Part shown: one piece after another, positions 1-64,000 of the stretch | How positions within the stretch are numbered: position 1 is the first letter of the stretch | Layout: every line of letters begins with the position of its first letter | Source of the DNA: Streptomyces phaeolivaceus | Lineage (GTDB): Bacteria > Actinomycetota > Actinomycetes > Streptomycetales > Streptomycetaceae | Reading direction: 5' to 3' | DNA: 64,000 nt | Assembly (NCBI RefSeq): GCF_009184865.1 | Contig: NZ_CP045096.1 | Location: 8,494,001-8,558,000 of the forward strand | The notes under the pieces: generated by a model | The model's input: the letters and a program-made list of their open reading frames with translations, nothing else | The model's database searches: none | What the model was told of the DNA's origin: nothing | Translations under genes and position numbers: made by a program

Positions 1-2540
1 TGCCGTTCCACGAGTTTGCGGCAGATGCCGGTCATCGCGTCCAGGTCCAGCGGCCGGAACACGATGATCCGGCGGATGCGCGCCAGGAACTCGGGGGAGA
101 AGACGGGACCGCCGTGCGCGCCCTTCCCGACCTGGAGCAGGGCCTCCTTCACCCGGGCGACGATCTCCTCCTCGGGCCGTCCCTCCCGGCTCATCAGGGC
201 GATGATCTCCTGGCCCGCGTTGGTGGTGAGGATGAAGATCGCCCGGTCGCCGTGGGCCTTGACCCCGCGCTGGTCGATGATCCAGCCCTCGTCGAAGAGG
301 TTCAGGAAGGGCCGCCAGACCTCGGCGTGCGCCTTCTCCGCCTCGTCCAGCAGGAAGACGCAGTACGGGTCCGCGTTCAGCTCGTTGATCAGCCGGCCGC
401 CGCGCTCGAAGCCGATGTATCCCGGTGGGGAGCCGATGATCCCGGCCACGCTGTGCGCCTCGGAGAAGTTCTCCATGGGGTAGGTCTGGAGGCGTTTGGA
501 GGAGGAGTAGAACCCCGCGACGGTCTTCGCCAGTTCGGTCTTGCCGGTCCCCGTCAGCCCGGCGAACAGCATCACCGACGCCGGGCCGCCGCTCGCCCCG
601 GCCACGCCCGCCTTGATCCGGCGCAGTTCGTTCGCGACGACCTCCAGCGCGTCCCGCTGGCCGAACACCGAGCCGCCGAGCGCCTGTTCGTAGTCGATCC
701 CGTCGTCGCCGGTACCGGCGATCTGCCCGGCGGGCACCCCCGACATCTCGGCGATGACCCGCACCACGTCGTCGGTGTCCACGACGGTCCGGGTGTCCCC
801 GAGCTGCGTACGGCGGTAGTCCAGGTCCTCGCAGGCCCGGCGGAGCACCTTGACGGCGGCCAGCGGCATCCGCTGGGCGAGGATGTAGTCCCCGGACAGC
901 ACGACCGCCCGGTCGACGACCCGGTCGGCGACCTCGGTGCCGAACTCCGCCTCCAGCGCGTCCGCCGCCTGCCGGACCATGTCCCGTGCCGTGGCCCGGT
1001 CCGGTTCGGTCATGTCGATACGGGTGGTCAGCTCCCGCAGGGCGTGGTCGGCGGCCAGCAGATCGTCGTACTCCTGGCCGGAGAGGATCCCGATGAGATG
1101 GATCCGGCGTTCCTTCAGCGCGCTGCGCAGGGCCTGGACGTGGTCGGTGCCGTGGGGGCCGCGGAGCAGGGCGCCGAGTCCGTCCAGGCAGACGACGAGA
1201 TCGGTGCGGCCCGCCACATGGGCGATGATCCGGGCGAGTTTGGCGCCGCTGTCGGTGTCCGGCACGTCACGGCAGTCGACGCGCAGCAGCCGCTTGCGCC
1301 GCAGGAAGGGCAGCTCTCCGGCCGCCGCACGCCTGGCCAGTTCACGGACCAGCGTGGTGGTGCCGACTCCGGCGGGGCCGGTGATCAGCACATGGTTGTC
1401 GCTCGTACGGTGCAGGGCGCGGCCCAGGGTGTCGAAGTAGCGCTCCAGGTGCCGGGCGGCCGGGATGCCCTGGGTGCGGGCCAGCCACGTCAGGTCCTCG
1501 GCGGGCGGTGAGTCGGCCGGTAAGCGGAAGGCGATCTCACGCGGCCCCGAGGTGCGGGTCTCCCTGACGGACTGGGCGAGCAACTCCCGCATCCTGGCGA
1601 GGTCCACCCGGAGCGGATCCGTCCGGAACACCGACGCGAGCCGTGGCGGCGGGTCCTCCAGCAGGGCGTCCAGGAGATGCGGTGTGTCGACCTGTTCGGC
1701 GCCCCAGACCGTGGCGGCGCGCCGGGCCCGCCGCAGCAGGTCGAGCGTCGGCTCGCCCAGGCCGTCGCGGTGCAGCGGGGGTGTCTCCTTCCCGTGCTGC
1801 GACAGCCGGAAGGCACCGCCGAGCAGCTCCGCGACCTTCGCCAGGCCCAGTTGGGGCGGGATCTGGAGCCGCACCAGCCGCTCGGTCAGCCCCTCCGTCT
1901 CACCGAGCAGCGCGAGGAAGCAGTGCGGGGGCAGCAGCCGGTCGTACCCCAACTCGCCCGCGCGCTCCGCCGACTGCTCCAGTACCGCCCAGGCGTCCGC
2001 CGAGAACTCCTCGGAGCGCAGCCGCCCGGCGTCGTCCAGCAGCGGGGGAGGCGGCTCCGTGGTGACGCGCACCTGGTCGCGCAGGGTCCGCGCGGCGGCC
2101 GTCGCGTCGAGGATGCGCAGGAACCGCCGGTCGCCGGCGTCGGGATGGTCCAGGACACGGGCGACGAGCAGTTCGAGGCAGACGGGACGCAGCCGGTCGG
2201 GGTCCCGGGCGAACTCCGTCGCGAAGCCGTCGAGCGCGGCGAGCGTCTCGGGGGCGAACCGCTCGCGCCGCCCGTCGAAGTCGAAGTCCCCGCCGTCCGG
2301 GCTCCGCGGGTTGTACGCGGCGATGGACTCCAGGAGATGCTGCGGCCGGGCGCCCTCGGTGAGCGCGAGCGCGAGGCCCGACAGCACCGCCTGGTCGCCG
2401 GAGTCGATCGCGGAGTAGAGGATGTCGCTCGGCCGTACCGTGCCCGAGCAGCGCTGGGTCGCCGCCGAGAGGACATCGATCACCCGTTCGTCAAGCAGGG
2501 TGTGCGGAGTGAAGATCCCCTCCGAGAAGAGCGACAGCAC
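1..2540 (-). CDS. ClpA/ClpB-like AAA+ ATPase, 3' end cut by window edge
   Basis: About 846 residues are visible and the C-terminus lies outside the window. The N-terminal 330 residues contain Clp_N-like helical repeats. Two AAA+ modules follow. The second has an intact Walker A (GLTGTGKT, about residue 660) and Walker B (VFLLDEAEKAH, about 727). The first module has GPAGVGTTT (about 385) where the Walker A lysine is replaced by threonine, and LVVCLDGLG where the Walker B glutamate is glycine, so it probably does not hydrolyse ATP. Known Clp ATPases unfold proteins or disaggregate them; substrate and partner here are unknown. The GTG start at 2540 is a guess, since no in-frame ATG fits and only a weak GGGG precedes it. 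It lies 198 bp downstream of the S9 peptidase gene, same strand. Confidence 0.85.
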   Translation of the reverse strand, partial: MLSLFSEGIFTPHTLLDERVIDVLSAATQRCSGTVRPSDILYSAIDSGDQAVLSGLALALTEGARPQHLLESIAAYNPRSPDGGDFDFDGRRERFAPETLAALDGFATEFARDPDRLRPVCLELLVARVLDHPDAGDRRFLRILDATAAARTLRDQVRVTTEPPPPLLDDAGRLRSEEFSADAWAVLEQSAERAGELGYDRLLPPHCFLALLGETEGLTERLVRLQIPPQLGLAKVAELLGGAFRLSQHGKETPPLHRDGLGEPTLDLLRRARRAATVWGAEQVDTPHLLDALLEDPPPRLASVFRTDPLRVDLARMRELLAQSVRETRTSGPREIAFRLPADSPPAEDLTWLARTQGIPAARHLERYFDTLGRALHRTSDNHVLITGPAGVGTTTLVRELARRAAAGELPFLRRKRLLRVDCRDVPDTDSGAKLARIIAHVAGRTDLVVCLDGLGALLRGPHGTDHVQALRSALKERRIHLIGILSGQEYDDLLAADHALRELTTRIDMTEPDRATARDMVRQAADALEAEFGTEVADRVVDRAVVLSGDYILAQRMPLAAVKVLRRACEDLDYRRTQLGDTRTVVDTDDVVRVIAEMSGVPAGQIAGTGDDGIDYEQALGGSVFGQRDALEVVANELRRIKAGVAGASGGPASVMLFAGLTGTGKTELAKTVAGFYSSSKRLQTYPMENFSEAHSVAGIIGSPPGYIGFERGGRLINELNADPYCVFLLDEAEKAHAEVWRPFLNLFDEGWIIDQRGVKAHGDRAIFILTTNAGQEIIALMSREGRPEEEIVARVKEALLQVGKGAHGGPVFSPEFLARIRRIIVFRPLDLDAMTGICRKLVER

Positions 2541-2738
2541 GACAGCATCCCCGTACCCGTTCCCGGCGCGTCCGTCTTCGCGGAGCGGGCCGGAGCCAGT
2601 GGCAGTTTCCCCGTTGCCCCACAGTCTGGCACGGAGCACGACGACACCGACCGCCATTGGACGACATCAACCCGATAGGTTCACAACGCCCCGGGACCGC
2701 CCGGCCGTCACGGGCCGCCCGGCGGCTCGGCCGGCGGC

Positions 2739-5378
2739 TCAGCCGGCGACATGGCGCTCGATCCAGTCGGCGGCGGTCCGGCGGAAGAGCTTCCGGCTGT
2801 CCGCGCGCAGGAAGTCGTGGCCCTCGTCGCGCAGCATCAACAGCGCGGCCTGCAAACCGCGTTCGCGGGCCGCCCGGACGAACTGCTCGGACTCGCCGAG
2901 CGGCACATTGGTGTCGTGCTCGCCGTGGACCGTCAGGACGGGCACACGCAGCGCGTCGACCCGGGTCATCGGGGACAACTCCCGCAGCAGCTCCCGGTCG
3001 TGTTCCGGGTGCCCGTACTTGTGCGCGGCCGATTCCGCGATCCACGGCTCGGTGCCGGCGTAGAAGGTCGCGAAGTCGGACATGCCGCAGGCCGCGACGC
3101 CGGTGCGGAAGAGGGCCGGGTGCCACACCAGGGAGGCCATCACCAGATAGCCGCCGTACGAGCGGCCCATGACGGCGAGCCGGCGCGGATCGGCGAGACC
3201 GGCCACGACGACATGGGCCGCGCAGTCGGCGACGTCCTCGATCGCGGCGAACCGTCCCGTGCCGAGGTCGGCGTCGACGAACGACCGGCCGTGCCCCGAG
3301 GAGCCGCGCACATCCGGGGCGAAGATGTCCAGCCCCCGGCCCAGCAGTTCGTGGTAGAGCGGGTTGAACACCGGCCGTTCCTGCTCCTCCGGGCCGCCGT
3401 GCAGATGGATCACACAGGGCGCGGGCACCCCGGGGGCCCGGCCCGGCGCCCGGTAGTACCAGCCGCTCAGCGGCAGCCCGTCGCGGGCCGTCGGCCGCAG
3501 CGGCACCGGCCGTACGGGCGGGCGGCCGGGCGGCACGGCGTCCTCGTCCCGCGACGACCACGGGGTCCGCCGCGCGCTGCCCTCGGAGTACCACCACACC
3601 CCGGGGCGGCGCTGTGAGCCGGACAGCGCCAGCACCAGTCCCGCCCGGCCGCCGACCCGAGGGATACGGGTCACCACCTCGTGCGGCAGCGGCACGTTCC
3701 GCGGCGGCCCCGGCCGGGCCTCCCCGCCCTCCGAGTCGACGGTGACGACCTCCAGCTCGGTGGCCCCGCGCACGTTCCAGGCCAGGGCCGCGGTGTGTCC
3801 GTCGTGGCCGAAGGCCAGCAACTCCAGCCCGCAGTCGGCCCGTTCCGCCGCCACGGACAGGCCCCGCCGCTCCCCTTCGCCGTCCAGCCGTACGGCGAAC
3901 AGCGCGGCGAACTCGCGTGCCGCGTCGCTGCGCAGCCACAGCGTCCCGCCGTCCGGGGAGAACCGGCCGATCCATGGATCGCCGTCGGCGACATGCAGGG
4001 CGAACGTCGTCCGCAGATCCCCGGTCCGCACGACCAGGGCCTCACGCCGCCCGCGCGGCCCCCGCCGCACCAACGCCAGCCGCCCGTCCCGGCTGATGTC
4101 GCACACCCGCAGGGTGGCGGCGCCCCGCTCCACCGCCAACAGGGCGGGCGCGACGACACCGAGCGGATCCACGAGATAGGCCGCCAGCCCTCCACCGACG
4201 ACGCCGGTCCCGCCGCCTTCCTTCGAGGCCGCGCCGTCGCCCCGCCCGCCGTCACCGTCCCCGCCGTCACGTTCGGCGGGTACGCCGGCCGCCTCCGGTA
4301 CGCGGTCGGTGTCGGTCCCTCCCGGGGCGGTCCCTCCCGGTGTGCGGGCCGTCGGAGCGGCGTCGCCGTGGTGGGGGCCGCCCAGGAGTACGGCTCGGCC
4401 GTCCCGTGCGGTCCAGCCCGCCGGGCGGCGCGTGGTGTAGGTGCGCGGGTCGGCGAGGCCCGGCTCCGAGGGGACGGGCCTCTCTTCCGTCTCGGCGCCG
4501 CCCGGTGTGCGGACCGGCTCGGCGACGGTGACGGCCACCGCCGAGCCGTCGTACTGCCAGCAGCCCAGATACGCGGAGCTGCCGGGCTCGGCACCGGCGA
4601 GGACACGGCGTCCGGTGCCGTCGGGGCGGACGCACAGCACCCGGGTGTGTTCACCGCCGCCGGGAGCCGTGGTGTAGGCGATCCAGCGGCCGTCGGGCGA
4701 CCAGGCCACCTCCTTGACGGGGTGGGGATCGGAGTCCAGCAGATGGACCTCGTGTCCGTCGACCGGCCCGGTCCACAGCTGCGGAACCCCGCCCCGGTCG
4801 CAGATGAACGCGACATACCTGCCGCTCGGGTCCACGGACGGGTACCAGCAGCCGTGGGACCGCAGCGGCTGCGGGGTGTCCAGCGGCCCGGCGGTCCCGG
4901 GAAGCGGCACCGGCACGGGCGCGGTGAAGGCCGAGGCCGGCGCCGTGCCCGCACCGGCGGGGTTGCCGACCGCCCCGGCCGCGCCGACCGTTCCCACGGA
5001 GGTGGAGGTGGAGGTGGAGGTGGAGGTGGAGGCGTGGTCCGCGTACCGCCAAGGCATCCCGTCCATGACGTCCTCATCGACGGCGACGCGCGCGACGAAA
5101 CCGGCGCGCGGGAGCGCGGTGGTCGACGGGGCCGCCGAGACCGCCGGGGCCGATGGGGCGACCGGGGCCGATGGGGCCGCAGCCCCCGGTCCCGTTTTCT
5201 TTCCCGTCCCCTTTCCCGTTCCCGTCCGTGGGGCGCGGCCCTCCGGCGTACGGGACGTACTGGGTGTACTGGGCGCATGGGGCGCATGGGGCGTACGAGG
5301 CCCCGGCTCACGCTCCTGTCGCCCACGAGCCCCCTGCTCCTGGGCCCCCGGCGTACGCGCCCCGCGCTCCCCGGTCAC
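2739..5378 (-). CDS. S9 family (prolyl-oligopeptidase-like) serine peptidase
   Basis: This 879-residue protein has a long Pro/Gly/Thr/Ser-rich N-terminal segment, a middle region with PD40-type propeller repeats (for example AWSPDGRWIAYTT), and a C-terminal alpha/beta-hydrolase domain. The catalytic serine is in GRSYGGY (about residue 740), the aspartate in GEHDTNVP (about 819) and the histidine in DEGHDF (about 853). Family members cleave short peptides inside the cell. I chose the GTG at 5378 because it overlaps the TGA of the amidotransferase gene by 4 nt (GTGA); in-frame GTG 5426 and ATG 5402 are alternatives. The coupling suggests it processes or degrades a product of the preceding genes. 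No signal peptide is seen. The N-terminal region carries a Ser-Thr repeat encoded by a hexanucleotide array. Confidence 0.88.
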   Translation of the reverse strand: MTGERGARTPGAQEQGARGRQEREPGPRTPHAPHAPSTPSTSRTPEGRAPRTGTGKGTGKKTGPGAAAPSAPVAPSAPAVSAAPSTTALPRAGFVARVAVDEDVMDGMPWRYADHASTSTSTSTSTSVGTVGAAGAVGNPAGAGTAPASAFTAPVPVPLPGTAGPLDTPQPLRSHGCWYPSVDPSGRYVAFICDRGGVPQLWTGPVDGHEVHLLDSDPHPVKEVAWSPDGRWIAYTTAPGGGEHTRVLCVRPDGTGRRVLAGAEPGSSAYLGCWQYDGSAVAVTVAEPVRTPGGAETEERPVPSEPGLADPRTYTTRRPAGWTARDGRAVLLGGPHHGDAAPTARTPGGTAPGGTDTDRVPEAAGVPAERDGGDGDGGRGDGAASKEGGGTGVVGGGLAAYLVDPLGVVAPALLAVERGAATLRVCDISRDGRLALVRRGPRGRREALVVRTGDLRTTFALHVADGDPWIGRFSPDGGTLWLRSDAAREFAALFAVRLDGEGERRGLSVAAERADCGLELLAFGHDGHTAALAWNVRGATELEVVTVDSEGGEARPGPPRNVPLPHEVVTRIPRVGGRAGLVLALSGSQRRPGVWWYSEGSARRTPWSSRDEDAVPPGRPPVRPVPLRPTARDGLPLSGWYYRAPGRAPGVPAPCVIHLHGGPEEQERPVFNPLYHELLGRGLDIFAPDVRGSSGHGRSFVDADLGTGRFAAIEDVADCAAHVVVAGLADPRRLAVMGRSYGGYLVMASLVWHPALFRTGVAACGMSDFATFYAGTEPWIAESAAHKYGHPEHDRELLRELSPMTRVDALRVPVLTVHGEHDTNVPLGESEQFVRAARERGLQAALLMLRDEGHDFLRADSRKLFRRTAADWIERHVAG
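4998..5033. repeat. hexanucleotide array (GGAGGT)n inside the S9 peptidase gene
   Basis: Five perfect GGAGGT units and a partial sixth are read on the minus strand as alternating Ser-Thr codons. The 6-bp unit keeps the reading frame if the copy number changes, so it only alters linker length before the propeller domain. Confidence 0.9.
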
Positions 5379-7159
5379 CTGATCCCGTGCGTCTGCAGCC
5401 ATATCTCCAGCAGGGCTATCTGCCACAGCGCGTTCGCCCCGCGTCGGGTCCGGTGCTCGTCCGGTGCCGACAGCAGTTCGGCGACGTACGCGTCCTCGAA
5501 GACGCCGCGCGCCCTCGCCTCGGGCGCGGACAGGGCCTCCCGGACGCGTCCCAGCACGGGGCCGGCCATGTGCTTGACGGCGGGGACCGGGAAGTAGCCC
5601 TTGGGCCGGTCGACGACCTCGGCGGGCAGCACCCGGCGCCCGGCGGCCTTGAGGACGCCCTTCCCGCCGTCGGAGAGCTTCAGCTCCGGCGGGCAGACGG
5701 CGGCCAGCTCCACCAGCTCGTGGTCGAGGAACGGCACCCGGGCCTCCAGCCCCCAGTCCATCGTCATGTTGTCCACCCGCTTGACCGGATCGTCGACGAG
5801 CATCACCTCCGCGTCGAGCCGCAGCGCCGCGTCGAGCGCGGTCTCGGCCCCCGGACGCGCCATGTGCTCCCGTACGAACCGCCCGGACACATCGTGATCG
5901 GCCAGCACGGAGGGCCGCAGCACCCCGGTGAGGTCGGTGTGCGCCCGGTCGAAGTACGTCGTGGCGTACGCCTCGGCCGCGCGCTCCCGCGAAGCGACCG
6001 CCATGTCCGGATACCAGTGGTAACCGGCGAAGACCTCGTCCGCGCCCTGCCCGCTCTGGACGACCTTCACCTCCTTCGCCACCTGCTCCGCCAGCAGATG
6101 GAAGGCCACCACGTCATGGCTGATCATCGGCTCGCTCATCGCCGCGATCGCCGCGTCCAGCGCCGTCGACACCCGGTCCGAGGGCACCATCAGCTGATGG
6201 TGGGCCGTGCCGAAGTGCCGCGCGACCAGGTCGGACCAGCGGAACTCGTCACCCTCCTCACCACCCTCGGACTCGAACCCCACACTGAAGGTCGCGAGAT
6301 CCCGCTGCCCCTCGTCGGCCAGCAGCGCCACGATCAGACTGGAGTCGAGGCCGCCGGACAGCAGCACACCCACGGGCACGTCGGCCACCATGCGCCGGCG
6401 CACGGCGGTGCGCAGCGCGTCGAGCACCGCGTCCCGCCAGTCGTCGGCGCTCAGCCCCGCGTCCTCGGGCCGCCGGGTGTACGACGGCTGCCAGTAGCGG
6501 ATGTCGTGGTGGCGTCCGTCCGGCTCCACGACCCGCACGGTGGCCGCCGGCAGCTTGCGCACCCCGGCGAGGACGGTGCGCGGGGCGGCCACGGTGGCGT
6601 GCCAGCTCATGTACTGGTGCAATGCCACGGGGTCGAGCGAGGTGTCGACACCGCCGCCCGCCAGCAGCGACGGCAGCGAGGAGGCGAACCGCAGCCGCCC
6701 CGGCGCGTGCGCCAGATACAGCGGCTTGATGCCCAGCCGGTCACGGGCCAGCACCAGGCGTCCGGTGGCCTGTTCGGCGATCGCGAACGCGAACATGCCG
6801 TAGAACCGTTCGACGCAGGCGGTGCCCCACTGCTGGTACGCCTTGAGCACCACCTCGGTGTCGGAGCCGGAGAAGAAGCGATGGCCGAGACCCCGCAGCT
6901 CCGCGCGCAGCTCCTTGTAGTTGTAGACGCAGCCGTTGAAGACACCGGAGATCCGCCCGGCCGGGTCGGTCATCGGCTGGGCCCCGCACTCGGACAGATC
7001 GATGATCTTCAGCCGGCGGTGCCCCAGGGCGACGGCGCCCTGCGACCACAGGCCCCTGCCGTCCGGCCCTCGGGGGGCGAGGCGGTCGGTCATGCGCTCG
7101 ACGGCCGCCAGATCGGGCCGTCCGCCGTCGAAACGGATCTCACCGCAGAGACCGCACAT
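5375..7159 (-). CDS. asparagine-synthetase-like amidotransferase (N-acetylglutaminylglutamine amidotransferase type)
   Basis: This 594-residue protein starts MCGLCGE, giving the N-terminal Cys2 nucleophile of class II glutamine amidotransferases after Met removal. An RGPDG motif follows in the glutaminase domain. The C-terminal synthetase domain has the PP-loop SGGLDSS (about residue 268) that forms an acyl-adenylate. It most resembles the amidotransferase of the NAGGN osmolyte pathway (TIGR03104) by length and N-terminal sequence. The usual ngg ligase and M42 peptidase are absent here; instead a GCS2 ligase, a 47-residue peptide gene and an S9 peptidase surround it. Its ATG overlaps the peptide gene stop (TGATG) and its TGA overlaps the peptidase start (GTGA), so the three genes should be co-translated. 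AsnB homologues also close rings in lasso peptides, so peptide modification is possible. Confidence 0.88.
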   Translation of the reverse strand: MCGLCGEIRFDGGRPDLAAVERMTDRLAPRGPDGRGLWSQGAVALGHRRLKIIDLSECGAQPMTDPAGRISGVFNGCVYNYKELRAELRGLGHRFFSGSDTEVVLKAYQQWGTACVERFYGMFAFAIAEQATGRLVLARDRLGIKPLYLAHAPGRLRFASSLPSLLAGGGVDTSLDPVALHQYMSWHATVAAPRTVLAGVRKLPAATVRVVEPDGRHHDIRYWQPSYTRRPEDAGLSADDWRDAVLDALRTAVRRRMVADVPVGVLLSGGLDSSLIVALLADEGQRDLATFSVGFESEGGEEGDEFRWSDLVARHFGTAHHQLMVPSDRVSTALDAAIAAMSEPMISHDVVAFHLLAEQVAKEVKVVQSGQGADEVFAGYHWYPDMAVASRERAAEAYATTYFDRAHTDLTGVLRPSVLADHDVSGRFVREHMARPGAETALDAALRLDAEVMLVDDPVKRVDNMTMDWGLEARVPFLDHELVELAAVCPPELKLSDGGKGVLKAAGRRVLPAEVVDRPKGYFPVPAVKHMAGPVLGRVREALSAPEARARGVFEDAYVAELLSAPDEHRTRRGANALWQIALLEIWLQTHGIR

Positions 7160-7302
7160 CAGACCGCACCCCCTCGCTGGGGCGCGTTCGCGCCACTCGC
7201 GCCAGTCATGCCACTCGCGCCAGTCATGCCACTCGTGTCGCTCGTGTCGCTCATATCGCTGGTGTCACACGTATCGCTGTTGTCGCTCTTGCTGCTGGGC
7301 AT
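7159..7302 (-). CDS. 47-residue repetitive acidic peptide, candidate precursor peptide
   Basis: An ATG at 7302 is preceded by AAGGAG with 8-nt spacing, and the 47-codon frame ends in a TGA that overlaps the amidotransferase ATG by one base. The peptide starts MPSSKSDNSD, continues with repeated Asp-Thr-Ser triplets including one Cys, then has GMTGAS twice in tandem, and ends GANAPQRGGAV. The first half is strongly acidic; the C-terminal part is neutral to basic and Gly/Ala-rich. No similarity to a known family is recognised. Position and coupling suggest either a small leader whose translation sets amidotransferase expression, or a substrate for the ligase, amidotransferase and peptidase. It is too short to be found by most gene callers. 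The low-complexity composition weakens the case that it is functional protein. Confidence 0.55.
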   Translation of the reverse strand: MPSSKSDNSDTCDTSDMSDTSDTSGMTGASGMTGASGANAPQRGGAV

Positions 7303-7310
7303 GCGAGCCA

Positions 7311-7316
7311 CTCCTT
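7311..7316 (-). promoter_or_regulatory. strong ribosome binding site of the 47-residue peptide gene
   Basis: The minus strand reads AAGGAG eight bases before the ATG at 7302. It is one of the better Shine-Dalgarno matches in the window and decides the start of the small gene. Confidence 0.7.
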
Positions 7317-7405
7317 GATCACCGGGGCACCGGGCACCACAGCGGGGACGGCGGTCGGCGGACGGCGGCCGGAACCGGCCTGACCAGTCCGCACCGCCAC
7401 GCGGA

Positions 7406-8605
7406 TCAGCCGCCGACGGACTCCACCGAGTACGCCGCCGAGGCCTCGGGCGGACCCGCCCCGGCCGCCGCGACGGGCCGCCGGCGCACGGCCGGGGCCG
7501 CTCCGGGACCGCCGCTCCGCCCCCGCTCGCCCCGGGTCTCGGCGGCCAGCGCCCCGACACAGGCGGGCAGGCCCTCCTCCTCGGCGACCCCGCGCAGCCG
7601 ATGCGCCGCGCTGCCCCTGGCCAGGGCCTCCTCCAGGAGCACACGTACGGTGTCCCAGTCGCCCTGGGCCTCCAGGACCGGGCGCAGCCGACGGAGCATG
7701 TCGCGCAGGACGGTCGGGGCGGGCGCGGCGCGACGGGTCTCCGGATCGACCAGATCGCCCTCCAGACCCGACTGGGCCGCCCGCCACATCGCGGCCCGAA
7801 GCCATTCGTGCCGTCCGTCGCAGACCCACCCGGGCCGCTCCAGCCGGACCCGCGCGTCCTCGACCAGGGCCCGGAACAGCCCGGCGATGAGCACGACTGT
7901 CTCGGTGCGCGGACTGGCGTCGCAGACGCGAAGCTCCAGGGTCCGCTGGTGCTCGCTGGGCCGCAGGTCGTAGTAGACCATCCCCGAGTCCTTGATCACG
8001 CCGGACCGGATCAGTCCCTCGACGGCGGCGTCGTAGTCGGCGGCCCCGGCGAAGCAGCCGACCGGCCCCGCGGTGGGCCAGCGCTGCCACAGCATCGTCC
8101 GCCAGCTCGCGTACCCCGTGTCCGCGCCGAGCCAGAACGGCGAGCTGGCGGACAGGGCCAGCAGCGGCGGCAGCCACGGCGAGACCGCGCACATGATCCG
8201 TACGGCAGTGTCCCGGTCGGGCACGTCGACATGGACCTGCGCGCTGCACACCAGATGCTCGTCGGCGACCCGGCGGTACTCGTCGACCATGTGCCGGTAA
8301 CGGAAGTCCGGGGTGGCGTCACCGGGCGTCAGCCGTGCGAACGGTACGGTTCCGGCCGCGACGACGGCGAGGCCCAGCCCGGAGGCCGCCGCGTCCAGTC
8401 GCCGCCGGGCGCCGGACAGGTCGGCGTGCAGGGAGTCCAGCGAGTCGTGCACCAGGCTGTTCCACTCCACCGCCGACCGCTGAAGCTCGGTCTTGAACTC
8501 GGATCCGCGCAATCGACCGAGGACCGTACCGGCTCCTGGGACCAATCGACCGCTCTCCGCGTCCAGAACATGGAACTCTTCCTCTACGCCCACACGAACG
8601 GTCAC
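7406..8605 (-). CDS. carboxylate-amine ligase, GCS2/YbdK family
   Basis: This 399-residue protein matches the glutamate-cysteine ligase type 2 family: VGVEEEFHVLD at the N-terminus holds the metal- and nucleotide-binding glutamates, and HVDVPD and TLELRVCDASP are further family motifs. YbdK members join an amine to a carboxylate (weak gamma-glutamylcysteine ligase activity is known), but the natural substrates of many are unknown. I chose GTG 8605 because GGGAGAGG lies just upstream and the family motif starts seven residues in; the frame stays open to 8704. The C-terminus ends in an Ala/Pro/Arg-rich tail. The 47-residue peptide gene begins 103 nt downstream, so this is probably the first gene of the operon. 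Confidence 0.87.
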   Translation of the reverse strand: MTVRVGVEEEFHVLDAESGRLVPGAGTVLGRLRGSEFKTELQRSAVEWNSLVHDSLDSLHADLSGARRRLDAAASGLGLAVVAAGTVPFARLTPGDATPDFRYRHMVDEYRRVADEHLVCSAQVHVDVPDRDTAVRIMCAVSPWLPPLLALSASSPFWLGADTGYASWRTMLWQRWPTAGPVGCFAGAADYDAAVEGLIRSGVIKDSGMVYYDLRPSEHQRTLELRVCDASPRTETVVLIAGLFRALVEDARVRLERPGWVCDGRHEWLRAAMWRAAQSGLEGDLVDPETRRAAPAPTVLRDMLRRLRPVLEAQGDWDTVRVLLEEALARGSAAHRLRGVAEEEGLPACVGALAAETRGERGRSGGPGAAPAVRRRPVAAAGAGPPEASAAYSVESVGG

Positions 8606-8686
8606 GGCCTCTCCCTCATCCGTACCGAGATCGCCCACCGGTCCGAGGACCGGCGAGGACCCTGCGTCGCCCGAGTTCCCGACAAA

Positions 8687-8715
8687 AAGATAAATAAGCC
8701 TCACTCATGGATCAA
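8687..8715 (-). promoter_or_regulatory. candidate vegetative promoter of the ligase operon
   Basis: On the minus strand TTGATC (8715-8710) and TATCTT (8692-8687) are spaced by 17 bp in an unusually AT-rich stretch. The predicted start is near 8680, about 75 nt before the GTG at 8605. It is sequence inspection only. Confidence 0.4.
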
Positions 8716-8853
8716 ACGGAACGGTGGCCTCACCCGCCAGTCTCGGGCGTATGTTCGAAACCTGTCTCTCGGTCTCCTCCGGACAACCTTCGGCCTTTCC
8801 GGGACGTCCCTCGGCCTTCGCCGGACGCCCTTCGCCGGACGCCCTTCGACCTT

Positions 8854-9258
8854 TCAGGCCGGTCCCGGTCCCTGGGGCCCCAGGTGGATGGACCCATGGA
8901 TGTCGCGCGCCTGGATCAGCGGGCCGTGAACCGTGCCGCCGACCTCGTTGCGCACATCCCCCGTGCCGGTGGCCGGGGGCGCGGCCAAGGCTTCGGCCCG
9001 GCCGCGCCACGCGTCGAGCGCCGTCGCGAACGCGGCGTCCCGGGCGGCTCTCAGGGTCAGTACGTCGGCGAGTTCCCTGGCCCGCGCGGTGTCGTCCGCC
9101 GTCCGCGCCAACGCGTTCAACTCGCCTTCCCCATGGGCCTCTTCACCCCGTGGCCGACGCGATACCAGCTCACGCAGCGATGCCCAGATCTGCTGACCGG
9201 CCGCTCCCGCGGTGCCGCCCGCGAGCGCCATCAACAGCTCAGGTGCGATCGGGTCCAC
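8854..9258 (-). CDS. conserved Streptomyces hypothetical protein with C-terminal VHGPLIQARDIHG-type motif
   Basis: The GTG at 9258 has GGAGG seven bases upstream, giving 134 residues. The N-terminus (VDPIAPELLMALAGGTAG) looks like a short amphipathic or membrane-contacting helix, followed by an Ala/Arg/Glu-rich helical part. The C-terminus has VGGTVHGPLIQARDIHGSIH, a motif I know from many uncharacterised Streptomyces proteins, sometimes linked to NTPase or effector-associated regions. The function is unknown. It is upstream of the ligase operon on the same strand, separated by 248 bp holding degenerate 14-15 bp repeats (about 8785-8860) and the candidate promoter. The IS701-type element inserted 130 bp before its start. 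Confidence 0.7.
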   Translation of the reverse strand: MDPIAPELLMALAGGTAGAAGQQIWASLRELVSRRPRGEEAHGEGELNALARTADDTARARELADVLTLRAARDAAFATALDAWRGRAEALAAPPATGTGDVRNEVGGTVHGPLIQARDIHGSIHLGPQGPGPA

Positions 9259-9384
9259 AGGCGACCTCCGACGGGGATTCCAGCACCTTGCGGTCAGTTC
9301 GAGAATAGAGGACGGCGGAGAGGAAGGGACCTGCGCCTCAAGCCGCTTCCGCCGTACCGCAGTTGATTCGCGCCAGGACAAGGC

Positions 9385-9405
9385 CTAGTACTGCAACCGC
9401 ATCTG
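9385..9405. repeat. left CTAG target duplication and terminal inverted repeat of the IS701 element
   Basis: CTAG at 9385-9388 is followed by the inverted repeat at 9389-9405, which matches the reverse complement of 10759-10775 in all 17 positions. Confidence 0.92.
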
Positions 9406-10775
9406 GCGTGACGGATGGTCGGCGGTCTCGTTGGTATGACTGTGTGCTGATGCGCTGACGGTTGAGCAGGTCGAGTCGTGGTCCGAGGGGGTGGCCGGGC
9501 TCCATGCCCGGTTCGCCCACCGTTTCGGCAGGTCGGAGCCCCGCGAGCGGGCGCTGGACTACCTGAACGGACTCGTCGCGCCGCTGGAGAAGAAGAACGG
9601 GTGGACGCTGTCCGAGCAGGTCGGGCAGCTCCGCCCGGACGGCGTCCAGCGCCTGCTCAACCACTCCGACTGGGACGAGAACGCGGTCCGCGACGATGTG
9701 CGCGACTTCGTCGTGGAGACCATCGGAGCCAAGAACGCGGTCCTGATCTGCGACGACACCGGTTTCCTGAAGAAGGGCACCAAGTCCGCCGGAGTCCAGC
9801 GGCAGTACACAGGTACCGCCGGCCGCACGGAGAACTGCCAGATCGGGACCTTCCTGGCCTACGCCTCCGCCAGGGGGCGGGCATTGATCGACCGTGAGCT
9901 CTACATCCCCGTTTCCTGGACGGATGACCGTGAGCGCTGCCGCGCAGCCGGGATCGACGACGAGATCCCCTTCGCGACCAAGAATGAGCACTGCAAGTGG
10001 ATGCTGCAACGTGCCGTCGACGCAGGCATCCCGTTCGCGTGGGTCACCGCTGACGAGGCATACGGGCAGGTCAAGCACCTGCGGGTATGGCTGGAGGAAC
10101 GCAGGATCGCGCACGTACTGGCCACCAAGGTCAACGACACCGTGACCACGGCGGACGGCGGCGACGCCAGGGTGGACCAGTTGGTCGCCGCCCTGCCCAG
10201 GCAAGCGTGGAAGCGGGTTTCCGGGGGCCAGGGCGCGCACGGCGAACGGATCTACGACTGGGCCCGCGTCGCCATCCGCCCGTACTGGGAGAACGGCTTC
10301 GGGCACTGGGTTCTGGCCCGCCGCAGCATCAGCGACCCCACCGAGATCGCCTACTACGTCTGCTACGGATCGGTGGCCTCCCGGCTGAAAGACCTGGTCA
10401 AGGTAGCCGCCGCGAGGTGGGCGGTGGAGGAGTGCTTCCAGACCGCCAAGGGCGAGTGCGGCCTGGACCACTACCAGGTGAGGCTCTACCGGGCCTGGTA
10501 CCGCCACATCACCCTGGCCATGGCCGCCCTCGCCTACCTGACCGCCGTCCGCGCCGCAGAAGCCGCAAAAGGGGCGGAGCGGACGACGGGCAAGACCTCA
10601 TACCCCTCAGCGTCCCGGAGATCCGCCGACTGATCGGCCACATCATCGTCACGCCCCGCCACCACAGCAACGACCATCATCTGCACTGGTCACGCTTCCG
10701 ACGACGCAGCCAGGCCCGTGCCCGCCGCTCCCACTACAAACGCCGAGGCCACAACCCGCAGATGCGGTTGCAGTA
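9389..10775 (+). mobile_element. IS701-family insertion sequence
   Basis: A 1387-bp element is bounded by perfect 17-bp terminal inverted repeats (TACTGCAACCGCATCTG) and flanked by CTAG on both sides, the 4-bp target duplication typical of IS701 elements. It encodes one DDE transposase whose 3' end is frameshifted. It lies between two genes, and its right CTAG carries the TAG stop of the leftward Atu4866-type gene, so the insertion cut next to that stop without breaking the gene. Confidence 0.9.
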
Positions 10776-10779
10776 CTAG
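9491..10779 (+). pseudogene. IS701-family transposase, C-terminus frameshifted
   Basis: The frame from GTG 9491 encodes an IS701-type DDE transposase with VLICDDTGFLKKG (first Asp), AWVTADEAYG (second Asp) and RWAVEECFQTAKGECGLD (Glu). Homologues usually begin a little earlier; the frame is open upstream from about 9435 but has no ATG/GTG there, so the start is uncertain. After the AAAAGGGG run near 10570 this frame ends early at 10633. The expected family C-terminus (LIPLSVPEIRRL onward) continues in the -1 frame to a TAG at 10779. Either a one-base change in the A4G4 run inactivated the gene, or -1 slippage makes the full protein. Confidence 0.8.
10759..10779. repeat. right terminal inverted repeat and CTAG target duplication of the IS701 element
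   Basis: The inverted repeat at 10759-10775 is followed by CTAG at 10776-10779. This CTAG supplies the stop codon of the shifted transposase frame on the plus strand and of the Atu4866-type gene on the minus strand. Confidence 0.9.
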
Positions 10780-11054
10780 CGGCGGGTGTGTCGGTCGCTC
10801 TCACGGTAGAGGACCAGGTGCTCGTGGAAGAGAACGCCGTCGCGGACGTCCCCGGTGGCGGTGAAGCCGGTGTCGTCGACGTAGTCGATGTGGTCGCCGC
10901 TGACGGTGTAGCTGCCGGTGTAGGCGCTGCGGCGGTTGCCGCGGGCCTCGTCGTAGCGGCCGTCGGGCAGTAGTTCCTGGCGGATGAATCCATCCGCCGT
11001 CACCCCCATGCCGACGTACGGATGCGGGGCGCGGGGTGTGTCGTCGCTGGTCAT
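10776..11054 (-). CDS. Atu4866-domain protein
   Basis: The protein is about 92 residues from the ATG at 11054 (an ATG at 11132 is an alternative; neither has a convincing ribosome binding site). The core, YVGMGVTADGFIRQELLPDG then RYDEARGNRRSAYTGSYTV and HIDYVDDTGFTATGD, matches the Atu4866 family, a small beta-barrel fold of unknown function. A second copy of this domain forms the C-terminal part of the disrupted gene at 11294-12171, which diverges from this one. The TAG stop is part of the right CTAG of the IS701 insertion. Confidence 0.72.
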   Translation of the reverse strand: MTSDDTPRAPHPYVGMGVTADGFIRQELLPDGRYDEARGNRRSAYTGSYTVSGDHIDYVDDTGFTATGDVRDGVLFHEHLVLYRESDRHTRR

Positions 11055-11293
11055 GGCTCCACGATCGCCCCGGCGGCGGGTGGCGACCAGGCCGCGTCCT
11101 CCCCAGGTGGGCGCTTCCTGGGTGCCGGACACCTGGGATGACGGCGGCCTGGTTCCGACTCCTCGGCGCGACGAACCTGGTGCTCGGGCAGCCGCCGTGG
11201 CTGCCGAGGACCCGCCTCGAAACCCGCACCGGCGCTCATCTCGCGCGGCGGGGATCCCGATGCGGCGACCCCACAGAACAGAGGAGCACGCAC

Positions 11294-12171
11294 ATGAGCA
11301 CGCACATGAGCACCACCGACACCGCCGATAACGCCGCCACCACCGATAACGCCGCCACGGCCACCGTCGCCGCCACGGGCTGGAACGCCGAGGCCCTCGA
11401 CGAGATCCTCGCGAACGACGACGGCCGTCCCGTCCTGTTCACCAACGCCCGCATCCTGACGATGGACCCGCTGATCGGGACAATGACGGGCGCCGACCTC
11501 CTGTACGTCGGCTCCCTGCTCGTCGGCGTCGGTCCGGGCGTCATCACCGCGGCGGGCGACGACAACGCCATCGTCGTCGACCGCACGGGACTGACCGTCG
11601 CCCCGCCGTCGTGGACACCGTCGCGCTGGCCGGCGGCCGTGGCCGGCGCGCGGAGTACGTCGCCACGCTGACCCCGGGCAACACCCCCGACTTCCTGGTG
11701 GTGCCCGACGAACTGGCCGCCGACGTGCCCGGCGCGATGGCCACCCTCACGACCCGGCCGGAGCAGGTCCGCGCCCTCGTCGCGGCCGGCCGCCCCGTGC
11801 TGTGGGCCGGCGCCGACGCCCCCGGCCGGGCCACCGCCCCCGAGACGGGTGTCCCGGCCGCCGCCGATCTGACCGGCAGCCCGCGCGTCGGGGTCTGGAT
11901 CGACAGGAACGACTTCCTGCACCAGGAGTTGACCGCCGACGGCCGCTACGACGAGACCCGGGGCGAGCGCTCGCACGCCTACCAGGGCCGGTACTGGATC
12001 GCCGGCGACCGCGTCGACTACCTGGACGACCTGGACGACCTGGGCTTCTGGGCCTACGGCGAGTTCCAGGGCGACGAACTCCACCACGCGGGCTACGTCA
12101 TGAAGCTCGGCCGACCCCTCCGACTCGCCCCACCCACGCTCCCCGCCGTACCGAAGGAAGACCTCTCATGA
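11294..12171 (+). pseudogene. frameshifted amidohydrolase-like N-region fused to an Atu4866 domain
   Basis: The ATG at 11294 has GAGGAG seven bases upstream. The first frame reads an amidohydrolase-like N-terminus (VLFTNARILTMDP, then a DAIVVDRTGLTV-like strand) up to about 11600, where one base appears to be missing in the GTCGCCCCGCCGTC region. The sensible protein then continues in the next frame (VDTVALAGGRGRRAEYVATL, a central region, and the Atu4866 core VGVWIDRNDFLHQELTADGR ending GYVMKLGR) to the TGA at 12171. Related Streptomyces proteins carry both parts in one chain, from memory. The 3' end overlaps the following fragment by ATGA. Function of the intact form is unknown. Confidence 0.65.
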
Positions 12172-12690
12172 ACACGAACTTGAGCACGAACACGAACACG
12201 AAAACGAGCACGAGCGCGAGCACGAGCGCGAGCACGAGCGCGAGCGTCAACGACATCACCGGCGTTGCCGTCCTCGAACAGCTCCCGCACCCGCGAGCAC
12301 TCCGACGCCGCCGTCGAGGCCCTCGTCGGCACCGGCATCCGTGGCGTACACGCCTCCATGGGCCCGCACTTCGGTGCCTGGGACCGCCAGTGGCCCGGCG
12401 ACCTGGCCCGTATGAAGGACAGGTACTTCAGCAGCGACGACCAACTGCTCACGCTGCGCCTGGCGACCCTGGCCACCGACGAGATCGCCGGACCGGCAAT
12501 CGCCTACGGCCCCGAACTCGCCCGAATGGCAAGGGATTTGGGCATCGCAGTGGGCGTGGACGCCGTGTTCGGCGCGTCGGGCTCCGAGGCGGTCCTGCGC
12601 TGGGCCAAGGACGGCGTCCTCGGCCCCGACGTCACCCTCGTCCACGCCACCGGACTGGCCCCCGAGGCATGTAGCGGCGGCGGCAGCGGT
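12168..12690 (+). pseudogene. truncated amidohydrolase fragment
   Basis: An ATG at 12168 overlaps the previous stop and starts a Thr/Ser/Asn-rich stretch of Asn-Thr and Ala-Ser-Thr-Ser repeats (a 12-bp array near 12208-12243). After about 12295 the sensible reading is in another frame: REHSDAAVEALVGTGIRGVH through VTLVHATGL, which resembles the middle of metal-dependent amidohydrolases (cytosine deaminase-like, ending at the beta-strand that carries a metal histidine). The N-terminal metal site and the whole C-terminal half are missing. The fragment runs into the 3' end of the convergent oxidoreductase gene. It is a remnant, not a working gene. Confidence 0.6.
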
Positions 12691-12732
12691 GGCGGCGGCG
12701 AACATGCCCCTGCGACGCTCGGAGCCGGCCGG

Positions 12733-14495
12733 TCACCCGACGTCGAAGAGGTTCGGCAGCCCGAGGAGGTACCGGGTGCGGTCGTGGCGCTTGAGCGGCT
12801 CGAACTCGGGGGCCCGGTACAGCGGGGTGACGGCGCATCGTTCGGCGGTCGAACCGATCCGGTCCAGCAGGGCGTTGACGGCCTGCCGGGCCGAGGTGTT
12901 GGCACCCTCCATGGTGGCCAGGTCGATGGGGACGGCCACGTAGTCGCCGGACAGGAACAGGTTGGGGACCCTGGTGGCCGACCGCGGACGGTGGTGAAAG
13001 GTCCCCGTCGGATGGATGAGCAGCTGTTCCTCGTTGACCGGGTTCGGGGTGCCGAGTCCGTCCACGGCCGGATCGAGGAACCAGGAATGCGGCACGGAGT
13101 CCCTCAGGACCGTACGGCCGCTGTCGTTGAGCGACGCCTTCAACTGCGCCCACACCTCGCGGGCGACCTCGGTACGGGTGCACTGCTTGGCCGTCTTCCC
13201 GTACAGGATGCCCGGCCGGTCCCACTCGGAGACGTCCACGGACAGACAGTCCGCGACCGTGCCGTCACCGAAGTCGGCCGGGAAGTCATGGTTCGGCCAG
13301 TGCTGGGCCCGGGCGATCGCGGTCAGCGACCAGGGGGAGTCGATGAGGTCGAGATGGCCGTGCAGAATCGGCGTACGTTCGGTCAGGTAGAACTGGATCC
13401 CGGTCATCCGGTCCGTCTCCAGCCGGTCGCACGCGGCCAGTTGGGGGTCGGCGGCGCGTACGGCGGAGTTCCAGGTACGGCGGGCGTGCTCGACCGGCAT
13501 GGCCGAGATGTAGTGGTCGGCGGTCACGGTCGCACGGGCGCCCTCCGGGTCCTCCATCACGGCCCCGGCGATCCGGCCCGCGTCCAGGGTCAGGTCCCGT
13601 ACGGTCCAACCGACCCGGAACTCGACCCCGAGCGACCGCAGATGCGTCACCCAGGGGTCGATCCAGGCCCCGTTGGTGGGCGCGTTGAGGATCCGGTCCA
13701 GCGGTCCGTCCGCGCCGCGCCCCAGAAGGTTGAAGGCGAAGGCCTCCAGCAGCGTGCCGACCGTACGGGTGCCGGCCCCCTCGGCCTTGGTGGCCACGAT
13801 GTTGCGGGTGATACCGACGGCCAGGATGCGCTGGTAGTCGTACGACATCCGGCCGGCCCGTACGAACTCCCACCACGGTGTCCGCTCCCAGGTCTCGTCG
13901 CGGCGTTCGTCGCAGCCGGTGAGGAAGACCAGGACGCGGTTGGCGAAGTACAGGGCCTCGTGGAGGGGGAGGTTGAAGGCGGTGTCCAGGAGGGAGGTGA
14001 GGGCGCGGCGGATCTCGTCGGGGGTGAGTTCGGCCGGTGTGTCGCCGGGCCAGGGGAGGGGGACCCGGATGTCCTCACGGCCGCCCGACCTGGCGAAGAG
14101 CATCTCCTTGGGGGCCGCGAGGTTGTCGTGGACACCGCCCGGGTTGCCGGGGAAGGGGATGCGCCGCATGGTGTCGGGCAGGTTGTGACAGATGCCGGGG
14201 ATGAAGCGGAAGCCGTGCTCCCCGGGCAGGGGGCCCGGCCGCCTGTGCCGGTGCCCGGTACGTCCATGCTGCGGGCCTTGCCGCCGAGCGCCTTGCGCTC
14301 GTAGACCGTGACCCGGAAGCCGCGTTCGGCGAGTTCGTGCGCGGCCGTGAGCCCGGCGACGCCGCCGCCCAGGACGGCCACGCTCTGCGGGGCGGCGCCA
14401 CTGCGGGCCGCGGCCCGCAGTGGCAGCCCGAGCGCCACCCCACCCCCGGCGACCGTCGCCGTCCCCAGGAACCCTCTGCGCGTAGTGCCGCCCAT
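12733..14495 (-). pseudogene. Tat-exported FAD-dependent oxidoreductase (phytoene desaturase/HpnE-like), frameshifted
   Basis: The ATG at 14495 begins MGGTTRRGFLG, a twin-arginine signal, then the dinucleotide motif VAVLGGGVAGLTAAHEL and the FAD-contacting VTVYERKALGGKARS. Near 14232, in a G/C run, the frame shifts: the rest (PLPGEHGFRFIPGICHNLPD onward, ending LPNLFDVG) lies in another frame and is intact for about 490 residues, including YVAVPIDLATMEGANTSARQ, the family's C-terminal FAD motif. One missing base explains the change. Homologues act on polyprenoid or unknown substrates. Without the shift the protein would be about 587 residues. A sequencing error in the homopolymer is possible. 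Confidence 0.75.
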
Positions 14496-14840
14496 CACTA
14501 CTACCCTGACCATCGGTAACAGTCGGCGCACGACAATACGAGCGCCCCACCGATCCCGAAAGACGCCCGACAGGGCCCGTACCACTTTGGCTTGATGCCA
14601 CGTCACTCGACCACGCCCGGCCCGCGAACCCAGTGCACGGCCTCACCACCGGCGAGGGCCGTGGCGCACACGATCGCCGCCCCGAAGGGTCCCTCGTGAC
14701 TGTCCACCGGACGGGCCCTCGCCCGGCTCGGATCCGGACGGTCACCCATCGAGTCACCCATCGAGTGGGGTGCTGAACGACTTCTGTAGCCTGCTTCCAG
14801 CTGTGTGTCAGCTAACTGTGTGGCGGGGGGAGTTGGCGTG
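14496..14840. other. 345-bp intergenic region with direct repeat and possible small frame
   Basis: This divergent region separates the oxidoreductase remnant from the interrupted membrane-protein gene. It contains two copies of GAGTCACCCATC-like sequence near 14740-14766. A 52-codon minus-strand frame (14761-14603) begins at one of these and has normal G/C third positions, but no ribosome binding site and no recognised similarity, so I do not call it. No clear promoter is seen. Confidence 0.4.
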
Positions 14841-15189
14841 GTGAACATCCTGGCCGTGGCCATCGGGGCCGGTCTGGGCCTGATAGGGGCTGTGTTCGGA
14901 TCCTGGTTCACCGCGCGGCGGCAGGATCGCATGTGGCTGCGCGAACAGAAGCTGAAAGCCGGGGTCGGCTTCAACACCGCCGTGGTTCAGCTCATCGACC
15001 ACCTGCGGGAAACACGACTGAGCGACGACGGTGCCGGGGCCGACGAACTCGTGAGCCGGATGCAGGAAGCCCGGTCCGCCCTCTACCTGCTGTGTGCCGA
15101 CGACACCGTCGCTCTCGCCGACACCCTCGCGCGCCGGGTCTGGAGCGCCCGGCCCAGCGAGGGCAGGGACGATCGCAAGGCCGAACACA

Positions 15190-15197
15190 GGGAAACC
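15190..15197. repeat. left 8-bp target duplication of ISL3 element
   Basis: GGGAAACC precedes the element and is identical to 16683-16690. Confidence 0.93.
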
Positions 15198-16682
15198 GGG
15201 TCTTCGAACTTGAGCGGTGTGCCCTTCGCGTGCGCTGACTGACAGTCACTGCACGTGATGGGGAGAACTGTTGGTGGGCCCTGGACGCAGGACGCCCGTG
15301 GTCCTGGGTGATCATTTCTGTTCTCTACGCAGAATGATCGTCTGGGAGCCACGGGCTTGGTCAACGATACGACGTTGCTGCTGGACCTCGACGGAGTGTC
15401 CGTCATGCGGGTCGAGCGGCTTCAGTGCGGTGGGCGCCGGGTTCACCTGGCCACGGCGGACGCCTCGGCCCGGGCCTGTCCGGCCTGCGGGGTCTTCGCA
15501 ACCCGGGTGAAGGGCTGGGCGACCACCCGGCCTCGTGATCTGCCCTACGGGGAGAGCGGGCTGGAGTTCGTCTGGCACAAGCGGCGCTGGTGGTGCCGTG
15601 AGACGGCCTGTCCACGACGGTCGTTCACCGAGCAGATCGAGCAGATACCGGCCGGGGCCCGGATCACCGGGCGGCTGCGGGCCGCGTCCGGGCGGCGCGT
15701 GAGGGATGCCGGTTCCACGGTCATCCAGACGGCCCGCGATCTGCACCTGTCCTGGCCGACCGTGATGAACGCCTTCCGCACCGCCGCCCGCGAGGTCGTC
15801 GGGGCTCCGCTGCCCGAGGTCGAAGTGCTGGGCATCGATGAGACCCGGCGCGGACGGACCCGGTGGGAACAGGATCCGGACACCGGGAAGTGGAAGATGA
15901 CCAGGGACCGCTGGCACACCGGGTTCGTCGACGCCCTCGGATCCGGCGGACTGCTCGGGCAGGTCGAGGGCCGCACCGTCGCCGACGTGCTGGCCTGGCT
16001 TTCCACCACGCCCCTGACCTGGAGGAAGGCCATCCGATACGTCGCCATCGACATGTCGGCCGTCTACCGCTCCGCGATCCGCACCGGCCTGCCCGAGGCC
16101 ACCGTCGTGGTCGATCACTTTCATGTGGTGCAGCTCGCGAACAAGATGCTCTCCCTGGTCCGGCGCCGCACGACCGCCGAGATCCGCGGCCGGCGCGGAC
16201 GCGCCGGTGACCCCGAGTGGAAAGCCCGACGCCGCCTGCTCCGCAACCGCGAAGACCTTGACCACGAGCAGTTCGAGCGCATGTGGAACCCGCTGCTGGA
16301 CGAAGGGAAGATCGGACAGACGCTGCTGACGGCGTGGATCGCCAAAGAAAGCCTGCGCACCCTCCTCGCCCTGGCCCGCACCGACGCCGGCCGGAACCAA
16401 GTCGGCCATGCCCGCTGGAAGTTCCTCACCTGGTGCGCGGACGCCGACATCCCCGAAGTCCGCACCCTCGCGGCCACCGTCGACCGCTGGTGGCCCGAAA
16501 TCCAGGCGTTCATCGACACCGGACACAGCAACGCCAAGAGCGAAGGGATCAACCGCGTGATCAAGCTCGTCGCCCGCCACGCGTTCGGCTTCCGCAACGC
16601 CGACAACCAGCGACTACGCACACGTTGCGTCACCACGCGGCGAGCCCGTGGGCACCTCCGCACCGCTTAACTTCGAAGACCC
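15198..16682 (+). mobile_element. ISL3-family insertion sequence
   Basis: The 1485-bp element begins GGGTCTTCGAACTTGAGCGG and its right end is the near-perfect inverse (GGGTCTTCGAAGTTAAGCGG when reversed). It is flanked by perfect 8-bp GGGAAACC duplications, the size usual for ISL3. It carries one full-length transposase and splits a small membrane-protein gene. The perfect duplication and intact frame point to a recent insertion. Confidence 0.94.
15357..16670 (+). CDS. ISL3 family transposase
   Basis: This 437-residue protein has the ISL3 layout: an N-terminal zinc finger (CPACG ... CRETACPRRSF), a helix-turn-helix, then the DDE domain with VLGIDETRRGR (first Asp), VVVDHFHVVQLANK (second Asp) and NAKSEGINRVIKLVARHAFGFRN, which holds the catalytic Glu. 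Length is full for the family and there are no internal stops. The start is TTG at 15357; no ATG or GTG fits upstream in frame, so it is probable but not certain. It mediates transposition of its own element. Confidence 0.93.
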   Translation: MVNDTTLLLDLDGVSVMRVERLQCGGRRVHLATADASARACPACGVFATRVKGWATTRPRDLPYGESGLEFVWHKRRWWCRETACPRRSFTEQIEQIPAGARITGRLRAASGRRVRDAGSTVIQTARDLHLSWPTVMNAFRTAAREVVGAPLPEVEVLGIDETRRGRTRWEQDPDTGKWKMTRDRWHTGFVDALGSGGLLGQVEGRTVADVLAWLSTTPLTWRKAIRYVAIDMSAVYRSAIRTGLPEATVVVDHFHVVQLANKMLSLVRRRTTAEIRGRRGRAGDPEWKARRRLLRNREDLDHEQFERMWNPLLDEGKIGQTLLTAWIAKESLRTLLALARTDAGRNQVGHARWKFLTWCADADIPEVRTLAATVDRWWPEIQAFIDTGHSNAKSEGINRVIKLVARHAFGFRNADNQRLRTRCVTTRRARGHLRTA

Positions 16683-16690
16683 GGGAAACC
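16683..16690. repeat. right 8-bp target duplication of ISL3 element
   Basis: GGGAAACC follows the element and matches 15190-15197. Confidence 0.93.
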
Positions 16691-16797
16691 GAGGATCTGC
16701 TCCGCCGCTTCACCCATCACCTCCGGCAAGAGATCGCCAGGACGTAGCCCCAACCGGGGTGAGCTTCTTGGGGATGGCCATGGCAGGCTCATGCCGC

Positions 16798-17403
16798 ATG
16801 ATCGATGAATTCGCGAAGGACAACCTGCACGGAAGACTGCGGCGGGACCGCGAGGCGCTGCTCTGGAAACTCGACGGCCTGTCCGAGTACGACGCCCGCC
16901 GGCCTCTGACGGCGACCGGGACCAACCTCCTCGGCCTGGTCAAACACGTGGCCACCGTCGAGGCCAGGTACTTCGGCGAGGTCTTCGACCGCCCTTCCCC
17001 GGAACCGCTGCCCCGCTGGCAGGATCACGACGGCAGCGATCTGTGGGCGACCGAGGACGAGACCCGCGATCAGATCATCGAGTTCTACCGGCGTACCGGG
17101 GAACACTCGGACGCGACGATCAACGAGCTTCCCCTCGACGCCTCCGGTCATGTGCCCTGGTGGCCGGAGCCGCATCCCAACACGAACCTGTTCGCCGTCA
17201 TGGTCCATGTCCTCGGCGAGTCCATCCGACACACAGGGCACGCCGACATCCTGCGCGAGAGCCTCGACGGCCGGACCGGGGTACGCCCCGAATACGAGAA
17301 CCAGACCGACGAGGAAGCCCGTGCCGCCTACTGCGCGAAGATCGAGCGGGCCGCCAGGTCAGCCGCACCGATCAAGGCGCAGAGGGTGTCTCACGTGACG
17401 TGA
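16798..17403 (+). CDS. DinB/DUF664 family protein
   Basis: This protein of about 201 residues (from ATG 16798; ATG 16774 is possible) fits the DUF664 branch of the DinB/YfiT four-helix superfamily. It begins MIDEFAKDNLHGRLRRDREA and has conserved histidines in VKHVATVEARYFGEVFD and HVLGESIRHTGHADILRE that would bind a metal. Family members are thiol- or metal-dependent transferases and hydrolases, and some actinobacterial ones use mycothiol; the substrate here is unknown. The gene lies just beyond the tail of the ISL3-split gene and ends inside a GTGAC pentamer array. Confidence 0.85.
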   Translation: MIDEFAKDNLHGRLRRDREALLWKLDGLSEYDARRPLTATGTNLLGLVKHVATVEARYFGEVFDRPSPEPLPRWQDHDGSDLWATEDETRDQIIEFYRRTGEHSDATINELPLDASGHVPWWPEPHPNTNLFAVMVHVLGESIRHTGHADILRESLDGRTGVRPEYENQTDEEARAAYCAKIERAARSAAPIKAQRVSHVT

Positions 17404-17419
17404 CGTGACGTGACGTGAC
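17395..17419. repeat. GTGAC pentanucleotide array
   Basis: Five perfect GTGAC units span the last codons and the TGA of the DinB-like gene. Because 5 is not a multiple of 3, a unit gain or loss would shift the final codons and the stop. Confidence 0.9.
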
Positions 17420-17498
17420 GTTCGTACGGCATGTCGTGGGCGTAGTCCCCCTGGCACGGGCCCGCCCTCGCTGCGGCCTTCGGGTTTCCAGCGGCTGC

Positions 17499-18683
17499 TC
17501 AGAGCCAGTCCCGGCGTTTGAAGATGATGTACAGACTGGTGCAGACGACCGCCATCAGGACGATCGCGAAGGGGTATCCGAGGCCCCAGCTCAGTTCCGG
17601 CATGTGGTCGAAGTTCATGCCGTAGATCGTGCCGACGAGGGTCGGGGCGAACAGGATCGCGGCCCAGGACGAGATTTTTTTGATCTCCTCGTTCTGCTCG
17701 AAGCCCGCCTCCGCCAGTGCCCGCATCTCCGCGTTCTGCTGCTGGGTGACGAGCGTGGCGTTGACCGTGAGGATGTCGGTGAGGGCCTGGCGGAAGCCGT
17801 CGACGCGTTCGCTGGTGTGGGTGACGTGGTCGGCGACATCGCGCAGATAGCGCTGGAGTTCGTCGTCCGTCTCGTACTTGGTGAAGCCGGCCATCAGGCC
17901 GTGGAGCATGCCCACCAGGGGGCGGGTGGCGCGCTGGAACTCGACCATTTCGCGGGAGAGTTCGTAGATGCGGCGGGAGACCGCCGGGTCGCCGCGGAAG
18001 ACCTCCGTCTCGATCTCGTCGACGTCGTTCTGGACGCCGGCGACCACGGGGGCGTAACCGTCGACCACCGCGTCGAGGATGGCGTAGAGGACCGCCTCCG
18101 GCCCGAGCTTCAGCAGCTCCGGTGTCTCCTCCATCCGGCGGCGGACCGCCGACAGATCGGGTGCCGCCCCGTGCCGGACCGTGATGACGAAGTCCGGCCC
18201 CACGAACACATGCAGCTCGCCGAAGTCGACCTCCTCCTGCGCGTCGAGATAGCGGGCGGCGCGCAGGACGACGAAGAGGGTTTCGCCGTACCGCTCCAGC
18301 TTGGGGCGTTGATGGGCCTCCATCGCGTCCTCGACGGCGAGCGGATGGAGGTCGAACTCGGCTGCCAGGGAAAGGAGTTCGGACTCGGTCGGGCGGGCCA
18401 GCCCGATCCACGCCATACCGGCCGGCTCCTCCCGCAGCTCACGGAACGTGTCCGCGAGCGTCGCGGGAGTGGAGACCCGTACGCCGTCCTGGTACAGCGC
18501 CGCCTCCACCACACTGGCCGCCCGCTCGGCCACGGCATCCGACTCCGGCCGTGCACCCGGTGCCGGGGACCCGGCGGGCGGTGCCGACCCGGGGGGCAGG
18601 GCACGGCGCCAGCCGGTCTTCCGGCCGCCCTTCGCGGTGGGGTCGGTGTTCTTCGAGGCCGGTTGGGCGCGTCGATCGGCCAT
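17499..18683 (-). CDS. corA: CorA-family magnesium/cobalt transport protein
   Basis: The ATG at 18683 has GGGAGG nine bases upstream, giving 394 residues. The N-terminal cytoplasmic domain includes VEDAMEAHQRPKLERYGETL, a family hallmark. The C-terminus has two membrane helices, the first followed by the ion-selectivity motif YGMNF, and ends KRRDWL. The first 60 residues are a Pro/Gly/Arg-rich extension, as in other actinobacterial CorA proteins. The protein forms a pentameric divalent-cation channel in the membrane. The open frame extends upstream through a 15-bp repeat array, but that is not coding given the clear start. It is divergent from the winged-helix gene. Confidence 0.93.
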   Translation of the reverse strand: MADRRAQPASKNTDPTAKGGRKTGWRRALPPGSAPPAGSPAPGARPESDAVAERAASVVEAALYQDGVRVSTPATLADTFRELREEPAGMAWIGLARPTESELLSLAAEFDLHPLAVEDAMEAHQRPKLERYGETLFVVLRAARYLDAQEEVDFGELHVFVGPDFVITVRHGAAPDLSAVRRRMEETPELLKLGPEAVLYAILDAVVDGYAPVVAGVQNDVDEIETEVFRGDPAVSRRIYELSREMVEFQRATRPLVGMLHGLMAGFTKYETDDELQRYLRDVADHVTHTSERVDGFRQALTDILTVNATLVTQQQNAEMRALAEAGFEQNEEIKKISSWAAILFAPTLVGTIYGMNFDHMPELSWGLGYPFAIVLMAVVCTSLYIIFKRRDWL

Positions 18684-18893
18684 CGCGGATGCCTCCCGAG
18701 GTGCGCGTACACGTACGACGATGTGATCACCGAGCAGGATATACGGGGCAAAGGGCGCGGGAGCGGGTGAGGGGTGGACGGAAACACGGCCGGTGATGTG
18801 GCCGGAGAGGTGGCTGGTGACGTGATCGGTGTCGTGGCCAGCGGCTACGGCGAGGGCGCGTACGGCGAGGGCGCGTACGGCGGCGATGCCCGC

Positions 18894-19095
18894 GGCACAG
18901 GCGCCTACGGCACAGGCGCCTACGGCACAGGCGCCTACGGCACAGGCGCCTACGGCACAGGCGCCTACGGCACAGGCGCCTACGGCACAGGCGCCTACGG
19001 CACAGGCGCCTACGGCACAGGCGCCTACGGCACAGGCGCCTACGGCACAGGCGCCTACGGCACAGGCGCCTACGGCACAGGCGCCTACGGCACAG
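18894..19095. repeat. 15-bp tandem array, about 13.5 copies
   Basis: Thirteen consecutive perfect units of GCGCCTACGGCACAG run from 18901 to 19095, with a partial unit before them. Each unit contains the palindrome GGCGCC. All frames are open through it; on the plus strand a GTG at 18774 could start a 129-codon product rich in YGTGA repeats, but codon usage before the array is not convincing. The array sits between the divergent corA and winged-helix genes, in place of a normal promoter region. Copies are identical, so expansion or homogenisation is recent. Confidence 0.95.
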
Positions 19096-19118
19096 ACGCG
19101 GACCGGTTCCGGACCGTC

Positions 19119-19137
19119 GCGGACAGAAGCTGTCCGC
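19119..19137. promoter_or_regulatory. perfect palindrome upstream of the winged-helix gene
   Basis: GCGGACAG and CTGTCCGC are separated by AAG, 22 bp before the ATG at 19160. It could be an operator, possibly for the DNA-binding protein it precedes, or a leader hairpin. Confidence 0.45.
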
Positions 19138-19159
19138 AACCCTCGCTACCGTGCACAGC

Positions 19160-20332
19160 ATGACGAACAAGGCGCCCCAGACCGCTCCCCGGCTCAGCCC
19201 CCGCGCGCTCAACCGCGCGACCCTGGCCCGTCAGCACCTGCTGCGCCGGGCACCCCTGTCCGCCCACGCCGCCATCACCCACCTCCTCGGTCTGCAGGCG
19301 CAGAACGTGCGACCGCCGTACTACGCGCTCGCCGCCCGGCTGGACGGGTTCGCGCCCGAGGAGTTGTCGACGCTCATGGCCGAGCGGGAGGTCGTCCGCA
19401 TCGTCACCATGCGGTCCACCATCCACACGCACACCGCCGAGGACTGTCTGACCCTGCGGCCGTTGGTGCAGCCGGCCCGGGAGCGGGAGCTGCAGCTGTT
19501 CCGGAAGGGGCTGGCCGGCGTCGATCTCGACCGGCTCACGGCACTCGCCCGGGATCTGGTCGAGGACGAGCCGCGCACGCTGAAGCAGTTGCGCGAGGCC
19601 CTGCTCGTGGAGTGGCCCGACGCCGATCCGCAGTCCCTCGGGGTCGCCGCGCGGTGTCTGCTGCCGCTGGTCCAGGTCACCCCGCGCGGTCTGTGGGGGA
19701 GGAGCGGACAGGTCGCGCTGACCACCGCGGAGCACTGGCTCGGCCGCCCCGCCGAGGAGGCGCCCGCGCCGGAGGCCGTCGTCCGGCGCTTTCTCGCCGC
19801 GTTCGGGCCCGCCTCCGTGAAGGACATGCAGACCTGGGCCGGACTGACCCGGCTGCGCGAGGCGTTCGAGCGGCTGCGCCCCGAGCTGGTCACCTTCCGG
19901 GACGACCGCGGCACCGAACTCTTCGACCTCCCCGACGCGCCCCGCCCCGACCCGGAGACCCCGGCCCCGCCCCGGCTGCTCCCGGAGTTCGACAACCTGC
20001 TCCTCTCCCACGCCGACCGCTCCCGCGTGGTCCCCGCGGACCTCAAGGGCCGTACCTGGCAAGGGAATCAGGCCCACCGCACCTTCCTCGTCGACGGGTT
20101 CCTCGCCGGTGTCTGGAAGCTCGACACGGGCGTCCTCACCCTCGAACCCTTCGGCCGTCTCACGAAGGAACAGCGGTCCGACCTCGTCACGGAGGCGGAG
20201 CGCACGCTCACGGTCCTGCACGGTGACGCGGACGGGGATGGGGACCGGGACGGGGATGGGGACCGGGACGTGGACGGGGACGCGGACGGGGACGGCCCTT
20301 ACGACATCCGCTTCGGCACCGTGGCCGCCTGA
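19160..20332 (+). CDS. winged helix DNA-binding domain protein (YcaQ/HTH_42-like)
   Basis: This 390-residue protein matches the family with SPRALNRATLARQHLLRR at the N-terminus, HLLGLQAQN, VRIVTMRSTIHTHTAEDC and LLPEFDNLLLSHADRSRVV. The family contains repeated winged-helix domains; E. coli YcaQ is a DNA glycosylase for interstrand crosslinks, while most actinobacterial members are uncharacterised. The start is ATG 19160; GTG 19151 is possible and no good ribosome binding site is seen. Near the C-terminus (about residues 355-380) an Asp-Gly-Asp-Arg repeat is encoded by an 18-bp-type array, an acidic insertion not typical of the family. Transcription should end at the hairpin at 20363. Confidence 0.85.
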   Translation: MTNKAPQTAPRLSPRALNRATLARQHLLRRAPLSAHAAITHLLGLQAQNVRPPYYALAARLDGFAPEELSTLMAEREVVRIVTMRSTIHTHTAEDCLTLRPLVQPARERELQLFRKGLAGVDLDRLTALARDLVEDEPRTLKQLREALLVEWPDADPQSLGVAARCLLPLVQVTPRGLWGRSGQVALTTAEHWLGRPAEEAPAPEAVVRRFLAAFGPASVKDMQTWAGLTRLREAFERLRPELVTFRDDRGTELFDLPDAPRPDPETPAPPRLLPEFDNLLLSHADRSRVVPADLKGRTWQGNQAHRTFLVDGFLAGVWKLDTGVLTLEPFGRLTKEQRSDLVTEAERTLTVLHGDADGDGDRDGDGDRDVDGDADGDGPYDIRFGTVAA

Positions 20333-20362
20333 TCGGCAGGGGAGACGACGTCGTACATGGAG

Positions 20363-20406
20363 AGGGAGCGCCGCGAACCGCTCGTGGCAGGTTCGCGGCG
20401 CCCCCT
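20363..20406. terminator. hairpin between convergent genes
   Basis: GCGCCGCGAACC (20368-20379) pairs with GGTTCGCGGCGC (20390-20401), with extra pairs outside. It lies between the winged-helix gene and the convergent protease gene and could stop transcription from both sides. Confidence 0.65.
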
Positions 20407-20459
20407 GACAGTTCCTGAGGGAGTACCTCAGGAGTCCATCGGCCGGCGCTGGGCCTCGG

Positions 20460-21257
20460 CTACGAGGCGATCTGCGTCGCCACCGTGTTGGAGAAGGTGG
20501 TCAGCCGGGTGTAGATACCGGGGTACTGCGCGTCGGCGCAGCCGTAACCCCAGGAAACTATGCCTGCCAGGACGCCCCCGATCATCAGGGGACCGCCGCT
20601 GTCGCCCTGGCAGGTGTCGACGCCACCGGAGGAGTATCCGGCGCAGACCATGGAGCTGGCGACGAACTCCGAGCCGTAGGAGCTGGAGCTGCCGCATACC
20701 GAGTTGGCCACGATCGGCACGGTCGCGGTGCGCAGCTGGTTGGAGGAGGAGCCGCCCGACGACGTGGTGCCCCAGCCGATGATGCGGGCGGTGGTGCCGG
20801 CCGCGTAGACGCCGGTCTGCGAGGCGGAGACGTACGAGGCGGTGGTGTACGGCATCGACGTCGCCAGGGTGATCACGGCGACATCGCTGGTCATGGTGGA
20901 GCTGTTGTAGCTCGGGTGGATCCAGATCTTGCTGGCGCGGGCCACCGTGCCGTTCGTGCCGTTGAGGTAGGTGCGGCCACCGACGACGCGGATGCTGCCG
21001 GCGGTCTCGTCGACCAGACAGTGCGCGGCCGTGACGACCTTGGTGGCCGAGACCAGGGTGCCGCCACAGAACTGGTTCTGCGAGGAGTCCGTGATCTGCA
21101 TGACGTACGGGTAGGCGCTCGCGGTGGTGGTCGTACCGCCGACGATGGGCTGGGGGGCGGCGACGGCGCCGGGGGCGGTGAGCAGCGCGGCGGCGGCGCC
21201 GGCGGCGGTGGCCGCGGCTGCGATCATCGACTTCTTTGCGCGGTTGAACCCGAACAT
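20460..21257 (-). CDS. secreted trypsin-like serine protease (S1)
   Basis: The ATG at 21257 has GAGGAG six bases upstream (an upstream ATG at 21269 is less likely). The 265-residue precursor has a signal peptide (basic start, AAAATAAGAAAALLTAPGAVAA), a very short propeptide, and the mature N-terminus IVGG that must be freed for activity. The triad is His79 (TAAHC), Asp125 (SDVAV) and Ser220 (GDSGGP). Asp214, six residues before the serine, matches the specificity-pocket aspartate of trypsin, so cleavage after Arg or Lys is expected. It lies downstream of a LAL regulator on the same strand; in other Streptomyces LuxR-type regulators control trypsin genes. Confidence 0.93.
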   Translation of the reverse strand: MFGFNRAKKSMIAAAATAAGAAAALLTAPGAVAAPQPIVGGTTTTASAYPYVMQITDSSQNQFCGGTLVSATKVVTAAHCLVDETAGSIRVVGGRTYLNGTNGTVARASKIWIHPSYNSSTMTSDVAVITLATSMPYTTASYVSASQTGVYAAGTTARIIGWGTTSSGGSSSNQLRTATVPIVANSVCGSSSSYGSEFVASSMVCAGYSSGGVDTCQGDSGGPLMIGGVLAGIVSWGYGCADAQYPGIYTRLTTFSNTVATQIAS

Positions 21258-21588
21258 GGTTCTCCTCATGGGGGGGTTGCCGGTGGGGGGCGCGCGGGTG
21301 GGGGAGGTGCACAGAGCCTGCGGTACCGCCCTCGCTCGGGGGAGCCGAGCGGGGGCGGCGGGCCGGTCTGTGTGCCCTGGCGTGCGGCACGGCTCAAAAG
21401 CTATGAGCCGGAGTGATCCCCTCCCAAGGGGGGATCCCCCTAGGGGAGTTGGGGAGGGAAAACCCTCGATGACCCCGGCCGGGGTTTGAGCCTAGGCTGG
21501 ACCCGCAAGGTCGCTGCGCGCACCCGCCCCCCAAGCTCGCTGCGCGCACCTGTCCCCTGGAGGGGCTCGTCAGCCGGTCCCGGGGAGG
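21258..21588. promoter_or_regulatory. protease promoter region with palindromes; end of LAL gene
   Basis: The 331-bp gap holds GGCTCA-N7-TGAGCC (21391-21409), a GGGGGATCCCCC palindrome near 21427-21438, ACCCCGGCCGGGGT near 21472-21485 that could end LAL transcription, and two copies of TCGCTGCGCGCACC (about 21511 and 21538). No clear -35/-10 pair is assigned. The palindromes are candidates for regulator binding at the protease gene. Confidence 0.45.
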
Positions 21589-24444
21589 TCAGTTCGTACG
21601 GTGTCCCGCCGCCAGTCGCACGATGTCCACACGCGACCGGATGCCCAGCTTCCGGTAGACCCGCGTGAGTGTCGCCTCGACCGTCTTCACGCTGATGTAG
21701 AGCCGGCCGGCGATCTCCCGGTTGGTCGCGCCCTCCATGACCAGCTCCGCGACCTGGCGTTCCGTCGCCGCGAGCACGGCGAGGGCGTCCAGCGCCGACG
21801 GGGCGATCGCGGGCTGCTGCGGCGCCGGGGCGACGGAGGCCTCCTCCACCTGCTTCAGCCACGGCAGGGCACGGCAGCGGCGGAACAGCCGGGACGCCTC
21901 GTCGTACGAGCCGGGCCCGGACGTGGGCGTCCCCCCGGGCCGGGCGAGACCGAGCGACTGCGGAAGGGTGCGCAGCCCGGCCAGGGCGTACGCGGCCCGC
22001 GCCTCCTCAAGGCCGTAGCCCAGCTTGGCGAGACGGTCCTGAGCCGACGTCAACTGCCGTACGGCGGCGTCCTGTTCACCCCGTGCCGCACGCGCCAGCG
22101 CCTCGGCCCGGTCGAGCACGGCGAGCACGCTCTCCCGGCCGAGCCGCAGCGCCTGCTGCCGGGTGACGTCGATGACGTCCTGTGCCTCGGCCAACTCGCC
22201 CACCCGCACCAGCGCTTCGGCGAGATCCCCGTGCCAGCGTCCGCGCGCCGGGTCGTTGACCCCGAGCCCGTCCTCCAACTCCCGTACGCGGCGCAGGGAT
22301 TGAACGGTCCCCGGCGCGTCCCCCGCCACCAGCCGGGCGTGTCCGAGGGCGCCCAGGGCGCGGGAGAGGTACATCAGGTCGCCGTCCTGCTCGGCGCGCT
22401 CGGCGGCCTCCCGGGCGAGCGCCTGGGCCCGCTCGACGTCACCGCCGGCGGCCTCCGCGAGCGAGGTGAGCATGGCGGACGCGCCCTCGCCGATACCGGA
22501 GTCACGGGCCAGGACATAGCCCTCGCGGGCCAGGTCGAGGGCCCGCCCGCAGTGCCCGGAGCGCAGCTCGGTCTCGGCGAGGAAGCGCACATAGTGCACC
22601 TCGCTCTCGACCATGCCGCGCCGGCGCACCTCACGCAGCAGCGAGGTGATGGTGGCGCGGGCCTCGCCGAGCTGGTCGCTCATCATCAGCCAGCGGAAGC
22701 GGGTCGCGCCCGCCCCGTTGTGATGGCAGGCGAGCTGCGGGTCCTGCGGCTCCTTCAGCGCGCGCTTGATCGTCATCGGCGCGTCCGGGTGGCCCATCAG
22801 TATCTCGGCCTGCGCCTGGAAGGCGAGCGCGAGCAGTTCCGTGCGCCGGTCCTCGGCCTTCCCGGCCAGCTCCGCCGCCCGCGCGGCCTCCTCACGGCTC
22901 TGCGCGAAGTCGCCCTCCAGGACGAGCGCCCGCCAGGCCAGCTGGTAGCGGACCAGGCCGAGCAGCCGCGGATCGTCGCCCGCGTCGGCGAGGACCTGCG
23001 GATAGACGGCGTCGACCTCGGCGAGGGACTGCCCGGCCGCGTCGATCACCACCATCCAGGCCCGGACCCGCTCGGCAGGTTCGGTGGCCCGGCTCAGCAC
23101 CTCACGGGCGATGTCCCGGCCGAGGTCGTTCTCCCCGGCGGTCAGCGCGTCCTCGGCGGCCTGCAACCGCCGCTCGTCCGGACCCGGTGTCGCGTCGGCC
23201 GGGGTGTGCCGGGCCGACAGCAGCCCCAGCTCGGCGGCGACCGAGGGCGCGCCCCGGTCCCGGGCGACGGCCGCGGCCTCGCCGAGCTGCCCGGCGACCT
23301 GCGGATCGGTGCCATGGGTGGACAGCGCCAGATGCCGGGCCCGCTCGATGGGGTCGACGGCCGCGGTGGACAGCGCCGCGTGGGCGGCCCGCCGCTCCTG
23401 GGCGGTGGCCTCGGCGTACAGCGCGGCCGACACCAGGGGGTGCGCGAACCGAACGCCCGGCCCCTCCCGCTCCGGCGCGAGCAGCCCCAGCTCGACGGCC
23501 TGCGCGGTCTCCGCCTCGGCGTTCTCCCGCCCGGCGGCGCGCAGCAGCGCCACGGTGGGCCGGGCACCGGCGCTGGCGACCAGCAGGGTGCGGCGGGCCT
23601 CGGCCGAGAGCATGTCCAGCCGGTTCAGGACCAGGGTCCGCAGTGAGGTCGGCACGGGCAGCGGCTCGCCCGGACGCGGCGGCGTCGGACTGTCGGCGAG
23701 GGCGCGGCCCAGCTCCAGCGCGAACAGCGGGTTGCCGCCGCTGGTGCGGTGGATGTCCCGCACGGTCGAGCGGGGCAGCCCGGTGTAGCCGCGGTTCTCC
23801 AGCAGCTCGGCGACATGCGTCCGGGACAGCGGGGCGACCCGCAGGGCGAGGGTGTCCGGCGGGGACGCGCGTAGATACCTGTCCTGCTCGTGACCGTGCG
23901 GGTCCGTCGACGTACGTACGGCGCACAGCATGCGCACCGGCATCTCGCCGAGGCGCCGCGCGGCGAACCCGAGCAGCTCCACACTGGCCGGATCCAGCCA
24001 CTGGAGGTCGTCCGCGACGATCAGCACCGGACCCTTGGCGGCCAGCGCCCGCAGCGTCGACAGCACGGCGAGCCGGAGCGCGAGCCCGTCACGCTGGAGC
24101 GTGGACTCGCCACGGCCGGTGAGCGCGGACTCCAGCGCGGTGCGCTGCGGCGCGGGCAGCTGGTCGGAGACCTCGTCCACGACCAGGCCGAGCAGATCGG
24201 TCAGCGCGAGGAACGGCAGATGCGACTCGGACTCGGTGGCCGAGCAGCGCAGCACCGTCCGTGCCGTTTCGTCGTATTCGGCGGCCAGGGCGCGCAGGAC
24301 GGTCGATTTCCCGATGCCCGCAGATCCGTGCACGAGCACGCTGCCGCCCCGCGAAAGCTGATCACGCGCCCCCGCGAACAGCTCCTCCCTGCCTATGACC
24401 AGGTCGGGGCGGGGTCTCCCAGGCTCCTTGAACTCCCGTCGCAC
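21589..24444 (-). CDS. LAL-family LuxR transcriptional regulator with AAA ATPase domain
   Basis: This 951-residue protein has an N-terminal AAA/NACHT-like ATPase (Walker A GSAGIGKST near residue 42, Walker B VLIVADDLQWLD near 145), a long helical TPR-like region, and a C-terminal LuxR HTH (ERQVAELVMEGATNREIAGR, then KTVEATLTRVYRKLGI). Such large ATP-binding LuxR regulators are activators, often for pathways or secreted enzymes. The start is GTG 24444 with GGGGAG ten bases before it. It precedes the trypsin-like protease gene on the same strand with a 331-bp gap, so the protease is an obvious candidate target. The direct target is not shown by the sequence. Confidence 0.92.
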   Translation of the reverse strand: MRREFKEPGRPRPDLVIGREELFAGARDQLSRGGSVLVHGSAGIGKSTVLRALAAEYDETARTVLRCSATESESHLPFLALTDLLGLVVDEVSDQLPAPQRTALESALTGRGESTLQRDGLALRLAVLSTLRALAAKGPVLIVADDLQWLDPASVELLGFAARRLGEMPVRMLCAVRTSTDPHGHEQDRYLRASPPDTLALRVAPLSRTHVAELLENRGYTGLPRSTVRDIHRTSGGNPLFALELGRALADSPTPPRPGEPLPVPTSLRTLVLNRLDMLSAEARRTLLVASAGARPTVALLRAAGRENAEAETAQAVELGLLAPEREGPGVRFAHPLVSAALYAEATAQERRAAHAALSTAAVDPIERARHLALSTHGTDPQVAGQLGEAAAVARDRGAPSVAAELGLLSARHTPADATPGPDERRLQAAEDALTAGENDLGRDIAREVLSRATEPAERVRAWMVVIDAAGQSLAEVDAVYPQVLADAGDDPRLLGLVRYQLAWRALVLEGDFAQSREEAARAAELAGKAEDRRTELLALAFQAQAEILMGHPDAPMTIKRALKEPQDPQLACHHNGAGATRFRWLMMSDQLGEARATITSLLREVRRRGMVESEVHYVRFLAETELRSGHCGRALDLAREGYVLARDSGIGEGASAMLTSLAEAAGGDVERAQALAREAAERAEQDGDLMYLSRALGALGHARLVAGDAPGTVQSLRRVRELEDGLGVNDPARGRWHGDLAEALVRVGELAEAQDVIDVTRQQALRLGRESVLAVLDRAEALARAARGEQDAAVRQLTSAQDRLAKLGYGLEEARAAYALAGLRTLPQSLGLARPGGTPTSGPGSYDEASRLFRRCRALPWLKQVEEASVAPAPQQPAIAPSALDALAVLAATERQVAELVMEGATNREIAGRLYISVKTVEATLTRVYRKLGIRSRVDIVRLAAGHRTN

Positions 24445-24637
24445 GGGCCACCGCTCCCCTCAAGTGTCGTGTCCGGGCCAATATTAGGCGTCCAGTCCTT
24501 GAATTTCGGAACCGTAGCCCCGGTGTGGGAAATAACAGGAAGGGTACGGCATAGGGAATTTCACATGCGCGTTACATGAATGGCCCTGGTGCGCGGCAGC
24601 CGCGCCCCGCAGTGTGAGAACCGCCCCTCCGTTTCGC

Positions 24638-25510
24638 CTACGGCAACAACCCCGCCCGACGAGCGGCGACCACCCCCTCCCACCGCGTACGCGCCCCAAG
24701 CTTCCGCATGGCCGACCGCAGATACGCCTTCACCGTCTCGGGCCGCAGCCCCAGCCGCTCCGCGGCGACCGCGTTGGTCGCACCCGTCGCGACACAGGCC
24801 AGCACATCCGTCTCACGAGGAGTGAGCGCGACCCGGGAGACGCCCTCCGCCTCGGTGTGCTCCGCGCCGGTCACCCCGGAGAGGCGCCCGCACACCCGTA
24901 GCAACTCCGCCCGCAGCTCCGGATCATCGATGCGCGGTGCGAGCGCGCGCAGCGCGCCGTGCGCCTCCCGGACCTCCTCCCACGCCCCGGCCGAGTCCCC
25001 CTCGGGCACCCGCGTCGCGGCCAGCAGGCTCCGCGCCTCGTCCCGCACCACCAGCGTCTGTTCCATGTCCCGCGCCGCCTCCAGCGCCGCCCCGACCGTG
25101 CGGTCGCCCAGTGGCTGGGCCGCGCGGAGGGCGCCGTACAGCACCCCGCGCACCTGACGCCGTACGACGACGGGCACCGCGAGGACGGAGCGGATGCCCT
25201 CGGCGGCGACCGCGGCGTCGTACTCGTGGCTGATCTGGCGCGACACGGAGTAGTCGGTCACCCAGCAGGGGCGGGCCAGGGCCACCGTCTTGCCGCCGAG
25301 GCCGTTCCCGGAGCGCACGGCGAGGCCCTGCAGCGCGGTGGTCCGGTTGCCCTGGAGTTCGCTGATGCGCAGTTGCCCGGGGCCTGGTTCGACCAGTCCC
25401 GCGAAGGCGAGCGGCAGTCCGGTGGCCCGCCGCAGCCGGTGCAGCGCGCCCCGCAGGTCCGCCCGGCCGGACCGGGCGGTCCCGACGGAGTCCGAGGGAT
25501 CCCAGGCCAT
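24638..25510 (-). CDS. GAF-domain LuxR-type transcriptional regulator
   Basis: From ATG 25510 (AAGGGG about ten bases upstream) the protein has 290 residues. The N-terminal half fits a GAF sensor domain (LPLAFAGLVEPGPGQLRISE ... GIRSVLAVPVVVRRQVRGVL). The C-terminus is a LuxR HTH (LTPRETDVLACVATGATNAV, then AERLGLRPETVKAYLRSAMR). The frame is open to 25567. It diverges from the two acyl-CoA synthetase genes with about 100 bp between them, the arrangement typical of a local regulator that senses an acyl or aromatic ligand. That role is inferred from position. Confidence 0.88.
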   Translation of the reverse strand: MAWDPSDSVGTARSGRADLRGALHRLRRATGLPLAFAGLVEPGPGQLRISELQGNRTTALQGLAVRSGNGLGGKTVALARPCWVTDYSVSRQISHEYDAAVAAEGIRSVLAVPVVVRRQVRGVLYGALRAAQPLGDRTVGAALEAARDMEQTLVVRDEARSLLAATRVPEGDSAGAWEEVREAHGALRALAPRIDDPELRAELLRVCGRLSGVTGAEHTEAEGVSRVALTPRETDVLACVATGATNAVAAERLGLRPETVKAYLRSAMRKLGARTRWEGVVAARRAGLLP

Positions 25511-25611
25511 GAACTCGCCCCTTCCGCGCGGCGCACCCCCGTTCGGGGGTAGTGAGACGTGTATCACGCATTACACGATGTCAGGCAACGGTCCGGCAAT
25601 GAGGAGGACAC

Positions 25612-27291
25612 ATGTCGGCGAGGACGAGCGCCACGGACGAGTTCCGGGCCGCCCGGGACTTCCTGCTGGCCCATCGTGAGGACTACGCCACGGCCTGCGC
25701 GGGCTTCTCCTGGCCGCGCCCGGAGTACTTCAACTGGGCGCTCGACTGGTTCGACGTGATCGCACGTGGGAACGACCGCACGGCGCTGCACATCGTCGAC
25801 GAGGACGGCACCGAGACCCGGATCTCCTTCGCCGGGATGTCCGAGCGTTCGTCCCGGGTCGCCAACCGGCTCCGCGACCGGGGTGTCCGCGCCGACGACC
25901 GGATCCTCGTCATGCTGGGCAACCAGGCGGAGTTGTGGGAGACCGCGCTCGCCGCGATGAAGCTGCGGGCCGTCGTCATCCCCGCGACCCCGCTGCTCGG
26001 CCCCGCCGATCTGCGCGACCGGGTGGAGCGCGGACGCGTCAAGCATGTGATCGTCCGGGCCGAGGACGCGCCCAAGTTCGCTGATGTGCCCGGCCGTTAC
26101 AGCCGCACCACGGTCGGCGGCACGGTGGACGGCTGGCGGCCCTACGAGGAGGCCTACGCGGCCCCCGCCCGCTTCGAGCCGAACGGCCCGACCAACGCCG
26201 ACGACCCGCTGATGCTGTACTTCACCTCGGGCACCACCGCCCAGCCCAAACTGGTCGAGCACACCCATGTGTCGTACCCCGTCGGCCACTTGGCGACCAT
26301 GTACTGGATCGGCCTGAAACCCGGCGACGTCCATCTCAACATCTCCTCGCCCGGCTGGGCCAAGCACGCCTGGTCCAACCTCTTCGCCCCGTGGAACGCG
26401 GAGGCGACCGTGTTCATCCACAACTACACCCGCTTCGACGCGAGTCGGCTGCTCGCGGAGATGGAACGCGCGGGCGTCACCACCTTCTGTGCCCCGCCCA
26501 CCGTGTGGCGGATGCTCATCCAGGCCGACCTGACCCAGCTGCGCACCCCGCCCCGCGAGGTGGTCGCCGCCGGTGAGCCCCTCAACCCCGAGGTCATCGA
26601 GCAGGTGCGCCGGGCCTGGGGTGTCGACGTCCGGGACGGCTTCGGCCAGACCGAGACCGCCGTCCAGGTCTCCAACAGCCCCGGCCAGAAACTGAAGACC
26701 GGCTCGATGGGTCGCCCCGGCCCCGGCTTCGAGGTCGTCCTCCTCGACCCGGTCTCGGGCGCTCCCGACGCCGACGAGGGCGAGATCGCCCTCGACCTCT
26801 CCAACCGCCCCGTCGGCCTGATGACCGGCTACCACGGCGACCCGGACCGTACGGCCGAGGTCATGGCCGGCGGCTACTACCGCACCGGCGACATCGGCTC
26901 CCGGGACGCGGACGGCTACCTCACCTATGTGGGCCGCGCGGACGACGTGTTCAAGGCCAGCGACTACAAGATCAGCCCGTTCGAGCTGGAGAGCGCCCTG
27001 CTGGAGCACGAGGCGGTCGCCGAGGCGGCCGTGGTGCCCGCGCCGGACGAGGTGCGGCTCGCCGTGCCGAAGGCGTACATCGTGCTGGCGGCCGGCTGGG
27101 AGCCGGGCCCGGACACCGCGAAGGTGCTCTTCGAGCACTCCCGGACCGTCCTCGCGCCCTACAAGCGCCTGCGCCGCCTGGAGTTCGGCGATCTGCCGAA
27201 GACCGTGTCGGGCAAGATCCGCCGCATCGAGCTGCGCGAGGCCACGGCCGCCGGCTCGGACGCCGAGTACCGCGAGGAGGACCACCGATGA
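25612..27291 (+). CDS. AMP-binding acyl-CoA synthetase
   Basis: This 559-residue ANL enzyme has [20 protein letters not shown] (P-loop, about residue 202), [29 protein letters not shown] and the C-terminal catalytic lysine in [10 protein letters not shown]. It activates a carboxylic acid through an acyl-adenylate to its CoA thioester. The sequence is nearest the medium-chain/benzoate-type acyl-CoA synthetases; the substrate is not determined. GAGGAGG lies five bases before the ATG. Its stop overlaps the next synthetase gene (ATGA), so the two are co-translated and likely work in one catabolic route under the divergent GAF-LuxR regulator. Confidence 0.92.
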
Positions 27292-28883
27292 GCCTGCCCT
27301 CCTACACCCACGGCACCGGCACGACCCCGCTCCTCGGCGACACCATCGGCGCCGACCTGGACCGGGCGGTCGCGGCCTGGCCCGACCGTGAGGCCCTTGT
27401 CGACATGCCGTCCGGGCGGCGCTGGACGTACGCCCGATTCGCCGCCGACGTGGACGAGTTGGCGTACGCGCTGCTCGCGAGCGGTGTCGGGAAGGGCGAC
27501 CGTGTCGGCATCTGGGCGGTCAACTGCCCGGAGTGGGTGCTCGTCCAGTACGCCACCGCCCGCATCGGTGCGGTGATGGTGAACATCAACCCGGCCTACC
27601 GCACCCACGAGGTCGAGTACGTCCTCAACCAGGCCGGTGTCTCCCTGCTCTTCGCCTCGCTCAGCCACCGGACGAGCGACTACCGGGCGATGGTCGAGGA
27701 AGTCCGGTCCCGCTGCCCGCAGTTGAGAGAAGCCGTCTACATCGGCGACCCGAGCTGGGACGCGCTGGTCGCGCGCGGTACGCCGGTGCCGTTCGGCGAG
27801 CTGTCCTGCGACGACCCGATCAACATCCAGTACACCTCGGGCACCACGGGCTTCCCCAAGGGGGCCACCCTCTCCCATCACAACATCCTCAACAACGGTT
27901 ACTTCGTGGGGGAGTTGATCGGCTACACCGAGCAGGACCGGATCTGTGTGCCCGTGCCCTTCTACCACTGCTTCGGCATGGTGATGGGCAACCTGGCCGC
28001 CACCTCGCACGGCGCGTGCGTCGTCATCCCCGCCCCGTCCTTCGACCCGAAGGCCACCCTGGATGCCGTCCAGCAGGAGCGCTGCACCTCCCTGTACGGC
28101 GTACCGACCATGTTCATCGCGGAGTTGAACCTCCCCGGCTTCGCCGCGTACGACCTCTCCTCCCTGCGCACCGGCATCATGGCGGGCTCGCCCTGCCCGG
28201 TGGAGGTGATGAAACGCGTGGTCGCCGAGATGCACATGACCGAGGTCTCGATCTGTTACGGCATGACGGAGACCTCGCCCGTCTCCACCCAGACCCGGCG
28301 CGACGACGACCTGGAACACCGCACCGGCACCGTCGGCCGGGTGCTTCCGCACATCGAGGTGAAGGTCGTCGACCCGGCGAGCGGAGCGACGCAACCACGG
28401 GGCACGGCGGGGGAGTTGTGCACCCGTGGCTACAGCGTGATGCTCGGCTACTGGGAGGAGCCGGAGAAGACCGCCGAGGCCGTCGACGCCGGGCGGTGGA
28501 TGCACACCGGGGATCTGGCGGTGATGCGCGAGGACGGGTACGTCGAGATCGTCGGCCGGATCAAGGACATGATCATCAGGGGTGGGGAGAACATCTACCC
28601 GCGCGAGATCGAGGAGTTCCTGTACGGCCACCCGAAGATCGCCGATGTCCAGGTGGTCGGAGTGCCCCACGAGCGGTACGGCGAGGAGGTCCTCGCCTGC
28701 GTCATCCCGCGCGAGACCGAGACCGCCGAACCGCTCACGCTGGAGGAGCTACGGGCCTACTGCGACGGGCGGTTGGCGCACTACAAGATCCCGAGCGCGC
28801 TGCGTCTGCTGGACGCCTTCCCGATGACGGTGTCGGGGAAGGTGCGGAAGATCGAACTGCGGGAGCGGTACGCGACCGGTTAG
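27288..28883 (+). CDS. AMP-binding fatty acyl-CoA synthetase
   Basis: This second ANL enzyme (531 residues) has [20 protein letters not shown] near residue 180, [30 protein letters not shown] and the catalytic lysine in [12 protein letters not shown]. It resembles the FadD-like medium/long-chain group (AMP-binding proteins of the FadD3/35 kind). The ATG overlaps the stop of the preceding synthetase. Two different acyl-CoA ligases in one operon suggest degradation of an acid with side chain, or handling of two acids; no dehydrogenase or thiolase is next to them. A Zn-ribbon gene converges from the right. Confidence 0.92.
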
Positions 28884-28927
28884 CTCCCCCTCGGCGCGAC
28901 TGCCGCTCGCCTCTTGCGCATCGGCCC

Positions 28928-29632
28928 TCAACCCTCCGCGCCCGCCGCCACCAGTTCCGTCGCCGCGCCGTTCACCGGCTGCGGGGTGCCGGTGAGGTCC
29001 AGGACGAACAGGGAGACGCCGAGGCCGTCGGCGCGGTCGCGGGCGTCGTTCGCGTACCCGGCGAGGGAGAAGTAGACGCAGTCGGTGGACTCCGTCATGG
29101 CGGTCAGCCACAGGCACTCGACATCGCGCAGCGAGGCCGGGCCGACCGAGGGGTCCACCTGTGCCAGGACGCCCCGGGCGGCCAGCCCGATCCCGGACGG
29201 CTGGCGCTGGTCGGCGCGGCGGATGTCCCGGTAGCCCAGCCAGCGCAGATACAGCGCGACGGCGGTGACCGCGTCACGGGCCGTGCGGATGGTGACGGGC
29301 CGGAAGGTCGCCCGGGGGCCGGCGGGCGCTCCGGCCGGGTCCAGGGAGCCGTCGGCGCTCAGTGGCCGTAGCGCGCCGGCCACGGGAACCCGCAGCACCG
29401 TCCCGCAGGAGCAGCCCAGTTCGGGCTGGGGCCACTGGTCGGCGCGTCCGCAGTTCCCGCAGCGGACCGTGACCCAGTCCTCGTCCCAGGTGTGGTGGGT
29501 GACGGAGGTGGCGGCGGCACGGTGGTTCAGGGCCGGGGCGACCGGGGTGCCGCACGCGCAGGGATAGGCCGGAGCGGCGTACCGATGTTCGCGCCCGCAG
29601 TCCGGGCATCGCACCGCCATGCTCTCGCTCAT
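28928..29632 (-). CDS. zinc-ribbon protein of unknown function
   Basis: About 234 residues from ATG 29632 (ATG 29641 is also possible). The first 85 residues hold two probable zinc ribbons: CPDCGREHRY ... CACG and CGNCGRADQWP ... CSCG. The C-terminal half has a conserved aromatic stretch (ALYLRWLGYRDIRRADQRQP then GIGLAARGVLAQVD and ECLWLTAMTESTDCVYFSLA) that looks like a restriction-endonuclease-like fold: G(I/A)-V-A-Q-V-D positions resemble the D-ExK pattern loosely. I do not recognise the family with certainty. It converges with the synthetase operon and diverges from the glyoxylate carboligase gene. Confidence 0.7.
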   Translation of the reverse strand: MSESMAVRCPDCGREHRYAAPAYPCACGTPVAPALNHRAAATSVTHHTWDEDWVTVRCGNCGRADQWPQPELGCSCGTVLRVPVAGALRPLSADGSLDPAGAPAGPRATFRPVTIRTARDAVTAVALYLRWLGYRDIRRADQRQPSGIGLAARGVLAQVDPSVGPASLRDVECLWLTAMTESTDCVYFSLAGYANDARDRADGLGVSLFVLDLTGTPQPVNGAATELVAAGAEG

Positions 29633-29799
29633 GCTCCCCACCCCACCGCCGAGTCACATCGAAAACGCCTCCTCATCGTCCTCCAGCCCGTGCCGTTCCG
29701 GCAGGGAAACACCCTGAGACACCCGGGTGGATTCCGCTGCCCACGCCCTTGAAGCCCCTTACCTCGCCCCTACATTCATTCCAGATAGCAGAAGATATT

Positions 29800-29814
29800 T
29801 TCCGTGATGCGGAA
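29800..29814. promoter_or_regulatory. TTCCG-N5-CGGAA palindrome upstream of gcl
   Basis: The palindrome sits in an AT-rich segment about 100 bp before the gcl start. A similar TTCCG-N5-TGGAA element precedes the hydroxypyruvate isomerase gene, so both may bind one regulator of the IclR/AllR kind. This is inference from shared sequence. Confidence 0.45.
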
Positions 29815-29912
29815 GTATCGAGAGTGCGGAACGTCCACTGACGAGATCACGGCAGTGCTTACCGCGGGGCGCGACGGGAGCGCGAGTCCGGCAGCTGAAG
29901 CAGGAGTACGCA

Positions 29913-31695
<1,783 letters not shown>

Positions 31696-31770
31696 GACGT
31701 ACGGACGTCAGGGGCGGCTCATCCGGGGGGTGGGCCGCCCCGTCCCGCGCCCGGGGGAGGGGAAGCCGCG

Positions 31771-31816
31771 CGGCGGCGTGACCTCGCTGGAAGCGAGCCG
31801 CTTTGTCACGCCGCCG
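31771..31816. terminator. strong bipartite hairpin after gcl
   Basis: CGGCGGCGTGAC (31771-31782) pairs with GTCACGCCGCCG (31805-31816); inside it CTCGCT pairs with AGCGAG around GGA. It is 75 bp after the gcl stop and is followed by four CCGATCCCC-like direct repeats (about 31868-31905). Confidence 0.65.
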
Positions 31817-32023
31817 CTCATGGCCTCCCCCGTTCTCCCGGTTCACCCCCGATCCCCGGGCCCCGTTTCCCCCGATCCCCCGATCCCCCGATCCCCCGTG
31901 GGGCCTTCCCCCGTTCGAGGCCCGCCGCCCCCGTGCCGGCGGGCCTCGTGCTTCGAGAATGTGCCCTGAACCAAGGGCAGTTGAAGCCCTCACGCACGGG
32001 TTCAGAGGTTGATTTGAGGGTTC

Positions 32024-32053
32024 CGTAGACGGTCTACGCACCCTTGCGTAGAC
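32024..32053. promoter_or_regulatory. three CGTAGAC half-sites forming two overlapping palindromes
   Basis: CGTAGAC-G-GTCTACG (32024-32038) is a perfect palindrome, and GTCTACGCA-CCCT-TGCGTAGAC (32032-32053) is a second perfect one sharing the middle half-site. Such an arrangement is more typical of a regulator operator or a leader hairpin than chance, but no gene clearly starts here. Confidence 0.5.
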
Positions 32054-32120
32054 AGAGAGCCGTGACCGTGTCCGTGATCGGCGCGCGGAGGGGCGCTCTT
32101 CCGCCGCCCCAACGCGTGCG

Positions 32121-32147
32121 ACCCGGGAGCCTCGCAGGCTCCCGGGT
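32121..32147. terminator. 12-bp stem hairpin
   Basis: ACCCGGGAGCCT and AGGCTCCCGGGT are separated by only CGC. It resembles the strong terminators of Streptomyces. It could end transcription from either side of the gene-free region. Confidence 0.65.
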
Positions 32148-32434
32148 CCTTGTCGGGCCGGACCGCGGCGGTCGCGGCGGCGCCGGTTCCGCGTCCCTCA
32201 CGTCGAGACGCGGGCCGGAGCCTTCACCACCGCACTGGCGCGCGGGCCGCCGCGGTCCGTGCCCTGCCCGCGCGTGACCGACACACACCCCTCATCCGGG
32301 TCGGTCGGAAACGGTCGCGGGCGGTGCGTCCGGTGGCTGATGAGTGTTCACCAGGGACCGGACGCCGTTCGGGGATGGAAGAAGTCGATCGCCGGGGCGG
32401 ACGGTCCGCACCTCCGCCGGCCTCGGCCAGACCT

Positions 32435-33498
32435 TCACCCACCGTCGAGAGTCGTACGAACATCGAGGTACGCCCACCGACACCCCTCAGGAAGTCGGCG
32501 TACCCACGACGGCGGTTCCGGCCCGCGACGGCACCTGGGCGCGACAGGACAGATGTCAGCACCGCCACGGACCGGAAGCTCGGGAGGTGGGACCCGGTGG
32601 GACCCGGCCTGGACCTGGGCGCCGGAGAGGCGTTCCACGGTGCGTAGGAGGGCGAAGTGGTCGAGGTCGCCGTGGCCCTGAGCCCGTAGGGAGGCGACCA
32701 GTTGGCCACCACGGCGCCTACGGGCAGGGCGGCGCCCACGGTGCGGGCGGCGTCGGTGACGATGCCCATGTCCTTGTGGTGCAGGTCGATGCGGAAGCCC
32801 GGCTTGAAGTCCCGGTTGAGGAAGTTGTCCTTCTTGCGGGTCAGCACGGTCGAGCCCGCGAGCCCGCCGTTCAGGACGTCCAGCGCCGCCGTCAGGTCCA
32901 CGCCCGACTTCTCCAGGAAGACCACGGCCTCGGCGCACGCCTGGATGTTCACGGCGACGATCAGCTGGTTGGCGGCCTTCACGGTCTGCCCGGCGTCGTG
33001 CGGACCGCACAGCACGATGGTCCTGCCGAGCGCCTCGAAGAGCGGCTCGGCCTCGTCGAAGTCGGCCTGTTCACCGCCGACCATGATGGACAGCACGGCC
33101 TCGACCGCGCCCGCCTCACCGCCGGACACCGGGGCGTCGAGCACCCGGACGCCCTTCTCCCGCGCGGCCTTCGCCAGATCGACGGAGGTCCGCGGGGTGA
33201 TGGACGACATGTCGATCAGCAGGGCGCCCGCCGAGGCGTTCTCCAGGATGCCGTCGGGGCCGTACGCGATCGCCTCGACCTGCGGGGAGGCGGGCACCAT
33301 CGTGATGATCACATCGGCGTCGCGGACGGCCTCGGCGACGGAGGCCGCCGCCGTCCCGCCGGCGGCGGTCAGCCGGTCGAGCTTGTCCTGCTCCAGCGTG
33401 AAACCGGTGACGTCCTAACCCGCCTTGACCAGGTTCTCGGACATGGGGGAGCCCATGATGCCGAGCCCTGTCCACGCGACCTTGGGGAGATCGCTCAT
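32435..33498 (-). pseudogene. glxR: 2-hydroxy-3-oxopropionate (tartronate semialdehyde) reductase, nonsense and frameshift mutations
   Basis: The ATG at 33498 starts VAWTGLGIMGSPMSENLVKAG, the Rossmann start of beta-hydroxyacid dehydrogenases. A TAG at 33416-33418 interrupts right after this segment. The frame then continues as DVTGFTLEQDKLD, DAPVSGGEAGAVEAVLSIMV (substrate motif) and AANQLIVAVNIQACAEAVVF with the catalytic Lys region of the family (GPHDAGQTVKAANQ). Near 32700 one base is missing (AACTGGTC for AACCTGGTC), and the last part, LVASLRAQGHGDLDHFALLR, is in another frame. The usual stop after SGAQV is also lost, so that frame runs to 32435. The intact enzyme would reduce the Gcl product to glycerate. 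Two or three separate lesions argue for real decay. Confidence 0.85.
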
Positions 33499-33546
33499 GG
33501 TGAGGGTGCCTCTCTGACTGCGCTGCTACGGCGGTGGGGTGGGCGC

Positions 33547-34405
33547 TCAGCGCGCCGCGCGGGTCTCTCGGGGGAGCCACTCGAAGGCCTCGGCGCTCGG
33601 CCGGTCGCCGGGCTCGTACTCCAGGCCGACCAGACCCTCGTAACCGGCCTCGGTCAGCCGGCCGAGGAGGTCCTCCAGCGGGAGGGTCCCGGTGCCCGGG
33701 GCGCCACGGCCGGGGTTGTCGGCGATCTGCACATGGCCGGTCCGCGCGGCGTACTCGGCGATCACCTTCGGCAGGTCCTCGCCGTTCATGGACAGGTGGT
33801 AGAGGTCCATCAGGAAGCGCGCGTTGCCGAGGCCCGACGCCTCGTCGACCCGGTCGACGACATCGACGGCGGCCTGCGCCGACACCAGGGGGTACAGCGG
33901 CAGACTCCACCTTGTTCAGGGCCTCGATCAGCAGGATCGCGCCGATCCGGTCGGCGGCGCGGGCCGCCGCCACCAGGTTGTCCAGGGCCAGCGCGTCCTG
34001 CTCGGCCGGGTCCACGCCCTCGACGCGGTTGCCGTACAGGGCGTTGAGCGCCGTGCAGCCGACGGACCCGGCGAACTCGGCGGCCACCTCGATGTCGGCG
34101 CGGAACCGCTCCGACTCCTCGCCCGGGATCGACAAGGCGCCCCGGTCAGGTCCCGGCAGCACTCCCGAGTAGAGGTTGAGCCCGGTCAGCCGGACCCCCG
34201 CGTCGTCCAGCGCGCCCCGCAGGGCGTCGAGTGCGGACCTCGGGGGAGTGGGGGAATCGACCCAGGGCCACCACAGCTCGACCGCCGTGAAGCCCGCCGC
34301 GGCTGCGGCGGCGGGGCGCTCCAGCAGCGGGAGTTCCGTGAAGAGGATCGACAGGTTGACGTTGTAGCGCTGCGCTGCGGCTGCGTTGGATCCGAAAACG
34401 GACAT
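33547..34405 (-). pseudogene. hyi: hydroxypyruvate isomerase (TIM-barrel), frameshifted
   Basis: From ATG 34405 the sequence YNVNLSILFTELPLLERPAA, AVELWWPW and NALYGNR matches hydroxypyruvate isomerase. Around 33899 one base has been inserted (GAGTCTGCCGCTG for GAGTCxCCGCTG); the remainder, PLYPLVSAQAAVDVVDRV, RFLMDLYHLSMNGEDL, GHVQIADNPGRGAPGTG and GLVGLEYEPG, is intact in the other frame and ends at 33547. The enzyme interconverts hydroxypyruvate and tartronate semialdehyde. It sits 48 bp upstream of the reductase gene on the same strand. Repaired length is about 285 residues, normal for the family. Confidence 0.85.
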
Positions 34406-34461
34406 GGGGCCTCAGACGGTCCCTTCCGTGTGCGCCTTCTCCCCGCGTATCTTCACTTTTC

Positions 34462-34488
34462 TTCCGAATTATGGAAAGTAATTTCTGA
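34462..34488. promoter_or_regulatory. TTCCG-N5-TGGAA and IclR-box-like element before the isomerase gene
   Basis: TTCCG-AATTA-TGGAA (34462-34476) overlaps TGGAAAGTAATTTCTGA (34472-34488), which resembles the E. coli IclR box (TGGAAATNATTTCCA, from memory). A third GGAAG lies at 34494. The element is about 60-80 bp upstream of the isomerase ATG and about 75-100 bp before the divergent gene at 34563, so it could control both directions. Confidence 0.5.
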
Positions 34489-34562
34489 TTGATGGAAGAT
34501 TGCCGTCGGTGGTCGGGGGTTGTCAAGAGGGCTCGGTGGAAAACGGCACCGCGCGTTAGGTT

Positions 34563-34820
34563 GTGCCCGTGCGATTGAGAGTGGAGTTCACGACCGAGCC
34601 CTTCGACCTCGACGAGGCCCCGGCGCACGCGCTCGTGGCGCGTGAGGTCGTGGAGGCGGCCGAGCTGGACGCGGTCGACGTCGGCCCGTTCGGCAATACG
34701 GCGGAGGGGGGCGCCGACGCCGTGCTCACCGCCGTGGACACCCTCCTGCGCCGGACCCTGGAGTCCGGCGCCACCCGGATCTCGCTCCAGGTCAATGTGA
34801 TCGAGGAGGGCGGCGCGTGA
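34563..34820 (+). CDS. conserved small protein upstream of urate genes
   Basis: This 85-residue protein starts at GTG 34563 or GTG 34569. It is predicted to be a small alpha/beta protein: LRVEFTTEPFDL, a helix VAREVVEAAELDAVDVG, a Gly-rich loop, and a final strand RISLQVNVIE. I do not recognise the family. The stop overlaps the next gene by GTGA, so it is co-translated with a HTH_22-type regulator. In other Streptomyces the same pair precedes urate genes, from memory, suggesting a regulatory role for the pair. Confidence 0.75.
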   Translation: MPVRLRVEFTTEPFDLDEAPAHALVAREVVEAAELDAVDVGPFGNTAEGGADAVLTAVDTLLRRTLESGATRISLQVNVIEEGGA

Positions 34821-35185
34821 CCGGCGCCGGTGACGAGCCCTTCGTCGCGGCCGTCAAACCGCTGGTCGACGCCATGGGCGGGGTCATGCTGCCGCCCGCC
34901 GAGGCCGGCCCCGACGACGTCGTCCTCTCCTGGGCGGGCGCCGACGTCGTCGCCGTACGTCTGCCGCAGCTCGCCGAGTCGCTGGACCACATCCTGGCCG
35001 CGATGGAGCGCCAGAAGGGCAAGCCGCTCGCCGACCTCGACCGCAAGGCCAAGCAGGAGGTCGTACGGATACTGGAGGCGCGCGGCGCCTTCTCCGTGCG
35101 CCATGGCGTGGAGACCGTCGCGAGCGCGCTCGGCGTCAGCCGCTTCACCGTCTACAACTACCTCAACCGTGAGAAAGAGGCCTGA
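34817..35185 (+). CDS. small regulator with C-terminal HTH (YheO/DauR HTH_22-like)
   Basis: This 122-residue protein begins at a GTG that overlaps the preceding stop. Its C-terminus, KQEVVRILEARGAFSVRHGV then ETVASALGVSRFTVYNYLNR, is a good match to the helix-turn-helix of YheO/DauR regulators (HTH_22). The N-terminal 70 residues are too short for the usual PAS sensor domain, so it may sense with the help of the co-translated 85-residue protein. It precedes the urate degradation genes by about 110 bp, which contain a palindromic operator candidate. Its target is inferred from position only. Confidence 0.8.
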   Translation: MTGAGDEPFVAAVKPLVDAMGGVMLPPAEAGPDDVVLSWAGADVVAVRLPQLAESLDHILAAMERQKGKPLADLDRKAKQEVVRILEARGAFSVRHGVETVASALGVSRFTVYNYLNREKEA

Positions 35186-35217
35186 GGGGCGGTCCGGCCC
35201 GCCGTAACCGGGATTTT

Positions 35218-35259
35218 TCAACAAACTGTTGACGTGGTGTCGTCGTGAGGCGTTAGCTT
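35218..35259 (+). promoter_or_regulatory. promoter and operator of the urate operon
   Basis: TCAACA-AAC-TGTTGA (35218-35232) is a perfect palindrome that overlaps a consensus -35 TTGACG (35229-35234). A -10-like TTAGCT lies 18 bp on (35253-35258). The predicted start is about 30 nt before the GTG at 35298. A repressor bound to the palindrome would block the -35 box. Confidence 0.6.
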
Positions 35260-35297
35260 GCCGTAGCCAGTCCAGCACCACGGCGACGGAGGCACCC

Positions 35298-35855
35298 GTG
35301 ACTTCGCGTTCATCGCGTTCCTCGACACCGGGCCTCGCCCGGTTCAACGCCCTGGAGGAGCACGCGGCAGCCGCCGCGCTCCACGAGGCGTGCGCCTCGG
35401 CGGAATGGGGGCGCGGGCTGCTCGCCGGCCGCCCGTACGCCACCGCCGAGGACCTCTTCGCCGCCAGTGACACCGCCATGGCCGCGCTGACCGAGGGGGA
35501 TCTCGCGGAGGCGATGGCCGGGCACCCCCCGATCGGCCGCCCGAAGCCGGGCGACCCGACCTCGGCCCGTGAACAGCGCGGGATGGCCGGAGCCTCCGAC
35601 GCGCTCAGGGCGGAGATGCTCGAACTGAACCTGGCCTACCAGGAGAAGTTCGGCCATGTCTTCCTGATCTGCGCCACCGGCCGCACCGGCGGGCAGATGC
35701 GCGACGCGGTCCGGGACCGGATCGGCAACGCGCCGGAGCGGGAACGCGAGATCGTCCGCACCGAACTGGGCAAGATCAACCGCATCCGCCTCGCCCGGCT
35801 CGTCGACGCCGACGCCGCTGTCGACGCCGCTGTCGAAAGGGAAGCCCGCTCATGA
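35298..35855 (+). CDS. 2-oxo-4-hydroxy-4-carboxy-5-ureidoimidazoline (OHCU) decarboxylase
   Basis: The GTG at 35298 has GGAGG five bases upstream, giving 185 residues. It matches the OHCU decarboxylase family: LARFNALEEHAAAAALHEAC, the catalytic histidine region AMAGHPPIG, SAREQRGMAGA, and NLAYQEKFGHVFLICATGR. It catalyses the last step from urate to S-allantoin. Its stop overlaps the HIU hydrolase start by ATGA, and uricase follows, so the three consecutive steps of the pathway are in one operon, here in reverse order of reaction. The protein ends with a short Asp/Ala repeat. Confidence 0.93.
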   Translation: MTSRSSRSSTPGLARFNALEEHAAAAALHEACASAEWGRGLLAGRPYATAEDLFAASDTAMAALTEGDLAEAMAGHPPIGRPKPGDPTSAREQRGMAGASDALRAEMLELNLAYQEKFGHVFLICATGRTGGQMRDAVRDRIGNAPEREREIVRTELGKINRIRLARLVDADAAVDAAVEREARS

Positions 35856-36283
35856 GCACCAGCAGCACCGTCTCGGTGTCCACGCACATCCTGGACACCT
35901 CCGTCGGCCGCCCCGCCGCGGGCGTCGCCGTCCGCCTCGCCGCCCGCGCCGGGCGCGACGCGGACTGGCGGGCGCTCGGCGGCTCCGCGACCGACGCCGA
36001 CGGCCGGTGCAGGGACCTCCCGGCGCCGCCGGAGGGCACCACCCAGGTACGGCTCGACTTCGAGGTCGAGCCGTATCTCGAGAAGTCCGCGATCGAGAAG
36101 TCCGCGATCGAGAAGTCCGCGATCGAGCAGGCCGATGCGCAGCAGGACGCCCCCGCGAACCGGGACAGCGGTGCCGTGTTCTTCCCCGAGGTCGTCATCA
36201 CCTTCGCGGTGACGCCGGGCGAGCACTACCACGTACCGCTGCTGCTCAACCCGTTCGGCTACTCCGTATACCGAGGGAGCTAG
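35852..36283 (+). CDS. uraH: 5-hydroxyisourate hydrolase (transthyretin-like)
   Basis: This 143-residue protein has the family N-terminus STHILDTSVGRPAAGVAV and ends in YRGS, the hallmark of HIU hydrolases as opposed to transthyretins; HVPLLLNPFGYSVYRGS carries the active-site segment. It converts 5-hydroxyisourate from uricase into OHCU. Between residues 76 and 108 it has an insertion of three EKSAI repeats, encoded by three 15-bp units (36080-36125), plus a Gln/Ala/Asp-rich piece, so it is about 30 residues longer than typical. The insertion is in a loop and need not harm the enzyme. The start overlaps the decarboxylase stop. Confidence 0.93.
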   Translation: MSTSSTVSVSTHILDTSVGRPAAGVAVRLAARAGRDADWRALGGSATDADGRCRDLPAPPEGTTQVRLDFEVEPYLEKSAIEKSAIEKSAIEQADAQQDAPANRDSGAVFFPEVVITFAVTPGEHYHVPLLLNPFGYSVYRGS

Positions 36284-36288
36284 CACCC

Positions 36289-37206
36289 ATGCCCGACCAT
36301 TCCCGCCCTGCCCGCGCTGTGTTGGGACAGAACCAGTACGGCAAGGCCGAGAACCGAGTCGTCAGGATCACACGGGACGGCGCCACCCACCACATCAAGG
36401 ACCTGAACGTCTCCGTGTCGCTGAGCGGCGACATGGACGATGTCCACCTCTCCGGCTCGAACGCGAACGTCCTGCCGACGGACACCACCAAGAACACGGT
36501 GTACGCCTTCGCCAAGGAGCACGGCATAGCCTCCGCCGAGCAGTTCGGCATCCACCTCGCCCGCCACTTCGTGACCTCCCAGCCGGCCATCCACCGGGCC
36601 CGGATCCGGATCGAGGAGTACTCCTGGGAGCGCGTGGCCCACGGCAACGAGGGCGCGCACTCCTTCGTCCGCAAGGGCCAGGAGACCCGGCTCGCCCAGA
36701 TCATGTACGACGGCTCGGCGTGGGAGGTCGTCTCCGGCCTCAAGGACCTCACCGTCATGAACTCGACCGACTCCGAGTTCTGGGGCTATGTCAAGGACAA
36801 GTACACGACCCTGCCCGAGGCGCACGACCGCATCCTCGCCACCGAGGTCTCCGCCCGCTGGCGCTTCAACTGGACCGACGACGCGCGGGAGATGCCCGAC
36901 TGGGAGGCGTCCTACGGGCAGGTCAAGCAGCATCTGCTGCGGGCCTTCGCGGAGACGTACTCGCTCTCGCTCCAGCAGACGCTGTACCAGATGGGCGTAC
37001 GGATCATCGACCATGCCGACGAGATCGACGAGGTCCGCTTCTCCCTCCCGAACAAGCACCACTTCCTGGTGGACCTGGCCCCGTTCGGCCTGAAGAACGA
37101 CAACGAGGTGTATCTCGCCGCCGACCGTCCCTACGGCCTGATCGAGGCCACCGTCCTGCGCGACGGCTGCGAGGCGAAGATCCCGGCCGACCTCACCAAC
37201 CTCTGA
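36289..37206 (+). CDS. urate oxidase (uricase)
   Basis: This 305-residue cofactor-free uricase starts at ATG 36289, five bases after the HIU hydrolase stop. It shows the tunnelling-fold motifs: LGQNQYGKAENRVVRI (active-site Lys), PTDTTKNTVYAFAKEH (Thr), GLKDLTVMNSTDSEFWGYVK, RFNWTDDAR and the C-terminal SLPNKHHFLVDL. It oxidises urate to 5-hydroxyisourate with release of H2O2. All expected regions are present and there is no frame disruption, in contrast to the glyoxylate genes to the left. Confidence 0.95.
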   Translation: MPDHSRPARAVLGQNQYGKAENRVVRITRDGATHHIKDLNVSVSLSGDMDDVHLSGSNANVLPTDTTKNTVYAFAKEHGIASAEQFGIHLARHFVTSQPAIHRARIRIEEYSWERVAHGNEGAHSFVRKGQETRLAQIMYDGSAWEVVSGLKDLTVMNSTDSEFWGYVKDKYTTLPEAHDRILATEVSARWRFNWTDDAREMPDWEASYGQVKQHLLRAFAETYSLSLQQTLYQMGVRIIDHADEIDEVRFSLPNKHHFLVDLAPFGLKNDNEVYLAADRPYGLIEATVLRDGCEAKIPADLTNL

Positions 37207-37231
37207 AGCATCCCCGAAGGACGCACCCACC

Positions 37232-38611
37232 ATGGCAGCCGTACAGCGCATCGTCATCGAGAACTGTTCCCTCGCGACGGTCGACGCCCATGACACCGAA
37301 CACCCCACCGGTCACCTCGTCATCGCCGGCGACCGCATCGAGTCGCTCGGCGCGGGCAAGGCCCCCGAGGGACTGCCGGACGTCGTACGCCGTATCGACG
37401 CGACCGGCCATCTCGTCACCCCCGGCCTGGTCAACACCCACCACCACTTCTACCAGTGGATCACCCGGGGCCTGGCCACCGACCACAACCTCTTCGACTG
37501 GCTCGTCGCGCTCTACCCGACCTGGGCGCGCATCGACGAGCGCATGACGTACGCGGCGGCCCAGGGCTCGCTGGGCATGATGGCGCGCGGTGGGGTGACC
37601 ACGGCCATGGACCACCACTACGTCTTCCCGAAGGGCTCCGGCGATCTGTCGGGCTCGATCATCCGGGCCGCGCGGGAGACGGGCGTCCGTTTCACGCTCG
37701 CCCGTGGCTCCATGGACCGCAGCGAGAAGGACGGCGGCCTGCCCCCGGACTTCGCCGTCGAGACCCTGGACGGCGCGCTCGCCGCCACCGAGGAGACGGT
37801 GAAGCGGCACCACGACGCCTCCTTCGGCGCGATGACCCAGATCGCCGTCGCCCCCTGCTCCCCCTTCTCCGTCTCCACCGAACTGCTGCGGGAGGGCGCC
37901 GAGTTGGCCCGCCGCCTCGGGGTGCGCCTGCACACCCACGGTTCGGAGACGGTCGAGGAGGAGAAGTTCTGCCACGAACTGTTCGGCATGGGCCCCACCG
38001 ACTACTTCGAGTCCACGGGCTGGCTCGGCGAGGACGTGTGGATGGCCCACTGCGTCCATATGAACGACTCCGACATCGACGCCTTCGCCCGTACGAGGAC
38101 GGGGGTCGCCCACTGCCCCTCGTCCAACGCCCGGCTGGCGGCGGGGATCGCCCGCGTCCCGGACATGCTGGCCGCCGGTGTCCCGGTCGGCCTCGGCGTG
38201 GACGGCACCGCGTCCAACGAGTCCGGCGAACTCCACACCGAGCTGCGCAACGCGCTCCTCATCAACCGCCTCGGTGCCCACCGCGAAGCCGCGCTCAGTG
38301 CCCGCCAGGCGCTGCGGCTCGGTACCTTCGGCGGCGCCCAAGTCCTGGGCCGGGCAGGGGAGATCGGCTCCCTGGAGCCGGGCAAGCTCGCCGACCTCGT
38401 GCTCTGGAGGCTCGACACCCTCGCCCACGCGTCGATCGCCGACCCGGTGACCGCCCTGGTCCTCGGCGCGCCGGCCCCGGTGACGGCGTCGTTCGTGAAC
38501 GGCCGGCAGATCGTGGAGAACGGCCGTCTGCTGCACGTCGACGAGGACGCGATCGCCCGCTCCACCAGGGAAGAGGCCCGGCGGCTGGCCCGGATCGCCG
38601 CCGAGGCGTGA
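37232..38611 (+). CDS. 8-oxoguanine/guanine-type deaminase (amidohydrolase)
   Basis: This 459-residue amidohydrolase has TPGLVNTHHHFYQWITRG (HxH metal site), VRLHTHGSE, MAHCVHMNDSDIDA and VGLGVDGTASNESGEL (metal Asp). The closest functional group I recognise is 8-oxoguanine deaminase, which makes urate from 8-oxoguanine; a related aminohydrolase role cannot be excluded. It follows uricase by 25 bp with GAAGGA before the ATG, so it should be the last gene of the urate operon and supply urate. A strong terminator follows at 38621. Confidence 0.9.
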   Translation: MAAVQRIVIENCSLATVDAHDTEHPTGHLVIAGDRIESLGAGKAPEGLPDVVRRIDATGHLVTPGLVNTHHHFYQWITRGLATDHNLFDWLVALYPTWARIDERMTYAAAQGSLGMMARGGVTTAMDHHYVFPKGSGDLSGSIIRAARETGVRFTLARGSMDRSEKDGGLPPDFAVETLDGALAATEETVKRHHDASFGAMTQIAVAPCSPFSVSTELLREGAELARRLGVRLHTHGSETVEEEKFCHELFGMGPTDYFESTGWLGEDVWMAHCVHMNDSDIDAFARTRTGVAHCPSSNARLAAGIARVPDMLAAGVPVGLGVDGTASNESGELHTELRNALLINRLGAHREAALSARQALRLGTFGGAQVLGRAGEIGSLEPGKLADLVLWRLDTLAHASIADPVTALVLGAPAPVTASFVNGRQIVENGRLLHVDEDAIARSTREEARRLARIAAEA

Positions 38612-38620
38612 CCTGTTGAA

Positions 38621-38652
38621 CTCTGGCCGAGGGGGACGGCCCTCGGCCAGAG
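38621..38652. terminator. terminator of the urate operon
   Basis: CTCTGGCCGAGGG pairs with CCCTCGGCCAGAG around GGACGG, 10 bp after the deaminase stop. Stem of 13 pairs. Confidence 0.82.
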
Positions 38653-38687
38653 CCGTGGACCCGCGCGCGGGTACACGGCAGCCGTGT

Positions 38688-38717
38688 CCGGGGCGCGCAC
38701 GAGCGTGCGCGCCCCGG
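38688..38717. terminator. 14-bp perfect palindrome between convergent genes
   Basis: CCGGGGCGCGCACG and CGTGCGCGCCCCGG are separated by AG. It lies 13 bp before the chitosanase stop, so it can end transcription of the chitosanase gene and back up the terminator at 38621. Confidence 0.78.
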
Positions 38718-38729
38718 AACGGTGTCCGT

Positions 38730-39581
38730 TCAGTCCAGCGAGTAACTGTCCCCGTACACCTGCCAGTTCAGCGGCAGATCGAGGTCGAGGTTGCCCGCCG
38801 CCAGGAACACCCGCTGGGCGGTCTCCACCCGGCTGACGTCGCTGTGGGCCTCCTCCTGCTCCATCGCCCACACCCGGGCGTCGAGGAAGGCGTGCAGGAA
38901 CGCGGTCTCGTCGCCGCCCTCGGCCGGGGAGGCCGTCTGGAGGAGGGCCCGAGCGCGGATGCCGCCGAAGCTGACGGCGTCGGTGCCGGGGCCGTGCATG
39001 ACCATGGCGTCGTAGTAGACGAACTGGCCCAGGGTGCCGAGACCGTCCTCCTTGGCCCGCGCCACCGCCGGGTCGAAGTGGACACGGTCGCGCTCGTCGT
39101 CCTGGGCGGTGCGGACCGCGGCGGTTCCGGAGGCCTCGCGCCAGACGTCCGGGAAGTCCGGGTCCAGGCCGTCGTGGGAGTCGGTGCCGTTCACCGCGCG
39201 CAGCGCCGGCGGACAGGTGGCCAGCGGGTTGTCCGCGACCCGCTCGGTGTACAGCTCGACCAGGGCGAGCATGTCGCTCGTACCGGAGCGGAAACCGATG
39301 ATGCCGCCGGTGTAGCCCCGGCCGTCGCCGATGTCCTCGATGTAGTCGTACTGCTCCTTCCAGTCCAGCGAGGAGTTCTCCGCGCTGGACACCAGCCGCA
39401 TGGCGATGTCCTTCTTCGCCGGATCGTCGAGCCCGGCGTCCGCGGTGGTGTCCGTCGTGCCTTCCGCCGTGGTGGCCGCGTCCGCCGCCTGGTACGCCAG
39501 GGCGGGGACGGCGAGGAGACAGGCGCCGAGGGCGGTCAGCAGCAGACGACGGGATGCGGCTCGGGTGGGCGGCAACGACAC
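38730..39581 (-). CDS. secreted GH46 chitosanase
   Basis: The GTG at 39581 has GGAG seven bases upstream and gives 283 residues. A signal peptide (RRLLLTALGACLLAVPALAY) is followed by a Thr/Ala/Asp-rich linker. The catalytic region is SSAENSSLDWKEQYDYIED with Glu68, and GDGRGYTGG with Asp86; their spacing of 18 equals that of Glu22 and Asp40 of the S. sp. N174 chitosanase. The enzyme hydrolyses chitosan outside the cell with inversion. Length after cleavage is normal. A co-directional gene for a GH89 enzyme lies upstream, about 106 bp away. Confidence 0.95.
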   Translation of the reverse strand: MSLPPTRAASRRLLLTALGACLLAVPALAYQAADAATTAEGTTDTTADAGLDDPAKKDIAMRLVSSAENSSLDWKEQYDYIEDIGDGRGYTGGIIGFRSGTSDMLALVELYTERVADNPLATCPPALRAVNGTDSHDGLDPDFPDVWREASGTAAVRTAQDDERDRVHFDPAVARAKEDGLGTLGQFVYYDAMVMHGPGTDAVSFGGIRARALLQTASPAEGGDETAFLHAFLDARVWAMEQEEAHSDVSRVETAQRVFLAAGNLDLDLPLNWQVYGDSYSLD

Positions 39582-39687
39582 GGGTGATCTCCAAGTAAGC
39601 GCGCGGTAAAGGGAGTTGGCGGTAGCTGAGGGTCGCGCGACCGACTGGGAAAGCCGTGAGTGTGCCGTGGCAGTGACCTGTGATCCG

Positions 39688-41886
39688 TCAGGAGAGCGCG
39701 GTGAGCCGGTCCCGGACCTGTGCGGCGACCGTGTACGTGTCCCCGGTCGGCTCGGTCGCGAGCGTCCCCGGGTTCCGCGCCCAGCGGTCCTCCAGGGCGA
39801 ACCAGTCGATCTTCTTCGGCGCCCGGCCCGCCGCCAGCGCGGTCCGCAGCTCCTCGAAGTACGTCGACCAGCGCAGCCGGTACAGCCCGCCGACCAGCCC
39901 CGCCCACTCCCGGTTGGCGTAGTCCCGCAGCCCCGCGTCGGCACCTTCGCGGGTGCCCCACACGGTCAGCAGCGACAGATTGTCGTACGCCAGCTCCGTC
40001 CGCTCGGCGGCACTCGTCCCCCAGGCGCGGGCGTCGGCGACCCAACGGCCCAGTAGATGACGGGAGTCGGTGGCCACCAGCCGGTCCAGCAGATCCATGA
40101 GCGAGAGCCAGTCACCGCTCAGCCGGTCGAAGCGGGCCCGGTCGCCGCCGTCGTACGCGGCCTTGATCTGCGGCAGCATCACCCGGCTGCGGTTGGACAG
40201 GGCCTGGCGGGCCACGTCGAGCAGGTCGCGGCGGTAGGCCGACGACGCCCGCAACTCGGCCCGCACCTTCAGCAGTTCCCCGAGCGCGGGCTCGAAGTCA
40301 GCCGCGCTGTACCGGAGTTGCTTCGGCGACCAGCGGCCGGCCCGTACGACGTTCAGTGCCGGCCGGGCGCCGAAGAGACCGTCGGCGCCCTCGCTCCACG
40401 AGTCGGCACGGGTGGTGCCGTACGCGGTGCGGCGCAGGATGTCCCAGGCGGCCTCGGCATGCGCGTCGAGGGCCCCGTACCGGGCGTGCGCCCACTCCGC
40501 GAACCAGGTCTTCAGATCCAACTCGCCTTCCCGCCAGGCGAGTTCGGAGAACAGGGCGAAGGCGGCCGGGTTGTTGTCCGCCGCCTCCGGCATCAGGGCG
40601 ATCCCGTGCAGCCTGCTGCCGCTCCTGGTGCGCCACTTCTCGTACAGCGCGGCCCAGTCGGGGGTGTTGGCGCCGAGCGCGGTGTGACCGCCGAAGTTCC
40701 AGATCGAGCCGAAGGCGTACGGGGTGTCGCCCCAGTCGGCCTCGCGGTCGACGACCGTGGGGAAACGGTCGGAGAGACCGTCGACGACGAGCATCCGCTC
40801 CTTGTCGACGGCGTCGACGATCGCGCGCGGCGGGTTGTGCTGCCAGCCGAGGATCACCCAGGTGGCCCCCGGACGGGAGCGCTGGAGCGCCCGCTCGACG
40901 CCCTTCGCCGCGTCGGCGACGGGCACGTCACCCGGGTCGCCGCCCTCGTGCAGCAGATCCATCTTGTACAGGGTCGACGGGCCGAACATCTCGTCCTGCA
41001 CCCGGTAGAAGGCCGCCGCCACCCGCGCGAACTCGTCCGTGCGCGGGTCCAGCCAGTCGGGGCGCGCGAAGCCCATCCAGTCGCCCTGCGGCACGGTCCG
41101 CGCCCCCGGCACACGCTCCGCGAACCCGGCCGGGACCGTCCCGAAGTAGCCGGGGAACACCGGCGTCATCCCCAGCTCACGCGCCCGGTCGGCGATCCGG
41201 CGGCCGAGGACGGCCCGCGCGTCCAGGAGCTGCCGCGAGACGGGGGAGGGGAACGCGGACAGGTTCTGCAGCAGCCACCAGGGCTGATGGGCCGGGCCGG
41301 GCACCCACTCCCGCAGCTCCGCCTCCGTGTACCCGAACTCCTGGAACACCCGGTGGTACAGCGCGTCCGCGCCCGCGTAGACGAGGACCTCGTTGTAGCC
41401 GTGCAACGCCAGCACGTCCAGCTCGCGCTCCCAGTACGTCCAGTCGAGGTAGGCGCCCGTGTAGCCGTCGTTGGTGTCGTTGAGGGCGAAGCGGTGGGTG
41501 ACGTTCGCGCGGCGGCTCACCGGCTCGTCGAGGCCGGGCAGCTCGCGCGGCAGCAGGTTCGTCTGCTCGCCCGCCCAGTTGATCTCGGCGTACGCGATAT
41601 GCCGCAAGTACCAGTTCAGGCCGGTGAGTTGGGTGGCCGGAGTATCACCGGCGACGGTGATGCGTCCGGTGCTCCCCGAGACCCGGAAGGTGTCCGGGTC
41701 CTGGCCCTGCGTGAACGTGATCTGCCGCCAGTGGTCCGGCAGCAGCCGCCGTGCCGTCACCGAGGCCGTGCTCCGCGCCCTGTCGGTGCGGGGCGCGTCG
41801 TCCGAGGGGATCGCGCGGGCCGGCGTACAGGCGACGGCGGGACCCGCGGCGAACGCGGCGAGCAGGGCACGGCGGGCGAGCGGCAT
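39688..41886 (-). CDS. secreted GH89 alpha-N-acetylglucosaminidase
   Basis: The ATG at 41886 has GGAG five bases upstream and gives 732 residues. The start, ARRALLAAFAAGPAVAC, is a signal peptide with a possible lipobox cysteine. The rest matches GH89: TGLNWYLRHIAYAEINWAGE, RRANVTHRFALNDTNDGYTG, DWTYWERELDVLALHGYN, LGMTPVFPGYFGTVP, WNFGGHTALG, and IALMPEAADNNP, which includes a candidate catalytic Glu. The family removes terminal alpha-linked GlcNAc, as in human NAGLU. Together with the chitosanase gene downstream it suggests use of amino-sugar polymers, though one operon is not proven because of a 106-bp gap. Confidence 0.93.
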   Translation of the reverse strand: MPLARRALLAAFAAGPAVACTPARAIPSDDAPRTDRARSTASVTARRLLPDHWRQITFTQGQDPDTFRVSGSTGRITVAGDTPATQLTGLNWYLRHIAYAEINWAGEQTNLLPRELPGLDEPVSRRANVTHRFALNDTNDGYTGAYLDWTYWERELDVLALHGYNEVLVYAGADALYHRVFQEFGYTEAELREWVPGPAHQPWWLLQNLSAFPSPVSRQLLDARAVLGRRIADRARELGMTPVFPGYFGTVPAGFAERVPGARTVPQGDWMGFARPDWLDPRTDEFARVAAAFYRVQDEMFGPSTLYKMDLLHEGGDPGDVPVADAAKGVERALQRSRPGATWVILGWQHNPPRAIVDAVDKERMLVVDGLSDRFPTVVDREADWGDTPYAFGSIWNFGGHTALGANTPDWAALYEKWRTRSGSRLHGIALMPEAADNNPAAFALFSELAWREGELDLKTWFAEWAHARYGALDAHAEAAWDILRRTAYGTTRADSWSEGADGLFGARPALNVVRAGRWSPKQLRYSAADFEPALGELLKVRAELRASSAYRRDLLDVARQALSNRSRVMLPQIKAAYDGGDRARFDRLSGDWLSLMDLLDRLVATDSRHLLGRWVADARAWGTSAAERTELAYDNLSLLTVWGTREGADAGLRDYANREWAGLVGGLYRLRWSTYFEELRTALAAGRAPKKIDWFALEDRWARNPGTLATEPTGDTYTVAAQVRDRLTALS

Positions 41887-42079
41887 GGTGTCTCCGGGGC
41901 GCGGTGGGGGTACGGAGTGGGAGGAATACCCGCCGAAACCACACTTGTGCGCAGACACAGGGCCACACGGGGGAGAACCCGCCATGAACGGCTCCTTCCG
42001 GCGTGTCGGCCTGTCTTCGCCCCACATCATCGCGGATGCCCGGTGGCCGCCGGAGGGCATCCGGGTGTCCGGCACACGT

Positions 42080-42679
42080 CTACTCGGTGGTGGTGCCGTC
42101 CCAGGCCATCAGGTTCGCCAGCAGCTCCGCCTGCTCGATCGCGTCGTCGAGAGCGTGGTGCGTGTGGGGGCTCCGGGGGAGGAGATGCCGGGGCATCGCC
42201 CGCTTGGAGACCGCCCGCAGCGGGACCCCGGCCTTCGTCGCGTACAGCGTCTTCATGTCCAGACACCCCGAGTGCCCGAAGGGGCTCGCCCCGGTGAAGC
42301 GGATCAGATACCAGTACAGGAACGTCCAGTCGTACGAGGCGGGGTAGCCGCACATCACCGGCTGGGCGTCGCCGCAGACCTCGCGCACCCAGGAGGCGAA
42401 CTGCCTCAGCACCGCGCCCGGGTCGGCCCCCTCTGCCGCCAGCCGCTCCCGGTCCAGGCCGCTCACCGCCAGCGCCTCGGGCACGAACTCCGCGCTGATC
42501 GGCCGCAGTTCCCGGTAGAAGGTCCGCCGCCGCGGATCGGTCGCCGTGAACCCGCCCGCCCCCTGCCGCCCGGCGACGGCCGCGCCGAGGCTGAGCATCG
42601 AGTACGGGCCCGGTATCGGTCCGTCCGCCTCGATGTCGACGGAGATGTACAGACTGGGCTTGATCGTGCGTGCCGCCAT
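42080..42679 (-). CDS. DEDDh-type 3'-5' exonuclease family protein
   Basis: This 199-residue protein has the Exo I motif YISVDIEADGPIPG with DxE, a central GYPASYDWTFLYWYLIRF (Exo II Asp) and THHALDDAIEQAELL (Exo III HxxxxD), so the four acidic residues and the histidine of the DEDDh group are present. Such proteins remove nucleotides from DNA or RNA 3' ends. Start ATG 42679 has only a weak ribosome binding site. It diverges from the haem peroxidase gene, with a shared region containing TGACG repeats. Confidence 0.87.
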   Translation of the reverse strand: MAARTIKPSLYISVDIEADGPIPGPYSMLSLGAAVAGRQGAGGFTATDPRRRTFYRELRPISAEFVPEALAVSGLDRERLAAEGADPGAVLRQFASWVREVCGDAQPVMCGYPASYDWTFLYWYLIRFTGASPFGHSGCLDMKTLYATKAGVPLRAVSKRAMPRHLLPRSPHTHHALDDAIEQAELLANLMAWDGTTTE

Positions 42680-42750
42680 ACGACGATCATGACGGCGGGG
42701 GAGTGCGCGGCGCATCCGGATTTCGGGGCCCGGTCCCTCGCGCGATCCAT

Positions 42751-42796
42751 GTCATGTGCGTCGTATGACGGGGAGCGTCAACCTGACGGTACGTCA
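42751..42796. promoter_or_regulatory. TGACG/CGTCA repeats between exonuclease and peroxidase genes
   Basis: GTCAT-N9-ATGAC (42751-42769) is followed by GCGTCA (42775-42780) and the palindrome TGACG-GTA-CGTCA (42784-42796), then an AT-rich segment. The cluster may be an operator for the peroxidase gene. No regulator is known to me. Confidence 0.35.
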
Positions 42797-42969
42797 ATAT
42801 GAGTAGTTTTCCCCCTTCGGGAACCCCTTGTGCCGGACGACACGTTGTCGGTAAAAGGGATTTATCCGAATGATCGCTTCGCGTCCGGTGGGGGCCGGTA
42901 CCGACGGGGAGAACCGGTAAGTCCGGTTGTGGCCGTTCGCGGAGCCGGGGGACAGAACGGGGACAACAC

Positions 42970-44661
42970 ATGGTGCATCGACACCATCGCGAGACCTACT
43001 ACGTCGTCAACGAGGGCCGGATCCTGGAGTTCGAGAAGGGGGAGGCGGTCGCGCGCGTACCGAGCGCGACCGAGCAGCAGATGGCCTTCCGCTTCTCCCG
43101 GTTCGGCGAGAAGGGAGTCCAGCTCGACGAGGCACTGCTCGGCAAACTGGCCGTGGCCATGACCACGGGCACCGGCGGTGCCGACCCGGACTCGGGAGAG
43201 CCCGGCACCTTTGTCCCGGCGGGGTTCACCTACCTCGGTCAGTTCGTCGACCACGACCTGACCCTGGATCGCACCCAGGTCGGCCTGGGCGAACCCGTCC
43301 CGGTCGAGGACCTGGTGCAGGGCCGCAGCCCCGCGCTCGACCTGGACTCGCTCTACGGCATGGGCCCGCGCCACACCGGCAGCGCCCGCTTCTACGAGTC
43401 CGACCGTGTCCGGCTGCGGATGGGCACCACGCTCGGGGTCGGCTTCCCGCCCGAGTCGACGTCCAACGTCGATCACGAGGGCTTCGACCTGCCGAGGGCC
43501 GGCGAGGCGGTCGGCGGCACCAAGGCCGACCAGCGTGCCCCGCTCATCCCGGACGCGCGCAACGACGAGAACCTGGCGGTCGGCCAGCTCCACCTGGCGT
43601 TCATCCGCTTCCACAACCGCGTCGTCGACCTCCTCGCCGAGCGCGGAGTGCCCGAGCACCGGCTGTTCCAGGACGCCCGGGACCTCGTCGTCAAGCACTA
43701 CCAGTGGGTGCTGCGCACCGACTTCCTGCCGCGCATCGTCGACCCGGACATCGTCGAACGGGTCTTCACCCGAGGCCGCAAGCACTTCGAGCGGCCCGGG
43801 TACACCCGCCCCGGCGACTTCCCGACCATGCCCATCGAGTTCTCCGTAGCGGCCTACCGCCTCGGACACAGCATGGTGCGCGGGGCCTACCAGTGGAACA
43901 GCGTCTTCCGCGCGGGCGGACCCGGCCCGATCGCCTCGCTCGGGCTGCTGTTCCGGTTCAGCGGCACGGCGGGCAACCTCTCGCTGGGCCCGGACGACCT
44001 GAGCGACCTCGACGACCCGAACTCGGGCGACAACCTGCGGCTGCCGAGCAACTGGATCGTCGACTTCCGCCGACTGTTCGACTTCGGCGAGATCGGCCGG
44101 GACGACCTGGTCGTGCCCGAGGACGAGTTCAATGTGGCCAAGCGACTCGACACGCTCCTCGTCGACCCGCTGTCCACCCTGCCCACCGGCACGTTCGACG
44201 GCCGGGGCCGCCCGGCTCCGCCGGTCATCCAGCGCAACCTGGCGTTCCGCAACCTCGTGCGCGCCTCGATGGTCGAACTGGCAACCGGGCCGCAACTGGC
44301 CGCCCAGATGGGCTTCAAGCCGCTCACGGAGGACCAGATCCTGCGGGGCGACGGCGGCGCCGTCCTGGAGGGCCTCACCGACACCGAGCGCGCCCAGCTC
44401 GTGGAGCACACCCCGCTGTGGTTCTACGTCCTGCGCGAGGCCGAGGTGAACGAGGCCCGTCCCGGCAGCCTCACCGGGGTCGGCGGCACGCTCGTCGCCG
44501 AAGTGTTCCACCGGGCGATCGAGGGCAGCCGGAGGTCGATCGTGAAGCACCCGGGCTGGCGCCCGAGCCTTCCGTCCCACCGGAAGGGCCGGTTCACCAT
44601 GACGGACCTGCTGCTCTTCGCCTTCGAGAACGACCCGAAGCTGCTCAATCCGCTGGGCTGA
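42970..44661 (+). CDS. animal-type haem peroxidase
   Basis: This 563-residue protein belongs to the peroxidase-cyclooxygenase superfamily. The distal region FTYLGQFVDHDLTLD carries Asp94-His95, DARNDENLAVGQLHLAFIRF the catalytic Arg and following Glu/Asn, and AAYRLGHSMVRGAYQWN the proximal His near residue 300. The Asp and Glu that can bind haem covalently seem to be present at the usual places. No signal peptide is visible. The start ATG 42970 has GGGGACAA before it. Bacterial members oxidise halides or lipids; the substrate here is unknown. The TGA is followed at once by a dispersed palindromic repeat. Confidence 0.92.
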   Translation: MVHRHHRETYYVVNEGRILEFEKGEAVARVPSATEQQMAFRFSRFGEKGVQLDEALLGKLAVAMTTGTGGADPDSGEPGTFVPAGFTYLGQFVDHDLTLDRTQVGLGEPVPVEDLVQGRSPALDLDSLYGMGPRHTGSARFYESDRVRLRMGTTLGVGFPPESTSNVDHEGFDLPRAGEAVGGTKADQRAPLIPDARNDENLAVGQLHLAFIRFHNRVVDLLAERGVPEHRLFQDARDLVVKHYQWVLRTDFLPRIVDPDIVERVFTRGRKHFERPGYTRPGDFPTMPIEFSVAAYRLGHSMVRGAYQWNSVFRAGGPGPIASLGLLFRFSGTAGNLSLGPDDLSDLDDPNSGDNLRLPSNWIVDFRRLFDFGEIGRDDLVVPEDEFNVAKRLDTLLVDPLSTLPTGTFDGRGRPAPPVIQRNLAFRNLVRASMVELATGPQLAAQMGFKPLTEDQILRGDGGAVLEGLTDTERAQLVEHTPLWFYVLREAEVNEARPGSLTGVGGTLVAEVFHRAIEGSRRSIVKHPGWRPSLPSHRKGRFTMTDLLLFAFENDPKLLNPLG

Positions 44662-44662
44662 G

Positions 44663-44830
44663 GGGCGCGGTTCGTTGTCGGGTGCGGGTCCGGTGGGGCT
44701 TCTCGCGCGCTTCCCCGCGCCCCTAAAAGATCAGGCCCTGCGGGCCTGAAACGCGCGGGGCGCAGCCCCGGCTTTTCAGGGGCGCGGGGAACCGCGCGAC
44801 CAGCCCCCACCGGGCCCGCACCCGAAGCCG
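44663..44830. repeat. dispersed palindromic repeat, copy 1
   Basis: Left arm GTTGTCGGGTGCGGGTCCGG ... CTTCCCCGCGCCCCT and right arm AGGGGCGCGGGGAACCGCGC ... CGCACCCGAA pair over most of their length, with a second hairpin (CAGGCCCTGCGGGCCTG) in the middle. The same element occurs at 52282-52482. It occupies the space between the peroxidase gene and a convergent gene. Confidence 0.85.
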
Positions 44831-44848
44831 GCTTCGCCGAGGCGCTGG

Positions 44849-45517
44849 CTAGGACCGTCTCGGCGAAGCCAGCAGGTATCGCCGGCGGGTGCGCGGCTCC
44901 ATATGCTCACCCACCTGCCACCCCGCCCCCTCCAACGTCGCCGCACAAGCCCGCAACGCCTCCGCGTCCGGCTCCCGTACGGCCACGGCTTCCGGCTGGG
45001 GCGTGGCCCGCACCCGGTAACCCCCTTCCGCCGACCCCGCCCCAGGCGTCGGCGCCGGCTCCGGCCGGTGGCCCGCCGCCTCCAGCGCCAGCGCGGCGGC
45101 CCGCACCAGATGCGCCCGCTCCCACGCGCACGGACGGTCCGTAGCACCACCCGGGTTGGTCATCCGGCGCAGCTCCAGCAACCCCTGCCAGGCGCTGTGC
45201 ACCTCCCGTGCGCGTGCCGGGCCGTTCACGGCGGCCTCCTCACCGCCCACCCGCGCGGCGAAGACACCGGCCGGGACGGAGGCCGGCGCAGGGGCCGGAG
45301 CGGGGGCTTCCGGGAGCGCCTCCGGTGCCTCCGCCGTCTCCCGTACGCGATGCCCGGCCGGGGTCAGGAAATGGTCGTGCGGCGGGCGTGGATGCCGGAA
45401 GGCCAGCCCGCGCCTCACCAGCGCCGCGAGCTGCGCCTCCGTACCCCTCAGCCGCCCCGTCACGGGCTCGGCGGCATCGATGATCCGCCGCTGGGCGGCG
45501 GTTGGCGGTCGTGTCAC
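44849..45517 (-). CDS. hypothetical protein with N-terminal winged-helix-like segment
   Basis: The GTG at 45517 has GAGGGAGGG upstream and gives 222 residues. The first 60 (TAAQRRIIDAAEPVTGRLRG, LAALVRRGLAF, HFLTPAGHRVRE) look like a winged helix: AAxRRIIDAA, TExQLxALVRRGLA, LTPAGHRVRE. A Pro/Ala-rich linker follows, then a part resembling plain helical bundles (HSAWQGLLELRRMTN) and a C-terminal EALRACAATLEGAGWQVGEH with RRYLLASPRR. I do not recognise a family. It may be a small DNA-binding protein. It is 48 bp downstream of the phosphatase gene on the same strand. Confidence 0.7.
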   Translation of the reverse strand: MTRPPTAAQRRIIDAAEPVTGRLRGTEAQLAALVRRGLAFRHPRPPHDHFLTPAGHRVRETAEAPEALPEAPAPAPAPASVPAGVFAARVGGEEAAVNGPARAREVHSAWQGLLELRRMTNPGGATDRPCAWERAHLVRAAALALEAAGHRPEPAPTPGAGSAEGGYRVRATPQPEAVAVREPDAEALRACAATLEGAGWQVGEHMEPRTRRRYLLASPRRS

Positions 45518-45564
45518 GGCACCCTCCCTCACCCGAGCCGGGCGTGGGCCGACTCCCTCGAAGA

Positions 45565-46164
45565 CTACGAGGCGGGTCTGACATTCCACCCGGCGACGAC
45601 CGGACGCCCGTGCTCCGTCCCGAGTCGGCAGACCGTGCCCGTGGCCAGCTGGAACAGCGCGCCACCGGAAGCGGGCAGACCGAGATAGCGGGCGGTGAGG
45701 ACCCGCAGGAAGTGCCCGTGCGCCACGAGCGCCACGCTCCCCTCGGTGTTCCCCAGCGCCGCGTGCGCCTTCGCCAGCATCCGGTCGGCACGCGCCCCGA
45801 CCTCCTCCGGGCTCTCCCCGGGATGCTCCGGCGGCCCCGCCGCGACCCCGTCCGTGAAGAGGAACCAGTCCGGCCGGGTGCGATGGATCTCGACGGTCGT
45901 GATCCCCTCGTACCCGCCGTAGTCCCACTCGACGAGATCCGCGTCGACCCGCGCCCCGGTGAGCCCGGCCAGGTCGGCCGTCTCCCGGGCACGCTTGAGC
46001 GGACTCACGAAGACGGTGCCGACGCGGTGCGAGCCGAGCAGCGGGGCGAGGCCGCGCGCCTGCTCACGGCCGTGGTCGGTCAGCGGGATGTCGGTCCAGC
46101 TGGTGTGCTGCCCGGATGCCGACCACTCGGTCTCACCGTGCCGCACGAGAAGAAGATCACCCAT
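45565..46164 (-). CDS. histidine phosphatase family protein (phosphoglycerate mutase-like)
   Basis: This 199-residue protein has the RHG catalytic motif LLLVRHGETEWSASGQHTSW near the start, LTDHGREQARGLAPLL, SPLKRARETADL (second Arg), the acid VEWDYGGYEG, and the second catalytic His in VALVAHGHFLRVLTARYL. Such enzymes transfer phosphate through a phosphohistidine; substrates range from sugar phosphates to proteins. No signal peptide. It is 42 bp downstream of the HAD-like gene on the same strand, possibly in one operon with it. Confidence 0.93.
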   Translation of the reverse strand: MGDLLLVRHGETEWSASGQHTSWTDIPLTDHGREQARGLAPLLGSHRVGTVFVSPLKRARETADLAGLTGARVDADLVEWDYGGYEGITTVEIHRTRPDWFLFTDGVAAGPPEHPGESPEEVGARADRMLAKAHAALGNTEGSVALVAHGHFLRVLTARYLGLPASGGALFQLATGTVCRLGTEHGRPVVAGWNVRPAS

Positions 46165-46206
46165 GGCCCCAGGCTACGAGCCCGTGCCGCCGACGGCGTC
46201 CTCGCC

Positions 46207-46740
46207 TCACAGGGCACGGGCCCACCGCTCCAGCTCCGTGAACTCCTCCTCCCGCAGCCCCCGGCGCGGATCTATCCGCAGCAGCAGGGCCGCCGTGTCG
46301 TGGTGCTCGGCCACATGCCGTACGTCGAGGTCGGTGATCATGTCGTCGACCCAGACGAACGGCCGCCCCGCCGCCCACTCCAGGACCCGCCGGGTCTTCC
46401 AGTACAGCCCGTCCGGGTCCTCGGTGAAGAGGTTGTCGAACTCGATGACCGGCAGATCGCGCGGCAGCCCGATCACCGGCCCGATCATCTCGTTGGCCTC
46501 GTGCATCCACGTCGTCGCCCACGCCAACTCGTACGGCAGCCCGAGCAGTCGCTGCCCGTGCGCCGGGTTCAGCCGGATCCGCAGGCCCCGGCGCAGCCGC
46601 CGGGATCCCGGTTTCTGCCGTGCGGACCAGTTGGCGGGGTGCACCCGGCGTGTCACATAGCCCCGGGGACGCCATATGCGGGCGCCGAAGGGGTTGAGGG
46701 GGCCGTCGACGTCGAGGAGCAGCAGCGGTCGGTCAGTCAT
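46207..46740 (-). CDS. HAD-like protein
   Basis: This 177-residue protein begins RPLLLLDVDGPLNPFGARIW, an HAD motif I with DxDG where the nucleophilic Asp is present. A later FVWVDDMITDLDVRHVAEHH supplies the motif IV acidic pair. The middle part, WATTWMHEANEMIG, is typical of a group of small actinobacterial HAD proteins with no known substrate. It is co-directional with the phosphatase and hypothetical genes to its left. Confidence 0.85.
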   Translation of the reverse strand: MTDRPLLLLDVDGPLNPFGARIWRPRGYVTRRVHPANWSARQKPGSRRLRRGLRIRLNPAHGQRLLGLPYELAWATTWMHEANEMIGPVIGLPRDLPVIEFDNLFTEDPDGLYWKTRRVLEWAAGRPFVWVDDMITDLDVRHVAEHHDTAALLLRIDPRRGLREEEFTELERWARAL

Positions 46741-46817
46741 GGGAGAGGGCTACCCAGCGAGGCCGCCCGGCGCGCCCCACTTCGGATGTCGGTCGGATAC
46801 GCGGCACTTGGGCATCC

Positions 46818-46904
46818 GGTGCGCGGGCGTTCGTACATTCCGTGCGCGGGCGTTCGAGCGTCCCGTGCGTGGGCGTTCAGACATCGAGTGCGCGGGTCGC
46901 ACGG
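46818..46904. repeat. degenerate 23-bp tandem repeat
   Basis: Three units of the form CGTGCGCGGGCGTTCGNNCATTC start at 46818, 46841 and 46864, with a partial fourth from 46887. The last units overlap the 3' end of the lipoprotein gene. Confidence 0.7.
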
Positions 46905-47548
46905 TCCGTGGCCCGTCGGGTGATGTCCTCGGTCTCCCGCCTCGGCGGTGCGTCCGGGGCCGCAGCGTGGCTGATGACGACGAGGAGCCTGCCCCGCTGT
47001 ACGAGCGTCTTGGTCTCCCCGGAGGGGAAGCCGCCCAGCTCCACCTGGATGTCGGCCGCCCAACTCCGGTCCCCCAGACGGGGATCGGTCGTCTCCCGCA
47101 GCCGTTCCGTCCCGGACCGCGCGAGATCGGACCAGGTGATGGTGAACTCCCCGCAGTCCGCGAGGTCGGCGAGGACCCGCTCGTACGCCTTCCCGGCGGC
47201 GGAGTCGTCACGGTAGACCCGGAGGGTCTGGCGGATCCACGGCCCCAACTGGCTGTGCCCGAACTCGATCCGCGCCTGCGCCGCCGTGTCGGAGGCCGGG
47301 GTTCCGTAGTCGAGGTCGTTGAGGGCGCGCAGACACTTCGGCCGGTCCGAACCGTCCGGCGGTACGGCCTCCTTGTCCGGCTGGATCTGGTCGTAGCCGG
47401 TGAGATCGGCCTCCCGCAGCAGCGCGGCGGAGACCTCGGCCCGGGTGGGCAGCCGACGGTCCCCACCTCCACCCCCGCCCCCGCAGCCGCCGGTCAGCAG
47501 GGCGACGGCGATGGTGACGGCGACGAACGATACCCCAGTGATCTTCAT
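46877..47548 (-). CDS. putative lipoprotein
   Basis: This 223-residue protein has a lipoprotein signal, FVAVTIAVALLTGGCGGGGG, with lipobox LTGGC, then a glycine run. The mature part begins RRLPTRAEVSAALLREADLT and has PKCLRALNDLDYG, LADCGEFTITW and a strand-rich C-terminus, like the sensor-type lipoproteins of Streptomyces (two conserved cysteines that may pair). The role is unknown. It should be anchored to the outside of the membrane. It lies 42 bp after the M48 protease gene, same strand, so it might act with it. Confidence 0.82.
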   Translation of the reverse strand: MKITGVSFVAVTIAVALLTGGCGGGGGGGDRRLPTRAEVSAALLREADLTGYDQIQPDKEAVPPDGSDRPKCLRALNDLDYGTPASDTAAQARIEFGHSQLGPWIRQTLRVYRDDSAAGKAYERVLADLADCGEFTITWSDLARSGTERLRETTDPRLGDRSWAADIQVELGGFPSGETKTLVQRGRLLVVISHAAAPDAPPRRETEDITRRATDRATRALDV

Positions 47549-47590
47549 GGATTCCCCCGGTTGTTCTTGCTCCTGTCGCTGTCGGCGGGC

Positions 47591-49657
47591 TCAGCGGGCC
47601 AGCACGACCTTGCACGCGGAATGGACCTCCCGGACGGCCGCTCCCGTGTCGAAGCCGGTGTCGCCCTCCAGGTCGCCGAGGACGCGCAGGACGACCGCGC
47701 GCAGTCGCGCGTCGCGGGTCACCCTCATCTGCTCCAGAACCTCCCGGAGACCGTCGCGGGAGTGGAGGCGCTCGGTGGACGCGTTCACGAAGACGAAGCA
47801 GGCGAGCGCCGGTTCGACGGCCGGGTTCCGGTCGGCGGACGTGGCACTCGGCAGAACGGGCAGGTCCCCCTCCGGGAAGTCGTCCGGGCGGTCGGGGTCG
47901 TCGGTCGGCCGGATCAGCGGCGGGTCGGGGGAGGCACGGCGGTCGACCACCGTGCCCACGGCCACCGCGGTGAGCGGCAGCAGCGCGGTGGCGCAGACGC
48001 AGGCCCCGGCGACGGCCGCGGAGCGCCATGACCTCCGGCGTGCCGTCCACAGCACCACGAGCGCGACCACCCCGCCTGCGCACAACCCGCCGTACACCAC
48101 CGGAGTCAGCAGCAGCCGCGCGACGGCGCGCGGGGAGACGTACGACGTGGCCACCAGCCGCTGGAGTTGGAACCAGACCGCCAGCGGTACGGAGAGCACC
48201 AGGCCCCCGAGGGCGATCGCCACCCAGGGCCTGGGCGCCGACCGGAACCGTACCGGCGCCAGCGCCCGGGACCAGGACACGAAGACGGTTCCGCCGACGA
48301 CCGCGACCGCCACGAGCGGCAGTACCGCGACCGGCCGGGCGCCGAGGAGCGCGTAGTTGTCGCCCCGGACGAGCGCGGTGGGGAACAGCCGTTCCCAGGC
48401 GCCCGCGGCTCGGGGGGACAGCTGGGAGCCCGCCACGAGCGCGAGTCCCAGCAGCGCGCCGGGGAGCAGGGTGTCCCGTGTGCCGTGGCCGTCGCGCCAC
48501 ACCGAGACCGACACCACGGCGGCGACGGCCGTGCCGGTGAGCAGTCCGGTGAGCCAGTAGGAGAGGAAGGTGTCGCCCGCCGTGCCGGCTTCGAACAGCA
48601 GGGCGATCTCCTGGAAGGCGGTCCCGACGGCGGTGCCCGCGATCAGACACGAGGTGAGAAGCAGCCGACGGGGTCCGCCCGGCTCCTTCAGCGCCTGCAA
48701 CCGGCTGCGGTCGTGGGGATGCAGCCGCAGTACCCCGGGCAGCCGCGCCCGCGACCGGGCCGACCGGTCGTTCCGCCCCGCATTCAACGACTGCTCCACG
48801 GCGAACGCCATCCCGCCCGGGTCCGCCGGGGCCGTGTCGGCGGCGCGGTCCGCCTCGTACTCGCGGATGCGGACGAACGCGGCGAAGGCCAGCAGGACCA
48901 CGGCGGTCACCGCGGCGAGCCGCCAGCCCAGGGACAGCGCGAGGTCCGCCGGACGGCCGATCGCGGCGACCGCCAGAGGGAGGACGACGACGGTCGGGAA
49001 GAGCCACAGGGCGTGGAAGGCGAACCGGCCGCGGCCCACGTCCCCGGTGCGCAGATGCGCGACCTCGTGGCGCAGGGTCGCCATGCCGCCGCGGTCGTGC
49101 TCCGGGCCCACCGACCTGGGCTCGGAAAGGGGTTTGTGGTTGGCGACGATCACGTACTGGCGGCCGAACAGCCCGTACGCCTGTGCCTCCGCGCGGAGGC
49201 GGCAGAGGCCGCCGCTGCGCTCGATGACCGGCTTCGGCGGGAGGGCGGGGGCGTGACCGGCCTCGGCGAGGCAGGTCTTCAGGGCCGCCACCGTCCGGGC
49301 GGGGACCGGCAGCGGGTGGCGGTGCCAGCGCAGCAGCCGCCAGAACGTGGTGACCAGGACGGCCAGCGCGGTGAGGGCGAGTACCGCCGCCGGGCCGAGC
49401 AGGCTGACGGCCGACTCCCGTGACAGCAGGTCGTCCAGGCAGCGGGTCGTGGCGCTCAGGTCGCCGGTGGCTCCGGCGGTCTCGGCGGCCCGGCGCAGAC
49501 AGTTCTCGCGTCGGGCCGTCCAGCCGTCCCGGGTGAGGACGCCCCACCAGGTCCCGGCGAAGAGCGACGCGGCGCTCACCATGAGCAGCAGCAACAGGAA
49601 CTGGGTGGACGTCGGATGCGGCAGCGCGGGGGAGGCCCCGGCGCGCGGCTCCGTCAC
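47591..49657 (-). CDS. M48-family membrane zinc metalloprotease
   Basis: This 688-residue protein has the zinc motif RHEVAHLRTGD (His197, Glu198, His201) and the third ligand in RIREYEADRAAD about 60 residues later, as in M48/Ste24 and HtpX proteases. There are at least eight hydrophobic segments: one at 20-40, one near 90-105, two flanking the zinc ligands, and several up to about residue 570. A soluble C-terminal domain of about 110 residues follows. The GTG start at 49657 overlaps the stop of the upstream gene (GTGA). Substrates are unknown; family members cleave membrane proteins or act in quality control. Confidence 0.88.
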   Translation of the reverse strand: MTEPRAGASPALPHPTSTQFLLLLLMVSAASLFAGTWWGVLTRDGWTARRENCLRRAAETAGATGDLSATTRCLDDLLSRESAVSLLGPAAVLALTALAVLVTTFWRLLRWHRHPLPVPARTVAALKTCLAEAGHAPALPPKPVIERSGGLCRLRAEAQAYGLFGRQYVIVANHKPLSEPRSVGPEHDRGGMATLRHEVAHLRTGDVGRGRFAFHALWLFPTVVVLPLAVAAIGRPADLALSLGWRLAAVTAVVLLAFAAFVRIREYEADRAADTAPADPGGMAFAVEQSLNAGRNDRSARSRARLPGVLRLHPHDRSRLQALKEPGGPRRLLLTSCLIAGTAVGTAFQEIALLFEAGTAGDTFLSYWLTGLLTGTAVAAVVSVSVWRDGHGTRDTLLPGALLGLALVAGSQLSPRAAGAWERLFPTALVRGDNYALLGARPVAVLPLVAVAVVGGTVFVSWSRALAPVRFRSAPRPWVAIALGGLVLSVPLAVWFQLQRLVATSYVSPRAVARLLLTPVVYGGLCAGGVVALVVLWTARRRSWRSAAVAGACVCATALLPLTAVAVGTVVDRRASPDPPLIRPTDDPDRPDDFPEGDLPVLPSATSADRNPAVEPALACFVFVNASTERLHSRDGLREVLEQMRVTRDARLRAVVLRVLGDLEGDTGFDTGAAVREVHSACKVVLAR

Positions 49658-50196
49658 CCGGCGCCGCTCCCCGGCTCGTCACCGTCGGGGGCCGGGCCCC
49701 GGCCGCGCGCGATCCAGGCGGTGGCTATGGCGTCGGCGATCACCGCCGCCCGCTCCGGCGGACAGCCGATCGCCTCGATCCGGGCCGCCACATTGCCGCG
49801 CAGCCAGTCCAGGTGCCGCGCGTCGACGTGCGGAGCGGACTCCTCCAGCGCCGCGACCAGTCTCCGCTCTCTGCTCCCCGCCCGCCAGCGGCTGAGTCTT
49901 CCGTGCGCCGTGCGGGCGCCCGCCTTGACGCCTTCCCCGATGAGTGTCGCCACCACGGCCACCACCAGGGGCTCGGTGAGGACCGTGGTCACCAGACCGC
50001 TGGACAACAACCCACCGCGTCGGGCACCGAGTTGATCGACCGTCACCGGGTCGGCGCGATACCGGTCCAACAGGTCCGGCAGCTCGCGTTCGACCTGTTC
50101 GGTGTCCGACAGGTCCAACTCCCCGCGCGAGGCGAGCAGATGGAGTGCCGCACCGATGACATCCGCCCCCGTGACCACTTCCGAACCGGAGCTCAT
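49654..50196 (-). CDS. hypothetical protein co-translated with the M48 protease
   Basis: This 180-residue protein begins MSSGSEVVTGADVIGAALHL and has a central hydrophobic segment (VTTVLTEPLVVAVVATLIGEG) followed by a charged helical stretch and a C-terminal VAARIEAIGCPPERAAVIADAIATAW. It may be a small membrane-associated partner. I do not recognise a family. Its stop overlaps the start of the M48 gene by 4 nt, which argues for joint function. A 150-bp AT-richer gap separates it from the aminotransferase gene. Confidence 0.8.
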   Translation of the reverse strand: MSSGSEVVTGADVIGAALHLLASRGELDLSDTEQVERELPDLLDRYRADPVTVDQLGARRGGLLSSGLVTTVLTEPLVVAVVATLIGEGVKAGARTAHGRLSRWRAGSRERRLVAALEESAPHVDARHLDWLRGNVAARIEAIGCPPERAAVIADAIATAWIARGRGPAPDGDEPGSGAG

Positions 50197-50346
50197 CCCT
50201 ACCCCCGAACCCGTGTGCCCGTCGTGTGCTGGGGACTATAGAGGGATATGTCAGAGGCTGCGAGCCAGAGGAATAAGCTTTTATGAAATTCTGCGAAATG
50301 CTCTGCTCTGATCGATATTTGATCAGTATCAAAATAAAATGGGTCG

Positions 50347-51555
50347 CTATTGTCGATATCCGCTCAGGAATCGTCCGATCCGGCTGATCGCCGCGTCCAG
50401 GTCGTCGGCGTGGGGGAGGGTGAGGATGCGGAAGTGGTCGGGGGTGGGCCAGTTGAAGCCGGTGCCCTGGACCACCTGGATCTTCTCCCGCAGGAGCAGA
50501 TCCAGGACGAACTTCTCGTCGTCGTGGATCTTGTGGACCTTGGGGTCGAGACGGGGAAAGGCGTACAGCGAGCCCTTCGGCTTCACGCACGACACCCCGG
50601 GGATCTCGTTGAGCTTCTCCCAGGCCACCGTGCGCTGTTCGTGCAGTCGGCCGCCCGGCGCGGTCAGGTCGTGGATGGACTGCCGGCCGCCCAGCGCGGC
50701 CTGGATGGCGTACTGGGCGGGCGCGTTGGCGCACAGACGCATGGAGGCCAGCATGGTCAGGCCCTCCAGATAGTTCCTCGCGTGCTGCTTCGGGCCGGTC
50801 ACCACCAGCCAGCCCGAGCGGAAGCCCGCCACCCGGTACGTCTTCGACAGCCCGCAGAAGGTCAGCACGACCAGGTCGGGGGCGAGCGCCGCGACCGAGT
50901 GGTGCACGGCGTCGTCGTACAGGATCTGGTCGTAGATCTCGTCGGCGAACACCATCAGTCCATGGCGGCGGGCGAGGTCGAGGATGCCCTCGATGATCTC
51001 CTTCGGATAGACCGCGCCGGTGGGGTTGTTGGGGTTGATGATGACCACGGCCTTGGTGCGGTCCGTGATCTTCGACGCCATGTCGTCCAGGTCCGGGTAC
51101 CAGTCGGCCTGCTCGTCGCAGAGGTAGTGGACGGCCTTGCCGCCCGCGAGGGTGGTGACGGCCGTCCAGAGCGGGAAGTCCGGGGCGGGGATGAGGATCT
51201 CGTCGCCGTCCTCGACCAGCGCCTGTACGGCCATCGAGATCAGCTCGGAGATGCCGTTGCCGAGGAAGACGTCGTCGACGCCGACCTCCAGGCCGAGGGT
51301 CTGATAGCGCCCCGCCACGGCCCGGCGGGCGGAGAGGATGCCGCGCGAGTCGGTGTAGCCGTGTGCCTGGGGCAGCATCCGGATCATGTCCTGGAGGATC
51401 TCCTCCGGCGCCTCGAAACCGAACAGCGCGGGGTTGCCGGTGTTCAGGCGCAGCACGCTGTGCCCCGCCTTCTCCAGTGCGTCGGCGTGCTCGATGACCG
51501 GGCCGCGGATCTCGTAACAGACCTCGCTGAGCTTGTTCGACTGCCGGAACTCCAT
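50347..51555 (-). CDS. PLP-dependent aminotransferase class I/II (AlaA-like)
   Basis: This 402-residue protein is a fold-type I aminotransferase: LRLNTGNPALFGFEAPEEIL, FLGNGISELISMAVQALVED, IINPNNPTGAVYPKE, FADEIYDQILYDDA and the PLP lysine in LTFCGLSKTYRVAGFRSGW (near residue 238), with RILTLPHADD near the end. The overall pattern is that of AlaA/YfbQ-type alanine-forming enzymes. It diverges from an HxlR-type regulator whose promoter region has palindromic half-sites, so that regulator may control it. Confidence 0.93.
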   Translation of the reverse strand: MEFRQSNKLSEVCYEIRGPVIEHADALEKAGHSVLRLNTGNPALFGFEAPEEILQDMIRMLPQAHGYTDSRGILSARRAVAGRYQTLGLEVGVDDVFLGNGISELISMAVQALVEDGDEILIPAPDFPLWTAVTTLAGGKAVHYLCDEQADWYPDLDDMASKITDRTKAVVIINPNNPTGAVYPKEIIEGILDLARRHGLMVFADEIYDQILYDDAVHHSVAALAPDLVVLTFCGLSKTYRVAGFRSGWLVVTGPKQHARNYLEGLTMLASMRLCANAPAQYAIQAALGGRQSIHDLTAPGGRLHEQRTVAWEKLNEIPGVSCVKPKGSLYAFPRLDPKVHKIHDDEKFVLDLLLREKIQVVQGTGFNWPTPDHFRILTLPHADDLDAAISRIGRFLSGYRQ

Positions 51556-51585
51556 GCGCGCTCGCCCCTCCGGTTTCGTGTGTTG

Positions 51586-51634
51586 CTTGGTTTTACCAAG
51601 TTCCAGCTTGGAAAGTCCAATGACATGTCTAGAC
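51586..51634 (+). promoter_or_regulatory. CTTGG/CCAAG operator and likely leaderless promoter of the HxlR-type gene
   Basis: CTTGG-TTTTA-CCAAG (51586-51600) and a third half-site CTTGG (51607-51611) form two overlapping palindromes. The third half-site overlaps a -35-like CTTGGA; TAGACT (51629-51634) fits a -10 box with 16-bp spacing. The start of transcription would then be close to the ATG at 51643, implying a leaderless mRNA. The same sites lie about 40 bp before the divergent aminotransferase start. Confidence 0.55.
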
Positions 51635-51642
51635 TGCGTCGC

Positions 51643-52278
51643 ATGTCACCACGCCGAAGCTACGACCAGTACTGTTCCGCCGCCCGCGCCCTCGATGTCG
51701 TGGGCGACCGCTGGACCCTGCTGATCGTCCGCGAACTGCTGGCCGGCCCGCGCCGCTACACGGATCTCCACGCCGACCTGCCGGGAGTGAGCACGGACGT
51801 CCTCGCCGGGCGGCTGAAGGACATGGAACGCGACGGGCTGACCACGCGGCGCCGACTGCCGCCGCCGGGAGCGGTGTACGTGTACGAACTCACCGGGCGC
51901 GGGCGGGAGTTGCTGCCGGTGTTGCAGGCGTTGGGGACGTGGGGGGAGGCGGCGCTCGGGGAGCGGCGGGCCACGGACGCGGTGCGGGCGCACTGGTTCG
52001 CGCTGCCGTTGCTCCGGGCGCTCGACGGGTTCGCCCCCGGGCTCGTCGAAGTCCGGCTGGACGAAGGGGAGTTCCATGTGTGGGTGGGCGCGGAGAAGGG
52101 GCGGCCGGTGTACGGGGACGGGCCCGCGGGGGAGGCGGCGGACGTACGGCTCACCTTCGACGCGGGCACCTGCGGTGAGCTCGGCCGGGGAGAGCTGGGG
52201 TTGAGGGATGCGGTGCGGGCGGGGCGGGTGGGGGTGGTGGGGGAGGGGGCGTTGGCCAAGGAGTTGAGGGACGGGTGA
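51643..52278 (+). CDS. HxlR-type winged-helix transcriptional regulator
   Basis: From ATG 51643 the protein has 211 residues (ATG 51625 is possible). The N-terminal 100 residues are an HxlR-type winged helix: CSAARALDVVGDRWTLLIVR ELL, RYTDLHADLPGVSTDVLAGR and MERDGLTTRR. The conserved Cys17 (QYCSAAR) is the kind of residue used for redox sensing in some members. The C-terminal half resembles an SCP2-like ligand domain (DGEFHVWVGAEKGRPVYGD, VRLTFDAGTCGELGRGELGL). The palindromic half-sites at its start are likely autoregulatory. Confidence 0.88.
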   Translation: MSPRRSYDQYCSAARALDVVGDRWTLLIVRELLAGPRRYTDLHADLPGVSTDVLAGRLKDMERDGLTTRRRLPPPGAVYVYELTGRGRELLPVLQALGTWGEAALGERRATDAVRAHWFALPLLRALDGFAPGLVEVRLDEGEFHVWVGAEKGRPVYGDGPAGEAADVRLTFDAGTCGELGRGELGLRDAVRAGRVGVVGEGALAKELRDG

Positions 52279-52281
52279 GTT

Positions 52282-52482
52282 GGGGTGGGGGCGGGTGGGG
52301 CGCGTTGTCGGGTGCGGGTCCGGTGGGGGCTGGTCGCGCAGTTCCCCGCGCCCCTGAAAAGAGCGGGCTGCGCCCTGCTTTTTTCACGGCCCGCCAGGAC
52401 CGTGTCCTGTAGGGGCGCGGGGAACTGCGCGAGAAGCCCCACTCACCCGCACCCGACAACGCGCCCCACCCGCCCCCACCCC
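52282..52482. repeat. dispersed palindromic repeat, copy 2, long inverted repeat
   Basis: Arms of about 90 bp (GGGGTGGGGGCGGGTGGGGC ... TCCCCGCGCCCCT and its inverse) flank a short centre with an AT-rich run. The outer 35 bp of the two arms are identical. It shares its core with 44663-44830. It lies between convergent genes and could terminate transcription from both. Confidence 0.88.
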
Positions 52483-52487
52483 AGACA

Positions 52488-52524
52488 CAAGGCCCACCGA
52501 ACCGGCAAGGTTCGGCGGGCCTTG
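52488..52524. terminator. terminator of the secreted protein operon
   Basis: CAAGGCCCACCGAACC pairs with GGTTCGGCGGGCCTTG around GGCAA with one mismatch, 18 bp beyond the stop at 52542 on the minus strand. Confidence 0.75.
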
Positions 52525-52541
52525 GTGAGGACGCGCGGTGG

Positions 52542-53360
52542 TCACACGCCCGGCGGTGGCACCCGGGCCGGCCGTCCCGACCCCCGGGTCAGGGAGTACC
52601 CCCCGATCCCGGCCAGCGCGGCGAACACCGCACCGAGCGCCGTCCACACCCACCGATCGCTCCACCAGCCGGACGCCCACCCGTCGTCGGGTTCGAGGGA
52701 GGAGAGGACCGCCTCGGTGGAGGAATCCTCACCCTCCTCGTCCTGCCCGGACGTGACGGCGACCCCCGGCACCAACGGCTGCGCCAGCGCCCCGTCGACC
52801 GCCGCGGAACCGCCGATGTCCTTGGAGTCGACCTCGACCGACGTGCTGACCGGCAGCCCCAGATCGCCCGTGGCCAGCCGGGTCGTGGTCAGCCGGACGT
52901 AGTACGTGCCCGGCAGCGGATCATCGGCCCACTGCTCCGACCAGGCCCGCACCGTACGCAGCGTGCAGGACAGCTCGACGGAGGCCGCCCCCGCCGCGGC
53001 GGTCCGGGTCTGCGCGCCGTACTGGCAGGCCTGGCGGCGCCGCAGCCCGTCGTACACGTCGAGCTGCCACGTCGACGCGGACTGCGCCCCCTCGGGCAGT
53101 TCGACGCTCGCCCGCACGGTGGGTCGCCGGCCCGCGTCGGCCGGGAACGACCAGTACAGGTAGTCGCCCGTCGAGGCGCTCGCCGTCGCCTTCTGGCCCT
53201 GCTCGAACTCCGTGGCCGTACGGAAGGAGGTGCCCGCCTCGGTGGGCGCGTCACCGTCCTCCGAAGACGCGCTCGCGGACGGGGTGGAGTCGGCCACGGC
53301 CGGGGCCACGGCCAGGCCCAGCATCAGCAGGGCCGCGATCGACACACGTGTGATCCGCAT
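52542..53360 (-). CDS. secreted, C-terminally membrane-anchored protein of unknown function
   Basis: This 272-residue protein starts at ATG 53360, whose A is shared with the stop of the VWA gene (TGATG). It has a signal peptide (ITRVSIAALLMLGLAVAPAVA), a Ser/Glu-rich linker, a beta-rich central domain that resembles a jelly-roll like those of proteins next to VWA genes (DYLYWSFPADAG, WQLDVYDG, PGTYYVRLTT), an acidic stretch, and a C-terminal membrane helix (WVWTALGAVFAALAGIGGYS) with a basic tail. The topology is extracellular domain with one anchor. It should work together with the VWA protein. No function is known. Confidence 0.85.
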   Translation of the reverse strand: MRITRVSIAALLMLGLAVAPAVADSTPSASASSEDGDAPTEAGTSFRTATEFEQGQKATASASTGDYLYWSFPADAGRRPTVRASVELPEGAQSASTWQLDVYDGLRRRQACQYGAQTRTAAAGAASVELSCTLRTVRAWSEQWADDPLPGTYYVRLTTTRLATGDLGLPVSTSVEVDSKDIGGSAAVDGALAQPLVPGVAVTSGQDEEGEDSSTEAVLSSLEPDDGWASGWWSDRWVWTALGAVFAALAGIGGYSLTRGSGRPARVPPPGV

Positions 53361-54646
53361 CAGTTGGTCCTCCAGACCGCGAGCCGCCAGCGTGACAGCC
53401 AGCCCCACAGCGCACCCGCCAGGAATCCGACGAGCACCAGCACACCGAGCAGCCACCAGCCGCGGCCGAGGCCGAAGGAGGCCACGTCGGCGGACCGGTC
53501 GGGGCCCTCCACGACGTCCACGGTGATCTCCAGCGGCAGACCGGGCGTGGTCTTCACCCCGCTCGCCGGTGAGTAGGAGTGGGTCACCTGCAGACACACG
53601 GTCTCGGCGGCGTCCTCGTCCGAGGAACCCCCGGAGTCGTCCTCGTCCTCGACCTCCGCCTTCGGGTAGCGCAAGCCGGTCGAGATGACGTCCGTACGGC
53701 CGTTGCCGGCCGCCTCGCCGCGTACGATCTCGCGGTTCTTCGTGGTCACCGCGCGCAGCAGCACCCCGTAGTCCGGGTTGATGTCACGGTCGGCGGCGAC
53801 GCTCACCGAGGCCCGCAGCTCCTGACCCGGCTTCACCTCCACGCGGTACCAGCGCTGTTGACCGAACTCCTCGCGGTCGGTGTACAGACCGGACTCGATC
53901 GTGCGCGCCTCGGCGCAGGTCTCCGCGCCCTCGACGGCCTTCGGCACGACCACCGGATCGGCGGCCCGGTCGACCAACTGGTTGACACGGTCGGTGAGTT
54001 CGTCACGGTGCTCGATCGACGTGTACGAACCGCCGGTCGCCTCGGCGATACAGCTCAGCTGGAGCCGCATCTTGGCGTTCGGGACCAGACCGAGCGTGTC
54101 GATGGTCAGACCGATGCCCTTCGCCGCGATCTCCCGGGCCACCTCGCACGGGTCCAGCGGGGCGCAGGTGTCCTCGCCGTCGCTGATCAGCACGATCCGC
54201 TTGGTGCCCTCGCCGCCCTCCAGATCGTCGGCCGCCTTCAGCAGCGCCGGGCCGATCGGGGTCCAGCCGGTCGGCGCCAGCGTCGCCACCGCCGCCTTCG
54301 CCTCGGTGCGGTCCAGCGGCCCCACCGGGTAGAGCTGCGCGGTGTCCTTGCAGCCCGTCTTCCGGTCGTCCCCCGGGTAGTTCGCGCCGAGCGTACGGAT
54401 GCCGAGCTGGACCTCCTCGGGCGTGGCGTCCAACACCTCGTTGAACGCCTGCTTCGCCGCGGCCATCCGGGACTGCCCGTCGATGTCCTTGGCCCGCATC
54501 GAACCGCTCACGTCCAGCAGGAGGTTGACCTTGGGCGCGAGGGCCGTGGTCTCGTCGGCGACGGCCGTGGTCGGGACCGCGATCCCGGCCGTCAGGACGG
54601 CGAGCAGGACGAACACCCCTGCTGCCAGCCGTTGTCTTGTGATCAT
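53360..54646 (-). CDS. secreted/membrane-anchored VWA-domain protein
   Basis: This 428-residue protein has a signal peptide, then a von Willebrand A domain with the MIDAS DVSGSM (residues 45-50), TGWTPIGPALLKAADD (Thr of MIDAS) and VLISDGEDTCAP. A beta-rich domain follows, then an acidic Asp/Glu/Ser patch and a C-terminal membrane helix (GRGWWLLGVLVLVGFLAGAL) with a basic end. It is an extracellular metal-dependent adhesion or assembly module. The stop shares one base with the start of the next gene, which encodes a protein of similar topology; the two may form a surface complex. Confidence 0.92.
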   Translation of the reverse strand: MITRQRLAAGVFVLLAVLTAGIAVPTTAVADETTALAPKVNLLLDVSGSMRAKDIDGQSRMAAAKQAFNEVLDATPEEVQLGIRTLGANYPGDDRKTGCKDTAQLYPVGPLDRTEAKAAVATLAPTGWTPIGPALLKAADDLEGGEGTKRIVLISDGEDTCAPLDPCEVAREIAAKGIGLTIDTLGLVPNAKMRLQLSCIAEATGGSYTSIEHRDELTDRVNQLVDRAADPVVVPKAVEGAETCAEARTIESGLYTDREEFGQQRWYRVEVKPGQELRASVSVAADRDINPDYGVLLRAVTTKNREIVRGEAAGNGRTDVISTGLRYPKAEVEDEDDSGGSSDEDAAETVCLQVTHSYSPASGVKTTPGLPLEITVDVVEGPDRSADVASFGLGRGWWLLGVLVLVGFLAGALWGWLSRWRLAVWRTN

Positions 54647-54708
54647 CGGCGGATCCTATTGATCCGGAGGGCCACCCTTCAAAACGAGACCACCTGTTGA
54701 CGATCCGT

Positions 54709-56214
54709 TCACCGCAGCGGCGTCGGTACCTCCGCCCAGATGTCGCCGGGCCGCTCCGGCGAAAGGCGCATCAGCGTCAACGCCTTCGTCGGTACGGGCC
54801 CCTCCAGCAGCGTGCCCAGATCGGCGGTGCGCGGCAGATCCCGTACGGCGGTGGCGAGCGCCTCGCGCAGCACGGGCGTCGAACCGGCCGTCGCGCCGAG
54901 CGTGCCCGTGATCAGGGCCCCGAACAGCTTGCGGCGCAGGGTCGTCTCGTCGTCCGTGATGATGCGGCCGGACATGGCCGGGGCCGGAACGCCGTGCCGG
55001 GCGAGCCGGGCGGGGCTGACCCGGATGTCCGCGAGGTCGCGGTAGACGAGACGGCGGGGGGCACCCGACGGGGACAGCACCACCAGGAGGTTCTGGCCGT
55101 GCGCCTCCAGGGCCACGCCCAGGTCGAGCAGCCGGAGGGAGACCGTGAGCGCGAGTCGGGTGAAGTCCGCCAGCCAGGACGGCGACCGGGGCAGCTCGGT
55201 CGTCGCCAGCGCCGCCACCGGCAGGACCCGTTCACCGGTCGCCGTGTCCGCGTACGTCTCCGGCGACTCCCGCAGCACCGCCGCCAGATCGGGCGAACCG
55301 GCGGTGACCGCGCCGAGCGTCCGGGTCACGTGCAGCAGCCCGTCGGTGCGGGCGGCGACCTCCGCCATGAAGTCCGAGACGATCCCCGAGGTCTCGATCG
55401 AGTAGACCGAGATGTCCCGCACGGAGGAGGTCAGCCGGGCGCTCAGCGCGGTCTTGACGTGCGGCCCGCCGTCCGCGAGGGCGAGCGTGCGCAGCGACAT
55501 CAGCGGATGCGCCTCGATCACCTCCCCCAGAGGGCACTTGAGGACATGGGCCGCCTGCCACGGATGCACCGGGACCAGCACCCGCCCCCCGTCCCGGAAC
55601 CGCTCCGGCCACTCCCCGACGACCAGCGCCTCCTCCACCGGCGCCAGCCCCAGCCGCACCACCTGCCGGTGCTCCGGCCCGTAGGCGAGCTGGTCGCACG
55701 CCGAGAACCCGGGCCGGGAACGGCAGTTGGGGTGGAACGGATGCCCGTCGACGATCGCCTGCTCCCACTCCCAACTGGTCGCCGGGGCCACGGCGGTCGC
55801 CGGCCGACCGGCCCGCGACAGCGCCAACGAGGCCACGCTGTGGTCGAGTTCGGCGGCGAAGGCGGCACCGTGCGGCACGGTCAGGGCGGTCATGAGCCGC
55901 CCCGGACGGTCGTACGCCCGCCCGTCGCACCAGACCTCCCCGACCCGCGCGGCGGTGCCGTACGGGTCCACGGCCGGGCCGTGCAGCCTGCGGCCGTCGG
56001 CGAGGTGCAGCGTGACCCCGTCGCCGCCCGCGTCCCGGCGCGTCACCCAGGGCAGCGGCTCATGCACCAGGCCCCGCCACAGCCGGGACAGCACGGCCGC
56101 CCGAGCGCCGGGCAGCGCGGTCGTGTACGGCTGCGTCAGATCGGGTCGTACGGCGCCCAGCTCGGCGCCGAGCGCCGCCTCGGCGTCGGCGTCGGACAAC
56201 GGGTGACGGTCCAC
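54709..56214 (-). CDS. IucA/IucC-family NIS siderophore synthetase A
   Basis: The GTG at 56214 has GAGGAG nine bases upstream, giving 501 residues. It has the family's nucleotide-binding regions: VDGHPFHPNCRSRPGFSACD, VPVHPWQAAHVLKC, PHVKTALSARLTSSVRDISV (with Lys and Arg), EAHGQNLLVVL and YRDLADIRVSP. NIS synthetases join a carboxylate, often citrate, to an amine or alcohol with ATP. It is divergent from a second synthetase gene with about 200 bp between. No decarboxylase, monooxygenase, acyltransferase or iron transporter is nearby, so the product is not deducible. Confidence 0.92.
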   Translation of the reverse strand: MDRHPLSDADAEAALGAELGAVRPDLTQPYTTALPGARAAVLSRLWRGLVHEPLPWVTRRDAGGDGVTLHLADGRRLHGPAVDPYGTAARVGEVWCDGRAYDRPGRLMTALTVPHGAAFAAELDHSVASLALSRAGRPATAVAPATSWEWEQAIVDGHPFHPNCRSRPGFSACDQLAYGPEHRQVVRLGLAPVEEALVVGEWPERFRDGGRVLVPVHPWQAAHVLKCPLGEVIEAHPLMSLRTLALADGGPHVKTALSARLTSSVRDISVYSIETSGIVSDFMAEVAARTDGLLHVTRTLGAVTAGSPDLAAVLRESPETYADTATGERVLPVAALATTELPRSPSWLADFTRLALTVSLRLLDLGVALEAHGQNLLVVLSPSGAPRRLVYRDLADIRVSPARLARHGVPAPAMSGRIITDDETTLRRKLFGALITGTLGATAGSTPVLREALATAVRDLPRTADLGTLLEGPVPTKALTLMRLSPERPGDIWAEVPTPLR

Positions 56215-56356
56215 GGACGGGCTCCTCGGGTGCGGGGACGGTGTCGGGCGGGTACGGAACCCGCATCGGAACCTGCGACTGCTATCGACGTCGGCGTACG
56301 ACCACTGCCCGCCCACCTCCACCGCGACGCATACCGGACGGACATACTGATCACGA

Positions 56357-56412
56357 ACGCACCGTAGGGAGCGCACCGTAGGGAACGACCTAGGGATCGA
56401 CCGTAGGAAACG
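56357..56412. repeat. degenerate CACCGTAGGGA repeats before the second NIS gene
   Basis: Four units (GCACCGTAGGGA twice, GACCTAGGGA, GACCGTAGGAA) lie just before the ATG at 56414. They give several GTAGG motifs near the ribosome binding site. I see no DmdR/IdeR-type iron box in the divergent region 56215-56413, as judged by eye. Confidence 0.6.
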
Positions 56413-56413
56413 A

Positions 56414-58003
56414 ATGGACCCCGTGGACCGAGTGGACCCAGTGGACGCCACCCCGCCCCGCGACGACATCGGCGCCGCCGCCGACGCCCGCGCCGCCGCG
56501 CCGCTGCTGAACTGTCTCCTGCGGGAGGTGGCGGAACCGGTCGGGCCGGACGCGCCCGGAGCGCACCGGCTCAGGGCGAGCGGCCGGCTGCTGCGCGTAC
56601 GCGGCACCCGCCGCCCCACCCACCCCGAGGTGCGCACGGCGGACGCCTGGCAGCCCCTCACCCACACCGAACTCGTCAAGCTCACCACCGAGGAACTCCG
56701 CGCCCTCACCGGCCTGTCCAACCCCGAACTGCCCGCCGAGATGCTCGACAGCCGCGAGGCCGTGGCCGCCGTCCTCACCGCGCGCGACCGGACCCCGGCG
56801 CCCGGGGACCCGTACCGGCGTTCCGAACAGTCCCTGATCACCGGGCACCCCTTCCACCCCGCCCCCAAGGCCCGGGGCGGCGGCCCGGCCGCCGGCTGGC
56901 TGCCGTACGCGCCCGAGGTGTACGCCCACTTCCCGCTGACCCTCCTCGGGGTCCGTGCGGACACGGTGGTCGAGGAGGGCGACACCACCGCCCTGGACGC
57001 GCTGGCCCCGGCCCCGCCCGGCTACCGGCTGCTGCCCGCCCACCCCTGGCAACTCGACCTGCTCGGCGACACGTTGACGGAGGCCTTCGCCGACGGCCGC
57101 CTCGTACGGCTGGGCCGCACCGACGGTGACGTCTGGCCGACGGCGGCGATCCGCACGGTGTACCTGCCCGGCAGCGCGCCCGGGGCGGAGTCCGGAACGG
57201 AGTCCGGGGGCGCGCCGGCCGTATCCGACCTCTTCCTCAAGTTCAGCCTGGACGTGCGGATCACCAACGACATCCGCCGCCTGTGGCGCCACGACCTGCT
57301 CAAGCTGCGTCGTACGGACCGGGCGGTCACCGAGGCCTTCGCCGCACTGCCGGGCGCCTGGCTGAGCGACCGGGGCTACCGCACCGCCGACTTCGCCTTC
57401 GAGGAACTGGCGGTACTGGTCCGCGACGGTCTGTTCGGCCATGTGCCCCCCGGCACCACCCCTTTCCTCGCCGCCGCGCTCACCGAGGGCACCGAGGCGT
57501 TCCCGGGCAACCCGCTGGCCGACGCCACCGATCCCGAGGCCTGGTGGGAGGGGTATCTGAGGGCGGTCGTCCCCCCGGCCCTCGCCGCCTTCCACGGCCA
57601 CGGCGTCGTCCTGGAGGCGCATCTCCAGAACACCGTCATCGCCTGCGACCCCTCCGGCACACCCGTACGGGCCGTGTACCGCGACGCCGAGGGCGTGAAG
57701 CTCCTCCCGGACATGACCCGCGAGGCGGGCTGGGAACGGCTGGTGTACTGCCTCTTCGTCAACAACCTCCTGGAGATCGCGGCGGCCCTGGCCGAACACC
57801 ACCCGGGCCTCGACCCCTGGCCCGCCGTACGACACGAACTGGCCCGCCACCCGGACGTGCCCGAGGCCGTCGACCTGCCCGACTCGCCGACCCTCCCCGG
57901 CAAGACGAACCTGCTGCTCCGCTGGACGGGCGCGGACGGAGCCGACGCCCGCTATCTGCCCCTGCCCAACCCGATCCGGCGAGGGCGGGGCAGGACGGAG
58001 TAG
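56414..58003 (+). CDS. IucA/IucC-family NIS siderophore synthetase B
   Basis: This 529-residue protein has GHPFHPAPKARGG (ATP-binding), LPAHPWQLDLLGD, FLKFSLDVRITNDIRRLWR (as against LTSSVRDIS in the partner), VVLEAHLQNTVIACD and YRDAEGVKLLP, so it belongs to the same family but to another type. The start ATG 56414 lies in a stretch of GTGGACC repeats and could also be one of the following GTGs. A typical NIS pathway uses one or more such synthetases in series. A disputed detail is the substrate, since no amine-making gene is near. Confidence 0.92.
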   Translation: MDPVDRVDPVDATPPRDDIGAAADARAAAPLLNCLLREVAEPVGPDAPGAHRLRASGRLLRVRGTRRPTHPEVRTADAWQPLTHTELVKLTTEELRALTGLSNPELPAEMLDSREAVAAVLTARDRTPAPGDPYRRSEQSLITGHPFHPAPKARGGGPAAGWLPYAPEVYAHFPLTLLGVRADTVVEEGDTTALDALAPAPPGYRLLPAHPWQLDLLGDTLTEAFADGRLVRLGRTDGDVWPTAAIRTVYLPGSAPGAESGTESGGAPAVSDLFLKFSLDVRITNDIRRLWRHDLLKLRRTDRAVTEAFAALPGAWLSDRGYRTADFAFEELAVLVRDGLFGHVPPGTTPFLAAALTEGTEAFPGNPLADATDPEAWWEGYLRAVVPPALAAFHGHGVVLEAHLQNTVIACDPSGTPVRAVYRDAEGVKLLPDMTREAGWERLVYCLFVNNLLEIAAALAEHHPGLDPWPAVRHELARHPDVPEAVDLPDSPTLPGKTNLLLRWTGADGADARYLPLPNPIRRGRGRTE

Positions 58004-58029
58004 CGCCGCGGGGTGCGGCCCGGTGGCCG

Positions 58030-60909
58030 CTACCGCCTGCCCGGGAGTGTCCGCAGGTGGGTGACGAGGTTCTGATAGGCGTCGGGACTCTGGGAGTTCG
58101 CGGTGACCTTCCGCTCTTCCTCCTCCAACTCGCCACGGAACGGGGTCTGCATCAGGAAGTCGCGCAGATGCTGCCCGCCGATCCAGCGGCCGAGGTCCTT
58201 GGTGGCGGAGGCCTTGTCGCTGTAGGCACCCATCTTGTCGTCCTTCTGCATGTTCTGAAGGGCCGCCGCCGCTGCCTTGAACTCGGGCTGCCCGGGAGCG
58301 GGGGTCCCGGGGGCGTCGTAGTCGCGGCTGACGGCGGCGATGCTGTCGGCGTCCCGCCGGCGGACCCCGGCGCCGCTGTACAGCGAGTTCCGGAAGGCCT
58401 TGCTCTGATCCATGCCGATGCTCTCGTACATGATCGTCTTGCCCGCCGACAGTGCCTCGGAGGTGCTCTGGTTGCCGGTCGTCATCACGATCGGCTCGCT
58501 CGCCCTGATCAGCGTCAGCATGTCCTCGTGCGGTACCCGGTCGGCGGTGATCCAGTGCATCGTCTTGCCGCCCCCGCCGGTCTCCTGGACCGAGGTCTCC
58601 GTGGTGTTCGCCTTGGTGTTGACCGTCACCAAGCGGACCTTGGCCACCCCGAGTGCCGCGAGGTCGTTCTTCATGGCGGGGGTCAGTTCCGTCGGCTTCT
58701 GCTTGGCCGTGGACTGGACGACGTGCACATCACCGCTCCCGCCGCTCTCGATCTCGGCCACGGTGAGCGCGAATCGCACCGAACTCCTGTAGGAGTAGGC
58801 GAAATACAGCCGGGAGGAAGCGGCGGCGGCGAAGTCTCTCGCGGTCTCCTCCTGCTCCTCCGGGAAGAGCGCGGTCAGCATCTGCTTGGACCTGAGCGCG
58901 TGGACGTGCTCCAGCCGGGCCGCCCGCTTGGCCGCCTCGTCCGGGAGGGCGTCCTGCTCCTGCTTGTAGTCGCGCAGACCGGCGTCGAAGGTGATGCCGA
59001 CCTCGTCCGCACCGAGCCCGGTGGTGCGACCGATGCCCGGGGCACCCGACGTGAGGTCCTCCCTCTTGGAGTACTCGGTCATCGAGGAGACCTTGCTTCC
59101 CCACTGACCGACGCTCCGCTGGAAGTTCCTGGTGGCGCTCAGCTGCGGCGCCACGACCACATGGGTGGGCGCCCCGGCGGGGTCGAGTCGCGGGGCGTCA
59201 GGGACGGCTTTGCTGCCGCCGAGCCTCGCGAACGGGTGGGCGGAGTCCTTGAAGACCCCGGGCTGCCTGTCGTGCGCCGCCATGGCGGTCAGCAGAACGA
59301 TGTCGTCCTTGTTGGCCTCGGTCCGTGGGAAGCTTTCGCGCAGCGCGTCGGCGGTCTTGACACCCAGCATCAGATCGCCCCTGCCCTGGGCCTCATGGGT
59401 GAAGACGGCGATGGGGGCCCGGCCGGTCCACTGCAGGCAGCTGTAGAGCTGGTCGATGAAGAGCGGCAGGAGGTGTCCGCCGTTGCCGCTCTTCACGGAT
59501 GCGGCCATCTCCTCGAACACCGCTCTGTTCAGTCGGCTCGCGGCGTTCCGGCGCAGGTGGTCGCCGGGAGTGGACCGTTCCTCCCGCAGTCCGTTCCGGG
59601 CCTCCGCGGAGTTCGCCGCGAACGCCTCCACCGAGATCTCCTTGTCCGCCGCCTCGCCCGCCTCGACCGGTACCGGAGGTGCTCCCGCCTCGACCGGCGC
59701 CGGAGGCGCGGTGGTGTGGGCGCCCGGGGCCTGCCAGGGAGCCGTGGAGGTCGACCGCCGGGGTGCCGCGGAGGTCGACGGGCGGCTGGTCGCCGAGGTC
59801 GACGGGCGGCTGCCCGCCGAGGTCGACGGGCGGTTGGTCGCGGTGAGTCCGGCCGGTTTGGGCCTCGGGACCGGCCGCGAGGGGACGACCGGGGCGGTGA
59901 CGACCGGGGCGGTGACGGCAGGAGTAGTGACGGGAGGAGTCGTGACGGCAGGGACGACAGCCGGGGTGGCGGGCGTCGGAACGGCTCCCGAGGCGGAGGT
60001 CGAGGCCGAGGTCGAGGCCGAGGTCGGCTGCGAAGCCGACGTCGTCCCGGACGCCTGCTGCGGCGGCTGGGCGCACGCCACCGTCGCGAGGGCGTCGAAG
60101 GTGGTGTAGTCCTCCGGGCCTCTGCGCGCCGTGTCGACCTTGGTCCACCGGGGGTTCGACCCCGGGAACAGCTCCTTGAGCCTCGCGACCGCCCCGGGGG
60201 TGTCGTAGCCGTTCAGGTCGCCCGAGAAGGCCCGCTGCACGGGGAGTTCCGAACCGGAGGCCCCGCCGCCCGGCGCGGGCGGCGCGTCGGTGCCCGCAGG
60301 AGCGCTCTGCGGGGCGGGGCCGCTCATCACCCGGCGGGCGTTGTCCTCCGCCTCCCGCTCGAACCGGTCGGAGGGGTCCGACACCCGCAGTCCCGCACCG
60401 TTGTCGGTACCGGCGACCGGGCCGCTGCGCTGCTGGACGACATGGGTCAACTCGTGCGCCAGGGTGTGCTTGTCGGCGCCGCCGGGGCCGACGACCACAT
60501 GGCTGCCCGAGGTGTAGGCGCGGGCGCCGATCTCGGTGGCGGACCGCTGGGCCACGCCGTCGGTGTGCAGACGCACATCGGAGAAGTCCGCGCCGAGCCG
60601 CTGCTCCATGTCCGCCCGTACGTCGGCGGCCAGCGGCCGGCCGGCGCTCTTCAGGACATCCGCGACGGCGGAGCGCTGCACGGGCGCCGACTCCGGGTGG
60701 CCGCACCCCGCCCCGTGCTCGTGGCGTTCCTGGGCCAGCGCACGCTGCACCGCGGCATTGCCCGCGGTGCTCTGGAGGGCGGCCATCGCCTCGGCCGTCC
60801 ACCCGGCGGAGAACGCCCCCGTGACGGCGGGGCCGACCGGACCTCCGGCGACCACCGGCCGGCGCCGCCCGGCAGCGGCCTCGCCCGGACGCTCCTCTTG
60901 CGCACGCAT
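58030..60909 (-). CDS. DUF4157 protein with glycosyltransferase-like C-terminus (candidate eCIS effector)
   Basis: The ATG at 60909 has GAGGAG five bases upstream and gives 959 residues. Residues about 75-185 form a DUF4157 domain: FSDVRLHTDGVAQRSATEIG and the HELTHVVQQ metallopeptidase-like motif (152-160). This domain is a marker of proteins linked to extracellular contractile injection systems. A long Pro/Thr/Ser/Ala linker includes three 24-bp repeats (RPSTSA units). From about 425 to the end there is a globular domain with GRGDLMLGVKTADALRESFP and TTGNQSTSEALSAGKTIMYE, which resemble the acceptor and donor loops of GT-B glycosyltransferases. No injection-system genes are in the window. 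The C-terminal function is inference. Confidence 0.82.
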   Translation of the reverse strand: MRAQEERPGEAAAGRRRPVVAGGPVGPAVTGAFSAGWTAEAMAALQSTAGNAAVQRALAQERHEHGAGCGHPESAPVQRSAVADVLKSAGRPLAADVRADMEQRLGADFSDVRLHTDGVAQRSATEIGARAYTSGSHVVVGPGGADKHTLAHELTHVVQQRSGPVAGTDNGAGLRVSDPSDRFEREAEDNARRVMSGPAPQSAPAGTDAPPAPGGGASGSELPVQRAFSGDLNGYDTPGAVARLKELFPGSNPRWTKVDTARRGPEDYTTFDALATVACAQPPQQASGTTSASQPTSASTSASTSASGAVPTPATPAVVPAVTTPPVTTPAVTAPVVTAPVVPSRPVPRPKPAGLTATNRPSTSAGSRPSTSATSRPSTSAAPRRSTSTAPWQAPGAHTTAPPAPVEAGAPPVPVEAGEAADKEISVEAFAANSAEARNGLREERSTPGDHLRRNAASRLNRAVFEEMAASVKSGNGGHLLPLFIDQLYSCLQWTGRAPIAVFTHEAQGRGDLMLGVKTADALRESFPRTEANKDDIVLLTAMAAHDRQPGVFKDSAHPFARLGGSKAVPDAPRLDPAGAPTHVVVAPQLSATRNFQRSVGQWGSKVSSMTEYSKREDLTSGAPGIGRTTGLGADEVGITFDAGLRDYKQEQDALPDEAAKRAARLEHVHALRSKQMLTALFPEEQEETARDFAAAASSRLYFAYSYRSSVRFALTVAEIESGGSGDVHVVQSTAKQKPTELTPAMKNDLAALGVAKVRLVTVNTKANTTETSVQETGGGGKTMHWITADRVPHEDMLTLIRASEPIVMTTGNQSTSEALSAGKTIMYESIGMDQSKAFRNSLYSGAGVRRRDADSIAAVSRDYDAPGTPAPGQPEFKAAAAALQNMQKDDKMGAYSDKASATKDLGRWIGGQHLRDFLMQTPFRGELEEEERKVTANSQSPDAYQNLVTHLRTLPGRR

Positions 60910-61056
60910 CGTCACTCCTCGGGCTCGGGCATAAGATTCCCAGGCTCTCAAGGGGACGGGCGGCGGCACAACGGCCGGAAGGGCAGCCACGGAGGCAGCC
61001 CGGCCACCCGGCCACTATCCACATGTGCCGAAGGCGCGCCGGGACTATGCTCCGTA

Positions 61057-61229
61057 GGGCCTGTCGTCGAATTCCCGTCTGCCTCGCGACGCCCGGCACG
61101 CACTCTCGCCGCACCGGGCGAAAGCCCGAGTACGTCCAGTACGCGGACTTTCGCCCGGCACGCCGAGAGCACGCACCGGACGCCGCGAGGCCGCCCTTCG
61201 GGCGACGACGGGAATTCGACGACAGGCCC
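61057..61229. mobile_element. MITE-like palindromic element
   Basis: The 173-bp element has 23-bp perfect terminal inverted repeats beginning GGGCCTGTCGTCGAATTCCC. The arms continue to pair imperfectly inward (GCACTCTCG/CGAGAGCAC, CGGGCGAAAG/CTTTCGCCCG), so the whole can fold into one long hairpin. It encodes nothing. No obvious target duplication is seen. It lies between the DUF4157 gene and the HipA-like gene, which diverge. Confidence 0.85.
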
Positions 61230-61285
61230 CGGGGTGCCGACGAGGCGGCCGACGAGGCGAGTGGGCTGGTGGGAATGCTGAGGAC

Positions 61286-62191
61286 ATGCTGAGGGAAGTC
61301 ACCGCGACCCGCTATGTCGAACCCCTCCGGGCGGGCGGCTCCGTACCGGGCATCGTCGAGGCCGACGACCTCGGGACGTACGTCGTGAAGTTCACGGGCT
61401 CGGCGCAGGGGCGCAAGGCGCTGGTCGCAGAGGTGATCGTCGGCGAGCTGGCGCGGGCGCTCGGTCTGCGGTTCCCCGAGCTGGTCCTCGCGCACTTCGA
61501 CCCGGCGATCGCCGAGAGCGAGCCCCACCAGGAGGTGCGGGAACTGCACGGCGCCAGCGCCGGTCTCAACCTCGGCATGGACTATCTACCGGGCGCGAAG
61601 GACTTCACCCCGGAGGTCGCGAAGGAGTTCCGGGTGGACTCCCTCGAAGCCGGCCGGATCATCTGGCTCGACGCCCTCACCGTCAACGTCGACCGCACCG
61701 TGCACAGTTCGAACCTCATGATCTGGCCCACGCTCGGCATCGCGCCCCCGCGGCTCTGGCTGATCGACCACGGCGCGGCCCTCGTCTTCCACCACCGCTG
61801 GGACACCTCGGACCCGGCCAAGGCGTACGACTTCCGCCACCACGCCCTCGGCCACTACGCCCCCGACGTCCGCGCGGCCGACGCCGAACTCGCGCCGAGG
61901 GTGACGGAGGAACTGCTGCGGCGGATCGTCGCCGAGGTCCCCGACGCCTGGCTCACGGACTCCGGGACACCGGACCGGGCGCGTGCGGCGTACGTGGAAT
62001 ACCTCCACGCGCGCGTACGGGCCACCGCCGCCTGGCTCCCCACCGACTTCCCCACCCGGGAGGAACTCGCCGCCGAGGAGGCTCTCCGGGCGGCGAGGAC
62101 ACAGCAGGGCAGGCCGAACTGGCTGAAGCGGGTCCCCGATCTGCACGGCAAGCCGGCCGCGGAACAGGATTGGTCGGTACACCTCGGATGA
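61286..62191 (+). CDS. HipA-like kinase-fold protein
   Basis: This 301-residue protein looks like a short HipA-type kinase: LGTYVVKFTGSAQGRKALVA (nucleotide-binding Lys), LTVNVDRTVHSSNLMIWP (catalytic loop D ... N) and RLWLIDHGAALVFHH (metal-binding Asp). The classic HipA N-terminal subdomain and a HipB antitoxin gene are lacking, so it is the solo type (HipA_2-like) rather than a toxin-antitoxin module. The ATG at 61286 has GAGG only a few bases upstream. Its stop overlaps the following SelW-like gene by ATGA. The target of phosphorylation is unknown. Confidence 0.85.
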   Translation: MLREVTATRYVEPLRAGGSVPGIVEADDLGTYVVKFTGSAQGRKALVAEVIVGELARALGLRFPELVLAHFDPAIAESEPHQEVRELHGASAGLNLGMDYLPGAKDFTPEVAKEFRVDSLEAGRIIWLDALTVNVDRTVHSSNLMIWPTLGIAPPRLWLIDHGAALVFHHRWDTSDPAKAYDFRHHALGHYAPDVRAADAELAPRVTEELLRRIVAEVPDAWLTDSGTPDRARAAYVEYLHARVRATAAWLPTDFPTREELAAEEALRAARTQQGRPNWLKRVPDLHGKPAAEQDWSVHLG

Positions 62192-62472
62192 GTCCCGTCG
62201 TACAGATCGAGTACTGCACCCAGTGCCGCTGGCTGCCGCGCGCGGCCTGGCTGGCACAGGAGCTGCTCACCACGTTCGAGACGGAGCTGGGCGAACTCTC
62301 GCTCAAGCCCGGTACCGGCGGTGTCTTCGTCGTCCGGGTCGACGACGAGGTGGTCTGGGACCGCAAGGAGCAGGGCTTCCCCGAGCCCACGGCCGTCAAG
62401 CGGGCCGTACGCGACCGAGTGGCCCCGGGGAAGCCCCTGGGCCACTCGGACAGGAGCGCCGCGGCGGAGTAG
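62188..62472 (+). CDS. SelT/SelW/SelH-family (Rdx) protein with CxxC
   Basis: This 94-residue protein has a thioredoxin-like Rdx fold: VQIEYCTQCRWLPRAAWLAQ with Cys10 and Cys13 in place of the CxxU selenocysteine of eukaryotic relatives, LKPGTGGVFVVRVDDEVVWD and a C-terminal basic helix. It could be a small redox protein. The start overlaps the HipA-like gene stop by 4 nt. A physical or regulatory link between the two is implied by coupling; no mechanism is known to me. Confidence 0.9.
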   Translation: MSPVVQIEYCTQCRWLPRAAWLAQELLTTFETELGELSLKPGTGGVFVVRVDDEVVWDRKEQGFPEPTAVKRAVRDRVAPGKPLGHSDRSAAAE

Positions 62473-62481
62473 GGCGGCGGC

Positions 62482-64000
62482 TCAGCCCTTGAGCCGCTCG
62501 TACGCCGGGAGGGTCAGGAAGTCGGCGTAGTCCTCGTCGAGGGCGACCTGGAGGAGGAGGTCGTGGGCCTGCTGCCAGTGGCCGGCGGCGAAGGCCTCCT
62601 CGCCGATCTCGGCGCGGACGGCGGCGAGTTCCTCGGCGGCGACCTCGCGGGCCAGCTCGGGCGTGGCCTTCTCGCCGTTCTCGAACTCGACGCCCGCGTT
62701 GATCCACTGCCAGATCTGGGAGCGGGAGATCTCGGCGGTGGCCGCGTCCTCCATCAGATTGAAGATGGCGACGGCGCCGAGGCCGCGCAGCCAGGCCTCG
62801 ATGTAACGGATGCCGACCTGGACGGCGTTGACGAGACCCGGGTACGTGGGCTTCGCGTCCAGCGAGTCGACGGCGATCAGGTCGGCGGCCTTGACGTCGA
62901 CGTCCTCGCGGAGACGGTCCTTCTGGTTCGGCCTGTCGCCGAGGACCGCGTCGAAGGACGCCATCGCGATCGGCACCAGGTCCGGGTGGGCCACCCACGA
63001 CCCGTCGAAACCGTCGTTCGCCTCACGGTCCTTGTCGGCCTTGACCTTCTCGAAGGCGACCTTGTTGACCTCCTCGTCGCGCCGCGACGGGATGAACGCG
63101 GCCATACCGCCGATCGCGTGCGCGCCCCGCTTGTGGCAGGTGCGGACGAGGAGTTCGGTGTACGCCCGCATGAACGGGGCCGTCATCGTGACCGCGTTGC
63201 GGTCCGGGAGGACGAACTTCTGCCCGCCGTCACGGAAGTTCTTCACGATGGAGAACAGGTAGTCCCAGCGGCCCGCGTTCAACCCCGAGGCGTGGTCGCG
63301 GAGTTCGTAGAGGATCTCCTCCATCTCGTACGCGGCCGTGATCGTCTCGATCAGGACGGTCGCGCGGACGGAGCCCTGCGGGACGCCGACATGGTCCTGC
63401 GCGAAGACGAAGACCTCGTTCCAGAGCCGGGCCTCCAGGTGGGACTCCGTCTTCGGGAGGTAGAAGTACGGGCCCTTGCCGAGGTCGAGCAGCCGCTGGG
63501 CGTTGTGGAAGAAGTACAGGCCGAAGTCGACGAGCGCGCCGGGGACGGCACGGCCGTCGGCGTCGACGAGGTGGCGCTCGTCGAGATGCCAGCCGCGCGG
63601 GCGCATGACGACCGTCGCCAGCTCCTCGTTCGGGCGCAGGGCGTACGACTTGCCGGTGCGCTCGTCGGTGAAGTCGATGTTCCGGGTGTACGCGTCGGCC
63701 ATGTTCACCTGGCCGAGGACCACGTTCTCCCAGGTCGGCGCGGAGGCGTCCTCGAAGTCCGCGAGCCAGATCCGCGCGCCCGAGTTGAGGGCGTTGATCG
63801 TCATCTTGCGGTCGGTGGGACCGGTGATCTCGACGCGGCGGTCGTTCAGCGCGGCGGGGGAGGGCGCCACCTTCCAGGAGTCGTCGGCGCGGATCGCGGC
63901 GGTCTCCGGGAGGAAGTCGAGCGTGGAGGTGCGGGCGATCTCGGCACGGCGCTCCGCGCGGCGCGCCAGCAGCTCGTCACGCCGGGGCGTGAACCGGCGG
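62482..64000 (-). CDS. aceB: malate synthase A, 5' end cut by window edge
   Basis: At least 505 residues are visible, with the C-terminus at 62482. The open frame continues to the window edge; the true start is beyond 64000. Motifs include LADFEDASAPTWENVVLGQV (metal-binding acidic residues), VVMRPRGWHLDERHL (catalytic Arg), YFYLPKTESHLEARLWNEVF (metal-binding Glu), RATVLIETI, and ISRSQIWQWI. It condenses glyoxylate with acetyl-CoA to malate. It is intact here, unlike gcl, glxR and hyi, so it can act as the remaining route for glyoxylate made by purine breakdown. Transcription converges with the SelW-like gene. Confidence 0.95.
   Translation of the reverse strand, partial: RRFTPRRDELLARRAERRAEIARTSTLDFLPETAAIRADDSWKVAPSPAALNDRRVEITGPTDRKMTINALNSGARIWLADFEDASAPTWENVVLGQVNMADAYTRNIDFTDERTGKSYALRPNEELATVVMRPRGWHLDERHLVDADGRAVPGALVDFGLYFFHNAQRLLDLGKGPYFYLPKTESHLEARLWNEVFVFAQDHVGVPQGSVRATVLIETITAAYEMEEILYELRDHASGLNAGRWDYLFSIVKNFRDGGQKFVLPDRNAVTMTAPFMRAYTELLVRTCHKRGAHAIGGMAAFIPSRRDEEVNKVAFEKVKADKDREANDGFDGSWVAHPDLVPIAMASFDAVLGDRPNQKDRLREDVDVKAADLIAVDSLDAKPTYPGLVNAVQVGIRYIEAWLRGLGAVAIFNLMEDAATAEISRSQIWQWINAGVEFENGEKATPELAREVAAEELAAVRAEIGEEAFAAGHWQQAHDLLLQVALDEDYADFLTLPAYERLKG

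Follow-up and report, generated by a model that had tools for sequence, protein, structure and literature searches.

Gene organization of the asnO locus

In the window, a 64,000-nt stretch of Streptomyces phaeolivaceus DNA, four ORFs were confirmed at the places given by the initial annotation, all on the minus strand.

7406..8605, minus strand: GCS2 (YbdK-type) carboxylate-amine ligase (399 aa, GTG start, PF04107 2.4e-51)
7159..7302, minus strand: 47-codon bridging ORF, proposed translational coupler (ATG preceded by the SD sequence AAGGAG)
5375..7159, minus strand: AsnO, predicted glutamine-dependent dipeptide C-terminal amidotransferase (594 aa, TIGR03104 960.2 bits)
2739..5426, minus strand: S9 serine peptidase, prolyl-oligopeptidase/acylaminoacyl-peptidase-like (longest ORF, PF00326 8e-39)

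The ligase claimed by the initial annotation is present as an ORF with the PF04107 match, and the small ORF with a strong ribosome binding site encodes 47 aa from an ATG after AAGGAG, as claimed. The 1-nt overlap with the amidotransferase gene also exists: the TGA of the small ORF and the ATG of asnO have one base in common (TGATG). The spacer between GCS2 and asnO is 246 nt. A 4-nt overlap (GTGA) between asnO and the S9 gene, also claimed earlier, is possible because GTG 5378, codon 17 of the long ORF, is in frame, but the longest ORF starts at GTG 5426 and overlaps asnO by 52 nt. The S9 start is uncertain among GTG 5426, GTG 5378 and positions further downstream. For most relatives the match starts at about residue 150-190 of the long ORF; a minority match from earlier residues on, in the extreme case from residue 1.

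Among solved structures, those nearest to the S9 protein are an S9 peptidase (8wt1) and acylaminoacyl peptidases, 5l8s and 1ve6 among them. By our own gene calls, an S9 family member lies downstream of AsnO in 73 of 80 loci. Beyond AsnO, S9 and GCS2, no other gene family is common to more than 15 of these 80 loci, and a larger operon was rejected because no additional conserved gene was found. Stress-sigma (sigma-B/F-type) regulation was also rejected: the pattern GnnT-N13-17-GGGTA was found upstream of GCS2 in 4 of 63 cases versus 2.0 in shuffles, which is not an enrichment.

AsnO without detected Ngg in Streptomyces

Judged from its sequence, the amidotransferase is a member of the AsnO family. 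It scored 960.2 bits against TIGR03104 (AsnO, the NAGGN amidotransferase), 390 above the cut-off of 570.1, and is 60.7-62.6% identical to the listed Sinorhizobium meliloti and Azospirillum proteins. It contains SGGLDSS at 268, SGQGADEVFAGY at 369, RPKGYF at 518 and an N-terminal MCG, whose catalytic roles we take to be those of the AsnB family. AsnO was over the cut-off in 41 of 199 Streptomyces, about a fifth of the sample, and was present in 37 of 346 sampled Actinomycetota genomes.

AsnO proteins of the GCS2-linked and Ngg-linked types were compared, with loci without adjacent GCS2 (except L134) grouped with the GCS2 type. At the sequence level the two types hardly differ. They have 202 common positions conserved above 95%, and type-specific residues were rejected as a hint of a different acceptor because there are only three (535, 570 and 575), none of them in the named motifs. 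The AsnO tree took in every one of 10 selected loci lacking GCS2 but only about every sixth of the others; proportions in it carry no meaning.

No Ngg (TIGR03103) over the cut-off was found in the genome of S. phaeolivaceus itself (best 32.1 bits versus 569). Its five sub-threshold matches are partial (20.8-32.1 bits), and matches of this level occur in all 14 control genomes too. Among the 199 Streptomyces, with the six best candidates per genome scored, Ngg was found in none at E<=1e-30; the same model does detect Ngg in 25 of the 346 Actinomycetota. A tblastn search with the Azospirillum M42 protein gave no match in 85 loci, 80 of which are from Streptomycetaceae. By blastp against the gene calls of 154 loci, including the first 16 kb of the window, M42 was found only in Azospirillum itself and in L154.

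The GCS2 clade linked to AsnO

The GCS2 of the window scored 260.6 bits against TIGR02050 (YbdK family), over the cut-off of 176.4. An EgtA-type ligase (TIGR03444) was rejected with 21.1 bits versus a cut-off of 370.8. Like E. coli YbdK (PDB 1r8g), the protein belongs to the PF04107 family. Of the 37 residues with conservation of 95% or more in each of the two GCS2 groups it keeps 36, with Q replacing R at 278. Unlike YbdK, it falls into a separate clade with residues of its own (e.g. F11, H12, N49, S154, H219 and L225), whose members are mostly AsnO-linked and whose support was 100/100 and 100/99. The first tree sampled the GCS2-linked loci among L003-L082 at one in four, and L135, L150 and L151 were omitted from the later one for their long branches. 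Several of the clade's own residues adjoin family-conserved positions.

YbdK-type GCS2 lies upstream of AsnO in 62 of the 78 informative Streptomycetaceae loci, which are those with enough upstream sequence; the other 16 retain the AsnO-S9 pair but have no GCS2 next to it. One locus with all three genes is that of S. griseofuscus DSM 40191 (L037, contig NZ_CP051006.1). A search of the 16 genomes for a clade GCS2 at another place found none in 15 of them, only GCS2 matches of 35-41% identity, judged to be paralogues by identity. By annotation, plasmids of Streptomyces NBC_01001 and NBC_01276 also carry AsnO-S9 without adjacent GCS2. The order GCS2-AsnO-S9 occurs again in Nonomuraea and Embleya. 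In two genomes (f39, one of them a Euzebyales MAG), GCS2 fused to a circularly permuted type 2 ATP-grasp (CP-ATP-grasp) is followed by AsnO and S9. Proteins of this build carry the annotation "carboxylate--amine ligase/circularly permuted type 2 ATP-grasp protein", and such fusions are also present in Cryptosporangium and Actinoplanes. The GCS2 half of the f39 proteins belongs to the same clade as the GCS2 of the window, which, unlike them, is single-domain. In a further genome (G507) the fusion is present and AsnO was not found. Clade GCS2 without AsnO nearby was seen in G087 (L136), on a Mycobacterium branderi plasmid and in Streptomycetaceae NBC_01309.

The 37 AsnO genomes of the 346 Actinomycetota comprise 25 with Ngg, 7 with GCS2 beside AsnO and none with both. 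Four others have divergent GCS2 and/or CP-ATP-grasp, and one is without a recognised ligase. The zero overlap of Ngg and GCS2 gave a hypergeometric value of 7.7e-5, uncorrected for kinship and with the 7 GCS2 genomes coming from two genera. AsnO was present in 7 of the 9 genomes with clade GCS2 versus 30 of the 337 others (Fisher p 2.8e-6, also uncorrected for kinship). A DUF1028-like ORF was observed at L131.

A putative dipeptide-amide pathway

The NAGGN osmolyte system (asnO-ngg-M42) of Sinorhizobium, Pseudomonas (PA3459-PA3461) and Azospirillum, in which AsnO caps a dipeptide that protects against salt, has an AsnO orthologue and the three-gene logic of ligase, amidotransferase and peptidase in common with the window. 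Unlike that system, the window has no detected Ngg (GNAT plus ATP-grasp) and no nearby M42 but GCS2 and S9 instead, arranged in the order ligase-AsnO-peptidase, and lacks a conserved linked acetyltransferase. The initial annotation had offered two interpretations, a NAGGN-like dipeptide amide and a RiPP. The former gains support from the AsnO score, from Ngg not being found, and from GCS2 and S9 standing where Azospirillum has Ngg and M42; the latter fails by the initial annotation's own criterion for the small ORF, as described below.

We give about an even chance to a NAGGN-like dipeptide-amide pathway without Ngg, in which both ligase and peptidase are swapped and the product is putative. 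The GCS2/YbdK ligase would use ATP to build a dipeptide, most likely from Gln plus either Glu or a second Gln. AsnO would then adenylate the C-terminal carboxylate of the dipeptide and swap it for a carboxamide with glutamine. For the cell, the neutral dipeptide amide may be a compatible solute or a stress metabolite, and the S9 peptidase would hydrolyse it once it is unneeded, a part that we assume M42 plays in the classical NAGGN cluster. This reading draws on the AsnO score, the failure to find Ngg, the zero overlap of Ngg and GCS2 genomes, the close similarity of the two AsnO types and the recurrence of the gene order in Nonomuraea, Embleya and, with the fusion, f39. Against it count the 16 loci and two plasmids with AsnO-S9 but no neighbouring GCS2, the clade GCS2 genes away from AsnO, the G507 fusion, the lack of a conserved linked acetyltransferase and the sigma-B/F-type pattern not being enriched. 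Because AsnO is paired with a different peptide-bond-making enzyme, Streptomyces with the operon probably make a related dipeptide amide. The name "N-acetylglutaminylglutamine amidotransferase" annotated on Streptomyces proteins (three plasmid records) implies a product that these genomes seem unable to make by the known route, since Ngg was not found. The locus hints that roughly one in five of the Streptomyces sampled (the 41 of 199 with AsnO) may make an unrecognised metabolite of the osmolyte type, and it suggests what a GCS2 clade without an assigned function may act on.

More tentatively, and with rather less confidence, AsnO could be the hub of modular dipeptide-amide pathways in Actinomycetota, with Ngg, GCS2, GCS2-CP-ATP-grasp or CP-ATP-grasp as ligases and M42, S9 or DUF1028 as hydrolases. 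The Streptomyces GCS2 form might then yield an undescribed, probably non-acetylated amide serving as a compatible solute.

It is unlikely that NAGGN itself is made, with GCS2 or another ligase joining Gln to N-acetyl-Gln or Gln, an unlinked N-acetyltransferase, AsnO finishing the molecule and S9 removing N-acetyl-Gln. The near-identity of GCS2-type and Ngg-type AsnO position by position would fit this route, as would the acylaminoacyl peptidases among the nearest S9 structures. However, no conserved acetyltransferase family linked to the 80 loci was found, the TIGR03103 matches in the own genome are no better than those of the control genomes, and no report of NAGGN in Streptomyces was noticed among the literature matches listed.

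About equally improbable is that only AsnO and S9 work together and that GCS2 is a separate enzyme often found in their company, with AsnO amidating a peptide from another ligase, e.g. a YbdK paralogue. The 16 loci without adjacent GCS2, 15 of them in genomes with GCS2 only at paralogue level, are consistent with such a pair; so are the clade GCS2 genes without AsnO nearby and G488, where a 19-kb stretch with AsnO-S9 contains no ligase that could be recognised. Against it stand the adjacency in 62 of 78 loci, its recurrence in Nonomuraea, Embleya and f39, and the two kinship-uncorrected genome statistics given above (zero overlap with Ngg, association of clade GCS2 with AsnO).

The 47-codon ORF as a proposed translational bridge

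A small ORF at the same place in relatives, as envisaged by the initial annotation, was indeed found. Among 58 GCS2-asnO spacers of 130-300 nt, 53 contain, in the same frame, an ORF that starts with ATG or GTG, is 19 codons or longer and has an SD match of -8 kcal/mol or better, versus a mean of 2.9 and a maximum of 5 of 58 in 30 dinucleotide shuffles. The ORF stop relative to asnO is at +1 in 33, at +13 in 27 and elsewhere in 1 of 61 loci. The peptide itself varies from 19 to 60 residues across loci. In the window, tandem repeats span 7188-7288, and the Asp-rich stretch is a local repeat expansion. A search of a large protein database, weak for so short a query, gave no peptide homologues at E<=0.1.

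The small ORF showed a dN/dS of 0.85 (bootstrap 0.64-1.24) versus 0.16 for AsnO in 22 non-overlapping pairs of relatives, taken without an identity filter and with the window copy in none. Differences at the three codon positions were 532/506/571. An earlier count dropped 11 of 97 close pairs (<45% peptide identity) as well as pairs in which under 18 codons could be aligned. L049 was excluded from both counts because an implausible start was chosen, and L040, L047, L070, L093 and L095 are absent because no ORF was found there.

From these sequence features, the 47-codon ORF looks like a translational bridge rather than the source of a product. The hallmarks of a coupling leader are present: a conserved start and SD, a stop at or just inside asnO, and free sequence between. 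We propose that ribosomes translating the ORF would cross the 246-nt spacer and reach asnO at its TGATG start. What seems to be conserved is that the ORF is translated rather than what it encodes, and the locus is a clear instance of this.

A fast-evolving microprotein or a regulatory leader peptide (e.g. a ribosome-arrest peptide), in place of a mere bridge, is quite improbable. The N-terminal bias M-(S/P)-(S/T)-S, similar ORFs at L010 and L058, both without adjacent GCS2, and the lower dN/dS bound of 0.64, which allows weak constraint, speak for it; the dN/dS interval spans 1, however, length and residues past the start vary freely, and the GC2 of 0.76 is unlike that of ordinary proteins (AsnO, 0.46). 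A RiPP, in which the 47-residue Asp-rich peptide would be modified by GCS2/AsnO and cut by S9, can practically be dismissed although the ORF could be translated and keeps its position, because its sequence drifts (dN/dS and codon-position differences as above, repeat expansion, no conserved core visible on comparing loci), because the spacers of Nonomuraea (10 nt) and Embleya (-13 nt) leave no room for it, and because the models for lasso cyclase (NF033535, 207.6 bits versus 525) and lasso isopeptidase (NF033523, 57.6 versus 400) score far under their cut-offs. Unlike lasso peptide clusters, the window contains no conserved precursor; the AsnB-like cyclase and S9-like isopeptidase of those clusters are distant homologues of its AsnO and S9.

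Enzymes encoded by the operon

By gene content, the locus is a predicted AsnO pathway whose ligase and peptidase differ from those of the N-acetylglutaminylglutamine amide (NAGGN) system, plus a putatively product-free bridging ORF. The four ORFs proposed in the initial annotation were all found at their positions, with the S9 start as the one point to correct:

7406-8605, minus strand, GCS2 ligase
7159-7302, minus strand, small ORF of 47 codons
5375-7159, minus strand, AsnO amidotransferase
2739-5426, minus strand, S9 peptidase (longest ORF)

With TIGR03104, the model for N-acetylglutaminylglutamine amidotransferase, the amidotransferase reached 960 bits (cut-off 570); the general model for asparagine synthase gave 422 bits (cut-off 267). 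The protein shares 60.7% identity with that of Sinorhizobium meliloti and, among the matches listed, 60.9-62.6% with those of Azospirillum. Its best matches among the searched genome contigs were from Streptomyces (stelliscabiei, neyagawaensis, scabiei, europaeiscabiei and others, 89-91% identity). The ligase is a YbdK-type GCS2 (TIGR02050 above cut-off); an EgtA identity was ruled out (21 bits versus a cut-off of 371). An alignment of 28 sequences of the AsnO-linked clade with 23 others showed 37 residues with at least 95% conservation in either group; the ligase has all but one of them, with Q replacing R at 278. The peptidase belongs to S9 and is nearest by sequence to the S9 peptidase 8wt1 and acylaminoacyl peptidases.

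The GTGA overlap proposed for the peptidase start is possible with an in-frame GTG at 5378, but the longest ORF begins at 5426, and similarity to relatives starts around residues 150-190 of this ORF in most loci and earlier in some. Because these three points differ, 5426, 5378 or a later position is only a candidate start. The N-terminal ~165 residues of the longest ORF are low-complexity and repeat-rich with a TSTSTSTST run, and are unmatched by most relatives. Not far upstream of the operon, a 380-aa ORF (9491-10633, plus strand) gives the impression of an IS-type transposase by sequence.

Conservation of the gene unit

Among 81 Streptomycetaceae loci (80 and the window), GCS2 was present upstream of AsnO in 62, absent in 16, and 3 contigs were too short; one locus (L047) was counted as present, though its GCS2 frame runs into asnO without a stop. 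An S9 member follows AsnO in 73/80 loci by our own gene calls, and no other gene family around AsnO was found in more than 15/80. The same trio exists in Nonomuraea (GCS2, 10 nt, AsnO, S9) and in Embleya, where GCS2 overlaps AsnO by 13 nt and S9 follows.

GCS2 fused to a circularly permuted ATP-grasp (893-917 aa) was detected in three genomes of one group, f39 (L128, L129, L130), which were the only ones among 346 phylum (Actinomycetota) genomes at E<=1e-120. AsnO and S9 follow the fusion in two of them (L128, L129); AsnO was not found in the third genome (G507). The best 120 of 2023 database matches to the fusion all had both domains, and many carry the names of actinobacteria, among them Cryptosporangium and Actinoplanes.

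Ligases in genomes without Ngg

The classical pathway starts with Ngg, which acetylates a Gln and links another to it, and AsnO then amidates the product (PMC8070244); the Azospirillum cluster has the order asnO-ngg-M42. In the host genome of the window (10.18 Mb, two contigs), Ngg (TIGR03103) was not found above cut-off (best 32 of 569 bits). AsnO was above cut-off in 41 of 199 Streptomyces genomes, and none of the 199 gave Ngg at E<=1e-30.

In the phylum sample, AsnO was above cut-off in 37/346 genomes and Ngg occurred in 25 (23 above cut-off and 2 cut or split), all inside the 37. No GCS2 lay near AsnO in these 25 genomes, judged by coordinates among the matches listed. Twelve AsnO genomes gave no Ngg; in 7 of them (G000, G013, G067, G107, G133, G283, G498), a window-type GCS2 adjoins AsnO, fused to the ATP-grasp in G283 and G498; the GCS2-versus-Ngg counts are not independent, because these seven belong to two genera. 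G317 has a divergent GCS2 directly upstream of AsnO, and no recognised ligase was found in 19 kb of G488 (L134), where AsnO overlaps an S9 peptidase and a DUF4442 ORF lies upstream.

The other three genomes (G273, G325, G428; loci L131-L133, group f18) are another Ngg-less arrangement, with a circularly permuted type 2 ATP-grasp by AsnO, assigned by Pfam for G273 and G325 (L131, L132) and by resemblance for G428. A divergent GCS2 is also present in G325, and a similar, split ORF by resemblance in G428. L132 further contains DUF1028 (Pfam), and L131 an ORF resembling it.

The AsnO-linked GCS2s formed one clade with the divergent G317 copy outside (100/100; 100/99 with two more sequences). This clade also contains members without AsnO, namely plasmid copies of Mycobacterium branderi (L179) and NBC_01309 (L180), G087 (L136) and G507; no AsnO lies near the first three, and the M. 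branderi copy adjoins CsbD and DUF5994 genes. GCS2-type AsnOs cluster together too (96/89), including 11 Streptomycetaceae sequences without adjacent GCS2, five together and the rest scattered. This scatter reads as several losses of GCS2 beside AsnO. Of the 16 genomes without adjacent GCS2, 15 hold only matches of 35-41% identity, and one (that of L028) has a 70% match elsewhere. AsnO persisting with only such distant matches speaks most strongly against the idea that GCS2 simply replaced Ngg.

Substrate clues and related systems in the literature

We compared 32 GCS2-type AsnOs (11 without adjacent GCS2) with 23 Ngg-type ones. While 202 positions were >95% conserved in both, only 3 were type-specific, all in the C-terminal 60 residues. 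Because so few positions differ by type, we infer that both types would act on an identical or closely similar acceptor, namely a Gln-Gln-like dipeptide with its C-terminal carboxylate. Several residues particular to the GCS2 clade lie close to positions conserved across the family (F11 and H12 beside E8-E10, N49 near E47, S154 beside S155, L225 between E224 and R226), which suggests that the clade has its own substrate. Since the M. branderi and NBC_01309 copies have most of them, these residues do not mark a link to AsnO.

NAGGN is made by Micromonospora provocatoris, with genes predicted as asnO and ngg reported there (PMC8146288); Micromonospora NAGGN clusters are also discussed in PMC11537254 and PMC10513789, the second of which concerns ABAGG, an osmolyte outside the dipeptide amides. 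For the Pseudomonas operon, osmotic induction is stated, and growth of its mutants at high osmolarity was much slower (PMC8070244). M. smegmatis MSMEG_2594 (asparagine synthase) and MSMEG_5590 (carboxylate-amine ligase), candidate counterparts of AsnO and this GCS2, stand in one table of SigF-dependent genes (PMC4694148). PumK is described as a carboxylate-amine ligase adding Gln in pseudouridimycin biosynthesis (PMC7955054). No description of GCS2-AsnO-S9 was found in the open-access literature among the matches listed and their abstract openings, and an earlier mention is possible.

The small, probably bridging ORF

The initial annotation considered the Asp-rich small ORF product as a possible enzyme substrate, to be compared across species. 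Its position was conserved: an ORF with a start and SD in the same frame before asnO was found in 53/58 loci with a 130-300-nt spacer, versus 2.9 in shuffles. Its stop overlaps the asnO start (TGATG) in 33 of 61 loci, lies at +13 inside asnO in 27 and elsewhere in 1; the length is 19-60 residues (median 35, 59 loci). The product sequence was not conserved. In 22 non-overlapping close pairs, dN/dS was 0.85 (0.64-1.24) versus 0.16 (0.14-0.18) for AsnO, and in 86 overlapping pairs 0.87 versus 0.18, with differences numbering 532, 506 and 571 in the first, second and third codon positions; the window's own small ORF is absent from every pair. Its Asp-rich stretch consists of 9/18-bp tandem repeats (7188-7288). 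No homologue was detected at E<=0.1 among 5.8 billion proteins in a search that is weak for short queries. The small ORF thus seems, from these comparisons, to be selected for translation up to asnO and not for its product. Its role is likely coupling, or shielding the long spacer against premature termination. Since asnO is itself preceded by a good SD (-14.3 kcal/mol versus -8.6 kcal/mol for the small ORF by the same measure), any coupling could be less than complete.

A GGGAA(C/G)TC element or near variant, possibly part of a promoter, was observed upstream of GCS2 in 38/63 loci, nearly always 45-105 nt before it; the window copy is at about 8680 on the minus strand.
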